Assembly: GCA_026415135.1 (NCBI GenBank)
Contig: JAOAHS010000015.1
Location: forward strand, 1-46,609
Source: Calditerrivibrio sp.
GTDB taxonomy: Bacteria > Chrysiogenota > Deferribacteres > Deferribacterales > Calditerrivibrionaceae
Reading direction: 5' to 3'
DNA: 46,609 nt
The notes beneath the pieces are model-generated. The model was not told the origin of the DNA. It saw nothing but the letters and a program-made list of their open reading frames with translations, and did not search any database. The position numbers and the translations under genes were made by a program. Shown one piece after another: positions 1-46,609 of the stretch. Position 1 is the stretch's first letter. Each line of letters starts with the position of its first letter.

Positions 1-485
1 TTTCCAGGTAGATTGTAAAACTCTACAGTTATCTTCTGATTCTCAACATAGACATCACTATCACTTCTAACAATAGCATCTCCACCAGACTCAAAACTCT
101 TCTGCTTTTCCTGTTTGGATTTAACCACATCACCGCTACCCTCTTTTAAAACAGCTGGTTTATACCCATCTACGAGACTAACCCCCAACAAAGTCCAGCC
201 ATCATTTTCGAGATTGTAGCTATCAAACTTCACAGCTAAACTATTGTTTTTGCCCATCAGTAAGAGGAAACCATCCTTTATCTCCCATCTAACAAGATCG
301 CTTCTGGGATAACCCTCTATAATTCCACCTTTACCAAATTTAACCTTAAACGTCTCGTCCCCTTTGGTGAAAACCCAGACCATATTTTCAAACTCAAATG
401 CCTGAATAGGGAACTTGTACTGATTGGCATAAGCCAGCGAAACCAGCATTATGATGATAAAAAGGATTTTAGAAATCTGTTTCAT
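1..485 (-). CDS. Secreted protein of unknown function, 3' end cut by the window edge
   Basis: This reading frame starts with ATG at 483-485 and runs off the left edge, so only about the first 161 residues are visible. A purine-rich Shine-Dalgarno (AAAGGGGGTG) lies just upstream. The N-terminus is a clear Sec signal peptide (MKQISKILFIIIMLVSLAYA), with cleavage expected after AYA at about residue 20. The mature part looks beta-rich, with many aromatic and charged residues, and becomes Lys/Glu/Ser-rich toward the cut end. I recognise no domain. It is divergent from the flagellar genes, 136 bases from flgH, so the two share an upstream region. Export to periplasm or outer membrane is well supported; any function is unknown. 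Confidence 0.75.
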   Translation of the reverse strand, partial: MKQISKILFIIIMLVSLAYANQYKFPIQAFEFENMVWVFTKGDETFKVKFGKGGIIEGYPRSDLVRWEIKDGFLLLMGKNNSLAVKFDSYNLENDGWTLLGVSLVDGYKPAVLKEGSGDVVKSKQEKQKSFESGGDAIVRSDSDVYVENQKITVEFYNLPG

Positions 486-572
486 AAGCACCCCCTTTGC
501 AGCTCATAAGTAATTCTAACCATCCACAAATAATTATCAATTAAAATTGCGTGAAAAAATTTCATACTCTAA

Positions 573-588
573 TGGCACAAACTTTGAT
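573..588 (+). promoter_or_regulatory. Sigma54-like promoter upstream of flgH
   Basis: TGGCAC-N5-TTGAT matches the -24/-12 layout of sigma54 promoters (TGGCAC-N5-TTGCW): a perfect -24 box, correct spacing, and GA instead of GC at -12. Transcription would start near 600, about ten bases before the flgH Shine-Dalgarno. Sigma54 control of rod, ring and hook genes is common in polar flagellates. The assignment rests on one site and was not tested against a matrix. Confidence 0.5.
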
Positions 589-621
589 AAGAATACTACA
601 AAACGTACAGGAGGCAAAAAT

Positions 622-1353
622 ATGAGAAAAAAAGCTCCTAAAAGACGGATACAGATAATAATACTCATGACTACAGCAACCCTACTATTTGGTTGTGCCA
701 CAAAGATGGAAACAAATGTCCCAACAGCAGACTATAAAAAGGAGATAGAGGAATACCACAAAAGAACCTCCCCCAAAGCCCCCACAGCATCTCTATGGAC
801 AGATATAGGTAACAGCAGTGCTCTCTTTCTCGACTATAAAGGTAGAACAATAGGTGATATCGTAATAGTAAAGATCGTGGAATCATCCTCAGCCACAAAC
901 TCCAATTCCACCTCCGCATCAAAAACATCCTCCTATGACATGGGGATTACAAGTCTTTTAGGACTACCAACCCATTTGGGGATGAAAAATTTTCTTGGCT
1001 CTGGCAGCCCTTTTAATCCAGATATTCAGGAAAGCACGAAAAACAGCTTTACTGGTCAAGGGAAAAAACAGAAATCAGACCAGGTCAAAGCCACTATGGC
1101 AGCAAGGGTTGTTGATGTTCTTCCCTCAGGTAATTTAGTAATAGAAGGTCAAAGGGAGATCATCGTTGATCAAGAGAAACAGGTGATCACCGTAAAAGGT
1201 ATAATAAGGCAGAAGGATATAGATGCCGACAATCAGGTTCTTTCCACTGCCATCGCAGATGCCCAGATTAGCTATAGTGGTAAAGGTGTAATCTCTGATG
1301 CCAATAAAAAGGGTTGGCTCAGCAATATCATAGATTGGATATGGCCATTTTAG
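622..1353 (+). CDS. flgH: Flagellar L-ring lipoprotein FlgH
   Basis: FlgH forms the L-ring in the outer membrane, the outermost bushing of the flagellar rod. The 243-residue product has a basic N-terminus, a hydrophobic stretch and a lipobox ending LLFGC, with Cys25 as the lipidated residue. The FlgH core follows: SLWTDIGNSSALFLDYKGRTIGDIV, then a Ser/Thr-rich stretch, then GNLVIEGQREI and the terminal beta region. I chose ATG 622 because AGGAGG sits six bases upstream. The longer frame beginning at TTG 547 would put extra residues before the signal peptide and would start upstream of the predicted sigma54 transcription start. It is the first gene of the flagellar operon, followed ten bases later by flgI. 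Confidence 0.95.
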   Translation: MRKKAPKRRIQIIILMTTATLLFGCATKMETNVPTADYKKEIEEYHKRTSPKAPTASLWTDIGNSSALFLDYKGRTIGDIVIVKIVESSSATNSNSTSASKTSSYDMGITSLLGLPTHLGMKNFLGSGSPFNPDIQESTKNSFTGQGKKQKSDQVKATMAARVVDVLPSGNLVIEGQREIIVDQEKQVITVKGIIRQKDIDADNQVLSTAIADAQISYSGKGVISDANKKGWLSNIIDWIWPF

Positions 1354-1363
1354 GGAGGTTAGC

Positions 1364-2443
1364 ATGATTAGGATAATTATATTCTTACTGTTGTTCACAA
1401 TAAATCTTCACGCGGGAACAAAGATAAGGGATCTTGCTAAAGTAGATGGGATAAGGGACAATCAGTTGGTGGGCTATGGCCTTGTAGTAGGATTAAACGG
1501 TACCGGCGACAAGTCTGGCACCGAGTTTACCATTCAATCCCTTACGAATATGCTGGATAGAATGGGTATAGCTGTGGATAAGAAAAAGGTAAAAGTAAAA
1601 AATGTTGCCGCAGTCATGGTCACAGCTAAACTCCCTCCATTTGCAAAGCCCGGCACAAAGGTGGATGTGGTAGTCTCCTCCATAGGTGATGCCAAAAGTC
1701 TTGAAGGTGGAACATTGATACTTACCCCCCTTGCAGCACCAAATGGGCAGTTTTATGCTTCGGCTCAAGGTCCCATATCGGTAGGTGGGATGAACGTCCA
1801 GGCTGCAGGGGCAGGAGCAGTAAAAAATCACCCAACAGTTGGTAGGATCCCAAACGGTGCAATCATAGAAAAGGATATCAACTTCAACATATCCGAAGAG
1901 AATATAAGACTCCTTTTCAAGGATATCAGTATCTCAAATATCGTCAAAGCAAAAAATATAATCAACAAGTTTTTCAAAAACAGTGCAAACATAGTAAACC
2001 CAACAACCATAGAAGTAACAATCCCTAACGAATACAAAGATAAGTATTATGAATTTATGGATACAATCTTAAATCTGGAGATAGATACAGAGACCTTTGC
2101 AAAAGTAATAGTTGATGAAAGAACAGGTACCATCGTGATGGGTTCGGATGTCAGGGTGAATACAGTGGCCATCTCCCACGGAAACCTGACCATTAAGATA
2201 ACAAGCAGCCAACAGGTAAGCCAACCAAACCCATTATCACAAGGTCAAACAACCACCACAACCCAAACAGATATAAAGATTGAAGAAGACAAGGCAAAAC
2301 TTATGGTCCTACCTGAAGGTGTGAGAATAAGCGATCTTGTTAAAGGCCTTAATGCCATAGGTGTCACCCCAAGAGACCTTATAGCAATATTACAAGCAAT
2401 CAAATCTGCAGGTGCCCTTCAGGGTGAATTAGAAGTAATTTAG
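1364..2443 (+). CDS. flgI: Flagellar P-ring protein FlgI
   Basis: FlgI assembles the P-ring around the rod in the peptidoglycan layer. The 359-residue protein is normal length for the family. It begins with a Sec signal peptide of about 17 residues (MIRIIIFLLLFTINLHA). The family signature follows at once: IRDLAKVDGIRDNQLVGYGLVVGLNGTGDKSG. Further family motifs include PPFAKPGTKVDVVVSSIGDA, the GGTLILTPL block, and a C-terminal LVKGLNAIGVTPRDLIAILQAIKSAGAL. A GGAGG-type site precedes the ATG. FlgH upstream and FlgJ downstream are its assembly partners. Confidence 0.97.
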   Translation: MIRIIIFLLLFTINLHAGTKIRDLAKVDGIRDNQLVGYGLVVGLNGTGDKSGTEFTIQSLTNMLDRMGIAVDKKKVKVKNVAAVMVTAKLPPFAKPGTKVDVVVSSIGDAKSLEGGTLILTPLAAPNGQFYASAQGPISVGGMNVQAAGAGAVKNHPTVGRIPNGAIIEKDINFNISEENIRLLFKDISISNIVKAKNIINKFFKNSANIVNPTTIEVTIPNEYKDKYYEFMDTILNLEIDTETFAKVIVDERTGTIVMGSDVRVNTVAISHGNLTIKITSSQQVSQPNPLSQGQTTTTTQTDIKIEEDKAKLMVLPEGVRISDLVKGLNAIGVTPRDLIAILQAIKSAGALQGELEVI

Positions 2444-2452
2444 GAGGGGATT

Positions 2453-2782
2453 ATGAACTCAGTCATGAATATAGCCAATAAAAACTTTTTGAATTTAAAT
2501 AGAGAAGAGCAGTTAAAAAAAGCCTGCGAGGATTTTGAAGCTCTCTTTTACGAAATGGTATTAAAATCAGCAAGAGCTACTGTCCCAAACGATGGTATAA
2601 TCAAAAGAAGTTTTGGTGAAGAGATTTTTCGGGAGATGTTGGACGGTGAATTTGCAAAAGGTATGGCTAAATCCTCTAAAGGTGGATTAAAGGAGCTCCT
2701 TTTTGATCAATTAAAACATACCTTACCCAAAAACTATAACAGTAGTGATGGGGTAAAAAATTCCCATAATCTTTTGGCATAG
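2453..2782 (+). CDS. flgJ: FlgJ-type rod-binding protein lacking the muramidase domain
   Basis: This 109-residue protein corresponds to the N-terminal rod-capping half of FlgJ. The family pattern is visible: KKACEDFEALFYEMVLKSAR, then an SFGEEIFREMLDGEFAKGMA block. There is no glucosaminidase domain after it, unlike the roughly 310-residue enterobacterial FlgJ. Single-domain FlgJ is normal in epsilon- and deltaproteobacteria and related phyla, where a separate hydrolase opens the peptidoglycan. A strong AGGAGG site precedes the ATG, and the gene follows flgI by nine bases. Confidence 0.9.
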   Translation: MNSVMNIANKNFLNLNREEQLKKACEDFEALFYEMVLKSARATVPNDGIIKRSFGEEIFREMLDGEFAKGMAKSSKGGLKELLFDQLKHTLPKNYNSSDGVKNSHNLLA

Positions 2783-2841
2783 GTATTGCAAATATATCAT
2801 AAAGAGGTCGGAAAGAGATTGAAAATTGTTCTAAAGTAATG

Positions 2842-2867
2842 TAAAGTTTGGTCGATAATCCTGATAA
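2842..2867 (+). promoter_or_regulatory. Sigma28 (FliA)-type promoter upstream of flgM
   Basis: TAAAGTTT (2842-2849), a 10-base spacer and CCTGATAA (2860-2867) closely match the enteric sigma28 consensus TAAAGTTT-N11-GCCGATAA. Transcription would start near 2874, leaving a leader of about 15 bases. It lies in the 106-base gap between flgJ and flgM, the only sizeable gap in the block, as expected if flgMNKL-fliW-csrA form a late transcription unit. Confidence 0.72.
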
Positions 2868-2888
2868 GGGAAAGTAAAGGAGACGGTC

Positions 2889-3170
2889 ATGAGAGTAGAG
2901 GACAAATATATACAGAATTTTGAAAAGATAAATAGTATGAAAAAAAAGAGCACAGATACATCTAATGTGCAAGATGGTGGAAAAGAGAAAAATACCATTG
3001 CAGCAAGATCTGAGGTTTCCTCTCTCTTAGATAGAGTCAAAAATGCTCCCGATATCAGAAAAGAGAAAGTCGACCAGATACGTAGCCAATTAGAGGCTGG
3101 GACCTACAATGTGTCCGGCAAAAAAGTTGCTGAAAAGATTGTTGGTGCAGCTTTAGATAATATTTTCTAA
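2889..3170 (+). CDS. flgM: Anti-sigma28 factor FlgM
   Basis: FlgM binds and silences the flagellar sigma factor FliA until the hook is finished, then is exported through it. The 93-residue length is typical. The N-terminal half is polar and probably disordered. The C-terminal half carries the sigma-binding pattern: VSSLLDRVKNAPDIRKEKVDQI, then a SQLEAGTYNVSGKKVAEKIVG block. AGGAGA precedes the ATG at 2889. A sigma28-like promoter directly upstream would make FlgM a product of the factor it inhibits, the usual negative loop. FlgN follows, as in enteric flgMN. Confidence 0.9.
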   Translation: MRVEDKYIQNFEKINSMKKKSTDTSNVQDGGKEKNTIAARSEVSSLLDRVKNAPDIRKEKVDQIRSQLEAGTYNVSGKKVAEKIVGAALDNIF

Positions 3171-3209
3171 CTTCCGACTATACTACTAAACCTAAACGTG
3201 GAGGTATTT

Positions 3210-3689
3210 ATGGAAACAATCCAGAACCTTATAGGTGTACTTAAACAACAGCTTTCCTTGTACAATGCCATATATGAGTTGTTAAAAGAGGAGAAATCAT
3301 ACATTTCAAAATGGCAAATAGATAAAACCTTAGAAGTGGTAAAGCAAAAAGAAACCCTTCTATACAAAGAGAGACTCCTTGATGAGGCGAGGGAAAAAAT
3401 CGCCAAATCCCTCCAGAGAAAAATGAATCTCAAAAATGCTTCACTAAGTGTTCTTATCGAGGCATGCAACGATAGCTCAATCAAAAATGATCTAATCAAT
3501 TTGAGAAAGGAGATAATTGATATAACCAACAAGATAGCAAATGAAAATATGTCCATCAAAATCCTTTACCACACAAACCTCCAGTTGATTAGAGAATTTT
3601 TCGAACAGATGGGTTTCACAGAGAATTACTCCTACGACAACAGTGGCGTAATAAATCACAAAAACATCGGAGTGGCAAGAAGTGCTTAG
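3210..3689 (+). CDS. flgN: FlgN-type export chaperone for FlgK and FlgL
   Basis: FlgN-family proteins are small helical cytoplasmic chaperones that deliver the hook-filament junction proteins FlgK and FlgL to the export gate. The 159-residue product is almost entirely charged helix and coiled coil, with a central run of Lys/Glu-rich heptads (LLKEEKSYISKWQIDKTLEV). Sequence identity within FlgN is always weak, so the call rests on size, helical character and position between flgM and flgK. I chose ATG 3210: the in-frame GTG at 3198 is part of the Shine-Dalgarno GTGGAGGT that serves this ATG. Confidence 0.8.
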   Translation: METIQNLIGVLKQQLSLYNAIYELLKEEKSYISKWQIDKTLEVVKQKETLLYKERLLDEAREKIAKSLQRKMNLKNASLSVLIEACNDSSIKNDLINLRKEIIDITNKIANENMSIKILYHTNLQLIREFFEQMGFTENYSYDNSGVINHKNIGVARSA

Positions 3690-3717
3690 GTACTTTTTCT
3701 TAAAATAGGAGTATAAT

Positions 3718-5466
3718 ATGGCTAACATATTTGGCATCCTTCATACAGCTGTATCAGGTCTGTACGTGGCTCAGGCAGGTATAAGTGTAACAGGTCATAA
3801 CATTGCAAACTTGAACACAGAGGGTTTCTCAAGACAGAGAGCTATCATCTCCACAGAAACCCCTTTGAATGTCCATCCAGGGCCATTTGGAAGGGGAGCA
3901 AAACTTGACAAGGTGATGAGAACCTACGACGATGTCCTCGCAAAAACATTGAGAAACGAAACCAGTTCTTTAAGTTATTGGGAAAACCTCCAAACAACGT
4001 TGGATAAGGTGAAAATACATTTCAACGAATTGGAATCCGGATCAGGTCTTGGTGATTATCTAAAGGAGTACTTCAACGCCTGGTCAGACCTCTCAAACAC
4101 CGCCCCTGACAACTCAGATGAATCCTATGTCAAGCGCAGAACACTGATTGAAAAAGCCACAACTCTCACCATGAAAATACGGGAAAGCTATTCGAATCTC
4201 GAAACCATTAGAAAAGAGAATGATGCAAATATAAAAATAAAAATCGACAAGATCAACGATATCTCTAAAAACATAGCATATCTAAATTATCAGATAGCCA
4301 AATCTGAAGCCAGCGGTAATATTGCAAACGATCTTAGGGACAAAAGGGATATTCTTTTAAACGAACTGAGTAAAATAGTAAACTTCGTAGCATCAGAACA
4401 GGACGATGGACAGATATCTGTATTTGTTGGTGGGATATCGATAGTCGATTCCGCTCAAGCGAATGAACTTTTTGCTGTAGAAAATAAAGAAAACAATGAT
4501 CATTACGATATATACTGGGGAGCCAGTGGACTCAATAAACCCCAGGTGAACATCACTGACAAGATCTTAGGGGGGGAACTGTACGGTGAATTAAAAACAA
4601 GAGACGGCTATGTTGGCAAGTATGTAAAACAGATTAATCTATTAGCAGAACAACTTATTACCTCTACAAACAAGCTACATAGCATAGGTCAAGGGCTAAA
4701 ACGTTTCGATCAGATCACATCAAACAACGGAGTAATAAACCCTTCCTACAAATTTTCTGAAAAGGCTGGTGAATTCCAATACCCAATTTCAAAAGGTACT
4801 TTTAGGATAGCGCTTTACAACAATGAGGGGAAAATAGAGACATACTACGATATAGACATAGATCCAGAAAAGGACTCTTTAAATGCCATCATAGCTCGAA
4901 TTTCATCTGCAGATGGTGATCCTAATGGTGGTAAACTCCAGGCTTATCTTGCAGAAAACAACACATTAAAGATTACAGTAGAGTCTGGATACACCTTTAC
5001 CTTTACTGAAGACACTTCAAACTTCTTGGTGGCTGCTGGATTAAACACCTTTTTCAAAGGCCTTTCTGCAAAGGATATCGAAATAAACGGACTTGTTAGT
5101 AACGACACAAGCTTCATAGCCACCTCTCTTACAGGTGAACCTGGTGACAATCGAAATGCCCTTAAAATTGCAAATATTAAATTCGATTCGCTGAGTAGTG
5201 GCGTAACTATAGATGAGTTTTATACCACCTTCGTTTCCATGATAGGAAGTGACAAAAGTCAGGTTGATGTCTTTTACAATACAAAAAAGAATGTGGTCCA
5301 AGAATTGAAGATAAAAATGGATCAGATCCAAGGGGTTTCAATGGATGAAGAGTATACCAACATGATCAAATACCAAAAGGCCTACGAAGCAAACGCAAGA
5401 TTCCTTACCGCTGTGGATCAGATGATAGATAGGTTGATAAACAACACAGGTTTAGCAGGACGATAA
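3718..5466 (+). CDS. flgK: Flagellar hook-associated protein 1, FlgK
   Basis: FlgK forms the first junction layer between hook and filament. The N-terminal rod/hook signature is clear: IFGILHTAVSGLYVAQAGIS, then VTGHNIANLNTEGFSRQR. The C-terminus has the matching helix (QGVSMDEEYTNMIKYQKAYE, then ANARFLTAVDQMIDRLINNTG). The 582-residue length is near the family norm; residues of about 330-500 form the variable exposed domains. AATAGGAG lies upstream of the ATG. flgL follows ten bases after the stop. Confidence 0.97.
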   Translation: MANIFGILHTAVSGLYVAQAGISVTGHNIANLNTEGFSRQRAIISTETPLNVHPGPFGRGAKLDKVMRTYDDVLAKTLRNETSSLSYWENLQTTLDKVKIHFNELESGSGLGDYLKEYFNAWSDLSNTAPDNSDESYVKRRTLIEKATTLTMKIRESYSNLETIRKENDANIKIKIDKINDISKNIAYLNYQIAKSEASGNIANDLRDKRDILLNELSKIVNFVASEQDDGQISVFVGGISIVDSAQANELFAVENKENNDHYDIYWGASGLNKPQVNITDKILGGELYGELKTRDGYVGKYVKQINLLAEQLITSTNKLHSIGQGLKRFDQITSNNGVINPSYKFSEKAGEFQYPISKGTFRIALYNNEGKIETYYDIDIDPEKDSLNAIIARISSADGDPNGGKLQAYLAENNTLKITVESGYTFTFTEDTSNFLVAAGLNTFFKGLSAKDIEINGLVSNDTSFIATSLTGEPGDNRNALKIANIKFDSLSSGVTIDEFYTTFVSMIGSDKSQVDVFYNTKKNVVQELKIKMDQIQGVSMDEEYTNMIKYQKAYEANARFLTAVDQMIDRLINNTGLAGR

Positions 5467-5476
5467 GGGGTAAGCC

Positions 5477-8400
5477 ATGAGAGTGACTTTTAATATGCTG
5501 TCACTTAAGTATCTAAGTAACTTAAGCAGTAGCCTTGAAAAGGTAACCAACGCTAATGAAAAAGTGGTAAAGGGTAGAAACCTCCTTGCCCCTGAATCAG
5601 ATGTAGTCTACTACGCATCATCCCTTAATGTCCAGAGGACAATAGATGAAGGCCAACAGTTCTCAAGAAATGCAGAAAATGCCATTAGTTGGCTGTCAAA
5701 CTATGAAAACGAGTTGCAAAGAGCCTTTGATATAATAAGAAATGCCAAGAACGAATATGCCATTGCCGGTGCAAATGCAAGTCAAAACTCCGTAAGTAGA
5801 AAAGCTTTAGCTGGTGATGTTTCCAATCTATTGCAGCAGTTGGTGGATGTAGGCAATGCAAACTATTTTGGCAGATACTTTTTCTCCGGCTATAAAACAG
5901 ATACAAAAGCCTTTGCCTCCGACAAAAGGGAAGTTAGTGCAGTAAAGATTACTTCCGATGGCGACATACTAAAAAGAAATGTTTTTGCCGATCTTCCAGA
6001 ACTTAAAGAGGGGAACTATAAATTGGAAGTTACCTCTATGGGGAGTGAGTATATAAGCATAGTTTTAAAAGACGCAAAGGGATCACCCCTTATAATTGAC
6101 TCAAACGGCTCAGATGAATCAGGTAAAGGGGGGAACCTAGCAGGTACACAACTTAAAGTGAAATTTAGACCAAACGAAGTCGTAAATTTAGGTGTAGGTA
6201 TCGCTGTAAAACTCCCTACCTCCAATACATCTTTTACAGCTTCCTTCTATTACAAACCTGGTGATGATATAAATTACATGGGGGACAAAGGGCAAATAAC
6301 CACAAAGATCGGCTACCAACAAGATGTTACTATAAACTTCACCGGCCAAGAAGTCTTCACAGAGGTGGAAAGGATCCTTAAAGGGACAAGATACAACACC
6401 ATTAAAGGCCTACAGATAACTGAGACCACAAAGTTTTCCCAATTCGATGGAGCCAACATCTCTTTAGCAGATTACATAGAAGTATCTGGTACTGACCATA
6501 ATGGCCTTAAGGTGGGTACCGCAAAAATACGTGGGATAGATATAGTAAATTTAGATATGACAAATGTCTCATCGAGTGACCGTACTTTCAATTTGGAGTA
6601 TGCGGGAAAAATCAGATCGATTACCCTAGATGCCAGAAGTTATAAGGATATAGATGATGTGATCTTCTCAATAAACAGAGAGATAGAAACATTGGGTTGG
6701 GCAGAGGAGATTGAAGCCAAAGCAGATGGTGACCGTATCCTCATCTCCACCACAAGATCAGGTAATGCTGTAAAACTAAAACTAACTGCAACAGAACAAA
6801 ACCCCTTCGGTTTCCCCACAACTATAGAAGAAACAGGTAGAGATACAACCTTCGAACTATCCTATGACAATTTTGACAACACTTCCCCATTGAGTCTATC
6901 GTTTTCATCTGTTTTTGCCGATGCCCAGGTAGATATATATCTGGACAATAAACTCATATCCATACCCGCATCAGCAGGAAGAACTTTGACAAGCTTGGTA
7001 ACCCAGTTGAATAATCAACTTCAAAACATGAAATTAGATGCTATCTACAATTTCAGGGAAAATGCAGGTAATCTTATTGTTGAAAAAACAAATATCGATT
7101 TCACTAATACAACAGCCCTATCTGTAAGACTCAACGACGGTACCAACAACCTTTACAAGACAGCCACTCCCCGAAAGGTGGGATACCCCTCTGCTAATGA
7201 GAAATCTGTTTCAGATCTATTAAGGTTTATCGAAAATCTTTATGATAACACAGTAGATGCACGCCTTGAAGATGGTAAAATAGTGGTTAGCGACAAAAGA
7301 GGCGGTCCAAGCAAATTCACCCTAAAGCTCATCCCCAGCAATAGCGGAATCGGATACCCTGAAGTGGAACCAAAAGCCATATTGAAAGGTAAATATACAG
7401 GTGGAATGGACGATGAATGGATCGTATCAATGACCTCATCTGGCATATACAGAAATATAACCATAATGGACAAAAACAACAATATCATAAAAGTGATAAA
7501 CAACATCGATACCACCACCTACAATGGAGGTGAGGTCGATCTCGGATATGGTGTTAAAATGGTATTACCAGGTGAAACAACAGGCGTTGTAACACCGGCA
7601 CTGAGCTTCAAGTTACAACTAAAGGCTTCCTCCAGCCTAAGTTTTGGTGACATGAACATCGTTCAGGAAGGAAAAAATGTAAACACCTTTAGGTCATTAA
7701 AAAATCTATATGATGCCCTAAACCTTGACATACCAAAGGAAGGGATAGGCGCCCCATCAGCATGGAGAGATGATAAATTCAAATCCACAATGAAACCATA
7801 CCTTGATGGCACCTTCAGGGGTAATTATAACGATCAGTGGACCTACGAGGTTTTAACCCAAGACAAGAAAACATCGTTTTATCTGCAAAAAGAACTCTCC
7901 ACTTCCTCCATTTCAGAAATAGCAACAGCTGGTAGTGTCAACTTTGATATCCTTCTTAAAGATAAAGATGGCAATATGATCAGGGAAAGCTTCTCCAATG
8001 TCCAACTGGCTAATCTTATAGAGGAAATCAATTCTCCTTTAAGAACAAACCTTTATAAAAACGGTGTAAAGGCTGAATTGGTAAACAACAAGCTCGTGAT
8101 AAGATCTGGTTCGGGCACCCAAGAAGTGGAATTGACCCCTACTGATCAAAACTCAGCTCAGTTATTGGGCTATTCCGTCATGTACAATCATGATAACGAC
8201 CTCAACACTCCAGATATATCCTCAAACTATAGAACCATATTCAGCAAAAATCAGATCTCTTACAATCTATCCAATGCCACCGATGCCCAGAGGACACTCA
8301 GTTTTAATTATTATGATGGAACTAACTGGAACTCAACCTCTATAAAGATAGATAAAAAAGACTATACAGGCTTAGATGATCTTATTGATGAAATCAACAG

Positions 8401-8989
8401 CAAGATAGCTTCCACCCCTTCAATCGCAGGTAGAATAACAGCAGTCAATATAAACAACCAGCTATCATTTCAATTTAACAACACAATAAATAACCTGCTG
8501 ATATCTGGCGATAATGAAGGCACTTTGGGGTTTTTTAAGGCTGGAGATACACTTAAGATAAAAGTATCAAATTCAAAAGGTGAGCTTATTAACACACTCA
8601 CCTTTGACACAGCCAACAAACTAAAGTATGTCGCAGATGGTGTAAAACTCTCCTTCAACACTGGAATAGCCTACGCCACCGACTCCTTCAGCTCCACAGT
8701 TGGTTCTGGTATCAACTACGAAATCGGCATCCTCGATAAAGCAGAAAACCAGATAAATGAGAAGCTCACCATAGCAGGTACACGTTATAATAGAGCAGAA
8801 TCAGTGGTTAACTTTCAGGCGACTCTAAAAACAGTCTCAGAGACTGTAAAAGCAAAATATTTAGGCTCCCGTTCCGAGGATGCTACTGCAGCCATTACTG
8901 AATTTCAATTAGCTCAACAGGCATATCAGGCAGCACTGGCCACTTCCACAAAACTGATGCAACTATCGATATTAGACTATATAAGATAA
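5477..8989 (+). CDS. flgL: Giant FlgL, hook-filament junction protein 3, with a large repeat-bearing insert
   Basis: The two ends are those of FlgL/flagellin proteins: residues 1-140 (MRVTFNMLSLKYLSNLSSSL, later AENAISWLSNYENELQRAFD and NYFGRYFFSGYKTDTKAF) and about 1080-1170 (GTRYNRAESVVNFQATLKTV, later AAITEFQLAQQAYQAALATS). The total of 1170 residues is three to four times the roughly 300 of enteric FlgL. The extra 900 residues contain recurring beta-rich units. One type pairs a strand-rich stretch with a helix ending DDVIFSINREI or DDLIDEINSKI, then a strand such as DRILIST or NNQLSFQF, at about 368-440, 481-540, 572-620, 819-900 and 938-1000. This resembles the exposed 'flagellin hook IN' repeat type. 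A second recurring unit has the form LKGKYTGGMDDEWIV or YLDGTFRGNYNDQWTYEV. The insert should protrude from the junction surface. No frameshift is seen. Confidence 0.93.
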   Translation: MRVTFNMLSLKYLSNLSSSLEKVTNANEKVVKGRNLLAPESDVVYYASSLNVQRTIDEGQQFSRNAENAISWLSNYENELQRAFDIIRNAKNEYAIAGANASQNSVSRKALAGDVSNLLQQLVDVGNANYFGRYFFSGYKTDTKAFASDKREVSAVKITSDGDILKRNVFADLPELKEGNYKLEVTSMGSEYISIVLKDAKGSPLIIDSNGSDESGKGGNLAGTQLKVKFRPNEVVNLGVGIAVKLPTSNTSFTASFYYKPGDDINYMGDKGQITTKIGYQQDVTINFTGQEVFTEVERILKGTRYNTIKGLQITETTKFSQFDGANISLADYIEVSGTDHNGLKVGTAKIRGIDIVNLDMTNVSSSDRTFNLEYAGKIRSITLDARSYKDIDDVIFSINREIETLGWAEEIEAKADGDRILISTTRSGNAVKLKLTATEQNPFGFPTTIEETGRDTTFELSYDNFDNTSPLSLSFSSVFADAQVDIYLDNKLISIPASAGRTLTSLVTQLNNQLQNMKLDAIYNFRENAGNLIVEKTNIDFTNTTALSVRLNDGTNNLYKTATPRKVGYPSANEKSVSDLLRFIENLYDNTVDARLEDGKIVVSDKRGGPSKFTLKLIPSNSGIGYPEVEPKAILKGKYTGGMDDEWIVSMTSSGIYRNITIMDKNNNIIKVINNIDTTTYNGGEVDLGYGVKMVLPGETTGVVTPALSFKLQLKASSSLSFGDMNIVQEGKNVNTFRSLKNLYDALNLDIPKEGIGAPSAWRDDKFKSTMKPYLDGTFRGNYNDQWTYEVLTQDKKTSFYLQKELSTSSISEIATAGSVNFDILLKDKDGNMIRESFSNVQLANLIEEINSPLRTNLYKNGVKAELVNNKLVIRSGSGTQEVELTPTDQNSAQLLGYSVMYNHDNDLNTPDISSNYRTIFSKNQISYNLSNATDAQRTLSFNYYDGTNWNSTSIKIDKKDYTGLDDLIDEINSKIASTPSIAGRITAVNINNQLSFQFNNTINNLLISGDNEGTLGFFKAGDTLKIKVSNSKGELINTLTFDTANKLKYVADGVKLSFNTGIAYATDSFSSTVGSGINYEIGILDKAENQINEKLTIAGTRYNRAESVVNFQATLKTVSETVKAKYLGSRSEDATAAITEFQLAQQAYQAALATSTKLMQLSILDYIR

Positions 8990-9004
8990 AAATAGGAGGC
9001 AAAA

Positions 9005-9469
9005 ATGCAAACTATGTCAAAGACTAAAAAAACTGTTGAAAAAAAGGTTTTATACTCCCTTAAATACGGCAAATTGGAGTTCACCGAAAAAGATCTCTTC
9101 TATATGACTACACCCCTTTTAGGTTTTGCTCATCTTAGCGATTTCTTACTGATATCTTCAGAGGAACACCTCCCCTTTTATATCTTCCACTCCGCTGAAG
9201 ACCCCACTGTCTCCTTCATAGTTGTAGATATCACCATGTTTTTCCCAGATTATGCTCCAGACATACACAAAAGAGACCTAAAAATCTTACAAGCAAAGTC
9301 TGTTAATGATCTTAAGCTGTTTGGTATCGTTGTAGTACCCCCCAACCCAAAAGATGCCACAATCAATTTAAAAGCTCCCCTTGCGATAAACCCACAAAAA
9401 AGACTTGCAAAACAGATAATTTTGGAGGATGATAGGTACCAGATCAAAACACCTCTGTTTAAGGAATAA
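9005..9469 (+). CDS. fliW: Flagellar assembly factor FliW
   Basis: FliW is a small beta-barrel protein that binds either flagellin or CsrA. When flagellin is exported, FliW is freed to bind CsrA and relieve translational repression. The 154-residue product shows family features: [21 protein letters not shown] near the start, [20 protein letters not shown] in the middle, and [20 protein letters not shown] toward the end. The start has AGGAGG five bases upstream. csrA begins two bases after the stop, the standard fliW-csrA pair, placed after flgL as in Bacillus. Confidence 0.95.
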
Positions 9470-9471
9470 AG

Positions 9472-9702
9472 ATGTTAGTACTTACAAGAAAAATTGGTGA
9501 GAGCCTCATAATCGGTGATGATATTGAAATTAAGATTGTAGATGTCAATGTAAAGTCTGTAAAGATTGGGATAGAGGCACCAAAATCTGTTACTGTCTAT
9601 AGAAAAGAGATTTATGAGGCGATCAAACAGGAGAATATACAAGCAACAGACCAGGAGAATATAGTGTCTTTGGTGGACTATATAAAAAAGAAACAACCCT
9701 AA
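9472..9702 (+). CDS. csrA: Carbon storage regulator CsrA
   Basis: CsrA is a dimeric RNA-binding protein that represses translation by covering GGA motifs in leaders. The 76-residue product begins with the invariant [20 protein letters not shown] and continues [16 protein letters not shown] and [12 protein letters not shown]. Arg44, the key RNA-contact residue, is present. A short C-terminal extension (about residues 50-76) resembles that of CsrA proteins antagonised by FliW. Coupling to fliW suggests its main task here is gating flagellar protein synthesis. The stop overlaps the end of the convergent AEC transporter gene by four bases, with no terminator hairpin between them. Confidence 0.97.
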
Positions 9703-10622
9703 TTTTTTAATACTGTCAGCCAAAAGATAAACGAAAAGACTGATAGTAGAGTGGATATCATGATGGAACCGCTTGCAAGCTCTCGGTCACCATCCATCAT
9801 GTCTGCCAATACAAAGTTTACAGTGGCAGGGGGTGAGGAAAGCATTATGATCAAGATCTTCTCCTCGAGATCTAAATTCATCCTTAAAATCTGAAACAGT
9901 AAATATGCAACAAACGGCAATCCCATAAGTTTAATGACTGCAACCAGACTCAGATAAACTTTATTACCCCTTATGTACCCCAAATTTATCGTAGCCCCTA
10001 TTCCTATAAGAGCTATAGGGAGAGCAACCTTACTAACAATTTCCAATGGTCTAACCAAAAAAACTGGTAATTCCACCCTAAAAAAAGAGAATAATAATCC
10101 TAAAATGCATGAGAAAGCTATTGGGTTTATTAGTGTTGAGTTTATTACCATTCCCAACTTGCTCTTATTTCTACCCTTACCCATACTTAGTGAAACAACA
10201 GATAATAGATTAACAAAAGGAACAATTATAGCCATAAGAATACTACCCACCGCAAGACCTTCTTTACCAAAAGCATAAAATGCCACAGGAAGCCCCATAT
10301 ATGCGTAGTTTGCTCTAAAATTATTCATAGCAAACGTTCCAATACTCTGAATCGGCATCTTTATCACTTTCCCCAACAATATACTAAATACAAACACCAA
10401 AAATACAGAGATCATCATCACCAATACAACTGGCAAGTAGTTTGATATCTCTAAGGTTGTCTTTGAAATCTCATAAAAGAGCAGAGTAGGCAAAAAGAAA
10501 TTAAAAGTCAGTTTATTGGATGTTTTTATATAATGTTCATCGAGGTACCTGAATCTTTTTAGGATATAACCAAATAAAACAACAATAAATATAGGTAAAA
10601 CCAATAAAGTAGTATCTATCAT
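9699..10622 (-). CDS. AEC-family (auxin efflux carrier-like) transporter
   Basis: The 307-residue integral membrane protein has about ten hydrophobic helices, the length and layout of bacterial AEC carriers, which move small carboxylates such as malate or malonate. Family-like features include the N-terminal [15 protein letters not shown], the [18 protein letters not shown] segment and [20 protein letters not shown] in the second half. The substrate cannot be read from the sequence. Its ATG lies only three bases beyond the T-tract of the terminator of the upstream CoA-transferase gene, with no usable Shine-Dalgarno. An organic-acid role would fit the neighbouring CoA-transferase, but that is inference from position. 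Confidence 0.85.
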
Positions 10623-10625
10623 GTT

Positions 10626-10652
10626 AAAAAGCTGGAGGTGATCACCTCCAGC
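10626..10652 (-). terminator. Rho-independent terminator of the CoA-transferase gene
   Basis: A perfect 22-base palindrome, GCTGGAGGTGATCACCTCCAGC (10631-10652 read as the top strand; the centre leaves a few unpaired loop bases), is followed on the minus strand by TTTTT. It lies eight bases past the CoA-transferase stop. On the plus strand the same palindrome is followed by TGATTTTTTT, but no plus-strand gene ends here. Confidence 0.88.
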
Positions 10653-10660
10653 TGATTTTT

Positions 10661-12253
10661 TTAATCAATATCTACTTTTATATCCCAGTTTTTGATCCTC
10701 ATTGTTCCATTTCTTTCAAGATTGAGCTGCATCTTGAAGCAACGATCAAACAGTTGAGGCTCATGTCCTACACCTTTGCTCAAGCATTCTCTTTCTGCCA
10801 TTTCAAGGTACTCCATCAGGATAGGCTTGTATTCAGGATGAGCACATTTTTTGATGATCTCACGAGCCCTATCCTTAGGTGCAAGACCCCTTAAATCTGC
10901 TAAGCCCTGCTCAGTAACAAGTACATCAAGGTCATGCTCAGTATGGTCTATATGGGGAGCTTTTGGGACTACACAACTGATACCTATTGGGTCAGTCTTG
11001 CTTGGACGTGTAGACGGCGTGTGCATAATGGATAGATATGCATTTCTCAAGAAGTCTCCAGATCCACCAAGACCGTTGATCATCCTTGTACCACCTACAA
11101 GTGTTGAGTTTGCATGACCATAAATATCAAACTCAACAGGTGTATTCATAGCAATAACACCCAATCTTCTGATAACCTCTGGAGAGTTAGACTGGGAAAG
11201 CGGTCTTAATGTAATTTTTGGTGCATAAAAATCCATTTTTTCAAAGAACCTTGGGAATCCAGGATTCTCAGAAAGTGACAACGAACAAGCTGAAGCATAA
11301 TCAAGCTTCCCAGAGTCAAAAAGATCAAGCATTGTATCCTGTAAAACTTCAGTGTAAACAGAGAGATTGTAGAAATGACCCTTAACAAGGCCACCCACAA
11401 CAGCATTTGCAATAGAACCGACGCCAGACTGCAACGGTAGAAGATTCTTAGGTAACCTACCCTTCTTGACCTCAAAGTCAAAGAAGTCAAGTATATGGGC
11501 AGCAATGGTATCGGAAGTATCATCCAACTCTGCAAAAGCTCTCCCCTTATCCCTATATTTGGATTCGACTATTGCAATGATTTTATTTGGGTCGCATGGC
11601 ACGTATGGTGTACCAACCCTATCATTTGCCTTTGTAATAGGGATAATCTGCCTATGAGGTGGATGTTTAAGCACCATAATATCGTGCATACCCTCAAAGG
11701 AAGGCTCACCAGTATTAACTTCTATAATCACTCTATCGCATACCATCAAGATCTCTGGTATTACACCACACGAAGAGGTAGGTACAAGCCCTCCATCCTC
11801 AGTAATTGCAGAAACCTCTATTATTGCAAGATCAAGTTTCCCTGTCTCTGTATCCTTAGTATAGAAGCCGTAGCCCAAATCCTGAGCAAACAGAGAAAGG
11901 TGCTTGTCCCCCATTCTTATTCTACCTTCATTAATACCCTTTTGAATATTTTTACCAGTTTGATATGGCCACCTTCTATCAATCATATCAAGAGCTGCCC
12001 ATCTATCCTCAGTCTCAGCACCAACAGAAGCACCTATGAAAAGGTTAAACTTCCATTTACCCTGCAAATTGTTTTTCTCCACATAATCTGCAAGTGCTAT
12101 CGGAACAGCCTTAGGATAACCTGCTGGAGTAAAACCAGACCAACCAAGATTCATACCCGGCTTAAAAAATTGGATCGTGTCCTCTGCCTTCATAACCTTT
12201 GACAGAAGACTTTTCATTCTTACTCTTGATTCAAGTGTTCCGTAATCTGACAT
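10661..12253 (-). CDS. Acetyl-CoA hydrolase/transferase family; probable succinyl-CoA:acetate CoA-transferase
   Basis: Enzymes of this class move CoA between acyl groups. Close family members such as AarC and Cat1 convert acetate plus succinyl-CoA to acetyl-CoA plus succinate, replacing succinyl-CoA synthetase in a TCA cycle. The 530-residue protein has the full two-domain length. The active-site Glu lies in the motif SVYTEVLQDTMLD. The glycine-rich loop NGLGGSGDF, which contacts CoA, and the family stretch VVPKAPHIDHTEHD are present. A pure hydrolase role cannot be excluded from sequence. An acetate-oxidising metabolism would explain it. It is translated after the nitrilase-family gene (nine bases apart) from a good Shine-Dalgarno and is closed by a strong terminator. 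Confidence 0.9.
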   Translation of the reverse strand: MSDYGTLESRVRMKSLLSKVMKAEDTIQFFKPGMNLGWSGFTPAGYPKAVPIALADYVEKNNLQGKWKFNLFIGASVGAETEDRWAALDMIDRRWPYQTGKNIQKGINEGRIRMGDKHLSLFAQDLGYGFYTKDTETGKLDLAIIEVSAITEDGGLVPTSSCGVIPEILMVCDRVIIEVNTGEPSFEGMHDIMVLKHPPHRQIIPITKANDRVGTPYVPCDPNKIIAIVESKYRDKGRAFAELDDTSDTIAAHILDFFDFEVKKGRLPKNLLPLQSGVGSIANAVVGGLVKGHFYNLSVYTEVLQDTMLDLFDSGKLDYASACSLSLSENPGFPRFFEKMDFYAPKITLRPLSQSNSPEVIRRLGVIAMNTPVEFDIYGHANSTLVGGTRMINGLGGSGDFLRNAYLSIMHTPSTRPSKTDPIGISCVVPKAPHIDHTEHDLDVLVTEQGLADLRGLAPKDRAREIIKKCAHPEYKPILMEYLEMAERECLSKGVGHEPQLFDRCFKMQLNLERNGTMRIKNWDIKVDID

Positions 12254-12262
12254 GTATTCCTC

Positions 12263-13054
12263 CTAAGCATTCCGCCAATGCGGTTTTTTATTTATGACAA
12301 AACATTTTTTTGCATCATTTAAGCTCGGTATCTGCTCCCTCACAGTTGTTATCTTACTACGATCAATATCCACATAAGCAATCCCGCTTTCTTCACCCAA
12401 GCAAAACAGCTCTTCACCCCAGGGATCAAAACCTGCTGAGTAGCCACACTTGAGTTCTTTATCGTTTTTTACAGCTTTAGAACAGGAGCAACCTACCACA
12501 TAAGCCTGATTTTCAATGGCTCGTGCCCTCAAAAGAGTCAACCAGTGCAATGATTTGGCTGCAGGCCATATAGCTGGCACCAGATAAACTTCCGCCCCTT
12601 CATATGCAGATATCCTAAATATTTCAGGAAACCTTATCTCATAGCAAGTGGCCATAGCAAAGTTAACATCTTTATATTTAAAAGTTGTTATATTTTCGTC
12701 TGATTTTAAAAAATATTGGTCTTCCCTTTGGGGTGAAAATAGGAACTGCTTCCTATAGGTCGCTATCACACCATCAGATGTTATACCATAGGTTGTATTG
12801 TAAATACCTACAATAGCTTTTTCAGGCATACTACAAACAATTAACTTATTTACTGCGTTTGATTTTAAAAGGCAAATAATTTCCTCTACTCTTGACGCAT
12901 GATCACTAATACCAGTATAATCAAACCCACAAAACCACATCTCAGGTAAAAGAACAATATCAGCCTCACAAGACAATATTTTACTGACAAAAGTATCGAT
13001 ATTTTTATCAGCCAGACCAGTATAAATCACTTCTTGTATACAAGCTATCCTCAT
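12263..13054 (-). CDS. Carbon-nitrogen hydrolase (nitrilase superfamily), omega-amidase-like
   Basis: The 263-residue protein has the complete Glu-Lys-Cys triad of the nitrilase superfamily: Glu38 in LLPEMWF, Lys102 in TYRKQFLFSPQRED, and Cys137 in MATCYEIRFPE. Length and motifs match the Nit2/YafV group, which removes the amide from 2-oxoglutaramate or 2-oxosuccinamate in metabolite repair. Other small amides remain possible. It is the first gene of a two-gene unit with the CoA-transferase and is divergent from the macrodomain gene. Confidence 0.88.
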   Translation of the reverse strand: MRIACIQEVIYTGLADKNIDTFVSKILSCEADIVLLPEMWFCGFDYTGISDHASRVEEIICLLKSNAVNKLIVCSMPEKAIVGIYNTTYGITSDGVIATYRKQFLFSPQREDQYFLKSDENITTFKYKDVNFAMATCYEIRFPEIFRISAYEGAEVYLVPAIWPAAKSLHWLTLLRARAIENQAYVVGCSCSKAVKNDKELKCGYSAGFDPWGEELFCLGEESGIAYVDIDRSKITTVREQIPSLNDAKKCFVINKKPHWRNA

Positions 13055-13072
13055 AGATTCTTTCCCTTTTGT

Positions 13073-13101
13073 TTTTTAAAACAATATCTCTAAAATGTCA
13101 A
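13073..13101 (-). promoter_or_regulatory. Candidate sigma70 promoter for the nitrilase/CoA-transferase unit
   Basis: On the minus strand TTGACA (13101-13096), a 17-base spacer and TAAAAA (13078-13073) form a plausible promoter. The predicted start near 13066 falls almost on the purine-rich Shine-Dalgarno, so the leader would be very short, which lowers confidence. Confidence 0.4.
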
Positions 13102-13171
13102 GATATAAATATCAAGAAACAGTATAGATTTTTTCTATAAGTTAAATAGATATCCTTTACCTTATTTCCAC

Positions 13172-13199
13172 TTGAAAAAGGGCAATACTTTTATATAAA
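13172..13199 (+). promoter_or_regulatory. Candidate sigma70 promoter for the macrodomain/symporter unit
   Basis: TTGAAA (13172-13177), a 16-base spacer and TATAAA (13194-13199) lie just upstream of the macrodomain gene, with AGGAGG between promoter and ATG. The site is divergent from the candidate nitrilase promoter in the same 164-base gap. Confidence 0.5.
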
Positions 13200-13218
13200 A
13201 TATTTCAGGAGGTTCTCA

Positions 13219-13740
13219 ATGGGTACAGTACTAACCTTTATCAAAGGTGACATTACTGAATTAATTGTGGATGCGATAGTAAACCCTGCAAACAGTGCTT
13301 TAATTCTTGGCAGTGGTGTAGCTGGAGCAATAGCCAAAAAAGGAGGTCCAGAGATTCAAGAGGAGTGCAGAAAGATAGGCTTTTGTCCTGTTGGTGAGGC
13401 GGTAATAACATCTGCAGGAGGCTTGAACGCAAAGTATGTTATCCACGCAGTTGGTCCCAGATATGGTATCGATACCCCCTCAGACAGACTTCTATACAAT
13501 GCAGTCACAAATGCTTTAAAATTAGCTGAAGAATACCATATATCCTCTATAGCTCTTCCAGCAATATCCACAGGCATATTTGGATACCCTTTGGATGAAG
13601 CTGCCAAGATCATTACCGATGCCATATATGATTTTATAGACAGAAAGCCTTTCTATGTAAAAGATATTATCCTATGCCTCTATAGCGATAGGGATTACGA
13701 AACGTTTATCAAATATTCAAAACACAGACATGAATCTTGA
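13219..13740 (+). CDS. Macrodomain protein, probable O-acetyl-ADP-ribose deacetylase/ADP-ribose hydrolase
   Basis: Macrodomains bind ADP-ribose, and the YmdB/MacroD group removes O-acetyl or ADP-ribosyl groups. The 173-residue single-domain protein shows the MacroD-type signatures in order: DAIVNPANSALILGSGVAGA, then IAKKGGPEIQEEC, GEAVITSAGGLNAKYVIHAVGP, and the phosphate loop PAISTGIFGYPLDEAA. The usual 'NAAN' reads 'NPAN', as in many thermophile and archaeal members. AGGAGG precedes the ATG. The 3' end overlaps the following symporter gene by 11 bases, so the two are translationally coupled. Confidence 0.92.
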   Translation: MGTVLTFIKGDITELIVDAIVNPANSALILGSGVAGAIAKKGGPEIQEECRKIGFCPVGEAVITSAGGLNAKYVIHAVGPRYGIDTPSDRLLYNAVTNALKLAEEYHISSIALPAISTGIFGYPLDEAAKIITDAIYDFIDRKPFYVKDIILCLYSDRDYETFIKYSKHRHES

Positions 13741-14980
13741 GAATACACTTTTTTTCAGTGCTGTTGTTCTTTTTCTCGTTTATGCTCTAATAAAAAACAG
13801 AGTCTCAAAAACAACACAAGAATGGACCTTATCTGGTAGAAACCTCAACCAATGGCAAGTCTCTTTTGTCATAATAGGCACACTCGTTGGTGGAGCCTCC
13901 ACCATAGGAACTACCCAAATAGCTTATGAATACGGTCTTCCATCACTTATATTCACCTTTTCCAGTGCCTTAGCCTGTTTGGTTTTAGCTTACTTCTTTT
14001 CAAAAAAACTTAGGCAATCGGAAAGTATCACAGTAATTGAACTGATTGGACACCACTATGGTAAGAAAACAAAAAAGTACCTCTCCCTCTTTGCCCTAAC
14101 TGGGATATTCTTGCAAACAGTTGCCCAGATGATAGCAGCCTCTTCCATCATAAGAGCAAACCTAAATCTTAACTCATCAGCAGCTATAGCTGTTACCTCC
14201 CTTTTCATAGTAATGTTCATCGTGTTTTTTGGTATCACTGGCGCATCTTTTCTGGGTAAATACAAGATTTTTATGTTGTATATAATCATGATTATCTCCC
14301 TCATGATAATTCAGTCGCACAACTTACCCTTTCAAGGGTCCACGTATAAAAACTATGGGGCAATGCGGGCCGCAAAGGATATTATCTCCACCCTCATTGG
14401 TGTTTTATCCACTCAAACATACCTTCAAGCTATCTTTGCAGCAAAAGATATAAAAAGCGCTAAAAACGGGGCATTGCTGTCAGCAATACTCATACCACCA
14501 ATTGGGATAGTTTTCTACTTAATTGGTATTTACATGAAGACTACTGCACCTAATATAGCGTATACAGCTGATACCCTAGCCATCTTTCTAAAAACCCACT
14601 TACCAGCTGAACTCTCCTCAATCTTCTTAGCATTCCTATTCATAATATCGGTGGGGACAGCTTCAGGATTATTCTTAGGAACTTTAACAATGCTTTTTGA
14701 AGATAATCTCAAAAACCTTTTTAAAAATAAAACTAATACCATACAATATTACAGACTAATAGGTATTATCCTGATAATATTATCAGCAATAATTACCTTA
14801 AAGGTTAAAAACAGTATTTTAGAATGGAGTTTCTTATCGATGGGTCTTAGGGGAGCCTCCATATTTTTACCCCTTGTTGCCATTATATTCGACTGGAATA
14901 AACAAAATAAAATTACCTACTACACCCTTATTCTATCACCAATATGTTATATAATCGCTATCTTCATATTATACTTATAG
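13730..14980 (+). CDS. Sodium:solute symporter (SSS) family transporter
   Basis: The 416-residue protein has about 12-13 hydrophobic segments with SSS-family features: a polar ...EWTLSGRNLNQWQVSFVIIG junction after helix 1, the Na+-site region GTLVGGASTIGTTQIAYEYG in helix 2, and SVGTASGLFLGTLTMLFEDN late in the protein, corresponding to the Ser/Thr cluster of helix 8. It is shorter than the 480-550 typical of PutP or PanF. The substrate is not evident. It starts inside the macrodomain gene with no clear Shine-Dalgarno, so its translation probably depends on that gene. Confidence 0.85.
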   Translation: MNLENTLFFSAVVLFLVYALIKNRVSKTTQEWTLSGRNLNQWQVSFVIIGTLVGGASTIGTTQIAYEYGLPSLIFTFSSALACLVLAYFFSKKLRQSESITVIELIGHHYGKKTKKYLSLFALTGIFLQTVAQMIAASSIIRANLNLNSSAAIAVTSLFIVMFIVFFGITGASFLGKYKIFMLYIIMIISLMIIQSHNLPFQGSTYKNYGAMRAAKDIISTLIGVLSTQTYLQAIFAAKDIKSAKNGALLSAILIPPIGIVFYLIGIYMKTTAPNIAYTADTLAIFLKTHLPAELSSIFLAFLFIISVGTASGLFLGTLTMLFEDNLKNLFKNKTNTIQYYRLIGIILIILSAIITLKVKNSILEWSFLSMGLRGASIFLPLVAIIFDWNKQNKITYYTLILSPICYIIAIFILYL

Positions 14981-14981
14981 C

Positions 14982-15009
14982 TTGACAATTTCCGTTAAAA
15001 CAGTATGTT
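14982..15009 (+). promoter_or_regulatory. Candidate sigma70 promoter for the methyltransferase gene
   Basis: TTGACA (14982-14987), a 16-base spacer and TATGTT (15004-15009) begin one base after the symporter stop. The predicted leader to the ATG at 15042 is about 26 bases and contains GGAGC as a weak ribosome site. Confidence 0.5.
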
Positions 15010-15041
15010 CATTAACCATAGTAAGTACTCGGAGCAATTAG

Positions 15042-15641
15042 ATGATATTTGACAAAGATGCCATAAGTTATGACAGTAAACAGATGCACGCCCATAGGGC
15101 AGCTGTTATTGCTAATGAGATTAAAAATGCCATCCCCATCGATAAGGATTGGATAATGGCAGATTTTGGATGTGGTACTGGTTTTTTAGGGTTAAACTTT
15201 GTGAATACAGTTAAACATATTGATATGTTTGACACCTCAGAAAATATGCTTGCTATCCTTAAAGAAAAAATCGTCACCAACAACATATCCAATGTAAACA
15301 TAAAAATGTTTGATATCTTTAAAGATAACATCCGAGTAAATCGCTATCATCTAATTATCTCCTTAATGGTGCTACACCATATCAAAGATCTTGCAGGTGC
15401 CATCCATAGGCTATCAAATATGGTAAAGAAAAACGGCTTTTTAGCCCTCTCAGATCTGGATAAAGAGGATGGTAGCTACCATGAAAAGGATAAGCCACCC
15501 CACAACGGCATAGATCAAACGTTACTTACCGAAATCTCTGTAAATAATGGTATGGAGCTTGTATATTGTTCTACACCATACACTGTGGAGAAAAACAAAA
15601 GAAGCTACCCCATCTTCTTACATATATACCAGAAGCTATAG
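15042..15641 (+). CDS. Class I SAM-dependent methyltransferase
   Basis: The 199-residue protein carries the SAM-binding motif I ADFGCGTGFLGLNF near residue 40, an acidic motif II region (HIDMFDTSENML) and the post-motif LIISLMVLHHIKDL of small-molecule methyltransferases. SDLDKEDGSYHEKDKPPHNG is typical of the UbiE/tellurite-resistance-like group. The substrate is unknown. It is a single gene ending five bases before the convergent ydcF-like gene, with no terminator hairpin in between. Confidence 0.85.
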   Translation: MIFDKDAISYDSKQMHAHRAAVIANEIKNAIPIDKDWIMADFGCGTGFLGLNFVNTVKHIDMFDTSENMLAILKEKIVTNNISNVNIKMFDIFKDNIRVNRYHLIISLMVLHHIKDLAGAIHRLSNMVKKNGFLALSDLDKEDGSYHEKDKPPHNGIDQTLLTEISVNNGMELVYCSTPYTVEKNKRSYPIFLHIYQKL

Positions 15642-15646
15642 AGAAA

Positions 15647-16363
15647 CTACCCCTTCAAGGTATAAAACATAATACCCAAATACTCTTTGAAGGCCTTTGA
15701 AACTATATTTAGATTTCCAGACACGGGCAAAAAATCGTATATGCTATAATACCCATCAAATTTAAAATCAGCCGGTTCAGCACAAATGTTATTAATACCA
15801 CTTTTTTTAAACAAAATCATCGATCTTTTGGTATGATAAGCTGAGGTAACAAGGATGATATCCTGTTGTTTGAGTTGTTGTAGTATAGCCAAAGTAAAAC
15901 GTACATTTTCCACAGTATCCCTACTATCCTTATCGGTATATATCCTATCATCCTCGACTCCAAGACCAACTAATATAGCTTTCATCAGATCTGCTTCATA
16001 AGGTAGCTTATCGTTAACCCTACCTCCAGTCAAGATTATAGGACCTTTGAGTCTTTTTTGAATTTCAAAGCCTTTTAAAACTCTTTTAAATGAATCTTCA
16101 CTAAGTTCTTTTTGCCCATAAACCCCACCACTTAAAACAACGATCACACCTCTATCGCATCTGCTATTTCTAAAACCCTTTTCCAGTGGGTACAAAAACA
16201 GATCCTTAACAGGGGTAATAGAAAAAAGGTACAAAAGAACTCCAGCTAAAAGCAACACATATCTCTTTAACCCTTTGAGCCAAAAAGATGCCACCAAGAA
16301 TACCACAATAAAAATACCTGGTGGTATAACAACAGAATACAGGAGCTTTTTCAAAAAAAGCAT
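15647..16363 (-). CDS. YdcF/ElyC-like membrane protein (DUF218)
   Basis: The 238-residue protein has two N-terminal membrane helices (about residues 8-50) followed by a DUF218 domain. The domain motifs are VIVVLSGGVYG, the GPIILTGGRVND block, a DSRDTVENV element and LVTSAYHTKRSMILFKKSG. E. coli ElyC with this layout influences peptidoglycan and lipid-carrier metabolism; the biochemical activity of the family is uncertain. It follows glnS by two bases (AGGAAATAG serves as ribosome site) and is the last gene of the minus-strand run, a placement consistent with an envelope role alongside lgt. Confidence 0.85.
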   Translation of the reverse strand: MLFLKKLLYSVVIPPGIFIVVFLVASFWLKGLKRYVLLLAGVLLYLFSITPVKDLFLYPLEKGFRNSRCDRGVIVVLSGGVYGQKELSEDSFKRVLKGFEIQKRLKGPIILTGGRVNDKLPYEADLMKAILVGLGVEDDRIYTDKDSRDTVENVRFTLAILQQLKQQDIILVTSAYHTKRSMILFKKSGINNICAEPADFKFDGYYSIYDFLPVSGNLNIVSKAFKEYLGIMFYTLKG

Positions 16364-16365
16364 AT

Positions 16366-18024
16366 CTATTTCCTAATCTTAGCCCAACTGTCCTTGAGCC
16401 CCACAGTTTTGTTAAACACCAGCAGATCTTTTGTAGAATCTTCATCCTTTCTGAAATATCCGTTTCTTAAAAATTGGAAATACTCCTCCTGAGTCTCAAG
16501 GAGGAAAGGCTCCCCTTTTGCTCTTTTAACTATCAAGGAATTTGGGTTTATATAATCGGTCCAGCTTTTACCATCCTCCACATCATCTGGATTCTCCTTT
16601 GTAAAAAGATGGTCGTAGAGCCTCACCTCGATATCCACAGCTTCCTTTGCTGAGACCCAATGTATGGTCCCTTTGACCTTCCTACCATCGCTGGTCCATC
16701 CACCACGGCTTGCTGGATCATAGCTACAATAAATCTCCATGATATTACCGTCCTCATCCTTTTTAAAACCTGTACAGGTAATGTAATAACCATGTTGTAG
16801 CCTAACCTCTTTACCCGGAGCAAGTCTAAAGAACTTTGGATCAGGATTTTCCATAAAATCTTCCTGTTCGATATATAGCTCTCTGGAAAAAGGGATCATT
16901 CTTGTACCCTTATTGGGATCCTCTGGGTTATTCACCGCCTCCATCATCTCCACTCTATCCTCGGGGTAGTTTGTAATGATGAGTTTTACAGGATTTAGAA
17001 CCACCATAACCCTTTGAGCCCTTTTGTTGAGATCCTCTCTAATGCAATACTCGAGCATGGCATAATCCACAACACTATTACTTTTAGCAACCCCTATCAT
17101 CTCTGCAAAATTTCTTATAGCCTCAGGGGTATATCCCCTTCTTCTAAGTCCACTTATGGTGGGCATTCTTGGATCGTCCCAACCATTTACGTACCCCTCT
17201 TCCACAAGCTTCAAAAGCTTTCTCTTGCTCATGACTGTGTATGTGAGATTGAGTCTTGCAAACTCTATCTGTTGGGGATGATATACTCCAAGCTCATCCA
17301 AAAACCAATCATAAAGGGGTCTATGATCCTCAAACTCTAATGTACATATAGAATGGGTAACCCCCTCAATGGAGTCCTCCAACCCATGAGCCCAATCGTA
17401 AGATGGATAAATACACCATTTATCCCCTGTTCTATGATGTGGCTTTTTTATGATCCGGTACATGACAGGGTCCCTTAGGTTTATATTAGGTGAAGCCATA
17501 TCTATCTTAGCCCTTAATACAGCCTCCCCTTCTTCAAACTCCCCATTCTTCATCTTTTCGAAAAGAGTAAGGTTTTCCTCTACACTCCTATCCCTATATG
17601 GGCTATTTTTACCCGGCTCAGTCAGCGTACCTCTATATTCCCTCATCTGCTCTGGGGTAAGATGGCACACATAGGCTTTCCCTTTTTTTATTAGCCTAAT
17701 AGCCATCTCATACATAAAATCGAAATAATCTGAAGCATAGCACTCCTTTTCCCCCCACTCAAACCCTAACCACTTCACATCCCTTTTTATGGATTCCACA
17801 TACTCTGTATCCTCTTTTTCCGGGTTTGTATCATCAAACCGTAGATTGCACTTACCACCAAACTTTATAGCTATACCAAAATTTAGACAGATAGATTTTG
17901 CATGTCCTATATGGAGATATCCATTGGGCTCCGGCGGAAAACGGGTAATTACTTGCTTGACTTTGCCACTTTTAAGGTCATTTATGATGATCTCTTCTAT
18001 AAAATTTGAAGGGGTAAAATCCAT
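16366..18024 (-). CDS. glnS: Glutaminyl-tRNA synthetase
   Basis: GlnS charges tRNA-Gln directly. The 552-residue length matches bacterial GlnRS. The class I signatures are [20 protein letters not shown] near residue 26 and VMSKRKL in the second half. GlnRS-type, as opposed to GluRS-type, features include [20 protein letters not shown] and [17 protein letters not shown], and a C-terminal anticodon-binding beta-barrel. Many bacteria lack GlnRS and amidate Glu-tRNA-Gln through GatCAB, so its presence is informative. The Shine-Dalgarno TAGGAGG includes the metH stop codon. Confidence 0.97.
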
Positions 18025-18036
18025 AACTGTTTCCTC

Positions 18037-21000
18037 CTATATAGTAAAATACTGCGCTTTATCACTATGCACAATAATTGCTGATGTAGTAAATTCTGGC
18101 ACCATCTGATATGTTTCTGTTATCGTAATCCCCATTTCGTTCGCTCCTAAAAGTTCTGCCAAGACTTTATTCCCCTCTAATTCTGGACAGGAGGGATAAC
18201 CAAAACTGTATCTTAGCCCCCTATACCTGTTTGAAAGTATAGCATCGATGGAGTTAGGCTCATTTTCGGTGATATTTAGCTCATGTCTAATCTGCCTATG
18301 CCAATACTCTGCAAGTGCTTCGGTAAGTTCCGTGAAAAAACCATGATACAAAAAGTATCTTTTATAATCACTATCTTTAAGTGTCTTTAAAAACTCCACA
18401 GGCTTTTCACCCAAACTCACTATCTGTATGGGTAAAACATCAACTATCCCCTTTTCGAAAGGTTTGAAGTAATCTGCCAAACAGAGGAATGGTTCTTTGT
18501 TCTGGCGGGGGAAAATAATCCTTATGATCTCCCTTTCATCATTGCTCAGCACAACAAGAGCATCACCATCACTTACCACCTTAAAATAGCCATACCTTAT
18601 ATTAAAATCGACAAGGGCATACCCTTTTACTCTGTTTACTATATCCTCATATTCCTTTAAAACAACCTTTTGAATAAGCTCCTCATATTCAGCCATAGAC
18701 TGTTCTTTTAATTTTTTATATCCCCATCTATTTGTCCAAAGGGTCCTTCTATTGAGAAACGTTAACACATCATCAAAAGACTTAACCGCCCCTTTTTTCA
18801 CACCATAAAATGGTGGGATAGGAACTACAGATGACGATAGATCATGTTTCACCTCCACTTTGCTGGAGGGGGAAGTCACCTCTTTTCTATTCCCAGACTC
18901 TTTTGATCCCATGTTATCTAAACTGCTACTTTGCAAATAAGTAATAGCAGAAAATGCATCCCTACAATAGTAAACCTCACCATCATAAACCGGTACACAC
19001 TCATTCTTTACAAACCCTTCAGTCAGCGCGGCACCCCCCAAGAGCACCTTTACTCGAAGTCCTCGCCTGTTTATCTCTTCAAGATTCTCCTTCATAATCA
19101 ATGTAGATTTCACAAGAAGACCACTCATACCAATCGCATCGGCACCTACCTCTATAGCCTTTGCTATTATCTCCTCCACAGGGACTTTTATCCCCAAGTT
19201 ATAAACACGATAACCGTTATTAGAAAGTATAATATCCACAAGATTCTTCCCTATATCGTGAACATCACCTTTTACTGTAGCAAGCACTATCTTCCCTTTA
19301 GGCTCTGTATCCACCTTTTCCATGAAATTTTCCAAATAAGATACAGCTTTTTTCATCACCTCTGCCGACTGCAAAACAAATGGCAGAAGCATCTTACCTT
19401 GACCAAAAAGGTCACCTATCTCCTGCATGCCGTTCATAAGAATTGTATTTATAATGTCATAAGGACTATGTATCTTCAAAAGTCTATCCAATACCTGTTC
19501 TAACTCTGTTTTATCACCTTTTTTAAGTTTTAGTACCAAAAGCTCCTCGTCGGATAGGTTATTAACAGATTTTAGACCGTTATCCTCTGTTTTCGTGGAA
19601 TAAAAGTTTATAAAATTTTCAAGGGCACCCTCTTTACCATAAATGAGATCTTCAGCCAGTTTATACTCTTCAGCAGGTATCATATCTTCGGGTAGTATTT
19701 TAGATGCATGGACTATGGCCATATCAAGACCTGCCTCAACTGCTTTTCTTAGAAAAACCGAATTAAGCACAACCCTACTTTTAGGTAATAAACCAAAGGA
19801 AACATTGCTAAGACCTAATAACGTTTTAGCTCCTGGCAGATCGTTTTTGATCCTTTTTATCGCCTCCAATGTCTCCACAGCAGCATACCTCAGGGTAATA
19901 TCTCCACTACCAATGGAAAAGGTAAGTGGATCTATGATCAGGTCTTCTGGATCAAAACCGTACTTAGCAGTAAAAGTATCATAAATTCTCTTTGCTATAC
20001 CAAATTTCTTATCGGCGGTCATAGCCATCCCTTCCTCATCAATGGTTAACCCAATAACCGCCGCAGGGAAATCTTTTACAAAACTTAAAACCCGATGGAG
20101 TTTTTTACCTCCATCTTCAAAATTGATCGAATTTATAATAGGCTTACCTGTATACCTTTTCAGAGCTTCCTCTAAAACATCAGGCTCTGTTGTATCTATA
20201 ACTGCAGGCAGCAACGACATTTTATTCACCATAGAGATAAACATTGACATATCCCTTTTCTCATCCCTACCTGCATATGCAACACAAATATCAACAAAAT
20301 GAGCCGCCTCATCCTCCTGTTCCTTTACAATCTTCAGCATACCATCAAAATCATCTTTCAATAAAAGTTCTCTAAAGGCTTTACTACCGTTTGCATTAGC
20401 CCTCTCACCTATGAGGGCAGGAGGGGGGTTTTGGGTCAATGGGGTTGAAGTATATATACTAGATGCCATCCCCTTAATCTTAAATCTCTGAGGCTCTGGG
20501 GCCTTAAATCTATCGCATACTTGCCTTAACGCTTTTATATGTTCATAAGTAGTACCACAACAACCACCGATAATAGATATGGGATAATGATGCAATAGAT
20601 CCGACATAATCGTTGCCATCTGTTCTGGATTCATATTATAGATAAACTTCCCATTGACATTTATGGGTAGCCCAGCATTTGGAATACATGATATTCTGCC
20701 TCCCCAACTGGAGGATAAGGTGCTAAGGGGATCATACATCATATCAGGCCCCAAAGCACAATTTATACCTAAAGAATATAAAGGGTAGCTGCCGATCGTA
20801 ACAGCCACAGCGCTAAGATCTGAGCCAGTGAGCATCGTTCCATTTGTTTCCACCGTCACAGAAACCATGATTGGTAACCTAACACCTTTTGCTTCCATAG
20901 CTCTCCTACAACCATTTATGGCAGCCTTTATCTGGAGCATATCCTGACATGTTTCTATTATGAAAAGATCTACCCCACCATCTATTAAAGCTACAACCTG

Positions 21001-21408
21001 TTCGTAATACATTATAAATAGATCATCGTAGGATATATGCCCAAGACTAGCCAGCTTTGTACCAGGTCCAATAGATCCAGCCACATACCTACCAAATCTA
21101 TCTGCCACTCTTTTTGCTATCTGGGCAGCCCTAAGGTTTATTTCGTATACATTCTCCTCCAAACCATATTCAGACAAAACCAGCCTCGTTCCACCGAAGC
21201 TGTTGGTCTCTATTACATCAGCACCTACCTCAAGAAAATTACCATGTATCTCCTCTATAATATGGGGTGCAACTATGTTTAAGTACTCGTTACATCCATT
21301 TTTACCACCCCATGTTTCGTTAGGTATATCATATTTCTGAATATTTGTCCCCATTGCACCATCAAAAAGGATCACACGCTCTTTTGCAAAATCTTCAAAC
21401 TTTAGCAT
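18037..21408 (-). CDS. metH: Cobalamin-dependent methionine synthase
   Basis: MetH transfers the methyl of methyltetrahydrofolate to homocysteine through bound cobalamin. All modules are present in 1123 residues. The homocysteine domain (about 1-300) has Cys ligands for zinc in GINCALGPDM and GGCCGTT. The pterin domain (about 330-600) has PALIGERANANGSKAFREL and the SIGSGDITLRYAAVETLEAI stretch. A cap domain follows, then the B12 domain with the base-off signature GDVHDIGKNLVDII. A low-complexity Ser-rich linker (about residues 850-890) leads to the reactivation domain ending RYSFGYPSCPELEGNKVLAE. It is slightly shorter than the E. coli enzyme (1227). The start overlaps the end of lgt by 14 bases with a good GGGAAAGGGG site. 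I see no SAM or cobalamin riboswitch upstream. Confidence 0.97.
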   Translation of the reverse strand: MLKFEDFAKERVILFDGAMGTNIQKYDIPNETWGGKNGCNEYLNIVAPHIIEEIHGNFLEVGADVIETNSFGGTRLVLSEYGLEENVYEINLRAAQIAKRVADRFGRYVAGSIGPGTKLASLGHISYDDLFIMYYEQVVALIDGGVDLFIIETCQDMLQIKAAINGCRRAMEAKGVRLPIMVSVTVETNGTMLTGSDLSAVAVTIGSYPLYSLGINCALGPDMMYDPLSTLSSSWGGRISCIPNAGLPINVNGKFIYNMNPEQMATIMSDLLHHYPISIIGGCCGTTYEHIKALRQVCDRFKAPEPQRFKIKGMASSIYTSTPLTQNPPPALIGERANANGSKAFRELLLKDDFDGMLKIVKEQEDEAAHFVDICVAYAGRDEKRDMSMFISMVNKMSLLPAVIDTTEPDVLEEALKRYTGKPIINSINFEDGGKKLHRVLSFVKDFPAAVIGLTIDEEGMAMTADKKFGIAKRIYDTFTAKYGFDPEDLIIDPLTFSIGSGDITLRYAAVETLEAIKRIKNDLPGAKTLLGLSNVSFGLLPKSRVVLNSVFLRKAVEAGLDMAIVHASKILPEDMIPAEEYKLAEDLIYGKEGALENFINFYSTKTEDNGLKSVNNLSDEELLVLKLKKGDKTELEQVLDRLLKIHSPYDIINTILMNGMQEIGDLFGQGKMLLPFVLQSAEVMKKAVSYLENFMEKVDTEPKGKIVLATVKGDVHDIGKNLVDIILSNNGYRVYNLGIKVPVEEIIAKAIEVGADAIGMSGLLVKSTLIMKENLEEINRRGLRVKVLLGGAALTEGFVKNECVPVYDGEVYYCRDAFSAITYLQSSSLDNMGSKESGNRKEVTSPSSKVEVKHDLSSSVVPIPPFYGVKKGAVKSFDDVLTFLNRRTLWTNRWGYKKLKEQSMAEYEELIQKVVLKEYEDIVNRVKGYALVDFNIRYGYFKVVSDGDALVVLSNDEREIIRIIFPRQNKEPFLCLADYFKPFEKGIVDVLPIQIVSLGEKPVEFLKTLKDSDYKRYFLYHGFFTELTEALAEYWHRQIRHELNITENEPNSIDAILSNRYRGLRYSFGYPSCPELEGNKVLAELLGANEMGITITETYQMVPEFTTSAIIVHSDKAQYFTI

Positions 21409-22354
21409 TCTTACCCCTTTCCCATGAAATATATACTATAACCATTCCAATAACCACAAGCACAAAGCTTACCAGATGGGGAGCCCTAAAATACCCGATC
21501 ATCAGGTCGTCCGCCCTAAATGTCGTCACAATACCCCTTATAACACCATAAAAGATAAGGTACAGCCCTGAAATAAGCCCCTTTCCTATATTATTGTCTC
21601 TTCGCCAAAGATATATAAGTATAAAAGCTCCAATAAAGTTTAGAATCATCTCGTAAAAAAACGTTGGATGCACCGGTAAAGATCCAAACTCCACATATGC
21701 CGGTGGATTATAAGTAGGCGGAAAACTTATGCCAAAGGGGACATACTCTTTTAGCTCATACAACCTGTTTTCAAATTGCACTACAAGCACCTGCTTTTCT
21801 ATAATCAACCTATGTAGCATATTCATACCTTCAGTACCATTAGGTAAATTAAAAGCGCTTTTTACAGTTTGCCAAAACTGTGGAAATACATTTTTCATCC
21901 TGAATATAATATCCGGTGGTGTTATAGTAGGCACACCGTGGGCCTCTCCGTTTGCAAAATTACCAAACCTACCGATCCCCTGTCCCAAAAGCAGAAATGG
22001 CAGTATAAGATCAGAGAGTTTAAAAAAGCTGTATTTTTTTCTGGCATAGAGATAGCCTGCAATAATTCCACCTATAAGCCCTCCATGAATAGCAAGGCCC
22101 CCATGCCAAAAAGCGATGATCTCAGAAGGGTATTGGGAGTAAAAATCCCATCTTAATATCACATAATATACCCTTGCCCCGATGATGCCACCAAAAAAAG
22201 AGATCAAAACTATATTCTCAATCTCTGATGGTTTATACCCCAATCTCTGTCCCCTTTTTTTCACAAAGTATAACCCTAACAGTATCGCAATTAGATACAT
22301 CAAACTATATACTCTCAACTCAAATCCACCTATCTTAAAAAGATACGGGAACAT
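21395..22354 (-). CDS. lgt: Prolipoprotein diacylglyceryl transferase
   Basis: Lgt attaches diacylglycerol to the lipobox cysteine of prelipoproteins, the first step of lipoprotein maturation. Family motifs are visible: the conserved loop FWHGGLAIHGGLIGG, the signature GRFGNFANGEAHG, and the C-terminal GVIRGIVTTFRADD holding the second essential Arg. At 319 residues it is longer than E. coli Lgt (291); extra sequence lies in the periplasmic segment after NGEAHG. I chose ATG 22354: the in-frame GTG at 22360 is part of the Shine-Dalgarno AAGAGGTG. Several lipoproteins in this window (FlgH, the LolB-position protein) are expected substrates. Confidence 0.96.
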   Translation of the reverse strand: MFPYLFKIGGFELRVYSLMYLIAILLGLYFVKKRGQRLGYKPSEIENIVLISFFGGIIGARVYYVILRWDFYSQYPSEIIAFWHGGLAIHGGLIGGIIAGYLYARKKYSFFKLSDLILPFLLLGQGIGRFGNFANGEAHGVPTITPPDIIFRMKNVFPQFWQTVKSAFNLPNGTEGMNMLHRLIIEKQVLVVQFENRLYELKEYVPFGISFPPTYNPPAYVEFGSLPVHPTFFYEMILNFIGAFILIYLWRRDNNIGKGLISGLYLIFYGVIRGIVTTFRADDLMIGYFRAPHLVSFVLVVIGMVIVYISWERGKNAKV

Positions 22355-22366
22355 GTTCACCTCTTA

Positions 22367-23248
22367 TCAAGTCTTTGCCCCTTTCCTTGAGGCAATCAAA
22401 ATCGAAATAAAAATTAGGCAGATACCAATAAATTTATACAGATCTATCAATTCCCCAAATATGAAATAAGCTAATATTGTTGCCCCTATAGGTTCACCTA
22501 AAATCCCAATTGCCACCATCGAAGGTTTGAGATGCTTCAAAGACCAATTCACTGCAGTATGACCTATTAGCTGGGGGAAAATAGCCAATAAAATCATGCT
22601 GATATAAGAAGTATCTTTATATCCAGTAAAAGGTAGCCCCTGAAAAATAGAAAATAGTAGCAAAAAGATTGCGCTTGCCGTGTAAGCTACAGTCACATAA
22701 GTCACTATATCAAGCGTCTCTCGAACTTTACTGCCAATAAGCAGATAACAGCTTGCACATATAGCCCCAAACAGCGCCAGAATATCCCCCAGAAGAGCAT
22801 TTTTATCTGTAATCACCAAGCCCTTAAGACCACTGTCCCCCAATGCCAGAATCATACTACCAATAATCGATAAAAAAATACCGATTAAAATCTCTTTATG
22901 TAACCTCTCTTTGAGAAAAATCACTGAAAAAAGCCCCACAAAAAGTGGATTGGTGGTCACCAACACAACACTGCTGGCAACAGAAGTAAGCTTTAATGAA
23001 GCAAACCAAGAGACAAAATGCAAAGAAAGGATAAACCCACTAATGATCGACAATACAAATTCCTTCCTCCCCAGAGTTTTAAATGTATGCCCTTTAATTT
23101 TGAAAATGATGAGTAGTATAAGCGACGATATAACAAGCCTGTACGTGGCTATCATCACCGATGGAACGTCATCACAAAATTTTACCAATATTGATGCCAT
23201 CGCAAGGGAAATGATTCCAATTGTAAAAATAGTTATATTCTTAATCAC
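22367..23248 (-). CDS. EamA/DMT-family transporter (third of three)
   Basis: This 293-residue membrane protein shows the ten-helix, two-repeat EamA layout. Typical end-of-repeat motifs are ASSVVLVTTNPLFVGLFSVI plus FLKERLHKEILIGIFLSIIG in repeat 1, and LKPSMVAIGILGEPIGATIL plus FGELIDLYKFIGICLIFISI in repeat 2. Substrates of such proteins are usually amino acids, nucleosides or other metabolites and cannot be deduced. It starts with GTG at 23248, behind AAGGTG, and overlaps the preceding EamA gene by eight bases. Confidence 0.88.
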   Translation of the reverse strand: MIKNITIFTIGIISLAMASILVKFCDDVPSVMIATYRLVISSLILLIIFKIKGHTFKTLGRKEFVLSIISGFILSLHFVSWFASLKLTSVASSVVLVTTNPLFVGLFSVIFLKERLHKEILIGIFLSIIGSMILALGDSGLKGLVITDKNALLGDILALFGAICASCYLLIGSKVRETLDIVTYVTVAYTASAIFLLLFSIFQGLPFTGYKDTSYISMILLAIFPQLIGHTAVNWSLKHLKPSMVAIGILGEPIGATILAYFIFGELIDLYKFIGICLIFISILIASRKGAKT

Positions 23249-24125
23249 TTTTCACCTTTTTACCAATTTTTATTTCAATCATTAGCATAGAAATAAATAT
23301 AAGAAAAGCCCCTAAATATTGGATCCGGGTCAAAACCTCTCCCCCTATGAAATATGCAAAAAAAGCAGAAGACAATGGTTCAAAAGTAAAGATTATTGCA
23401 GCCTTAGTGGGAGATGTATACCGTTGAGCGTAAGTTTGTATCAAAAAAGCCACCACAGTAGCAAAAACACCTGTAAGCAACACAGCAAAAACCATCTCCC
23501 CATCAAATCTAAATGTAAAGCCCCACCCTTCCAATATAATGGCAGCACCTATCGATAAAACAGTAAGAACAAAAATCTGTATTGAAGTAAGAGCAAAAAC
23601 ATCATCCCTTCGTGCATAATAATCCACAAAAATGATGTGTAGTGCCACAAAAAACGCATTTAGCAGCACCAAAAACTCCCCTATCCCCACTTTTACCTTT
23701 CCAGTAAAGCTTATCATCGAAAGCCCCACAAATGCCATTACCACCGCCACACCAGTCTTCAGATCTAATCTCTTTCTAAAAACGAAAAAACCTATCAAAG
23801 GCACAAAGATCAGATATAACCCGGTTATAAACCCCGTTTCAGATGCAGTAATAAATTTTAACCCCATTGTCTGGCAAGTAAATGTAAGAAAAAGTATCAG
23901 TCCCAGTATGCAACCATCTATAAATACCCTTTTATTCATTTTTTTAGGTCTATATAAGAAGATCAAGAGTAAAAGTACAGATGCCACAGTAAACCTTATT
24001 GCATTAAACGTTATCGGTGGCACCCTTTCCAAAGACTGTTTCACAATGATAAATGTGGATCCCCAAATCAAAGATATTAACACAAGCAACATATCTGCGG
24101 TAAACGATGAAATCCCTCTATGCAA
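23241..24125 (-). CDS. EamA/DMT-family transporter (second of three)
   Basis: The 294-residue product has ten membrane helices in two EamA repeats: SLIWGSTFIIVKQSLERVPP at the start, FITASETGFITGLYLIFVPL and FRKRLDLKTGVAVVMAFVGL in repeat 1, and YTSPTKAAIIFTFEPLSSAF plus GGEVLTRIQYLGAFLIFISM in repeat 2. It looks more like the drug/metabolite-efflux subtype than its two neighbours. It starts with TTG at 24125 behind GAGGGG; this start overlaps the previous gene by eight bases, the same overlap as at its own 3' end. Confidence 0.87.
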   Translation of the reverse strand: MHRGISSFTADMLLVLISLIWGSTFIIVKQSLERVPPITFNAIRFTVASVLLLLIFLYRPKKMNKRVFIDGCILGLILFLTFTCQTMGLKFITASETGFITGLYLIFVPLIGFFVFRKRLDLKTGVAVVMAFVGLSMISFTGKVKVGIGEFLVLLNAFFVALHIIFVDYYARRDDVFALTSIQIFVLTVLSIGAAIILEGWGFTFRFDGEMVFAVLLTGVFATVVAFLIQTYAQRYTSPTKAAIIFTFEPLSSAFFAYFIGGEVLTRIQYLGAFLIFISMLMIEIKIGKKVKSD

Positions 24126-24993
24126 CTTTACCCCTCACAATATACCCGATATTGGGAATAATTATCCCCAAAAGGATCAAGATCATCCCAGTTATCTGCA
24201 ACAATACAACCCTTTCCCCAAGCATCAAAGCTGATGCAGTCACAGTTACAACAGGCTCAATGGTGGAAAAAATAGACGCATAAAAACTACCGATCTTATC
24301 TATGGCTACATAAAGAAGGCTTACAGCTAAAAACGTAGGTACCAGCCCAATCAGCACTGAAACTAATGCTTGCTCCCTATTCAAATAGAAGATATCAATA
24401 GGATTGTTAAAAAAACTAAAAGCCACCGCCGTGCTGAGAATCACATAAAAACTAAATGTCATAGGTCTTATATTTTTAAGTGACTTCTGCACAAAAATCA
24501 GATAAAAGGAGAACACCAGCATAGCACCAGCAGCGAATGCTACCCCTTTTATATCCTGTTTTCTTGCAAAGGCATCATAAAAGATCATCCCACATCCCAA
24601 TGCTATCAAGACCATCGAGAGTATATTGTTAGAAGTAATCCTCGCTTTAAAAAATATCCTTGAAAGCACCGCCACAGTCAATGGGTATATATAAAGAATA
24701 AGAGACGTGGTAGAAGCTGATATATACTCCAATGCTTTGAAAAAGAAAAAGCTCTGTAACAGATAAAGAACCCCACCTGCAAAAATAGCTTTCATAAGGT
24801 CTTTTAAACATATTTTAAACAGTGTCCTATCTTTCATTAGAAAAAATATGAAAAAAAGTGACGAAGCTATAACAAATCTGTAAGTGAGCAACTGTAAGGA
24901 ACCAACACCCAGATTTGTTCCAAGTTTACCGAGAATAGCTAAAAACCCAAAAGCTATAGCAGACAAAAGACAATAAAGGATACCAACTATCAT
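24118..24993 (-). CDS. EamA/DMT-family transporter (first of three)
   Basis: A 291-residue, ten-helix EamA protein. Repeat 1 ends with EYISASTTSLILYIYPLTVA and repeat 2 with GSFYASIFSTIEPVVTVTAS plus LMLGERVVLLQITGMILILL, the usual EamA helix pattern with the Glu-Pro pair. Its ATG overlaps the stop of the upstream DUF4010 gene by one base (TAATG), so it is translationally coupled. It diverges clearly in sequence from the other two, so the set is not a recent tandem duplication. Confidence 0.87.
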   Translation of the reverse strand: MIVGILYCLLSAIAFGFLAILGKLGTNLGVGSLQLLTYRFVIASSLFFIFFLMKDRTLFKICLKDLMKAIFAGGVLYLLQSFFFFKALEYISASTTSLILYIYPLTVAVLSRIFFKARITSNNILSMVLIALGCGMIFYDAFARKQDIKGVAFAAGAMLVFSFYLIFVQKSLKNIRPMTFSFYVILSTAVAFSFFNNPIDIFYLNREQALVSVLIGLVPTFLAVSLLYVAIDKIGSFYASIFSTIEPVVTVTASALMLGERVVLLQITGMILILLGIIIPNIGYIVRGKVA

Positions 24994-26240
24994 TATAAGT
25001 ACAATATTATCGTTGTTACCAAGCTACCGACAATTATCGTTAATAAACTTAGCCTTACCAACCCAACTCCCAACTTAGAGCCACCTATATAAAAGACAAT
25101 GACAGTTTTTACAACAGTATTAACCATAACCGCCAAATATATCCCCAAAACAGCCACCCGCTGAAATAACTGTTCCTGTGAAAGTTTAGAAAGATAAATC
25201 GTTATAGCATCCACATCACTTATACCCGATATGATAGATATCATCACCAAACCATAGCTCCCAAACAGCTCCTTGCTCTTTTCTGCAAGAAAAATGATGA
25301 AGGTAAGCAACAATGCAAATTTAATAGATGAAGCAAGATCCATCGGGTTTTTAAGCACAATCTCAGCCCCTTCTGCCCTGTCCACCTCTTTTTTCATAAG
25401 CATAATACTTATTAAAATCGACACCACCATTGAGATCATTATAAAGCCAACTTTTAAAGTAATAAAGTCACTAAAAATAGTAACCAACACAATCACCCTA
25501 AGAAACATGACTGCCCAAGAACTCAAAATACCATATATATACAACTTTGGATTGTTTTCATTTTCCCTATAGAAATTAGACAAATTGATCGTAACAGCTG
25601 TTGATGACACCAATCCACCTAAGATAGACGACAAGAAAACCCCTTTTTTGCTACCAGCCAACTTTATCATAACATAACCAGCAAAAGATATAAAAGAAAG
25701 TACTATCACCACCTTGAAAATATCAGTATATTTGATAGCTGTCCAATTACCCAATGGCTTATCCGGCAGCAGAGGGTATATTACAGCAATCAACACCAGA
25801 AATTTAAACAACGACAATAATTCAGCAAAATCTATCCTTTTTAAAAAAGAGTGTATCTGTGGTTTGAGACTGAGCAATAGTACCATGATCACAGCAGATG
25901 CAGAGGAAACATAACGATAACCAAAAGCTGCTGATGCTGATATTATAAATGTTGCTAAGAGGGAAATCTCAGTGGTTATCCCCCTATCCTCTTCCCTTTT
26001 ACCCTGAGAAAAAATCACCGCCATAATAAATGCAAAAGATAAAAACGCCACCAGAAAAATATATATATTTATTTTTAGAGCGAGATATGTAGAGATAGAT
26101 GCATATATACCGGTGATAGCAAAGGTCCTAATCCCTGCTATCCTTTTACCTTCATCTTCATCCTTGTAGTGCCAACCCCTCTCAAGACCTATGAGAAGAG
26201 CAAGTCCCATAGCTATAATCAGATCAATATAGTTTTCCAT
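24993..26240 (-). CDS. MgtC/SapB plus DUF4010 family membrane protein
   Basis: The 415-residue protein begins with a MgtC/SapB-like half: DLIIAMGLALLIGLERGWHY, later RIAGIRTFAITGIYASISTY and RGITTEISLLATFIISASAA, containing the invariant G-ER and RT residues. The second half matches the DUF4010 layout (GVFLSSILGGLVSSTAVTIN, then SIISGISDVDAITIYLSKL), with many hydrophobic helices. The biochemical role of the family is unknown; MgtC proteins modulate ATP synthase and Mg2+ adaptation, but this longer family may act differently. The ATG lies six bases past the T-tract of the hppA terminator and has no recognisable Shine-Dalgarno. It heads a compact eight-gene run. Confidence 0.82.
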   Translation of the reverse strand: MENYIDLIIAMGLALLIGLERGWHYKDEDEGKRIAGIRTFAITGIYASISTYLALKINIYIFLVAFLSFAFIMAVIFSQGKREEDRGITTEISLLATFIISASAAFGYRYVSSASAVIMVLLLSLKPQIHSFLKRIDFAELLSLFKFLVLIAVIYPLLPDKPLGNWTAIKYTDIFKVVIVLSFISFAGYVMIKLAGSKKGVFLSSILGGLVSSTAVTINLSNFYRENENNPKLYIYGILSSWAVMFLRVIVLVTIFSDFITLKVGFIMISMVVSILISIMLMKKEVDRAEGAEIVLKNPMDLASSIKFALLLTFIIFLAEKSKELFGSYGLVMISIISGISDVDAITIYLSKLSQEQLFQRVAVLGIYLAVMVNTVVKTVIVFYIGGSKLGVGLVRLSLLTIIVGSLVTTIILYL

Positions 26241-26246
26241 AGCATC

Positions 26247-26270
26247 AAAAAAGGGTGGGTTTCCCCACCC
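26247..26270 (-). terminator. Rho-independent terminator of hppA
   Basis: On the minus strand GGGTGGG and CCCACCC enclose the loop GAAA, a stable tetraloop, and are followed by six T. The structure lies nine bases after the hppA stop and six bases before the ATG of the DUF4010 gene. It is the only clear transcription stop between comM (41563) and ydcF (15647). Confidence 0.9.
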
Positions 26271-26279
26271 AGATTATGT

Positions 26280-28295
26280 TTAAAGCATTGGCGCTATGAT
26301 CAACGAAACAATACTCATCAACTTTATAAGGATATTAAGAGCTGGGCCACTTGTGTCCTTAAAGGGATCGCCCACTGTGTCACCTGTTACTGCTGCTTTG
26401 TGGGCTTCTCCACCTTTCTTTTCACCTTCAAGTTCACCTTTTTCTATGTATTTCTTAGCATTATCCCATGCTCCACCAGCATTTGCCATTAATAGTGCCA
26501 AAAGAACCCCTGATACGGTAGCACCAGCAAGAGTCCCCCCAAGGGCCTCTTTACCAAACACAAAACCTATAACAACAGGTGCAATGACAGCCAAAATTCC
26601 AGGTAAGATCATCTCTTTTAAAGCTGCTTTTGTAGATATATCAACACATGTTTTTGGATCTGGCTTAACACCGGGCTTACCCTCAAGAAGTCCCGGTATT
26701 TCCCTAAACTGTCTTCTGATCTCTTCCACCATTTGCCCAGCGGCTTTACCAACAGATGTCATTGTAAGAGCTGCAATCAAAAACGGCAAGAAACCACCAA
26801 TAAATAGCCCCACCACAGTGTATGGACTTACCAGATTTATCAGCTTAAGTCCAGCAGCGCTGGAGTAAGCAGCAAAAAGAGCTAACGCTGTCAAAGCTGC
26901 AGACCCAATAGCAAACCCTTTACCCATAGCAGCAGTGGTGTTACCCAAAGCATCAAGGCTGTCTGTAATCTTTCTCACATCTGGTCCCAATTCAGCCATC
27001 TCTGAGATACCACCAGCATTATCAGCAATAGGTCCATAGGCATCAACAGTCATCGTTACACCCACTGTTGCAAGCATACCAACTGCAGCAAGGGCGATAC
27101 CATAAAGACCTGCATAATGGTTTGCAACAAGTACAGCTACAGCTATGGCAATAATAGGTAGCACTGTACTTTCAAGACCCACAGCAAATCCCTGTATAAT
27201 ATTTGTAGCAGGGCCTGTTTTAGAAGCCAAAGCTATCTTTCTAACAGGACCAGCAGAAGTATAGTACTCTGTTATAAGCCCAATCAAAATACCGGCTATT
27301 GTTCCAAAGAATACTGCAAGAAAAACACCATTACTGATAGCCTGAGAAGCAATCGTGAAATAAGAACCTACCAAGAAGAGAATAGCACCTATAAATGTTG
27401 AATATCTCAGGGCGTTTTGTGGTGGAAGGTTTTTAAGCACCATCATGGAGAAAATACCTATTATAGAGGCTATAGCACCTATGACTGCAAGCAAGATCGG
27501 AAGGTACATAAGCTGAAATCTAAGGGTCTCACCTCCTAACTGAGCCAACTGTTCTGTGGAGGCTGTAGCAGCGATTGCAATAGTCGCAACAATGGACCCC
27601 ACATAGGACTCAAAAATATCTGCACCCATACCTGCGATATCACCCACGTTGTCACCGACATTATCAGCAATAACACCGGGGTTTCTCGGATCATCTTCAG
27701 GGATACCAGCTTCCACCTTCCCCACAAGGTCAGCACCCACATCAGCCGCCTTTGTATAGATACCACCACCTACTCTTGCAAAAAGCGCAATTGAAGATGC
27801 ACCCATCGCAAAGCCGTTGATGTACTTTGCTGTAGTAGGATCACCGAAAATAGCGAATAATATACCAACACCTATAAGACCCAAACTAGCTACTGCCAAA
27901 CCCATTACAGAGCCACCCATATAAGACACAAACAAAGCCTTGGCCATACCTCCGCTTCTGGCTGCTTCACTGGTTCTTACATTTGCTCTGGTTGCAGCCT
28001 TCATACCGATAAAACCAGCCAATATAGAGGCAATAGCCCCCAAAAGAAAGGCAGCTGCAGTTTTAATCCCGAGATCAGACGAAATTACCATCAGTATAAA
28101 AACAGCCACAATAAAGAAAACCAATATCTTATACTCCCTAAAAAGAAAAGCCATGGCACCTTCATGAATCATGTCGGATATCTCTTTCATCTTCTCATTA
28201 CCAGCGGGCTGGCTTTTGATGTAATTATAAAGAACTATAGCTAAAACGAGTCCCAATACTCCTACAACCGGAGCCAAATACATTAAACTGGTCAT
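26280..28295 (-). CDS. hppA: Membrane-bound K+-dependent pyrophosphatase, probably Na+-pumping
   Basis: These enzymes couple pyrophosphate hydrolysis to ion pumping across the inner membrane. The 671-residue protein has about 16 helices and the family's acidic motifs [20 protein letters not shown] and [20 protein letters not shown]. The motif [15 protein letters not shown] has Ala and Gly where K+-independent enzymes carry Lys and Thr, indicating K+ dependence. Glu in [10 protein letters not shown] is at the place seen in Na+-transporting members rather than the plant H+ type; the ion is thus inferred. It starts at an ATGA overlap with pth, behind a strong AGGAGGT, and ends a long biosynthetic operon whose enzymes release pyrophosphate. 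Confidence 0.95.
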
Positions 28296-28885
28296 TTCTG
28301 GTTTACCTCCTGTACAATTTTTTTATTGTTGTATAAATTCATTGAGACCTGAACTCCCTTCTCTAAAAGAGCTAAAAGCGCATCCGCTCCCAAATCGATA
28401 AATTCTTTTAAATACCCTTTTTCCGTCCTATCAAACTCAGAAAGCACATACCCGCTGATATCCTTATTGACAGGCTTACCGATCCCCATCTTAACCCTAA
28501 TAAAATCATCCCACCCAGAAGCAGCTATTATCGAATCTACACCCCTGTGTCCACCGGATGAGCCACCTTTTTTTATTTTTATCTTACCAAACTCCATGTC
28601 AAGGTCATCATGAACCACAACCATATTGGTAAAAGGTATATCAAAGTACCCGCATATCTCTACAACAGATTTTCCACTCAGATTCATGTATGTTTGAGGC
28701 TTAACCAGATAGCACCTCTTACCATAGATATCAAGTACGGTATAATCAGCTTCAAAGCCACCCCTATAGGATCCACAAAACCTTTCTACAACCATATCTA
28801 TCACCATAAAACCGATGTTATGCCTCGTTAAAGCATACTTACTGCCTGGATTTCCAAGGCCTACAACAATCCATCTATTATTCAT
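28292..28885 (-). CDS. pth: Peptidyl-tRNA hydrolase
   Basis: Pth recycles peptidyl-tRNA dropped from ribosomes. The 197-residue length is normal. The motifs are complete: [20 protein letters not shown] with the catalytic His, [26 protein letters not shown] with the catalytic Asp, and [15 protein letters not shown]. The gene overlaps prs upstream and hppA downstream by ATGA four-base overlaps. The prs-pth neighbourhood is conserved in many Gram-negatives; rplY, often between them, is absent here. Confidence 0.97.
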
Positions 28886-29829
28886 ATATTCATGAAAAGG
28901 GAACTTATACTCTCTTTTTTATGAATTCTGACAATTGCCTCAGCAAATAGATCAGCTGTGGACAAAACTTTAAGCTTAGAAAAGGACTGTTTCTCTTTTG
29001 TAGCTTCAATTGTATCGGTGATCACCACCTCATCTAATACACTTTTTATGATCCTCTCGATCGCAGGACCACTTAAAACACCATGAGAAGCACCCGCCAC
29101 CACAGATTTTGCTCCATGCTCCATAACAGCTGCAGCAGCTTCGGTAAGAGTCCCTGCAGTATCTATCATATCATCAATTATGATAACACCCTTCCCCTTC
29201 ACCTCACCTATAACATTCATAGCCTTCGCCACATTGGGTCCAGATCTTCTTTTATCAATTATAGCAAGGGATGTATCTAAAGCCTTTGCAAAGCCCCTTG
29301 CCCTTGTAACACCTCCAGCATCCGGCGAAACCACCACATAGCCCTCACCACACATCCCCTTTTCCCTGAAATATTTGGCAATAATAGGAATAGAATACAG
29401 GTTGTCCACCGGTATATCAAAAAAACCTTGAATTTGTCCCGCATGCAGATCCATCGTTACTATTCTATCTATACCAGATTTTGTTAAAAGATTTGCTACC
29501 AGCTTAGCTGTTATAGGTACACGGGGCTCCACAGTCCTATCCTGTCTCGCATATCCAAAATAGGGGATCACCGCCGTAACACTCTTTGCAGAGGCCCTCT
29601 TAAGGGCATCCACCATTATCATAAGCTCCATAAGATGGACTTCAGCAGGGTAGTTTGTGGACTGGATGACAAATACGTCCCTACCCCTTACCGACTCATT
29701 TATACGAACAAAGATCTCACCGTCGCTGAATTTGCTAACAGTAGCATCACCTAATCTGATACCAAGCTTTGACACTATCCCTTGTGCCAATGTTTTATTG
29801 GAATTACCTGAAAAAACTAAAAAATCCAT
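28882..29829 (-). CDS. prs: Ribose-phosphate pyrophosphokinase (PRPP synthetase)
   Basis: Prs makes PRPP from ribose 5-phosphate and ATP for nucleotide, histidine and tryptophan synthesis. The 315-residue class I enzyme shows FSGNSNKTLAQGI at the start, the ATP loop RQDRTVEPRVPITAKLVANL, the DLHAGQIQGFFDIPVDNL Mg-binding stretch, and the PRPP-binding loop VIIIDDMIDTAGTLTEAA. It follows ispE by eight bases; the order ispE-prs-pth matches that in gammaproteobacteria such as Pseudomonas. Confidence 0.98.
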   Translation of the reverse strand: MDFLVFSGNSNKTLAQGIVSKLGIRLGDATVSKFSDGEIFVRINESVRGRDVFVIQSTNYPAEVHLMELMIMVDALKRASAKSVTAVIPYFGYARQDRTVEPRVPITAKLVANLLTKSGIDRIVTMDLHAGQIQGFFDIPVDNLYSIPIIAKYFREKGMCGEGYVVVSPDAGGVTRARGFAKALDTSLAIIDKRRSGPNVAKAMNVIGEVKGKGVIIIDDMIDTAGTLTEAAAAVMEHGAKSVVAGASHGVLSGPAIERIIKSVLDEVVITDTIEATKEKQSFSKLKVLSTADLFAEAIVRIHKKESISSLFMNI

Positions 29830-29837
29830 AACTGCTC

Positions 29838-30671
29838 CTACAAATTATTAACCATACAAACAAAATAACCCTGTCTTTTCTTAAAAAACTCTGCCGTCTG
29901 CTCCAAGCACCCCCGACTTGAAAACAAACCAAACACCGTTGATCCGCTACCACTCATTAGTGCTCCATCAGCCCCTTTTTCCAAAAGGGTTTCTTTAATC
30001 CATCTTAACTCAGGATACTTAACAAACACTGTTTTTTCAAAATCGTTCTCAAGCCCATTAATGATATCAGGGTAAGATAGAAAACCTTTATTACTACAAT
30101 TCTCACCATCGTTTGTCAATCTTAATTTCACCCCTTCATAAGCCTCTTTTGTGGCAACTGAAAACATCGGTTTAACAAGTAATATATTCATCTTTGGAAG
30201 CTTAGGTCCATCGACAATCTCTTCCCCTCTACCGGCAACATAAGAGGAATACCCTTCTGTCAAGAAAAAAACTGTATCGGAACCAACCATCTCCAATACC
30301 CCTCTCTTTTCCTCTTCTTTCAAGTTCAAGGAAAAAAGCCTGTCAATTAGCTTTAATGCTGTAGCTGCATTACTACTACCACCACCTAAACCTGCACCCC
30401 ATGGAATCCGTTTGATCAGAAAAAACTTCACAAAACCTACCTGATATCTCTGTCTGACTATCTCGTATACTCTTGTGATGATATTGTCTGGGCCTGTAGA
30501 AAGCCCAACAGCATCTGATATTATTTCAAACCTGTCGGCTCCCTCAACAGCTATCGTATCATAAAGGGATACCTTCGTCATAAGGGATGATATATTATGA
30601 TATCCATCATCCCTTTTGGAGATCACACGCAAATACAGGTTTATTTTAGCATAACTTCTTTCTATAAGCAT
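29838..30671 (-). CDS. ispE: 4-diphosphocytidyl-2-C-methyl-D-erythritol kinase
   Basis: IspE phosphorylates CDP-methylerythritol in the MEP pathway to isoprenoids. The 277-residue GHMP kinase has AKINLYLRVISKRDDGYHNI at the N-terminus with the catalytic Asp region, the ATP loop IPWGAGLGGGSSNAATALKL near residue 90, and the C-terminal GHMP motif DGALMSGSGSTVFGLF. It lies four bases after the lipoprotein gene at 30676, an order shared with lolB-ispE-prs of other Gram-negatives. Confidence 0.97.
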   Translation of the reverse strand: MLIERSYAKINLYLRVISKRDDGYHNISSLMTKVSLYDTIAVEGADRFEIISDAVGLSTGPDNIITRVYEIVRQRYQVGFVKFFLIKRIPWGAGLGGGSSNAATALKLIDRLFSLNLKEEEKRGVLEMVGSDTVFFLTEGYSSYVAGRGEEIVDGPKLPKMNILLVKPMFSVATKEAYEGVKLRLTNDGENCSNKGFLSYPDIINGLENDFEKTVFVKYPELRWIKETLLEKGADGALMSGSGSTVFGLFSSRGCLEQTAEFFKKRQGYFVCMVNNL

Positions 30672-30675
30672 AAAA

Positions 30676-31326
30676 TCAATTAAATATGATTTTTAAGAAT
30701 CTTTTTTTACTTTCCTGATGAAGCTGTATCTCCTTTATACTACCATCTACCACAGTATAGGTAGCCTCTAAATCATCCTTAACAATCTTTGTAATTTTAT
30801 AATCCTCAGCAAAAATAGCAATATCATCTTTTTGGAAGATTATCCTCCTACCATCCTCATAAAAAAGATAGCTTTCATCGGGTCTAATACCCGGATAGTT
30901 AAGCAGATGTATATACCTGAGCATCTCTTCCAGCTTTTTAGTCTGATTGCTGTTTAGTGCTACAGAGTCATTATCCTTTTTTATATCGAGCACGCCGTTG
31001 TTATATTTTGCATTATACAAAACCATCCCAAAAGGTCCAAGTATTACAAGTTCACCATTATTTTCACAATCCTTCTCTACTAACCCCTTCATTTTTATCT
31101 TTATCTTTTCATCCTGATAATCAAAAATAACGCTACTTTTGTAGCTACATATCGTCTTTGTTGATCCATTGACCTGTTTTACTAATTCTTTCAATCTTTC
31201 AATGTACTGACTTTTATTATCAGATTGATTATCATATAAAGGTTTAACCAAAACAACTTCCTTCTTTGCACAACCAGAAATGAAAAGTAAAACTAAGAGG
31301 GATACCTTTAGCCAGAGGGATATCAT
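30676..31326 (-). CDS. Lipoprotein in the LolB position; possible LolB-like outer-membrane lipoprotein acceptor
   Basis: The 216-residue protein has a short signal peptide and lipobox LLFISGC, with Cys at about residue 19, so it is expected to be a lipoprotein. The mature part looks like a single beta-rich domain with a strand pattern of the LolA/LolB fold (SSVIFDYQDEKIKIKMKGLV, ELVILGPFGMVLYNAKYNNG, TYTVVDGSIKEIQLHQ). Sequence resemblance to proteobacterial LolB is too weak for me to claim it. The gene order TPR protein - lipoprotein - ispE - prs - pth, however, equals TPR-lolB-ispE-prs-pth of Pseudomonas. Function by position: receiving lipoproteins at the outer membrane. Confidence 0.75.
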   Translation of the reverse strand: MISLWLKVSLLVLLFISGCAKKEVVLVKPLYDNQSDNKSQYIERLKELVKQVNGSTKTICSYKSSVIFDYQDEKIKIKMKGLVEKDCENNGELVILGPFGMVLYNAKYNNGVLDIKKDNDSVALNSNQTKKLEEMLRYIHLLNYPGIRPDESYLFYEDGRRIIFQKDDIAIFAEDYKITKIVKDDLEATYTVVDGSIKEIQLHQESKKRFLKIIFN

Positions 31327-32906
31327 TACTCTTTTAACACCTCATCGATTGTCTTCTTAATGCCAAGAGCTTTCATAATCTCCTTCATATGATCTATCAT
31401 CTCCTGTTCGTTAGGGGTCAATTTCAAAGCTCTTTTCTGGTATGTGAAGGCTTCATTGTACCTTTTCAACCTATAAAGCACCCAAGCCATACTATCTAAA
31501 AATGCAGGATTCTCCGGCTCCATCTTTAACGCTTTTTCTATCATAACATAGGCTTCTTCTAAATTTTTGTTTAAGTCTGCATAAAGATAGCCGAGGTAGT
31601 TGAGGGCAGAAGCATTATTAGGGTTTAGGGCAAGTAACCTTTTCAAATACTCCTCCACCTTATCATATTGCTTGATTTTTTCATAATAATCAGCAATATC
31701 CATCAAAAGTTCTTCATTATTAGGATAATGTCTCAATGCTTCCTGTAACACAGCCAACTGATTCTTTTTTTCACCTTTTTCCCCTAAAATTGAAGCCTTT
31801 ATGCGATAATAATCCACATCCCTTTCATCCTTTTCCATCTTTTCTATAGCTTCTAATGCGTTTTTATAATCCTTTAATCTGAAATAGGAATAAGCTAACC
31901 TCTTTTTAGCAAAACCATGCTTTAGATCCCTGTTGATAAGTTCTTTATAATATTTTACAGCAGACTCAAAATCTTTCTTTATCTCGCTGATCACACCCAT
32001 ATAGTAGTAGGACGTGGTATCACTTTTATCCTCTTCCCTTAGCCTATCAAACCATCTAAAAGATTTATCATACTCCTTCTTTTCAAAGAAGATACCAGCT
32101 AACTGCTTTAGGACATAGACCTTTTCCCTCCCAGTTATCTTATCTGCAATCAACTCATAGTATTTCACCGCTTTATCAAAATCCCCTTTGACACGATATA
32201 GCTCAGCCAATCGGTACTCAGGGATAATCAACCCTGGTTTATCCTTTACAGCTTCTTCGAGATATTGTATAGCTTTGTCGGTTTGATTATCTTGAATATA
32301 AATCTCAGATAACATCAAAAGGGGCATGAAGTTTTTTTCCAGCTTCAGTGATGCCTCAAAATCTTTTATCGCTTTATCCTTCAGTTCTAAATTATAGTAG
32401 AACATCCCCCTTTTGTAGTAATACTCCGGTTTTATCTCCTTTTCCAAAATCTTGTCCAACGACTGAATAGCACAGGCATAATCCCGTCTCTGTTCACATA
32501 TTTTAGCCAAAAGTTCATAATTTTCCACCGAGGGATCTATTTCCACAGCCTTTTTCATCTGTAGCACTGCTTCATCGTGGTTGTTAAACACATTTGCCAA
32601 AGTACTTGCATAAAATCGCCTTAACGTAGAGTTTTTAGCATAGGTCTCGTTGCTAAACGCATTGTTCATAAGTTTTTTAAAATCATCGTTTCTACCCGCA
32701 GCTATATACACCTCAGCCAATTTTATAACAACCCCTTCATCTACAACAGACCTATTCAGCCTTTCGAGTATAGGGATAGCTTCTTTAATATTACCTTCAT
32801 TGATAAGCATATTAGCCCTTAAAAACTCCTTTACCACGTTCAGATCCTCAGCAAAAGCAAGATACATAGATGAAAGTATAAATATAACTATAAATAACCT
32901 TTTCAA
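31326..32906 (-). CDS. Exported tetratricopeptide-repeat protein
   Basis: The 526-residue protein starts with a signal peptide (MKRLFIVIFILSSMYLAFA) and is built almost wholly of TPR-type helix pairs, about a dozen, with the usual pattern, for example NASALNYLGYLYADLNKNLE and NPAFLDSMAWVLYRLKRYNE near the end. TPR arrays are protein-binding scaffolds. It starts with TTG at 32906, with AGGAG seven bases upstream. Its stop overlaps the ATG of the lipoprotein by one base, and a TPR gene precedes lolB in Pseudomonas too, so the two may act together at the outer membrane. Confidence 0.88.
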   Translation of the reverse strand: MKRLFIVIFILSSMYLAFAEDLNVVKEFLRANMLINEGNIKEAIPILERLNRSVVDEGVVIKLAEVYIAAGRNDDFKKLMNNAFSNETYAKNSTLRRFYASTLANVFNNHDEAVLQMKKAVEIDPSVENYELLAKICEQRRDYACAIQSLDKILEKEIKPEYYYKRGMFYYNLELKDKAIKDFEASLKLEKNFMPLLMLSEIYIQDNQTDKAIQYLEEAVKDKPGLIIPEYRLAELYRVKGDFDKAVKYYELIADKITGREKVYVLKQLAGIFFEKKEYDKSFRWFDRLREEDKSDTTSYYYMGVISEIKKDFESAVKYYKELINRDLKHGFAKKRLAYSYFRLKDYKNALEAIEKMEKDERDVDYYRIKASILGEKGEKKNQLAVLQEALRHYPNNEELLMDIADYYEKIKQYDKVEEYLKRLLALNPNNASALNYLGYLYADLNKNLEEAYVMIEKALKMEPENPAFLDSMAWVLYRLKRYNEAFTYQKRALKLTPNEQEMIDHMKEIMKALGIKKTIDEVLKE

Positions 32907-32915
32907 AACACACTC

Positions 32916-34253
32916 CTACTTCAAATGTTTATCCAAGAAATCGGTAGCTATCTTCCCAGATATAAAATTATGATTTTCCAAAATCTTTTCATGTAGAGGG
33001 ATAGTGGTCTTAACCCCTTCAATAACAAACTCCTTAAGGCACCTTTTACCCCTTTCTATAGCCTCGTTTCGATCCCTACCATGAACTATCAGTTTTGCTA
33101 CCATTGAATCATAAAAGGGTGGAATAAAGTAGTCTTGATAAGCTGCAGAATCTACCCTTACACCAAAACCACCAGGAACATAATAGGCCTTTATCAGGCC
33201 GGGTGAAGGGGTAAATTTCTCTGGATCCTCGGCATTGATTCTGAACTCTATGGCATGTCCATTTATCTTGATATCCTCCTGATCAAAGGGGATCTTGCCA
33301 GTGGCAGCAACAATTATCTGCAATTTCACAAGATCAATACCCGTTATCATCTCAGTAACAGGATGTTCCACCTGTATACGGGTATTCATTTCCATAAAAT
33401 AGAAATTACCATGCTTATCCAAAAGGTATTCTATGGTACCTGCGTTTTTATAGCCCAGCTTTGCTATGGCATTAGCAGATACCTCCCCCATTTTCTTACG
33501 TATCTCGTCGGTTAGCGCCACACTTGGAGCTTCCTCTAACAGCTTTTGATGTCTTCTTTGTATTGAGCATTCCCTCTCAAAAAAATGAAGCCCTTTACCA
33601 TTTCCATCCCCAAATACCTGGATCTCTATATGCCTAGGGTCTTCTATTAGCTTTTCAATATACACTTCATCGTTACCAAAGGCATTTTTTGCTTCCATCT
33701 TAGCTGTCTCAAAATTCTTAAGAAAAGTCATCTCGTTGTGGGCCATCCTCATACCTTTACCACCGCCACCAGCAGAAGCCTTTATCATCACTGGAAACCC
33801 TATTTTCCTTGCTATATCCAAGGCCTCTTTTGAATCCTTTATCGGGCCATCACTTCCGGGCACCACTGGTACCCCTAACTTTTTCATGGCATCCTTAGCA
33901 TTGGACTTATTACCCATCAAATCGATATGCTCCGAAGATGGACCAATAAATGTAAAGCCACATTCTGTACATATCTTAGCAAACGTAGCGTTCTCCGCCA
34001 AGAAACCGTAACCCGGGTGTATAGCATCAGCATCAGAGATCTCTGCTGCAGCAATGATGTTTTTTATATTCAGATAACTCTGTGATGGTGCAGCTCCACC
34101 GATACATACCGACGAGTCTGCAAAAGCCACATGAAGAGACTCCCTATCCGCCTCAGAGTAAACAGCCACCGTTTCTATACCTAACTCCCGACAAGCACGA
34201 ATGACCCTTAATGCAATCTCGCCTCTATTGGCTATCAAAACCCTTCTAAACAT
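32916..34253 (-). CDS. accC: Acetyl-CoA carboxylase, biotin carboxylase subunit
   Basis: AccC carboxylates the biotin on AccB using ATP and bicarbonate, the first half of malonyl-CoA formation. The 445 residues match the family. Visible motifs are [20 protein letters not shown], the [17 protein letters not shown] stretch, the ATP-grasp glycine loop [17 protein letters not shown], the [17 protein letters not shown] motif, and [27 protein letters not shown] precedes the ATG, and accB is 12 bases upstream. Confidence 0.98.
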
Positions 34254-34265
34254 CAGAATTCACTC

Positions 34266-34751
34266 CTAAACCTTTTCCACAAGGAAAATAGTCTCACCAA
34301 ACTCGACAGGAACACCATTTTTACCTACTTTCTTCACTATCTTACAATCAAACTCCGCCTCAATCTCATTCATTATCTTCATGGCCTCAATTATACAGAG
34401 GGTCTTACCCTTCTGAACCACATCCCCCTCTTTTACAAAAGGTTCAGCACCGGGAGCTGGTGCTTCATAAAATGTTCCTACAATAGGTGATTTTATCTCA
34501 ATAAGGTTTGAAGCAACGGATTCTGTCGCTTGGATTGGCTTTTCTGTGGAACCTGTTGCAACAGATACTGATGGTTGAACAGGCACAGGTTGTTGTGTAA
34601 CACCTACAGGAGGCATTTGGGGCAAAATTACCTGCCCACCTTGAACATTTTTTGAAAGATATACCCTCACATTATCACATTCATATTCAAACTCAGTAAA
34701 CCCAGATTTTTCGATAAACTTTACCAGTTCCTTTAATTCTTTGATATCCAT
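34266..34751 (-). CDS. accB: Biotin carboxyl carrier protein of acetyl-CoA carboxylase
   Basis: AccB carries biotin between the carboxylase and carboxyltransferase subunits. The 161-residue protein has an N-terminal domain MDIKELKELVKFIEKSGFTE, a Pro/Gln/Val-rich flexible linker (about 40-85), and a C-terminal biotinyl domain with the biotinylated Lys in CIIEAMKIMNEIEAEF and the thumb-like SPIVGTFYEAPAPGAEPFVK. I chose ATG 34751: the in-frame GTG six bases upstream lies in the Shine-Dalgarno run AAAGGGGTG, and family members start with MDIK. Confidence 0.97.
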   Translation of the reverse strand: MDIKELKELVKFIEKSGFTEFEYECDNVRVYLSKNVQGGQVILPQMPPVGVTQQPVPVQPSVSVATGSTEKPIQATESVASNLIEIKSPIVGTFYEAPAPGAEPFVKEGDVVQKGKTLCIIEAMKIMNEIEAEFDCKIVKKVGKNGVPVEFGETIFLVEKV

Positions 34752-34799
34752 AAACACACCCCTTTATTTTTTCCCTCCCTTTCTCCCCCAAAACGTAGT

Positions 34800-35366
34800 T
34801 TACCTACTTACCCTTTCAATATAAGAACCATCCCTTGTATCGATCTTAATAATATCCCCCTCATTTATAAAAAGGGGAACGATAACCGTACCACCAGTAC
34901 TTACCTTTGCAGGCTTGGAACCACCACTAACTGTATCACCCTTTATACCAGGGACAGTCTCCACAACTTCCAACTCAACAAAATTAGGGATCTCGACCCC
35001 TATCGGCTTCTTATTAAATATTTGTACCCTTACAATAATATTTTCTGGCATAAACAGAGCTACTTCCCCCACTTCTTCACTGGTCATCGTTATCTGTTCA
35101 TAACTCTCGTTGTCCATAAAATAGTAATTTTCACCATCATTATAGAGATATTGCATCTGCTTCTCTTCAAAATCTGGCTGTTTTATCTTCTCATCAGATG
35201 TAAAAGTTCTCTCTATGACCCTTCCTGTGATGAGACTTTTCATCTTCGTTCTAACGTTGGCACCACCTCTACCCATCTTTATATGTAGATATTCAACCAC
35301 AACATAGGGTTCACCATCAACCTCTATTTTGGTGCCTCTTTTAAACTGATTGGGAGTAACTACCAT
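34800..35366 (-). CDS. efp: Translation elongation factor P with arginine at the tip position
   Basis: EF-P enters the ribosomal E site and relieves stalling at consecutive prolines. The 188 residues are normal, with N-terminal KOW-like domain and two OB domains ending VPLFINEGDIIKIDTRDGSY. The loop contacting the peptidyl centre reads HIKMGRGGANVRTK, so residue 33, equivalent to the beta-lysylated Lys34 of E. coli, is Arg. Arg-tip factors occur in Pseudomonas, where EarP rhamnosylates the residue, and in Thermus. No modification gene lies in this window. A GAGGTG site precedes the ATG. Confidence 0.96.
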   Translation of the reverse strand: MVVTPNQFKRGTKIEVDGEPYVVVEYLHIKMGRGGANVRTKMKSLITGRVIERTFTSDEKIKQPDFEEKQMQYLYNDGENYYFMDNESYEQITMTSEEVGEVALFMPENIIVRVQIFNKKPIGVEIPNFVELEVVETVPGIKGDTVSGGSKPAKVSTGGTVIVPLFINEGDIIKIDTRDGSYIERVSR

Positions 35367-35423
35367 CTCTTCACCTCTTTATATTGTTTTTTATCAAAAC
35401 GTTACGTTATTTTGTTAACATTA

Positions 35424-36470
35424 TTAGAATCTTATCACCCTGTTCTTTAACATAGAACTGATAATTTCACAACCATTTTTAGTAACTAAAACTGTCTCCT
35501 CCACCCTTATGCCATATCTACCAGAAAAATAAATCCCCGGCTCTATGGTAAACACCATCCCCTCCTGTATTATCGTATTATCATTGGCATTAAGAGCCGG
35601 CTTCTCATGGACATCAATACCTATGGAGTGCCCTAAACCATGATTGAAATAGATGTCAAGCCCATACTTAGCAAGATATCTTTTAGCTATAGAATATATC
35701 TGGCTACAAACCTCACCTACCCTTATCTTTTCAATACAATAGTCTATGGTATCCGATATGATGGATATCCGGTTAAGCAGATCTTTATCATCCCCAAAGT
35801 ATACCATTCTGGTAATATCGCTTACGTACCCGGCCTTTGCCCCATAATCCACGATAACGGGTTCATTTATATCAATGATCTTGTCGCTTGCTCTTCCGTG
35901 GGGGAGTGCACTCCTATAACCGGAAGCAACAATCGTATCAAAACTCTCCTTTTCTGCACCTAAGACCTTCATATTATACTCTAAAACAGCAGCCCATTGC
36001 TTCTCGGTACAACCAAAATTAAAGCCTTCCAAACTTTTCATAAGCCCTTCAGATGCTATTGTATAGGCACTTTTAATCAACTCTATCTCTTCAGGCTCTT
36101 TTATCATTCTTAAAAAAGATATTTCAGATGGCTCATCCACTACAATCTCAGCCTTCTTTGATAAAAGGATGTAAAGCGCCAAAGGGAATTTGTCTGTTAC
36201 AAACACCTTTGGACATCCATTAAAAAGGTTCAAGAGAAACTCTTTATAAGAGCTCACCACCTCCATATCCCATTCACTGGTAAGCTCCGTCTTTATCTGC
36301 TCCCCATACCTACCATCAGTGATAAACAGATTCCGTTCCTCAGTAATGACTATATAAGCCATACTACCAGTAAAATTAGATATATAGTATATATCAGACA
36401 TGTCAGAAATCACATACGGTATCTTCCCAGCTTTTTCCAGCTTATCCCTAAGCAGATCAACTCTACTCAT
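35424..36470 (-). CDS. M24-family Xaa-Pro aminopeptidase
   Basis: This 348-residue metallopeptidase removes N-terminal residues ahead of proline. It has a creatinase-like N-terminal domain (about 1-125) and a pita-bread catalytic domain with all five metal ligands: Asp in PVIVDYGAKAGYVSDITRMV (two Asp), His in NHGLGHSIGIDVHEKP, Glu in MVFTIEPGIY, and Glu in GIRVEETVLV. I chose ATG 36470, seven bases after AAGG; the in-frame TTG at 36476 is too close to that site. Adjacency to efp is conserved in many bacteria, and both relate to proline-containing proteins. Confidence 0.93.
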   Translation of the reverse strand: MSRVDLLRDKLEKAGKIPYVISDMSDIYYISNFTGSMAYIVITEERNLFITDGRYGEQIKTELTSEWDMEVVSSYKEFLLNLFNGCPKVFVTDKFPLALYILLSKKAEIVVDEPSEISFLRMIKEPEEIELIKSAYTIASEGLMKSLEGFNFGCTEKQWAAVLEYNMKVLGAEKESFDTIVASGYRSALPHGRASDKIIDINEPVIVDYGAKAGYVSDITRMVYFGDDKDLLNRISIISDTIDYCIEKIRVGEVCSQIYSIAKRYLAKYGLDIYFNHGLGHSIGIDVHEKPALNANDNTIIQEGMVFTIEPGIYFSGRYGIRVEETVLVTKNGCEIISSMLKNRVIRF

Positions 36471-36483
36471 AATCAAACCTTAT

Positions 36484-36921
36484 TCAAGCAGATTGAACTC
36501 TCGAAATATGGTCTATAGCCATAAAATAGGAATCCCTACCAAACCCGGTAACAACTCCTTTTGCAATATCAGAAAGATAGGATTTTCTACGAAAAACCTC
36601 CCTCGAATACACATTAGACAGATGAACCTCTATAAAAGGTATTTTAACAGAAAGAAATGCATCCCGCAGAGCTATACTTGTATGGGTATAAGCACCTGGG
36701 TTTATAACAATATAGGAAAAAACCCCCAAGGCATTGTGAATAGCATTTATAAGTTCACCTTCAATATTTGACTGAAAAAAAGTTAACTCAATCCCCTTTG
36801 ATTTTGCATAAACCATCAAAGATCTGTTCAACTCCTCAAGGGTTTCATAACCATAAATCTCCGGCTCTCTTCTACCAAGCATATTTAAATTTGGTCCATT
36901 AATTACAAGAACCTTCGTCAT
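36484..36921 (-). CDS. aroQ: 3-dehydroquinate dehydratase, type II
   Basis: AroQ dehydrates 3-dehydroquinate in the shikimate pathway. The 145-residue type II enzyme shows VINGPNLNMLGRREPEIYGY with the catalytic Tyr/Arg loop, the substrate stretch IVINPGAYTHTSIALRDAFL, and EVHLSNVYSREVFRRKSYLS with the essential His. Its ATGA start overlaps the roadblock gene by four bases. With aroB and aroK it covers three steps of the pathway. Confidence 0.98.
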   Translation of the reverse strand: MTKVLVINGPNLNMLGRREPEIYGYETLEELNRSLMVYAKSKGIELTFFQSNIEGELINAIHNALGVFSYIVINPGAYTHTSIALRDAFLSVKIPFIEVHLSNVYSREVFRRKSYLSDIAKGVVTGFGRDSYFMAIDHISRVQSA

Positions 36922-37268
36922 TGAAACTCCTTTTGTATCTCATCGTTAAACATATCAAGTATATACCTAAGTTTACCAACAAGAGCCTTAGGCTCCATAG
37001 ACACTGCAAAATAGTAGCTTTCATTTATCTTTTTAAAAAAAAGCTTTCGATTGTCACCTTCAAACAAAAAGGAGTGGACGTTGTTTATATCAAGGGTCGA
37101 TGATATCTTCTTGAAATATCTCAACATAGAAGAAAACTCAGCCCCTATCTCATCTGCCATATCCTCCCTGCCCATCTTGTAAACGACAAACCCATCCTTA
37201 TCAAACACTGCCACCATTTTTGTCCCATTTACATGATTTATTATGTGACTGAGGATGTTGCTAAACAT
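36918..37268 (-). CDS. Small roadblock/LC7-like protein
   Basis: The 116-residue protein has the alpha-beta pattern of roadblock/LC7 domains: a first helix, then VNGTKMVAVFDKDGFVVYKM as the paired strands, a second helix (DEIGAEFSSMLRYFKKISST), HSFLFEGDNRKLFFKKINES with YYFAVSME, and a last helix KALVGKLRYILDMF. Roadblock proteins bind or activate small Ras-like GTPases (for example MglB with MglA in polarity control), or act as dimeric scaffolds. No GTPase gene lies in the window. It overlaps the TPR gene by eight bases and aroQ by four, so all three are co-translated. The fold call rests on pattern only. Confidence 0.72.
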   Translation of the reverse strand: MFSNILSHIINHVNGTKMVAVFDKDGFVVYKMGREDMADEIGAEFSSMLRYFKKISSTLDINNVHSFLFEGDNRKLFFKKINESYYFAVSMEPKALVGKLRYILDMFNDEIQKEFQ

Positions 37269-38463
37269 TTCTCATCTCTTTAATCTTCTTTATATTGCCA
37301 AGCCACCGCTCAAGCTCTTGAACTATTCTATTATGCTCATCCTTTGTAGAGTCTATTTTCAACTGCGCCTCTTCTTTTTCAAAACCTGCTGACACTAAAT
37401 CCATTGCCAAACCAGTCTCTTTAATAATGGAGATCTCAACTTCTTTATCTTTATCTTTATCTTTATCTATATCTATATCTATATCTAAATCATACATTTC
37501 AACAGTTTGTGTTGGTTCATCAAGCTTTATATCTTCAAGAACACTCTTCTTTTCAGAACCACTGAGTTCATCAAAATCGATCTCTTTCCCAAACAGATCA
37601 TCAAAGGACACGTCTTTTACCTCATCCATCAGTGGTGTGGCAGGTTCTTCTTTATCTACCCTACTTTCATTGATTACAAAATCAGAAAGGTTGTCAAACT
37701 TTAAAAGATTACTCTCTTCAACAACACCTGAAGTAGGCTCCTGCTTTTGCATAGAATCTTCTAAACCCTGTGACACATTAGCACCATCAAAAACATTAGT
37801 CTCTATTTTCAGATCTTTATCCTCAACTTCCAATAGCTTCTCATTTAAACCACCTTCACCTTCGACAGGTATCTCCACAACATTCACCTTCCCCTCTTCT
37901 ATCACAGAAGTATCCAAATTGAGGTGTTCCAGTTCATCCTTCAAACTAGCCATATCATGGTCAACAGGTGTATGATCAAGATGTGCTACCGCCTCATCTA
38001 TGTTTTTAATCTCATCAGAAGCCCTAAACTCTTTTCCACCAAGACTTTCTGTGAGCTCATCCAGTAATACCCTTAGCTCAAAATCCTCAGGTGTTGTTAC
38101 AAGAGCAGTCCTATAGTAAATCGTAGCACCCAAAATATCACCAGACTCTCTTAGGATATCTCCTAACATCTTATTTGCCCTATAGTTATCAGGGACATGC
38201 TCCACCACATCAAAAAGAAGGTGTTTTGCCTCATCCTTCATCCCTTTTTCAAGAAAAGCATTGGCCAAAAGAACCTTAGCAGCGTAATAATCTGGATGTT
38301 TATCCAGTCCCTTGCTACAGACATCGATCACCTCATCATATTTACCAAGCTTAAGATATGCAAATGCAAGGGGCATAAAAAGTCTTGAAGAAGGATCCTC
38401 TTCTATTTTTTTTGAAAAATACTCCACATCCTTTTGATACCTTTTTATGGAAGCCTCATCCAT
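37261..38463 (-). CDS. Cytoplasmic TPR protein with long acidic tail
   Basis: The 400-residue protein has about four TPR-like helix pairs at residues 1-150 (FMPLAFAYLKLGKYDEVIDV, YAAKVLLANAFLEKGMKDEA, NYRANKMLGDILRESGDILG). A long acidic, low-complexity region follows, with a tandem Asp-Ile and Asp-Lys stretch at about residues 325-341 encoded by hexanucleotide repeats. The protein closes with a helical segment (VQELERWLGNIKKI). There is no signal peptide. Its ATG overlaps the 3' end of aroB by 19 bases, and it overlaps the roadblock gene, suggesting the two proteins work together. Function unknown. Confidence 0.82.
   Translation of the reverse strand: MDEASIKRYQKDVEYFSKKIEEDPSSRLFMPLAFAYLKLGKYDEVIDVCSKGLDKHPDYYAAKVLLANAFLEKGMKDEAKHLLFDVVEHVPDNYRANKMLGDILRESGDILGATIYYRTALVTTPEDFELRVLLDELTESLGGKEFRASDEIKNIDEAVAHLDHTPVDHDMASLKDELEHLNLDTSVIEEGKVNVVEIPVEGEGGLNEKLLEVEDKDLKIETNVFDGANVSQGLEDSMQKQEPTSGVVEESNLLKFDNLSDFVINESRVDKEEPATPLMDEVKDVSFDDLFGKEIDFDELSGSEKKSVLEDIKLDEPTQTVEMYDLDIDIDIDKDKDKDKEVEISIIKETGLAMDLVSAGFEKEEAQLKIDSTKDEHNRIVQELERWLGNIKKIKEMRNV
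37442..37489. repeat. Hexanucleotide tandem repeat inside the TPR gene
   Basis: Eight six-base units read on the plus strand as four TCTTTA, three TCTATA and one TCTAAA. On the coding minus strand they give alternating Asp-Leu/Ile and Asp-Lys. Because the unit is a multiple of three, gain or loss of copies would alter length without breaking the frame. Confidence 0.9.
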
Positions 38464-39512
38464 TTGGCACCTTCAAAAAAGTTTTTTACATCATTTAAAT
38501 CAATTCTTTCAATAATTATACCATTTCCTACCTCAGATGTCAAGGCAAGGACTAACCCATTGGATTTTGCCTTTTTGTCCGATGAAATAGCATCCAGAAA
38601 AAAGTTTAGATCATTTATCTTAAAATTGAGGTTATAACCGAAAGCTGTTAATATATTAAAAATATCATCCACTACTTTACTATTTATAAACCCACATTCA
38701 GCAGCAAAAAGAGCTTCCATATACATACCCCAAGCTACAGCAAGGCCATGTTTTATTCCATGATCCGAATCCACCTCAAGCCCATGACCAAATGTATGTC
38801 CAAGATTTAGTAAACGCCTTATACCCTTCTCCGTTTCATCCTCTTCAACAACTCTTCTTTTAAAATCACAACAGATCTTTACAACATCAGTCATGATCTT
38901 ACCATTTCTGTTCAGGATCTCATTTCTGTAGGTCAAAAGAAAATCATAAAACCCTTTGTCAAAAAGTACCGCATACTTTATAACCTCTGCAAGTCCACTT
39001 TTGTACTCCTCCTCAGAAAGTGTTTCCAGAAAATCTGTGTCAATCAAAACCATCTTAGGCTGGTAAAAAGTGCCCACGAGGTTTTTAACATTGCCAAGGT
39101 TTACACCTGTTTTACCACCTACACTGCTATCAACCATAGAAAGCAATGTTGTGGGAACCTGAATATACCCTATACCCCTCATATAGATGGAAGCAGAAAA
39201 CCCAGCAATGTCTCCAACGATACCACCACCAATTGCAATTAAGGTGTCCCCCCTTAAACAGTTTCTGTTTTTTAAATGGTTTAAAATAGCCTCCACCGTC
39301 AAAAAAGTCTTGTTGTGTTCATCTGCCTCAATCAAAAAAGGCTCATAATCAAAAAGTCCCCCATAAAGTACAAAGACATTCTTATCCACAACTAAATGAG
39401 TTCTACTATCTAAAGAAAACCGTCTTATCTCCTCTGCCACAAAACTATTACCTATGATTATGTCGTAACTAAAATCAGCCCGCTGAGACAACGATACTCT
39501 TATTTTTTCCAT
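38445..39512 (-). CDS. aroB: 3-dehydroquinate synthase
   Basis: AroB cyclises DAHP to 3-dehydroquinate using NAD and Zn. The 355-residue protein has the NAD motif IAIGGGIVGDIAGFSASIYM near residue 92, then VPTTLLSMVDSSVGGKTGVN with the substrate Lys, DTDFLETLSEEEYKSGLAEV, and the metal His motif NLGHTFGHGLEV. It begins 13 bases inside the end of aroK. Confidence 0.98.
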   Translation of the reverse strand: MEKIRVSLSQRADFSYDIIIGNSFVAEEIRRFSLDSRTHLVVDKNVFVLYGGLFDYEPFLIEADEHNKTFLTVEAILNHLKNRNCLRGDTLIAIGGGIVGDIAGFSASIYMRGIGYIQVPTTLLSMVDSSVGGKTGVNLGNVKNLVGTFYQPKMVLIDTDFLETLSEEEYKSGLAEVIKYAVLFDKGFYDFLLTYRNEILNRNGKIMTDVVKICCDFKRRVVEEDETEKGIRRLLNLGHTFGHGLEVDSDHGIKHGLAVAWGMYMEALFAAECGFINSKVVDDIFNILTAFGYNLNFKINDLNFFLDAISSDKKAKSNGLVLALTSEVGNGIIIERIDLNDVKNFFEGAKWMRLP

Positions 39513-40018
39513 AGCTTTTCCAGATCCATTATTATCTGTTTCACAATCGTTTCAGGGGAACCATAGGATGTATCCACGATAAGATCCCCTTTGATGTAAT
39601 ATGGAGCCCTTTCATACATCAGCCTTTTTATTTCAGACATCGGATCTGGTACCTGTAGTAAAGGGCGACACTGATCATCTTTTAACCTCTCATATATCAC
39701 TTCAGGGGAAGCCACAAGCGTAACCATGACACCACTTTTCTTCATCAAAGCGATATTTTCATCAAAAATGACTATTCCCCCACCTGTTGACACCACATAG
39801 TTATCTTTTTCTGCTATATCCCTTAACACCTCCCCCTCTACAGCTCGAAAATACCCTTCCCCATCAGCTTGAAAAATCTCTGAAATAGTTCTTTTTTCCC
39901 TTTTTACTATCTCTTCGTCGAGATCCACCCACTTCCTGTTTAACATCTCAGCCAAAAGCTTAGAGATCGTTGTCTTACCTGTACCCATAAAACCTATAAA
40001 ATAGACATTCCCCATCAT
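39500..40018 (-). CDS. aroK: Shikimate kinase
   Basis: AroK phosphorylates shikimate. The 172-residue P-loop kinase shows Walker A GFMGTGKTTISKLLAEML, the DLDEEIVKREKRTISEIF stretch with the substrate Asp, GEGYFRAVEGEVL, STGGGIV, and the lid Arg in DDQCRPLL. Two ATGs are adjacent (40018 and 40015). AGGAG sits only three bases from the first and six from the second, so 40015 may be the real start; the difference is one Met. It lies six bases after comM. Confidence 0.97.
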   Translation of the reverse strand: MMGNVYFIGFMGTGKTTISKLLAEMLNRKWVDLDEEIVKREKRTISEIFQADGEGYFRAVEGEVLRDIAEKDNYVVSTGGGIVIFDENIALMKKSGVMVTLVASPEVIYERLKDDQCRPLLQVPDPMSEIKRLMYERAPYYIKGDLIVDTSYGSPETIVKQIIMDLEKLWKK

Positions 40019-40024
40019 ATGCTC

Positions 40025-41563
40025 CTAAAATTCACTGATCCACTGATCACTTATTCTGAATTTAATAGCTTCTGCAATGTGCTTTGACTCAATCTTCTCT
40101 GAACCATCCATATCTGATATTGTCCTAGCCACTTTTAATATTTTAGAAAAACTCCTTGCAGAAAAGTTGTACTTTTTATTGGCCTTTTCAAGTAGTAAAA
40201 GGGAATCAGCATCTAATTCACAGTATTTTTTTAGATGCTTCTCACTCATCTGGGAATTAAAAAAGATCTTCTCCCCTTTAAACCTCTCCTGTTGTATCCT
40301 ATGAACCCTTTCCACCCTTTTTCTGATAGCTTCTGAAGTTTCTCCATTGGAAACACCTGAAAGTTCATTAAACTTCAAAGATGATACATTGACATGGATA
40401 TCGATACGATCCATTAATGGCCCTGATAATCTACTTCTATACCTTTTTATTTGACTTTCAGAACAAACACACTGCTTAGTTTCATCGCCTAAAAACCCAC
40501 ACGGGCAAGGATTACAGGCAGCTACTAACATAAACTTAGCCGGATAGGTAACAGACCTGTTAGCCCTTGAAACAGTAATATACCCATCCTCCATTGGCTG
40601 CCTTAAAACCTCCAGAACACTTCTTTTAAACTCCAAAAACTCATCTAAAAACAAAACACCATTATGAGCAATAGATACAGCACCGGGTCTTGCATCCTTT
40701 GTTCCACCAATGAGGGCAATATCACTTGTAGTATGATGTATCGAAGCAAAATAGCGTTCTCTTACCAGTCTTCCTTTATCTTTTAAAATACCTGCCACAG
40801 AGTGAATCTTTGTAGTTTCGATCGACTCTTCCAAACTCATAGGTGGCAATATAGTAGGGATCCTTTTGGCAATCATTGTTTTACCGCTACCGGGTGAGCC
40901 GATCATAAGCATATTATGCATGCCAGAAGCTGCAATCTCTGCAGCCCTTTTAGCTGTGAACTGCCCTTTTATCTCTGAAAAATCCACATCGTAAACTGGT
41001 TCTTTCCCACTTTCACCTTGTTCTTTTTTAAAACAATATCTTGTATCATCACAACCAGAAAGGTAGTAGTCAAGTATTTGGGAAACATTTTCAAAGGCAA
41101 ACACCTCAAGCCCCTCAACTATACTCGCTTCTTCTGCATTATCTAATGGTAGTACAATCTTTTTAATACCACAACTTAAAGCACTAAGTGCCATGGGCAA
41201 CACACCATTTACACCTCTAAGATCCCCATCAAGGGACAGTTCTCCAACAAATACTGTATCGGACAGATCCCTTGTAACAATCCCTGCAGCCGATATAAGC
41301 CCCATGGCAATAGGTAGATCGAAATGCGAGCCATCTTTCTTTACATCCGCAGGAGCGAGATTGATCGTTATAGGTTTTGAAAAAAGATTAAAATTTATAT
41401 TTTTTAAAGCTGATTTAACCCTTTCCTTACTCTCTTTTACCGCACCCTCTGCAAGTCCCACAACAGTAAACGAAGGTAGTCCCATCTCCCTAACATCCAC
41501 CTCGACATCCACAAGAATAGCTTCGATACCCACCAGATGGAAAGTCAATATTTTAGAAAACAT
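40025..41563 (-). CDS. comM: ComM/YifB-family Mg chelatase-like ATPase
   Basis: ComM is an AAA+ helicase that promotes branch migration during natural transformation and is widespread in bacteria. The 512-residue product has an N-terminal Lon-like S5 fold (residues 1-180, with NLAPADVKKDGSHFDLPIAM), Walker A GSPGSGKTMIAKRIPTILPP at about 220, Walker B GVLFLDEF, and a Cys-rich stretch NPCPCGFLGDETKQCVCS typical of the family. It is the first gene of the long minus-strand operon; GGTGA eight bases upstream serves as a weak ribosome site. Its presence suggests, but does not prove, competence. Confidence 0.95.
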   Translation of the reverse strand: MFSKILTFHLVGIEAILVDVEVDVREMGLPSFTVVGLAEGAVKESKERVKSALKNINFNLFSKPITINLAPADVKKDGSHFDLPIAMGLISAAGIVTRDLSDTVFVGELSLDGDLRGVNGVLPMALSALSCGIKKIVLPLDNAEEASIVEGLEVFAFENVSQILDYYLSGCDDTRYCFKKEQGESGKEPVYDVDFSEIKGQFTAKRAAEIAASGMHNMLMIGSPGSGKTMIAKRIPTILPPMSLEESIETTKIHSVAGILKDKGRLVRERYFASIHHTTSDIALIGGTKDARPGAVSIAHNGVLFLDEFLEFKRSVLEVLRQPMEDGYITVSRANRSVTYPAKFMLVAACNPCPCGFLGDETKQCVCSESQIKRYRSRLSGPLMDRIDIHVNVSSLKFNELSGVSNGETSEAIRKRVERVHRIQQERFKGEKIFFNSQMSEKHLKKYCELDADSLLLLEKANKKYNFSARSFSKILKVARTISDMDGSEKIESKHIAEAIKFRISDQWISEF

Positions 41564-41597
41564 GATTCATTTCACCGTAGAATACACTCATTTAGAG

Positions 41598-41626
41598 TTT
41601 TTATTAGATAGACTCATATCTGTCAA
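41598..41626 (-). promoter_or_regulatory. Candidate sigma70 promoter for the comM-to-hppA operon
   Basis: On the minus strand TTGACA (41626-41621), a 17-base spacer and TAAAAA (41603-41598) lie 35 bases upstream of the comM ATG. The consensus -35 box offsets a weak -10. No other promoter-sized gap occurs until the 57-base gap before efp. Confidence 0.5.
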
Positions 41627-41649
41627 CAAAAATTTACTACAAAATAGTG

Positions 41650-41677
41650 TTGAAATTTCACTCAAAAACTGTATTAT
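41650..41677 (+). promoter_or_regulatory. Candidate sigma70 promoter for pabBC
   Basis: TTGAAA (41650-41655), a 16-base spacer and TATTAT (41672-41677) are followed by AGGGGA (41690-41695) and the TTG start of pabB. It is divergent from the comM promoter, with the two -35 boxes 23 bases apart. Confidence 0.55.
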
Positions 41678-41704
41678 CCCCAAAAACATAGGGGAATTGT
41701 AGCA

Positions 41705-42685
41705 TTGCCACAAATCTTTATGAATACTGAAGACTTCTGTAAAACATTTGATCAATTTTATCATACTAAAACCCCCTTTCTATTCCTTGTAGATTTTAAT
41801 AAACAAAATCTTTTCATAAAAGATTTAGCTTCCTTAGCCTCAGATGGTGATATCCTCTACAATTTCAATGGTATTACAAATGTAACCTTTAAAAAAAACT
41901 ATAACGGTTCCATAAAAATCTCCTCAACCCCCATCAGCTACAGATCTTATTTAGCCTCCTTTAATAAAGTAAAAAAGCATCTAAAGAATGGGGACAGCTA
42001 TCTTGTTAACCTCACTTTCCCCACAAAACTATCTCTAAACATATCATTAGAAGAAATTTTTTACAGAGCACATGCCATGTACAAAATGAAATTTTACGAT
42101 ATGTTTGTCTTTTTCTCACCAGAACAGTTTGTAACCATAAACGATGCAAAGATATCCACCTACCCAATGAAAGGGACTAAATTGAAAATTACAGAAAATT
42201 CAGAATTAGAGCTACTGCAAGACGAAAAGGAACTGGCAGAACATATAACAATAGTAGACCTTTTGAGAAATGATCTTAACATGATAGCCAAAGATGTCGC
42301 TGTAGAACAGTTTAGATACATTTCCTATATAAATACCCAAAAAGGGGTACTAATTCAAACCAGCTCAAAAATCTCAGGCAAATTATCCCCAAAGGATATA
42401 TCCCAGAAGATATTACAGATACTTCCAGCTGGTTCTGTAACAGGAGCCCCAAAAAGAAAGACTCTTGAGATAATAAAAACTGCAGAGATTGATTACAGAG
42501 GTTTCTACACTGGGATAGCTGGTATTTTTGACGGAAAAGTTTTAGATACCTGCGTAATAATAAGGTACATAGAAAAAAGAGACAACACGATCTATTATAG
42601 AAGTGGTGGTGGCATTACAATATATAGTAACCCCCTCTTAGAATACAAGGAGATGTTGGAGAAGATATATGTCCCAACTGTTTGA
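41705..42685 (+). CDS. pabB: Compact aminodeoxychorismate synthase component I (PabB-like)
   Basis: PabB aminates chorismate to aminodeoxychorismate on the way to p-aminobenzoate and folate. The chorismate-binding domain is complete: NGDSYLVNLTFPTKLS, YPMKGTKLK with Lys156 in the PIKGT-type site that separates PabB from anthranilate synthase, DLLRNDLNMIAKDV, LPAGSVTGAPKRKTLEII, and the C-terminal GFYTGIAGIF plus RSGGGITIYSN. At 326 residues it lacks most of the N-terminal domain of the roughly 450-residue E. coli protein. The start is TTG 41705, nine bases after AGGGGA; ATG 41720 is an alternative. No pabA is nearby. Confidence 0.9.
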   Translation: MPQIFMNTEDFCKTFDQFYHTKTPFLFLVDFNKQNLFIKDLASLASDGDILYNFNGITNVTFKKNYNGSIKISSTPISYRSYLASFNKVKKHLKNGDSYLVNLTFPTKLSLNISLEEIFYRAHAMYKMKFYDMFVFFSPEQFVTINDAKISTYPMKGTKLKITENSELELLQDEKELAEHITIVDLLRNDLNMIAKDVAVEQFRYISYINTQKGVLIQTSSKISGKLSPKDISQKILQILPAGSVTGAPKRKTLEIIKTAEIDYRGFYTGIAGIFDGKVLDTCVIIRYIEKRDNTIYYRSGGGITIYSNPLLEYKEMLEKIYVPTV

Positions 42686-43256
42686 AACAATAAAGGTTTA
42701 CCAGAGAAAAGCTTTCAACTTAGAATACCATAAAAAGCGTATAATATATACATTTAATACACTCTTTAAAACAGCGCCTTTTTTCGATCTAATCGCATAT
42801 ATCAACTCAATACCCCTAACCGATGAGCTTTCCAGATTAAAAATCACTTATGATTTAAACAACATAGCTTACTCCATCACCCCCTACCAACGAAGGGAGA
42901 TCACCGCATTATATACAGTAGAAACCACAATAGAGTACCCTTTCAAATATGAGGACAGAAGCTGTTTTGATCCTTATCTAAAAGGTACAAAGGAACCTAT
43001 CTTCACTAAAAATGGCATGATCACCGATACAACATTTTCAAATCTTGCCTTTTACGATGGGCAATGTTGGTGGACACCAAATACATATCTACTTAAAGGG
43101 ACTAAAAGGGATTATTATATTGAAAAAGGTATTTTAAAGGTAACTGAAATTTCTGTAAGTGATCTAAAAAGATTTAAAAAGATCTCCTTAATCAATGCCA
43201 TGAACGATCTTGACGACTTCTGTTTTGATATCCAAAAGGTTATCAATGCCCCTTAG
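42669..43256 (+). CDS. pabC: Short class IV aminotransferase-fold protein, probable aminodeoxychorismate lyase
   Basis: PabC eliminates pyruvate from aminodeoxychorismate using PLP. This 195-residue protein is shorter than E. coli PabC (269) but keeps the PLP lysine (Lys93 in YPFKYEDRS). It also keeps a class IV C-terminal block, FTKNGMITDTTFSNLAFYDG with TPNTYLLKGTKRDYYIEKGI and the closing INAMND. Such short forms usually sit beside pabB, as here: the two genes overlap by 17 bases. The call combines fold motifs with position; another small-aminotransferase role is possible. Confidence 0.85.
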   Translation: MSQLFETIKVYQRKAFNLEYHKKRIIYTFNTLFKTAPFFDLIAYINSIPLTDELSRLKITYDLNNIAYSITPYQRREITALYTVETTIEYPFKYEDRSCFDPYLKGTKEPIFTKNGMITDTTFSNLAFYDGQCWWTPNTYLLKGTKRDYYIEKGILKVTEISVSDLKRFKKISLINAMNDLDDFCFDIQKVINAP

Positions 43257-43276
43257 TAATCGAAATTGGACCTACT

Positions 43277-43319
43277 GGTTTAATAGCTGATTAAGACTTC
43301 TATCCTACGCTATCAAACC
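43277..43319. repeat. Imperfect inverted repeat in the intergenic region
   Basis: GGTTTAATAG (43277-43286) and CTATCAAACC (43310-43319) pair over ten bases with one mismatch, which becomes a G-U pair if the minus strand is transcribed. The loop is 23 bases and no T-tract follows, so it is not a standard terminator. Confidence 0.4.
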
Positions 43320-43569
43320 CTCCTATTAAAAAGCCATTATGCCTAAAACAAAACCCTGAGGAGGAGTACCCTTAAAGAAGTTTATAACCAATATCCCCTC
43401 AGTGATCATAGATGAAGAGCACTATAACACACTATTATCGCCATATTTGTTCAGCGCAAGCCATTTAATCACTTCCTTCTGATCCTATGCAACCAGCCAT
43501 TCTACTATAAAAACTTTTTTACTCATGCCTTGAAAAACTATCAAAATAGTCTATTTTCTTTTATCACAC

Positions 43570-43590
43570 ACTGAGCATTTTTTGCCCAGT
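43570..43590. repeat. Short hairpin with flanking CACACA/TGTGTG repeat
   Basis: ACTGAGC (43570-43576) and GCCCAGT (43584-43590) form a seven-base stem with one mismatch, again G-U on the minus strand, around an A/T loop. CACACA just before it and TGTGTGT at 43606-43612 could extend the pairing on the outside. The role is unknown. Confidence 0.35.
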
Positions 43591-43632
43591 AAGCTTATAA
43601 CAAGTTGTGTGTATTATCCACCTTTTTTGGTA

Positions 43633-43638
43633 TATAAT
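43633..43638 (+). promoter_or_regulatory. Candidate -10 box for the OB-fold-like secreted protein gene
   Basis: TATAAT is a perfect -10 box 39 bases before the ATG at 43677. The hexamer at the right -35 distance (TGTATT, 43610-43615) is poor, so an activator may be needed or the site may be fortuitous. GGAG lies six bases before the ATG. Confidence 0.35.
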
Positions 43639-43676
43639 TTGTATAGCATATATTGAAATAAAAATGTGGAGTTAGT

Positions 43677-44135
43677 ATGAACCGTAAACATAGATTAGCC
43701 ATATATATGGTGTTGCTGATGATATTTCCGAGTATCATACAGGCAGAATGGAAAGGGTTTAAAGGCAGTGGTGGTTGGGGCATGAATAGCCCATTTAATA
43801 GGATGTTTGATCCTAATAAGATAGAAACAGTATTTGGAACAGTAGAAAAAATTGATATCACAACGCCCCATAAAATGATGTCCCACGGTGTCTATATCGT
43901 ATTAAAATCAGATAAAGGCCTTTTAGATATTCACTTAGGACCCCAATGGTATATCGAGCGTCTTGATTTTGATTTGAAAGCAGGTGACCAGATTGAGGTC
44001 AAAGGTACTCCCATAATGATGATGGGCAAACCATCCATAATAGCTGCTGAGATTAAAAAAGGGGAAGAGCTTTTGATCTTAAGAGATATAAATGGTATCC
44101 CTGTATGGTCGAGATTTGGCGGTAAACGAAGATAG
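43677..44135 (+). CDS. Small secreted Met-rich protein with OB-fold-like domain, function unknown
   Basis: The 152-residue protein has a signal peptide (MNRKHRLAIYMVLLMIFPSI, then IQA) with cleavage near residue 23. A Gly/Met-rich linker (GSGGWGMNSPFNRMF) follows, then a compact beta domain: VFGTVEKIDITTPHKMMSHG, VYIVLKSDKGLLDIHLGP, the AGDQIEVKGTPIMMMGKPSI stretch and the closing strand. The 'GTV-KI ... GDQIEVKG' spacing resembles periplasmic OB-fold domains. Clusters HKMMSH and IMMMGK could bind a soft metal, but this is a guess. It is a single gene with its own candidate promoter, convergent with the hydrolase gene at 44160. Confidence 0.8.
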   Translation: MNRKHRLAIYMVLLMIFPSIIQAEWKGFKGSGGWGMNSPFNRMFDPNKIETVFGTVEKIDITTPHKMMSHGVYIVLKSDKGLLDIHLGPQWYIERLDFDLKAGDQIEVKGTPIMMMGKPSIIAAEIKKGEELLILRDINGIPVWSRFGGKRR

Positions 44136-44159
44136 TAAAACTACAACTAAACCCAGACC

Positions 44160-44981
44160 CTAATAAAGTGTAAGACCATCATAGGCACAGATGGTATTAT
44201 CAAACTCCATTTTTGATAGTTCCCACATCTCATCAATCATGGTATCAGTGTACTCTGGGTTATGGTGGAAAAGAACAAGATTTTTTACCCCAGCACTTTT
44301 TGCAATTCTAATACCGTCCAGGTAAGTGGAATGCCCCCATCCTGCCTTAGATACACCATCAAAATGACCATTATAATCATCAGGGAGATAAGTGGTATCA
44401 AATAGCATAAAATCTGCATTACTTGAAAATTCTATTAACCTACTGTCTGACTCTTTAGTATGCTCATAATCTGTAGCATAAATTGCAGTATATCCGTTTC
44501 TTACTATTTTATAGACCATCGAACCATCAGGATGATTCCCATTTATGGCGGAAACCTCAACATTACAAAACTCATACTTTCTTTCCACATCTACAAACAT
44601 AACACTGATTTTTGCCTTAAGATTCTGGTAGGTTACCGGGAAAAATGGTGGTTTAAACAGCTCCCTAAGGAAACACTCTGGATCATCAAAATTCACCTTC
44701 TTCTCCACATAAATATCGATACTATACTTACTACTATACAAGGCTCTAAGTATCGGTAAACCAATGATATGATCCCAGTGTAGATGGCTAAAAAATATAT
44801 TTATTTTACTTAACCCTGAGAACTCTGCACTGTTTAGTGCCGTAACCCCTGTCCCACAATCCAATATCAAACACTCGTTTTTATCTATCGGAACGTAAAC
44901 AGATGAGGTATTTCCTCCATATTTTCTGTAATGCTCACCAGATACAGGTATTGTTCCTCTACAGCCAAGAATCTTTATCAT
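44160..44981 (-). CDS. Metallo-beta-lactamase-fold hydrolase
   Basis: The 273-residue protein has the metal-binding signature FFSHLHWDHIIGLPIL (His-x-His-x-Asp-His) near residue 85 and further ligands in GNHPDG, the ATDYEH stretch and VLFHHNPEYTD. The N-terminus ILGCRGTIPVSGEHYRKYGG resembles the PhnP/RNase Z-like branch (COG1235), whose members cleave phosphodiesters such as cyclic phosphates or RNA. It overlaps the HATPase gene upstream by ATGA, so the two are co-expressed. A role in degrading a cyclic nucleotide or other signal would fit, but this is inference from the partner. Confidence 0.85.
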   Translation of the reverse strand: MIKILGCRGTIPVSGEHYRKYGGNTSSVYVPIDKNECLILDCGTGVTALNSAEFSGLSKINIFFSHLHWDHIIGLPILRALYSSKYSIDIYVEKKVNFDDPECFLRELFKPPFFPVTYQNLKAKISVMFVDVERKYEFCNVEVSAINGNHPDGSMVYKIVRNGYTAIYATDYEHTKESDSRLIEFSSNADFMLFDTTYLPDDYNGHFDGVSKAGWGHSTYLDGIRIAKSAGVKNLVLFHHNPEYTDTMIDEMWELSKMEFDNTICAYDGLTLY

Positions 44982-45790
44982 TGGATCTTCTTAAGCAGCG
45001 TGACCACGTTACCTTTTTTATTATATATAATGCTATCAAAGTACATAGATGCTATCAAAATACCTCTGCCATGCAATTTATAAAGGTCCTCTTCCGAAGG
45101 GTTCCTTTTTATCTTGGATGTATCAAACCCTTTCCCCCTGTCTTTGACAACGATCTTAAGGTGTTTCTCGTCAAGTGTCACCGTTATTGTAGCTTTTCTT
45201 TTACCAAGCTTTTTATCAGATCTTTTAGTCTCTATCAGTTTGTAATAGGAGTCATTCTCTGTAGCCTCAAACTTTTCATCCCCAGAAATCTCCAAATTCC
45301 CATGCTCTATGGCATTTGTAACCATTTCTGAAATACCGATTCTAATCTTCTGTAGATCCGATAGTTTAAAAAAATAAATAAAGTCCTTAGTTATGTTATA
45401 GACAATTTTATCAATGGAAAAGATATCGTTGGACACCTCATATTTAAAACTGATTTTCTTTAACAGACAACTGCTGTTAAGATTAGACACCATGCCCCCA
45501 TTAATCGCAGCATCGACAAACACCTTTAGCCTTATGTTGTCCAAATTTTCATCCATGACAAAATAAGACACACCCAGTTCCTTCGGCTGACCTATAAAAG
45601 CTATAGGGATTTTCAGATCTTTAAACTCTTCAAAAAACTTTTCATCAGAAATAAGTAACCCAAAAGATACATCTCTTAAATTTATATCTTCATTTAGCAA
45701 GTCAAATCCCTGAAAACCTTCATCCTCACAAAAACCTTTAATAACATTAGCAATTTTCTTATTTTCCGTTTTATAATATATAGATTTCAT
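44978..45790 (-). CDS. HATPase-domain regulator (RsbW-like) with N-terminal receiver-like domain
   Basis: The 270-residue protein has two parts. Residues 1-120 resemble a response-regulator receiver fold in strand pattern (FGLLISDEKFFEEF, IPIAFIGQPKELG) but show no acidic pocket, so it is a pseudo-receiver at best. Residues of about 125-270 form a GHKL ATPase domain: N-box ISEMVTNAIEHGNLEISGDE, G1 VVKDRGKGFD, G2 LHGRGILIASMYFD. This type is found in anti-sigma or partner-switch kinases. No cognate STAS or PP2C gene is present here. The ATG coincides with the predicted transcription start, and there is no Shine-Dalgarno. Confidence 0.82.
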   Translation of the reverse strand: MKSIYYKTENKKIANVIKGFCEDEGFQGFDLLNEDINLRDVSFGLLISDEKFFEEFKDLKIPIAFIGQPKELGVSYFVMDENLDNIRLKVFVDAAINGGMVSNLNSSCLLKKISFKYEVSNDIFSIDKIVYNITKDFIYFFKLSDLQKIRIGISEMVTNAIEHGNLEISGDEKFEATENDSYYKLIETKRSDKKLGKRKATITVTLDEKHLKIVVKDRGKGFDTSKIKRNPSEEDLYKLHGRGILIASMYFDSIIYNKKGNVVTLLKKIQ

Positions 45791-45796
45791 GCTGCA

Positions 45797-45824
45797 ATTA
45801 TAACAAAATAAATCAAAAAATAAA
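45797..45824 (-). promoter_or_regulatory. Predicted leaderless promoter of the HATPase gene
   Basis: On the minus strand a perfect TATAAT (45802-45797) is followed by TGCAGC and then the ATG, so standard spacing places the transcription start on the A of ATG. The -35 region is weak (TTTATT at 16 bases' spacing) in a very T-rich setting. Confidence 0.45.
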
Positions 45825-45883
45825 TATTTTTTTTAACATAACACTATAACTTACTCTTTGCATTTAAGAAAACACTATTCCGA

Positions 45884-45911
45884 TTGACAAAAGTTCATCC
45901 ACGATTATAAT
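45884..45911 (+). promoter_or_regulatory. Strong sigma70 promoter of sppA
   Basis: TTGACA (45884-45889), a 16-base spacer and TATAAT (45906-45911) are exact consensus hexamers. The predicted start is near 45918, giving a leader of about 27 bases with GGTGAAG as the ribosome site before ATG 45945. Confidence 0.8.
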
Positions 45912-45944
45912 CTAAACTAAACATTCATACGCTGGTGAAGATAT

Positions 45945-46609
45945 ATGGGGAAAAGATTAGTATTTATAATTTTCAAGCTAATTATAGTAGTTTTGATCAT
46001 AGGCTTTATCGTTAGAAGTATATATTTAGTCTCCTTTGAGAAGACTACTATTGCCAAAAAAAAGGTTGTATTGATAGACCTGGAAGGGATCATATATGAA
46101 TCCGAAACATTGATAGAAAAACTTAAAAAATATCAAAAAGATGAAAATGTTGTAGGCATAATACTTAGAATAAACTCCCCCGGTGGAGCTGTTGCTCCAA
46201 GTCAGGAAATATACCGGTTCATCAGAAAGATGAACAAACCAGTTTATGCAGCCCTATCCACCATTGCAGCATCAGGGGGGTATTATGTAGCTTCTGCCTG
46301 CGAAAAGATCTATGCAATGCCCGGAACAGTTACCGGGAGCATAGGTGTCATCATGAAATTTACAGACTTATCCAGAATCTATGATAAGTTTGGTATAAAA
46401 ACGGAGACCATAAAAAGTGGTAAATTCAAAGACATCGGCTCTACAACAAGAAGCATGACCAAAGAGGAAAAAGAAATACTCCAGCGCTCCATTGATGAAG
46501 TCTATAATCAGTTTATAGATGACATTCTTGCAAAAAGAACACACATCTCAAAGGAAGAACTCCTTAAAATAGCAGATGGTAGAATACTTACAGGTAGTGA
46601 AGCAAAACA
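45945..46609 (+). CDS. sppA: Signal peptide peptidase SppA, 3' end cut by the window edge
   Basis: SppA is a membrane-anchored serine peptidase that degrades cleaved signal peptides. The visible 221 residues show one N-terminal membrane helix (LVFIIFKLIIVVLIIGFIV), then an S49 domain with LRINSPGGAVAPSQEIY, the nucleophile Ser in STIAASGGYYVAS, TGSIGVIM, and the general-base Lys in KSGKFKDIGS. Spacing of Ser and Lys fits the single-domain bacterial SppA rather than the tandem-domain E. coli form. ATG 45945 lies behind GGTGAAG and a consensus promoter. The gene continues beyond the window. Confidence 0.95.
   Translation, partial: MGKRLVFIIFKLIIVVLIIGFIVRSIYLVSFEKTTIAKKKVVLIDLEGIIYESETLIEKLKKYQKDENVVGIILRINSPGGAVAPSQEIYRFIRKMNKPVYAALSTIAASGGYYVASACEKIYAMPGTVTGSIGVIMKFTDLSRIYDKFGIKTETIKSGKFKDIGSTTRSMTKEEKEILQRSIDEVYNQFIDDILAKRTHISKEELLKIADGRILTGSEAK

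Follow-up and report, generated by a model that had tools for sequence, protein, structure and literature searches.

Why should a gene lying between flgK and fliW encode a protein of 1170 residues, and what are the sequences in its middle for? The window analysed here is a stretch of 46,609 nucleotides from Calditerrivibrio sp., in which positions 5477-8989 of the plus strand form one intact open reading frame that starts 10 bases downstream of the end of flgK. Reading frames upstream of flgK and flgL, judged by eye, we take to be flgH, flgI, flgJ, flgM and flgN. The gene order is flgK-flgL-fliW:

3718..5466, plus strand: flgK, 582 residues, of ordinary size
5477..8989, plus strand: flgL, giant hook-filament junction protein, 1170 residues, matching Flagellin_N and TIGR02550
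9005..9469, plus strand: fliW, by a domain search match

The product scores 136.3 bits against TIGR02550, the FlgL equivalog model, above the curated cut-off of 127.2, and its residues 5-141 match Flagellin_N. For a finer view, ordinary FlgLs of 290-411 residues, that of E. coli and eight encoded on plasmids of Proteobacteria, Bacillota and Thermomicrobium, were built into a profile, which was aligned to the giant family. The alignment places FlgL core pieces at residues 1-149, 254-296, 731-753 and 1079-1170, leaving three inserts between them:

5477..5923, plus strand: N-terminal D0/D1 core, residues 1-149; P99.8 to the ordinary-FlgL profile, Flagellin_N
5924..6235, plus strand: insert 1, residues 150-253, a beta domain by profile alignment and by strands in the model
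6236..6364, plus strand: D1 beta-hairpin and helix alpha-3a, residues 254-296; P90 / P63, TIGR02550 positions 141-196
6365..7666, plus strand: insert 2, residues 297-730, holding units A, B and C and a second beta domain (profile, model)
7667..7735, plus strand: D1 helix alpha-3b, residues 731-753, NVNTFRSLKNLYDALN; top-scoring segment against the ordinary-FlgL alpha-3b profile
7736..8710, plus strand: insert 3, residues 754-1078, holding units D and E and beta elements (profile, model)
8711..8986, plus strand: C-terminal D1/D0 helices, residues 1079-1170; P96.6 to ordinary FlgLs, TIGR02550 positions 297-387

Both terminal D0/D1 helical blocks of FlgL are thus present, at P99.8 and P96.6, together with the internal D1 hairpin, alpha-3a and alpha-3b. 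The hairpin and alpha-3a piece reaches P90 when taken as a 101-residue segment and P63 within a longer one; alpha-3b, a short motif, has the highest score of all scanning windows (22, the next independent one reaching 11). Mean pairwise identity is 0.47 in segment 251-345 and 0.50 in segment 718-810, much as at the protein ends (0.46 and 0.45), partly because both segments contain core. We have very little doubt about the joint assignment of the protein as FlgL (HAP3) and of this architecture. The initial annotation had described intact flagellin/FlgL termini enclosing a single insert of some 900 residues. The termini stand, with Flagellin_N at one end and the C-terminal block at the other, and so does the very long extra sequence, which D1 pieces part into inserts of about 104, 434 and 325 residues (about 863 in total).

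How were the inserts built? TRF found no DNA tandem repeats in flgL. (Elsewhere in the window, seven and a half copies of the hexamer TCTTTA at 37442-37486 lie within a TPR-like minus-strand reading frame, 37261-38463, where they encode an acidic/lysine repeat, the six-base units preserving the frame.) An all-versus-all search of the insert by plain BLASTP likewise returned no repeats, and comparison of the family profile with itself gave one strong pair, residues 346-448 with 919-1022 (P98, E 1e-13; score 96 against a null mean of 14.9, SD 3.0, maximum 31.6). The null comprised 132 comparisons in which columns had been shuffled or reversed, and the real scan a different, partly overlapping set, so that only this pair is beyond doubt. 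Weaker matches, mutually in register, have scores of 26-32 that lie near the null maximum or under it: 485-554 with 371-440, 577-621 with 843-889, and 966-1011 with 844-888. AlphaFold2 predicts the secondary structure beta-beta-alpha-beta-beta-beta at 370-438, 485-553, (820)844-888 and 940-1011, and alpha-beta-beta-beta, a shortened fifth copy, at 578-617. The units can be listed as follows:

6512..6820, plus strand: unit A, residues 346-448, beta-beta-alpha-beta-beta-beta; strong repeat of unit E, sub-model pLDDT about 90
6884..7141, plus strand: unit B, residues 470-555, secondary structure as A; weak match to A (score 32, P62), sub-model pLDDT about 90
7184..7342, plus strand: unit C, residues 570-622, alpha-beta-beta-beta; i-Evalue 2.5e-4 to residues 266-321 of the FlgL in 9gsx
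7388..7639, plus strand: second-type beta domain with a KYTGG motif, residues 638-721; resembles residues 181-265
7919..8146, plus strand: unit D, residues 815-890, weak copy (scores 26-29; model)
8231..8542, plus strand: unit E, residues 919-1022, strong copy of A; weak Flagellin_IN match, pLDDT up to 92

Recurring units ending in DDVIFSINREI or DDLIDEINSK helices had been proposed for this protein; one such pair is firm, and the three further units are weak matches. A second proposed repeat type, LKGKYTGG/LDGTFRGN, was not borne out in that form: no profile match joins KYTGG to TFRGN, and residues 648-721 instead resemble 181-265 (score 38, P76, above the null maximum). The Flagellin_IN motif (PF07196) matches unit E weakly, at residues 940-976 (15.4 bits, below the curated cut-off of 22.7), as it does some orthologues, the best of the six listed singly reaching 22.1 bits. 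Longer orthologues carry an extra weak-to-moderate unit copy directly before the C-terminal unit, and a group of four proteins of 1400-1404 residues (L067, L070, L074 and L075, group g6/g7) has additional unit matches at about 901-978. An HMM of the repeat unit found no match, with E up to 1, in the other reading frames of the fetched loci, including two flagellins.

Structure prediction, from an alignment of eight sequences, bore out the repeated beta-beta-alpha-beta-beta-beta units and yielded a poor full-length AlphaFold2 model (pLDDT 54.6, pTM 0.30), whose top fold matches as a whole are the FlgLs of X. campestris and C. jejuni. Could the inserts form a surface-active collar, an adhesin or ligand-binding device for which FlgL is merely the carrier? 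Solved FlgL rings lead one to expect the inserts on the outside, and tandem beta-rich units are common in adhesins and in phage tail proteins, for which there are weak Foldseek matches. Those matches of the sub-model, antibody-like and phage-tail-like, have TM-scores near 0.2-0.3 with large rmsd, and we discounted them as evidence for function. Neither Pfam nor fold comparison revealed a lectin, adhesin or protease domain in the inserts, family searches found no metalloprotease or other enzyme domain of the flagellinolysin type, and a profile of residues 345-632, made from the eight sequences, had no match in the PDB. Further points against such a collar are that about eleven FlgL copies are expected per flagellum and that the trait is constant over lineages of apparently quite different habitats. 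The adhesive role suggested initially finds nothing in these searches to lean on, and we regard a surface-active collar as quite unlikely.

Selection bears on another early suggestion, that of an immune or phage shield, here taken with the corollary that such pressure would make the inserts diversify. The inserts, chiefly units B, D and E, do change faster than most of the core, by a factor of roughly two to four, and differ in length among orthologues, as such shielding would have it. Their median dN/dS is nevertheless 0.12-0.25 (core 0.03-0.16) and at most 0.51 for any unit and pair, values that are rough with dS near 0.9. Purifying selection acts throughout, and diversifying selection was not seen, no insert pair exceeding about 0.5. 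PADLOC gave no match and PHROGs none of note. We consider shielding very improbable.

Is the protein peculiar to this genome? The initial annotation had treated it as a singular copy, and every readable orthologue in the phylum is likewise giant: the 42 complete ones (41 and the window copy), from 18 genera, all have 1138-1532 residues. This similar size throughout marks a lineage trait, the outcome that the annotation itself had named as counting against its reading. Eighteen of 20 genera have a giant complete FlgL, and the other two have truncated copies, of at least 1137 residues in G029 and at least 791 in G050, the latter cut by the contig end while still inside the insert. An apparent FlgL of 3226 residues in G009 (L056, G009:C3:1-7500) is an artefact of a 7500-base masked run of N that cuts the gene. 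The insert architecture is collinear across the phylum, with conserved insert positions. The deepest branch (G001-G003) has FlgLs of 1509-1526 residues; those of the genus of the window and of the neighbours closest to it, at 1138-1170, are the shortest. We infer that the ancestor of the phylum already had a large FlgL, and we place the window copy at the lower end of the size range. Two near-complete genomes of genus g4, G014 and G016, gave no match to FlgL, FlgK, FliD or flagellin and have probably lost their flagella recently; their congener G015 has all four. The contig scan used patterns from close relatives, and for that reason the loci it returned are all of Deferribacterota type; comparisons outside the phylum covered E. 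coli, plasmid records, the PDB and named family models. No plasmid-borne giant FlgL was found, nor any prior description of a giant FlgL in the open-access literature searched. In sum, the giant FlgL looks like a lineage-wide structural trait rather than a special adhesin or immune shield.

Does the size of FlgL follow that of its partners? FlgK is nearly constant across the phylum, mostly 581-589 residues. FliD frames mostly span 869-1020 residues, with 1336-1349 in family f9 and 511-513 in family f8, and intact-looking flagellin frames mostly 756-1034. The sole FliD of the Calditerrivibrio genome (G000:C24:25091-25927, minus strand) lies outside the window and has an 870-residue open frame. 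Two flagellins of 781 and 800 residues (L081:5275-7620 and L082:3162-5564) have large outer inserts without a match to the FlgL repeat unit. In G029, a 1.6-Mb incomplete genome of family f6, there are 14 Flagellin_N matches, several of them in one cluster on contig 21 whose frames span 797-1034 residues. Raw sizes correlate significantly, FlgL with FliD at rho 0.70 over genomes, and FlgL with FliD and flagellin at rho 0.57 and 0.66 over genera. After independent contrasts, FlgL length shows no co-variation with FliD or flagellin length (r 0.07-0.13, p 0.07-0.55), and we rejected a coupling of these sizes. G050, moreover, has a FliD of 511 residues and a flagellin frame of 619 beside its large FlgL, so a giant FlgL needs no giant partners. 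Since the predicted tracking of sizes failed under phylogenetic correction, we have lowered that part of the structural claim. The missing coupling and the pairing in G050 would suit neutral growth, in which duplicated IN-like units built up in D1 loops because insertions there are tolerated, the units having only to fold and be exported, and so would the extra unit copies that several lineages carry before the C-terminal unit. Large size has nonetheless been retained in every flagellated genus with a readable FlgL, the inserts are under purifying selection and their positions are conserved. Neutral growth thus seems to us an unlikely account.

The explanation that we prefer overall, at a probability of roughly 0.6, is that the protein forms a structural ring at the junction, its outer layer enlarged, and is a relative of the C. 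jejuni FlgL with its bulky D2. In S. enterica and C. jejuni, a FlgL ring of eleven subunits lies between FlgK and the filament, and in the cap-junction complex of C. jejuni the bulky D2 of FlgL adjoins D4 of FliD (PMC12221982). Work on the S. enterica junction is cited, in a passage of a later paper, as proposing that the junction guards the filament from hook-derived stress (PMC12880188). The likeness to C. jejuni FlgL, the D2/D4 contact and this proposal of stress protection favour a structural role. The protein keeps the D0/D1 ends of an ordinary FlgL, along with pieces from inside its D1, and three inserts, composed largely of anciently duplicated, Flagellin_IN-like beta-beta-alpha-beta-beta-beta units and of beta domains, sit at D1 loops. 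By analogy with the solved rings, we put forward the following model. About eleven copies would make the layer between FlgK and the filament, the inserts facing outward as an enlarged D2-like layer; large outer domains on the junction, part of the initial annotation, are expected from homology to those rings. This layer may act as a structural spacer and mechanical buffer, carrying on the outer surface of a filament whose flagellins are large (about 780-800 residues in this genome), and may seat the large FliD cap at the start of filament growth, much as the C. jejuni contact would suggest. A mechanical role would fit, and we judge the chance that the inserts serve as spacer, buffer or cap seat to be slightly better than even. 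It is rather unlikely that the junction of the Deferribacterota (including a Chrysiogenes-like class, whose name is inferred) is a distinct giant collar, ancestral to the phylum and set apart from ordinary FlgL rings by a function of its own, whether as a mechanical buffer or as a special platform for cap docking; a ring of eleven such proteins, each of 1138-1532 residues, would have a mass of roughly 1.3-1.8 MDa. Either way, the junction protein, and not flagellin alone, can grow about threefold and stay so across a phylum while FlgK remains ordinary, and the role of outer domains at the flagellar junction becomes testable.

How does this FlgL compare with known systems? The closest is C. jejuni FlgL (PDB 9GSX, 750 residues), which likewise joins a FlgL core to an enlarged outer region and is about 420 residues shorter. 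Its residues 266-321 match unit C, and the C-terminal blocks also match; units A, B, D and E have no significant sequence match to it in the PDB profile search. X. campestris FlgL (PDB 5ZIZ) and ordinary FlgLs of about 300-410 residues share the D1 hairpin, alpha-3a, alpha-3b and alpha-4 with the protein described here. In X. campestris, a beta-sandwich D2 is inserted between alpha-3a and alpha-3b (PMC6155364), the site of insert 2. Whereas ordinary FlgLs have one small D2 or none, three sites here hold about 863 residues. Giant flagellins of more than 1000 residues, known from Deferribacteres and Chrysiogenetes among others, have a large outer insert enclosed by D0/D1 ends that are conserved, and the survey that described them filtered FlgL out (PMC6248924). 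Proteins of more than 1000 residues with a flagellin N-terminus in these phyla should be named with caution, as they are often FlgL. Giant flagellins are proteins of the filament and the enlarged protein here is the FlgL of the junction, but the principle is alike.
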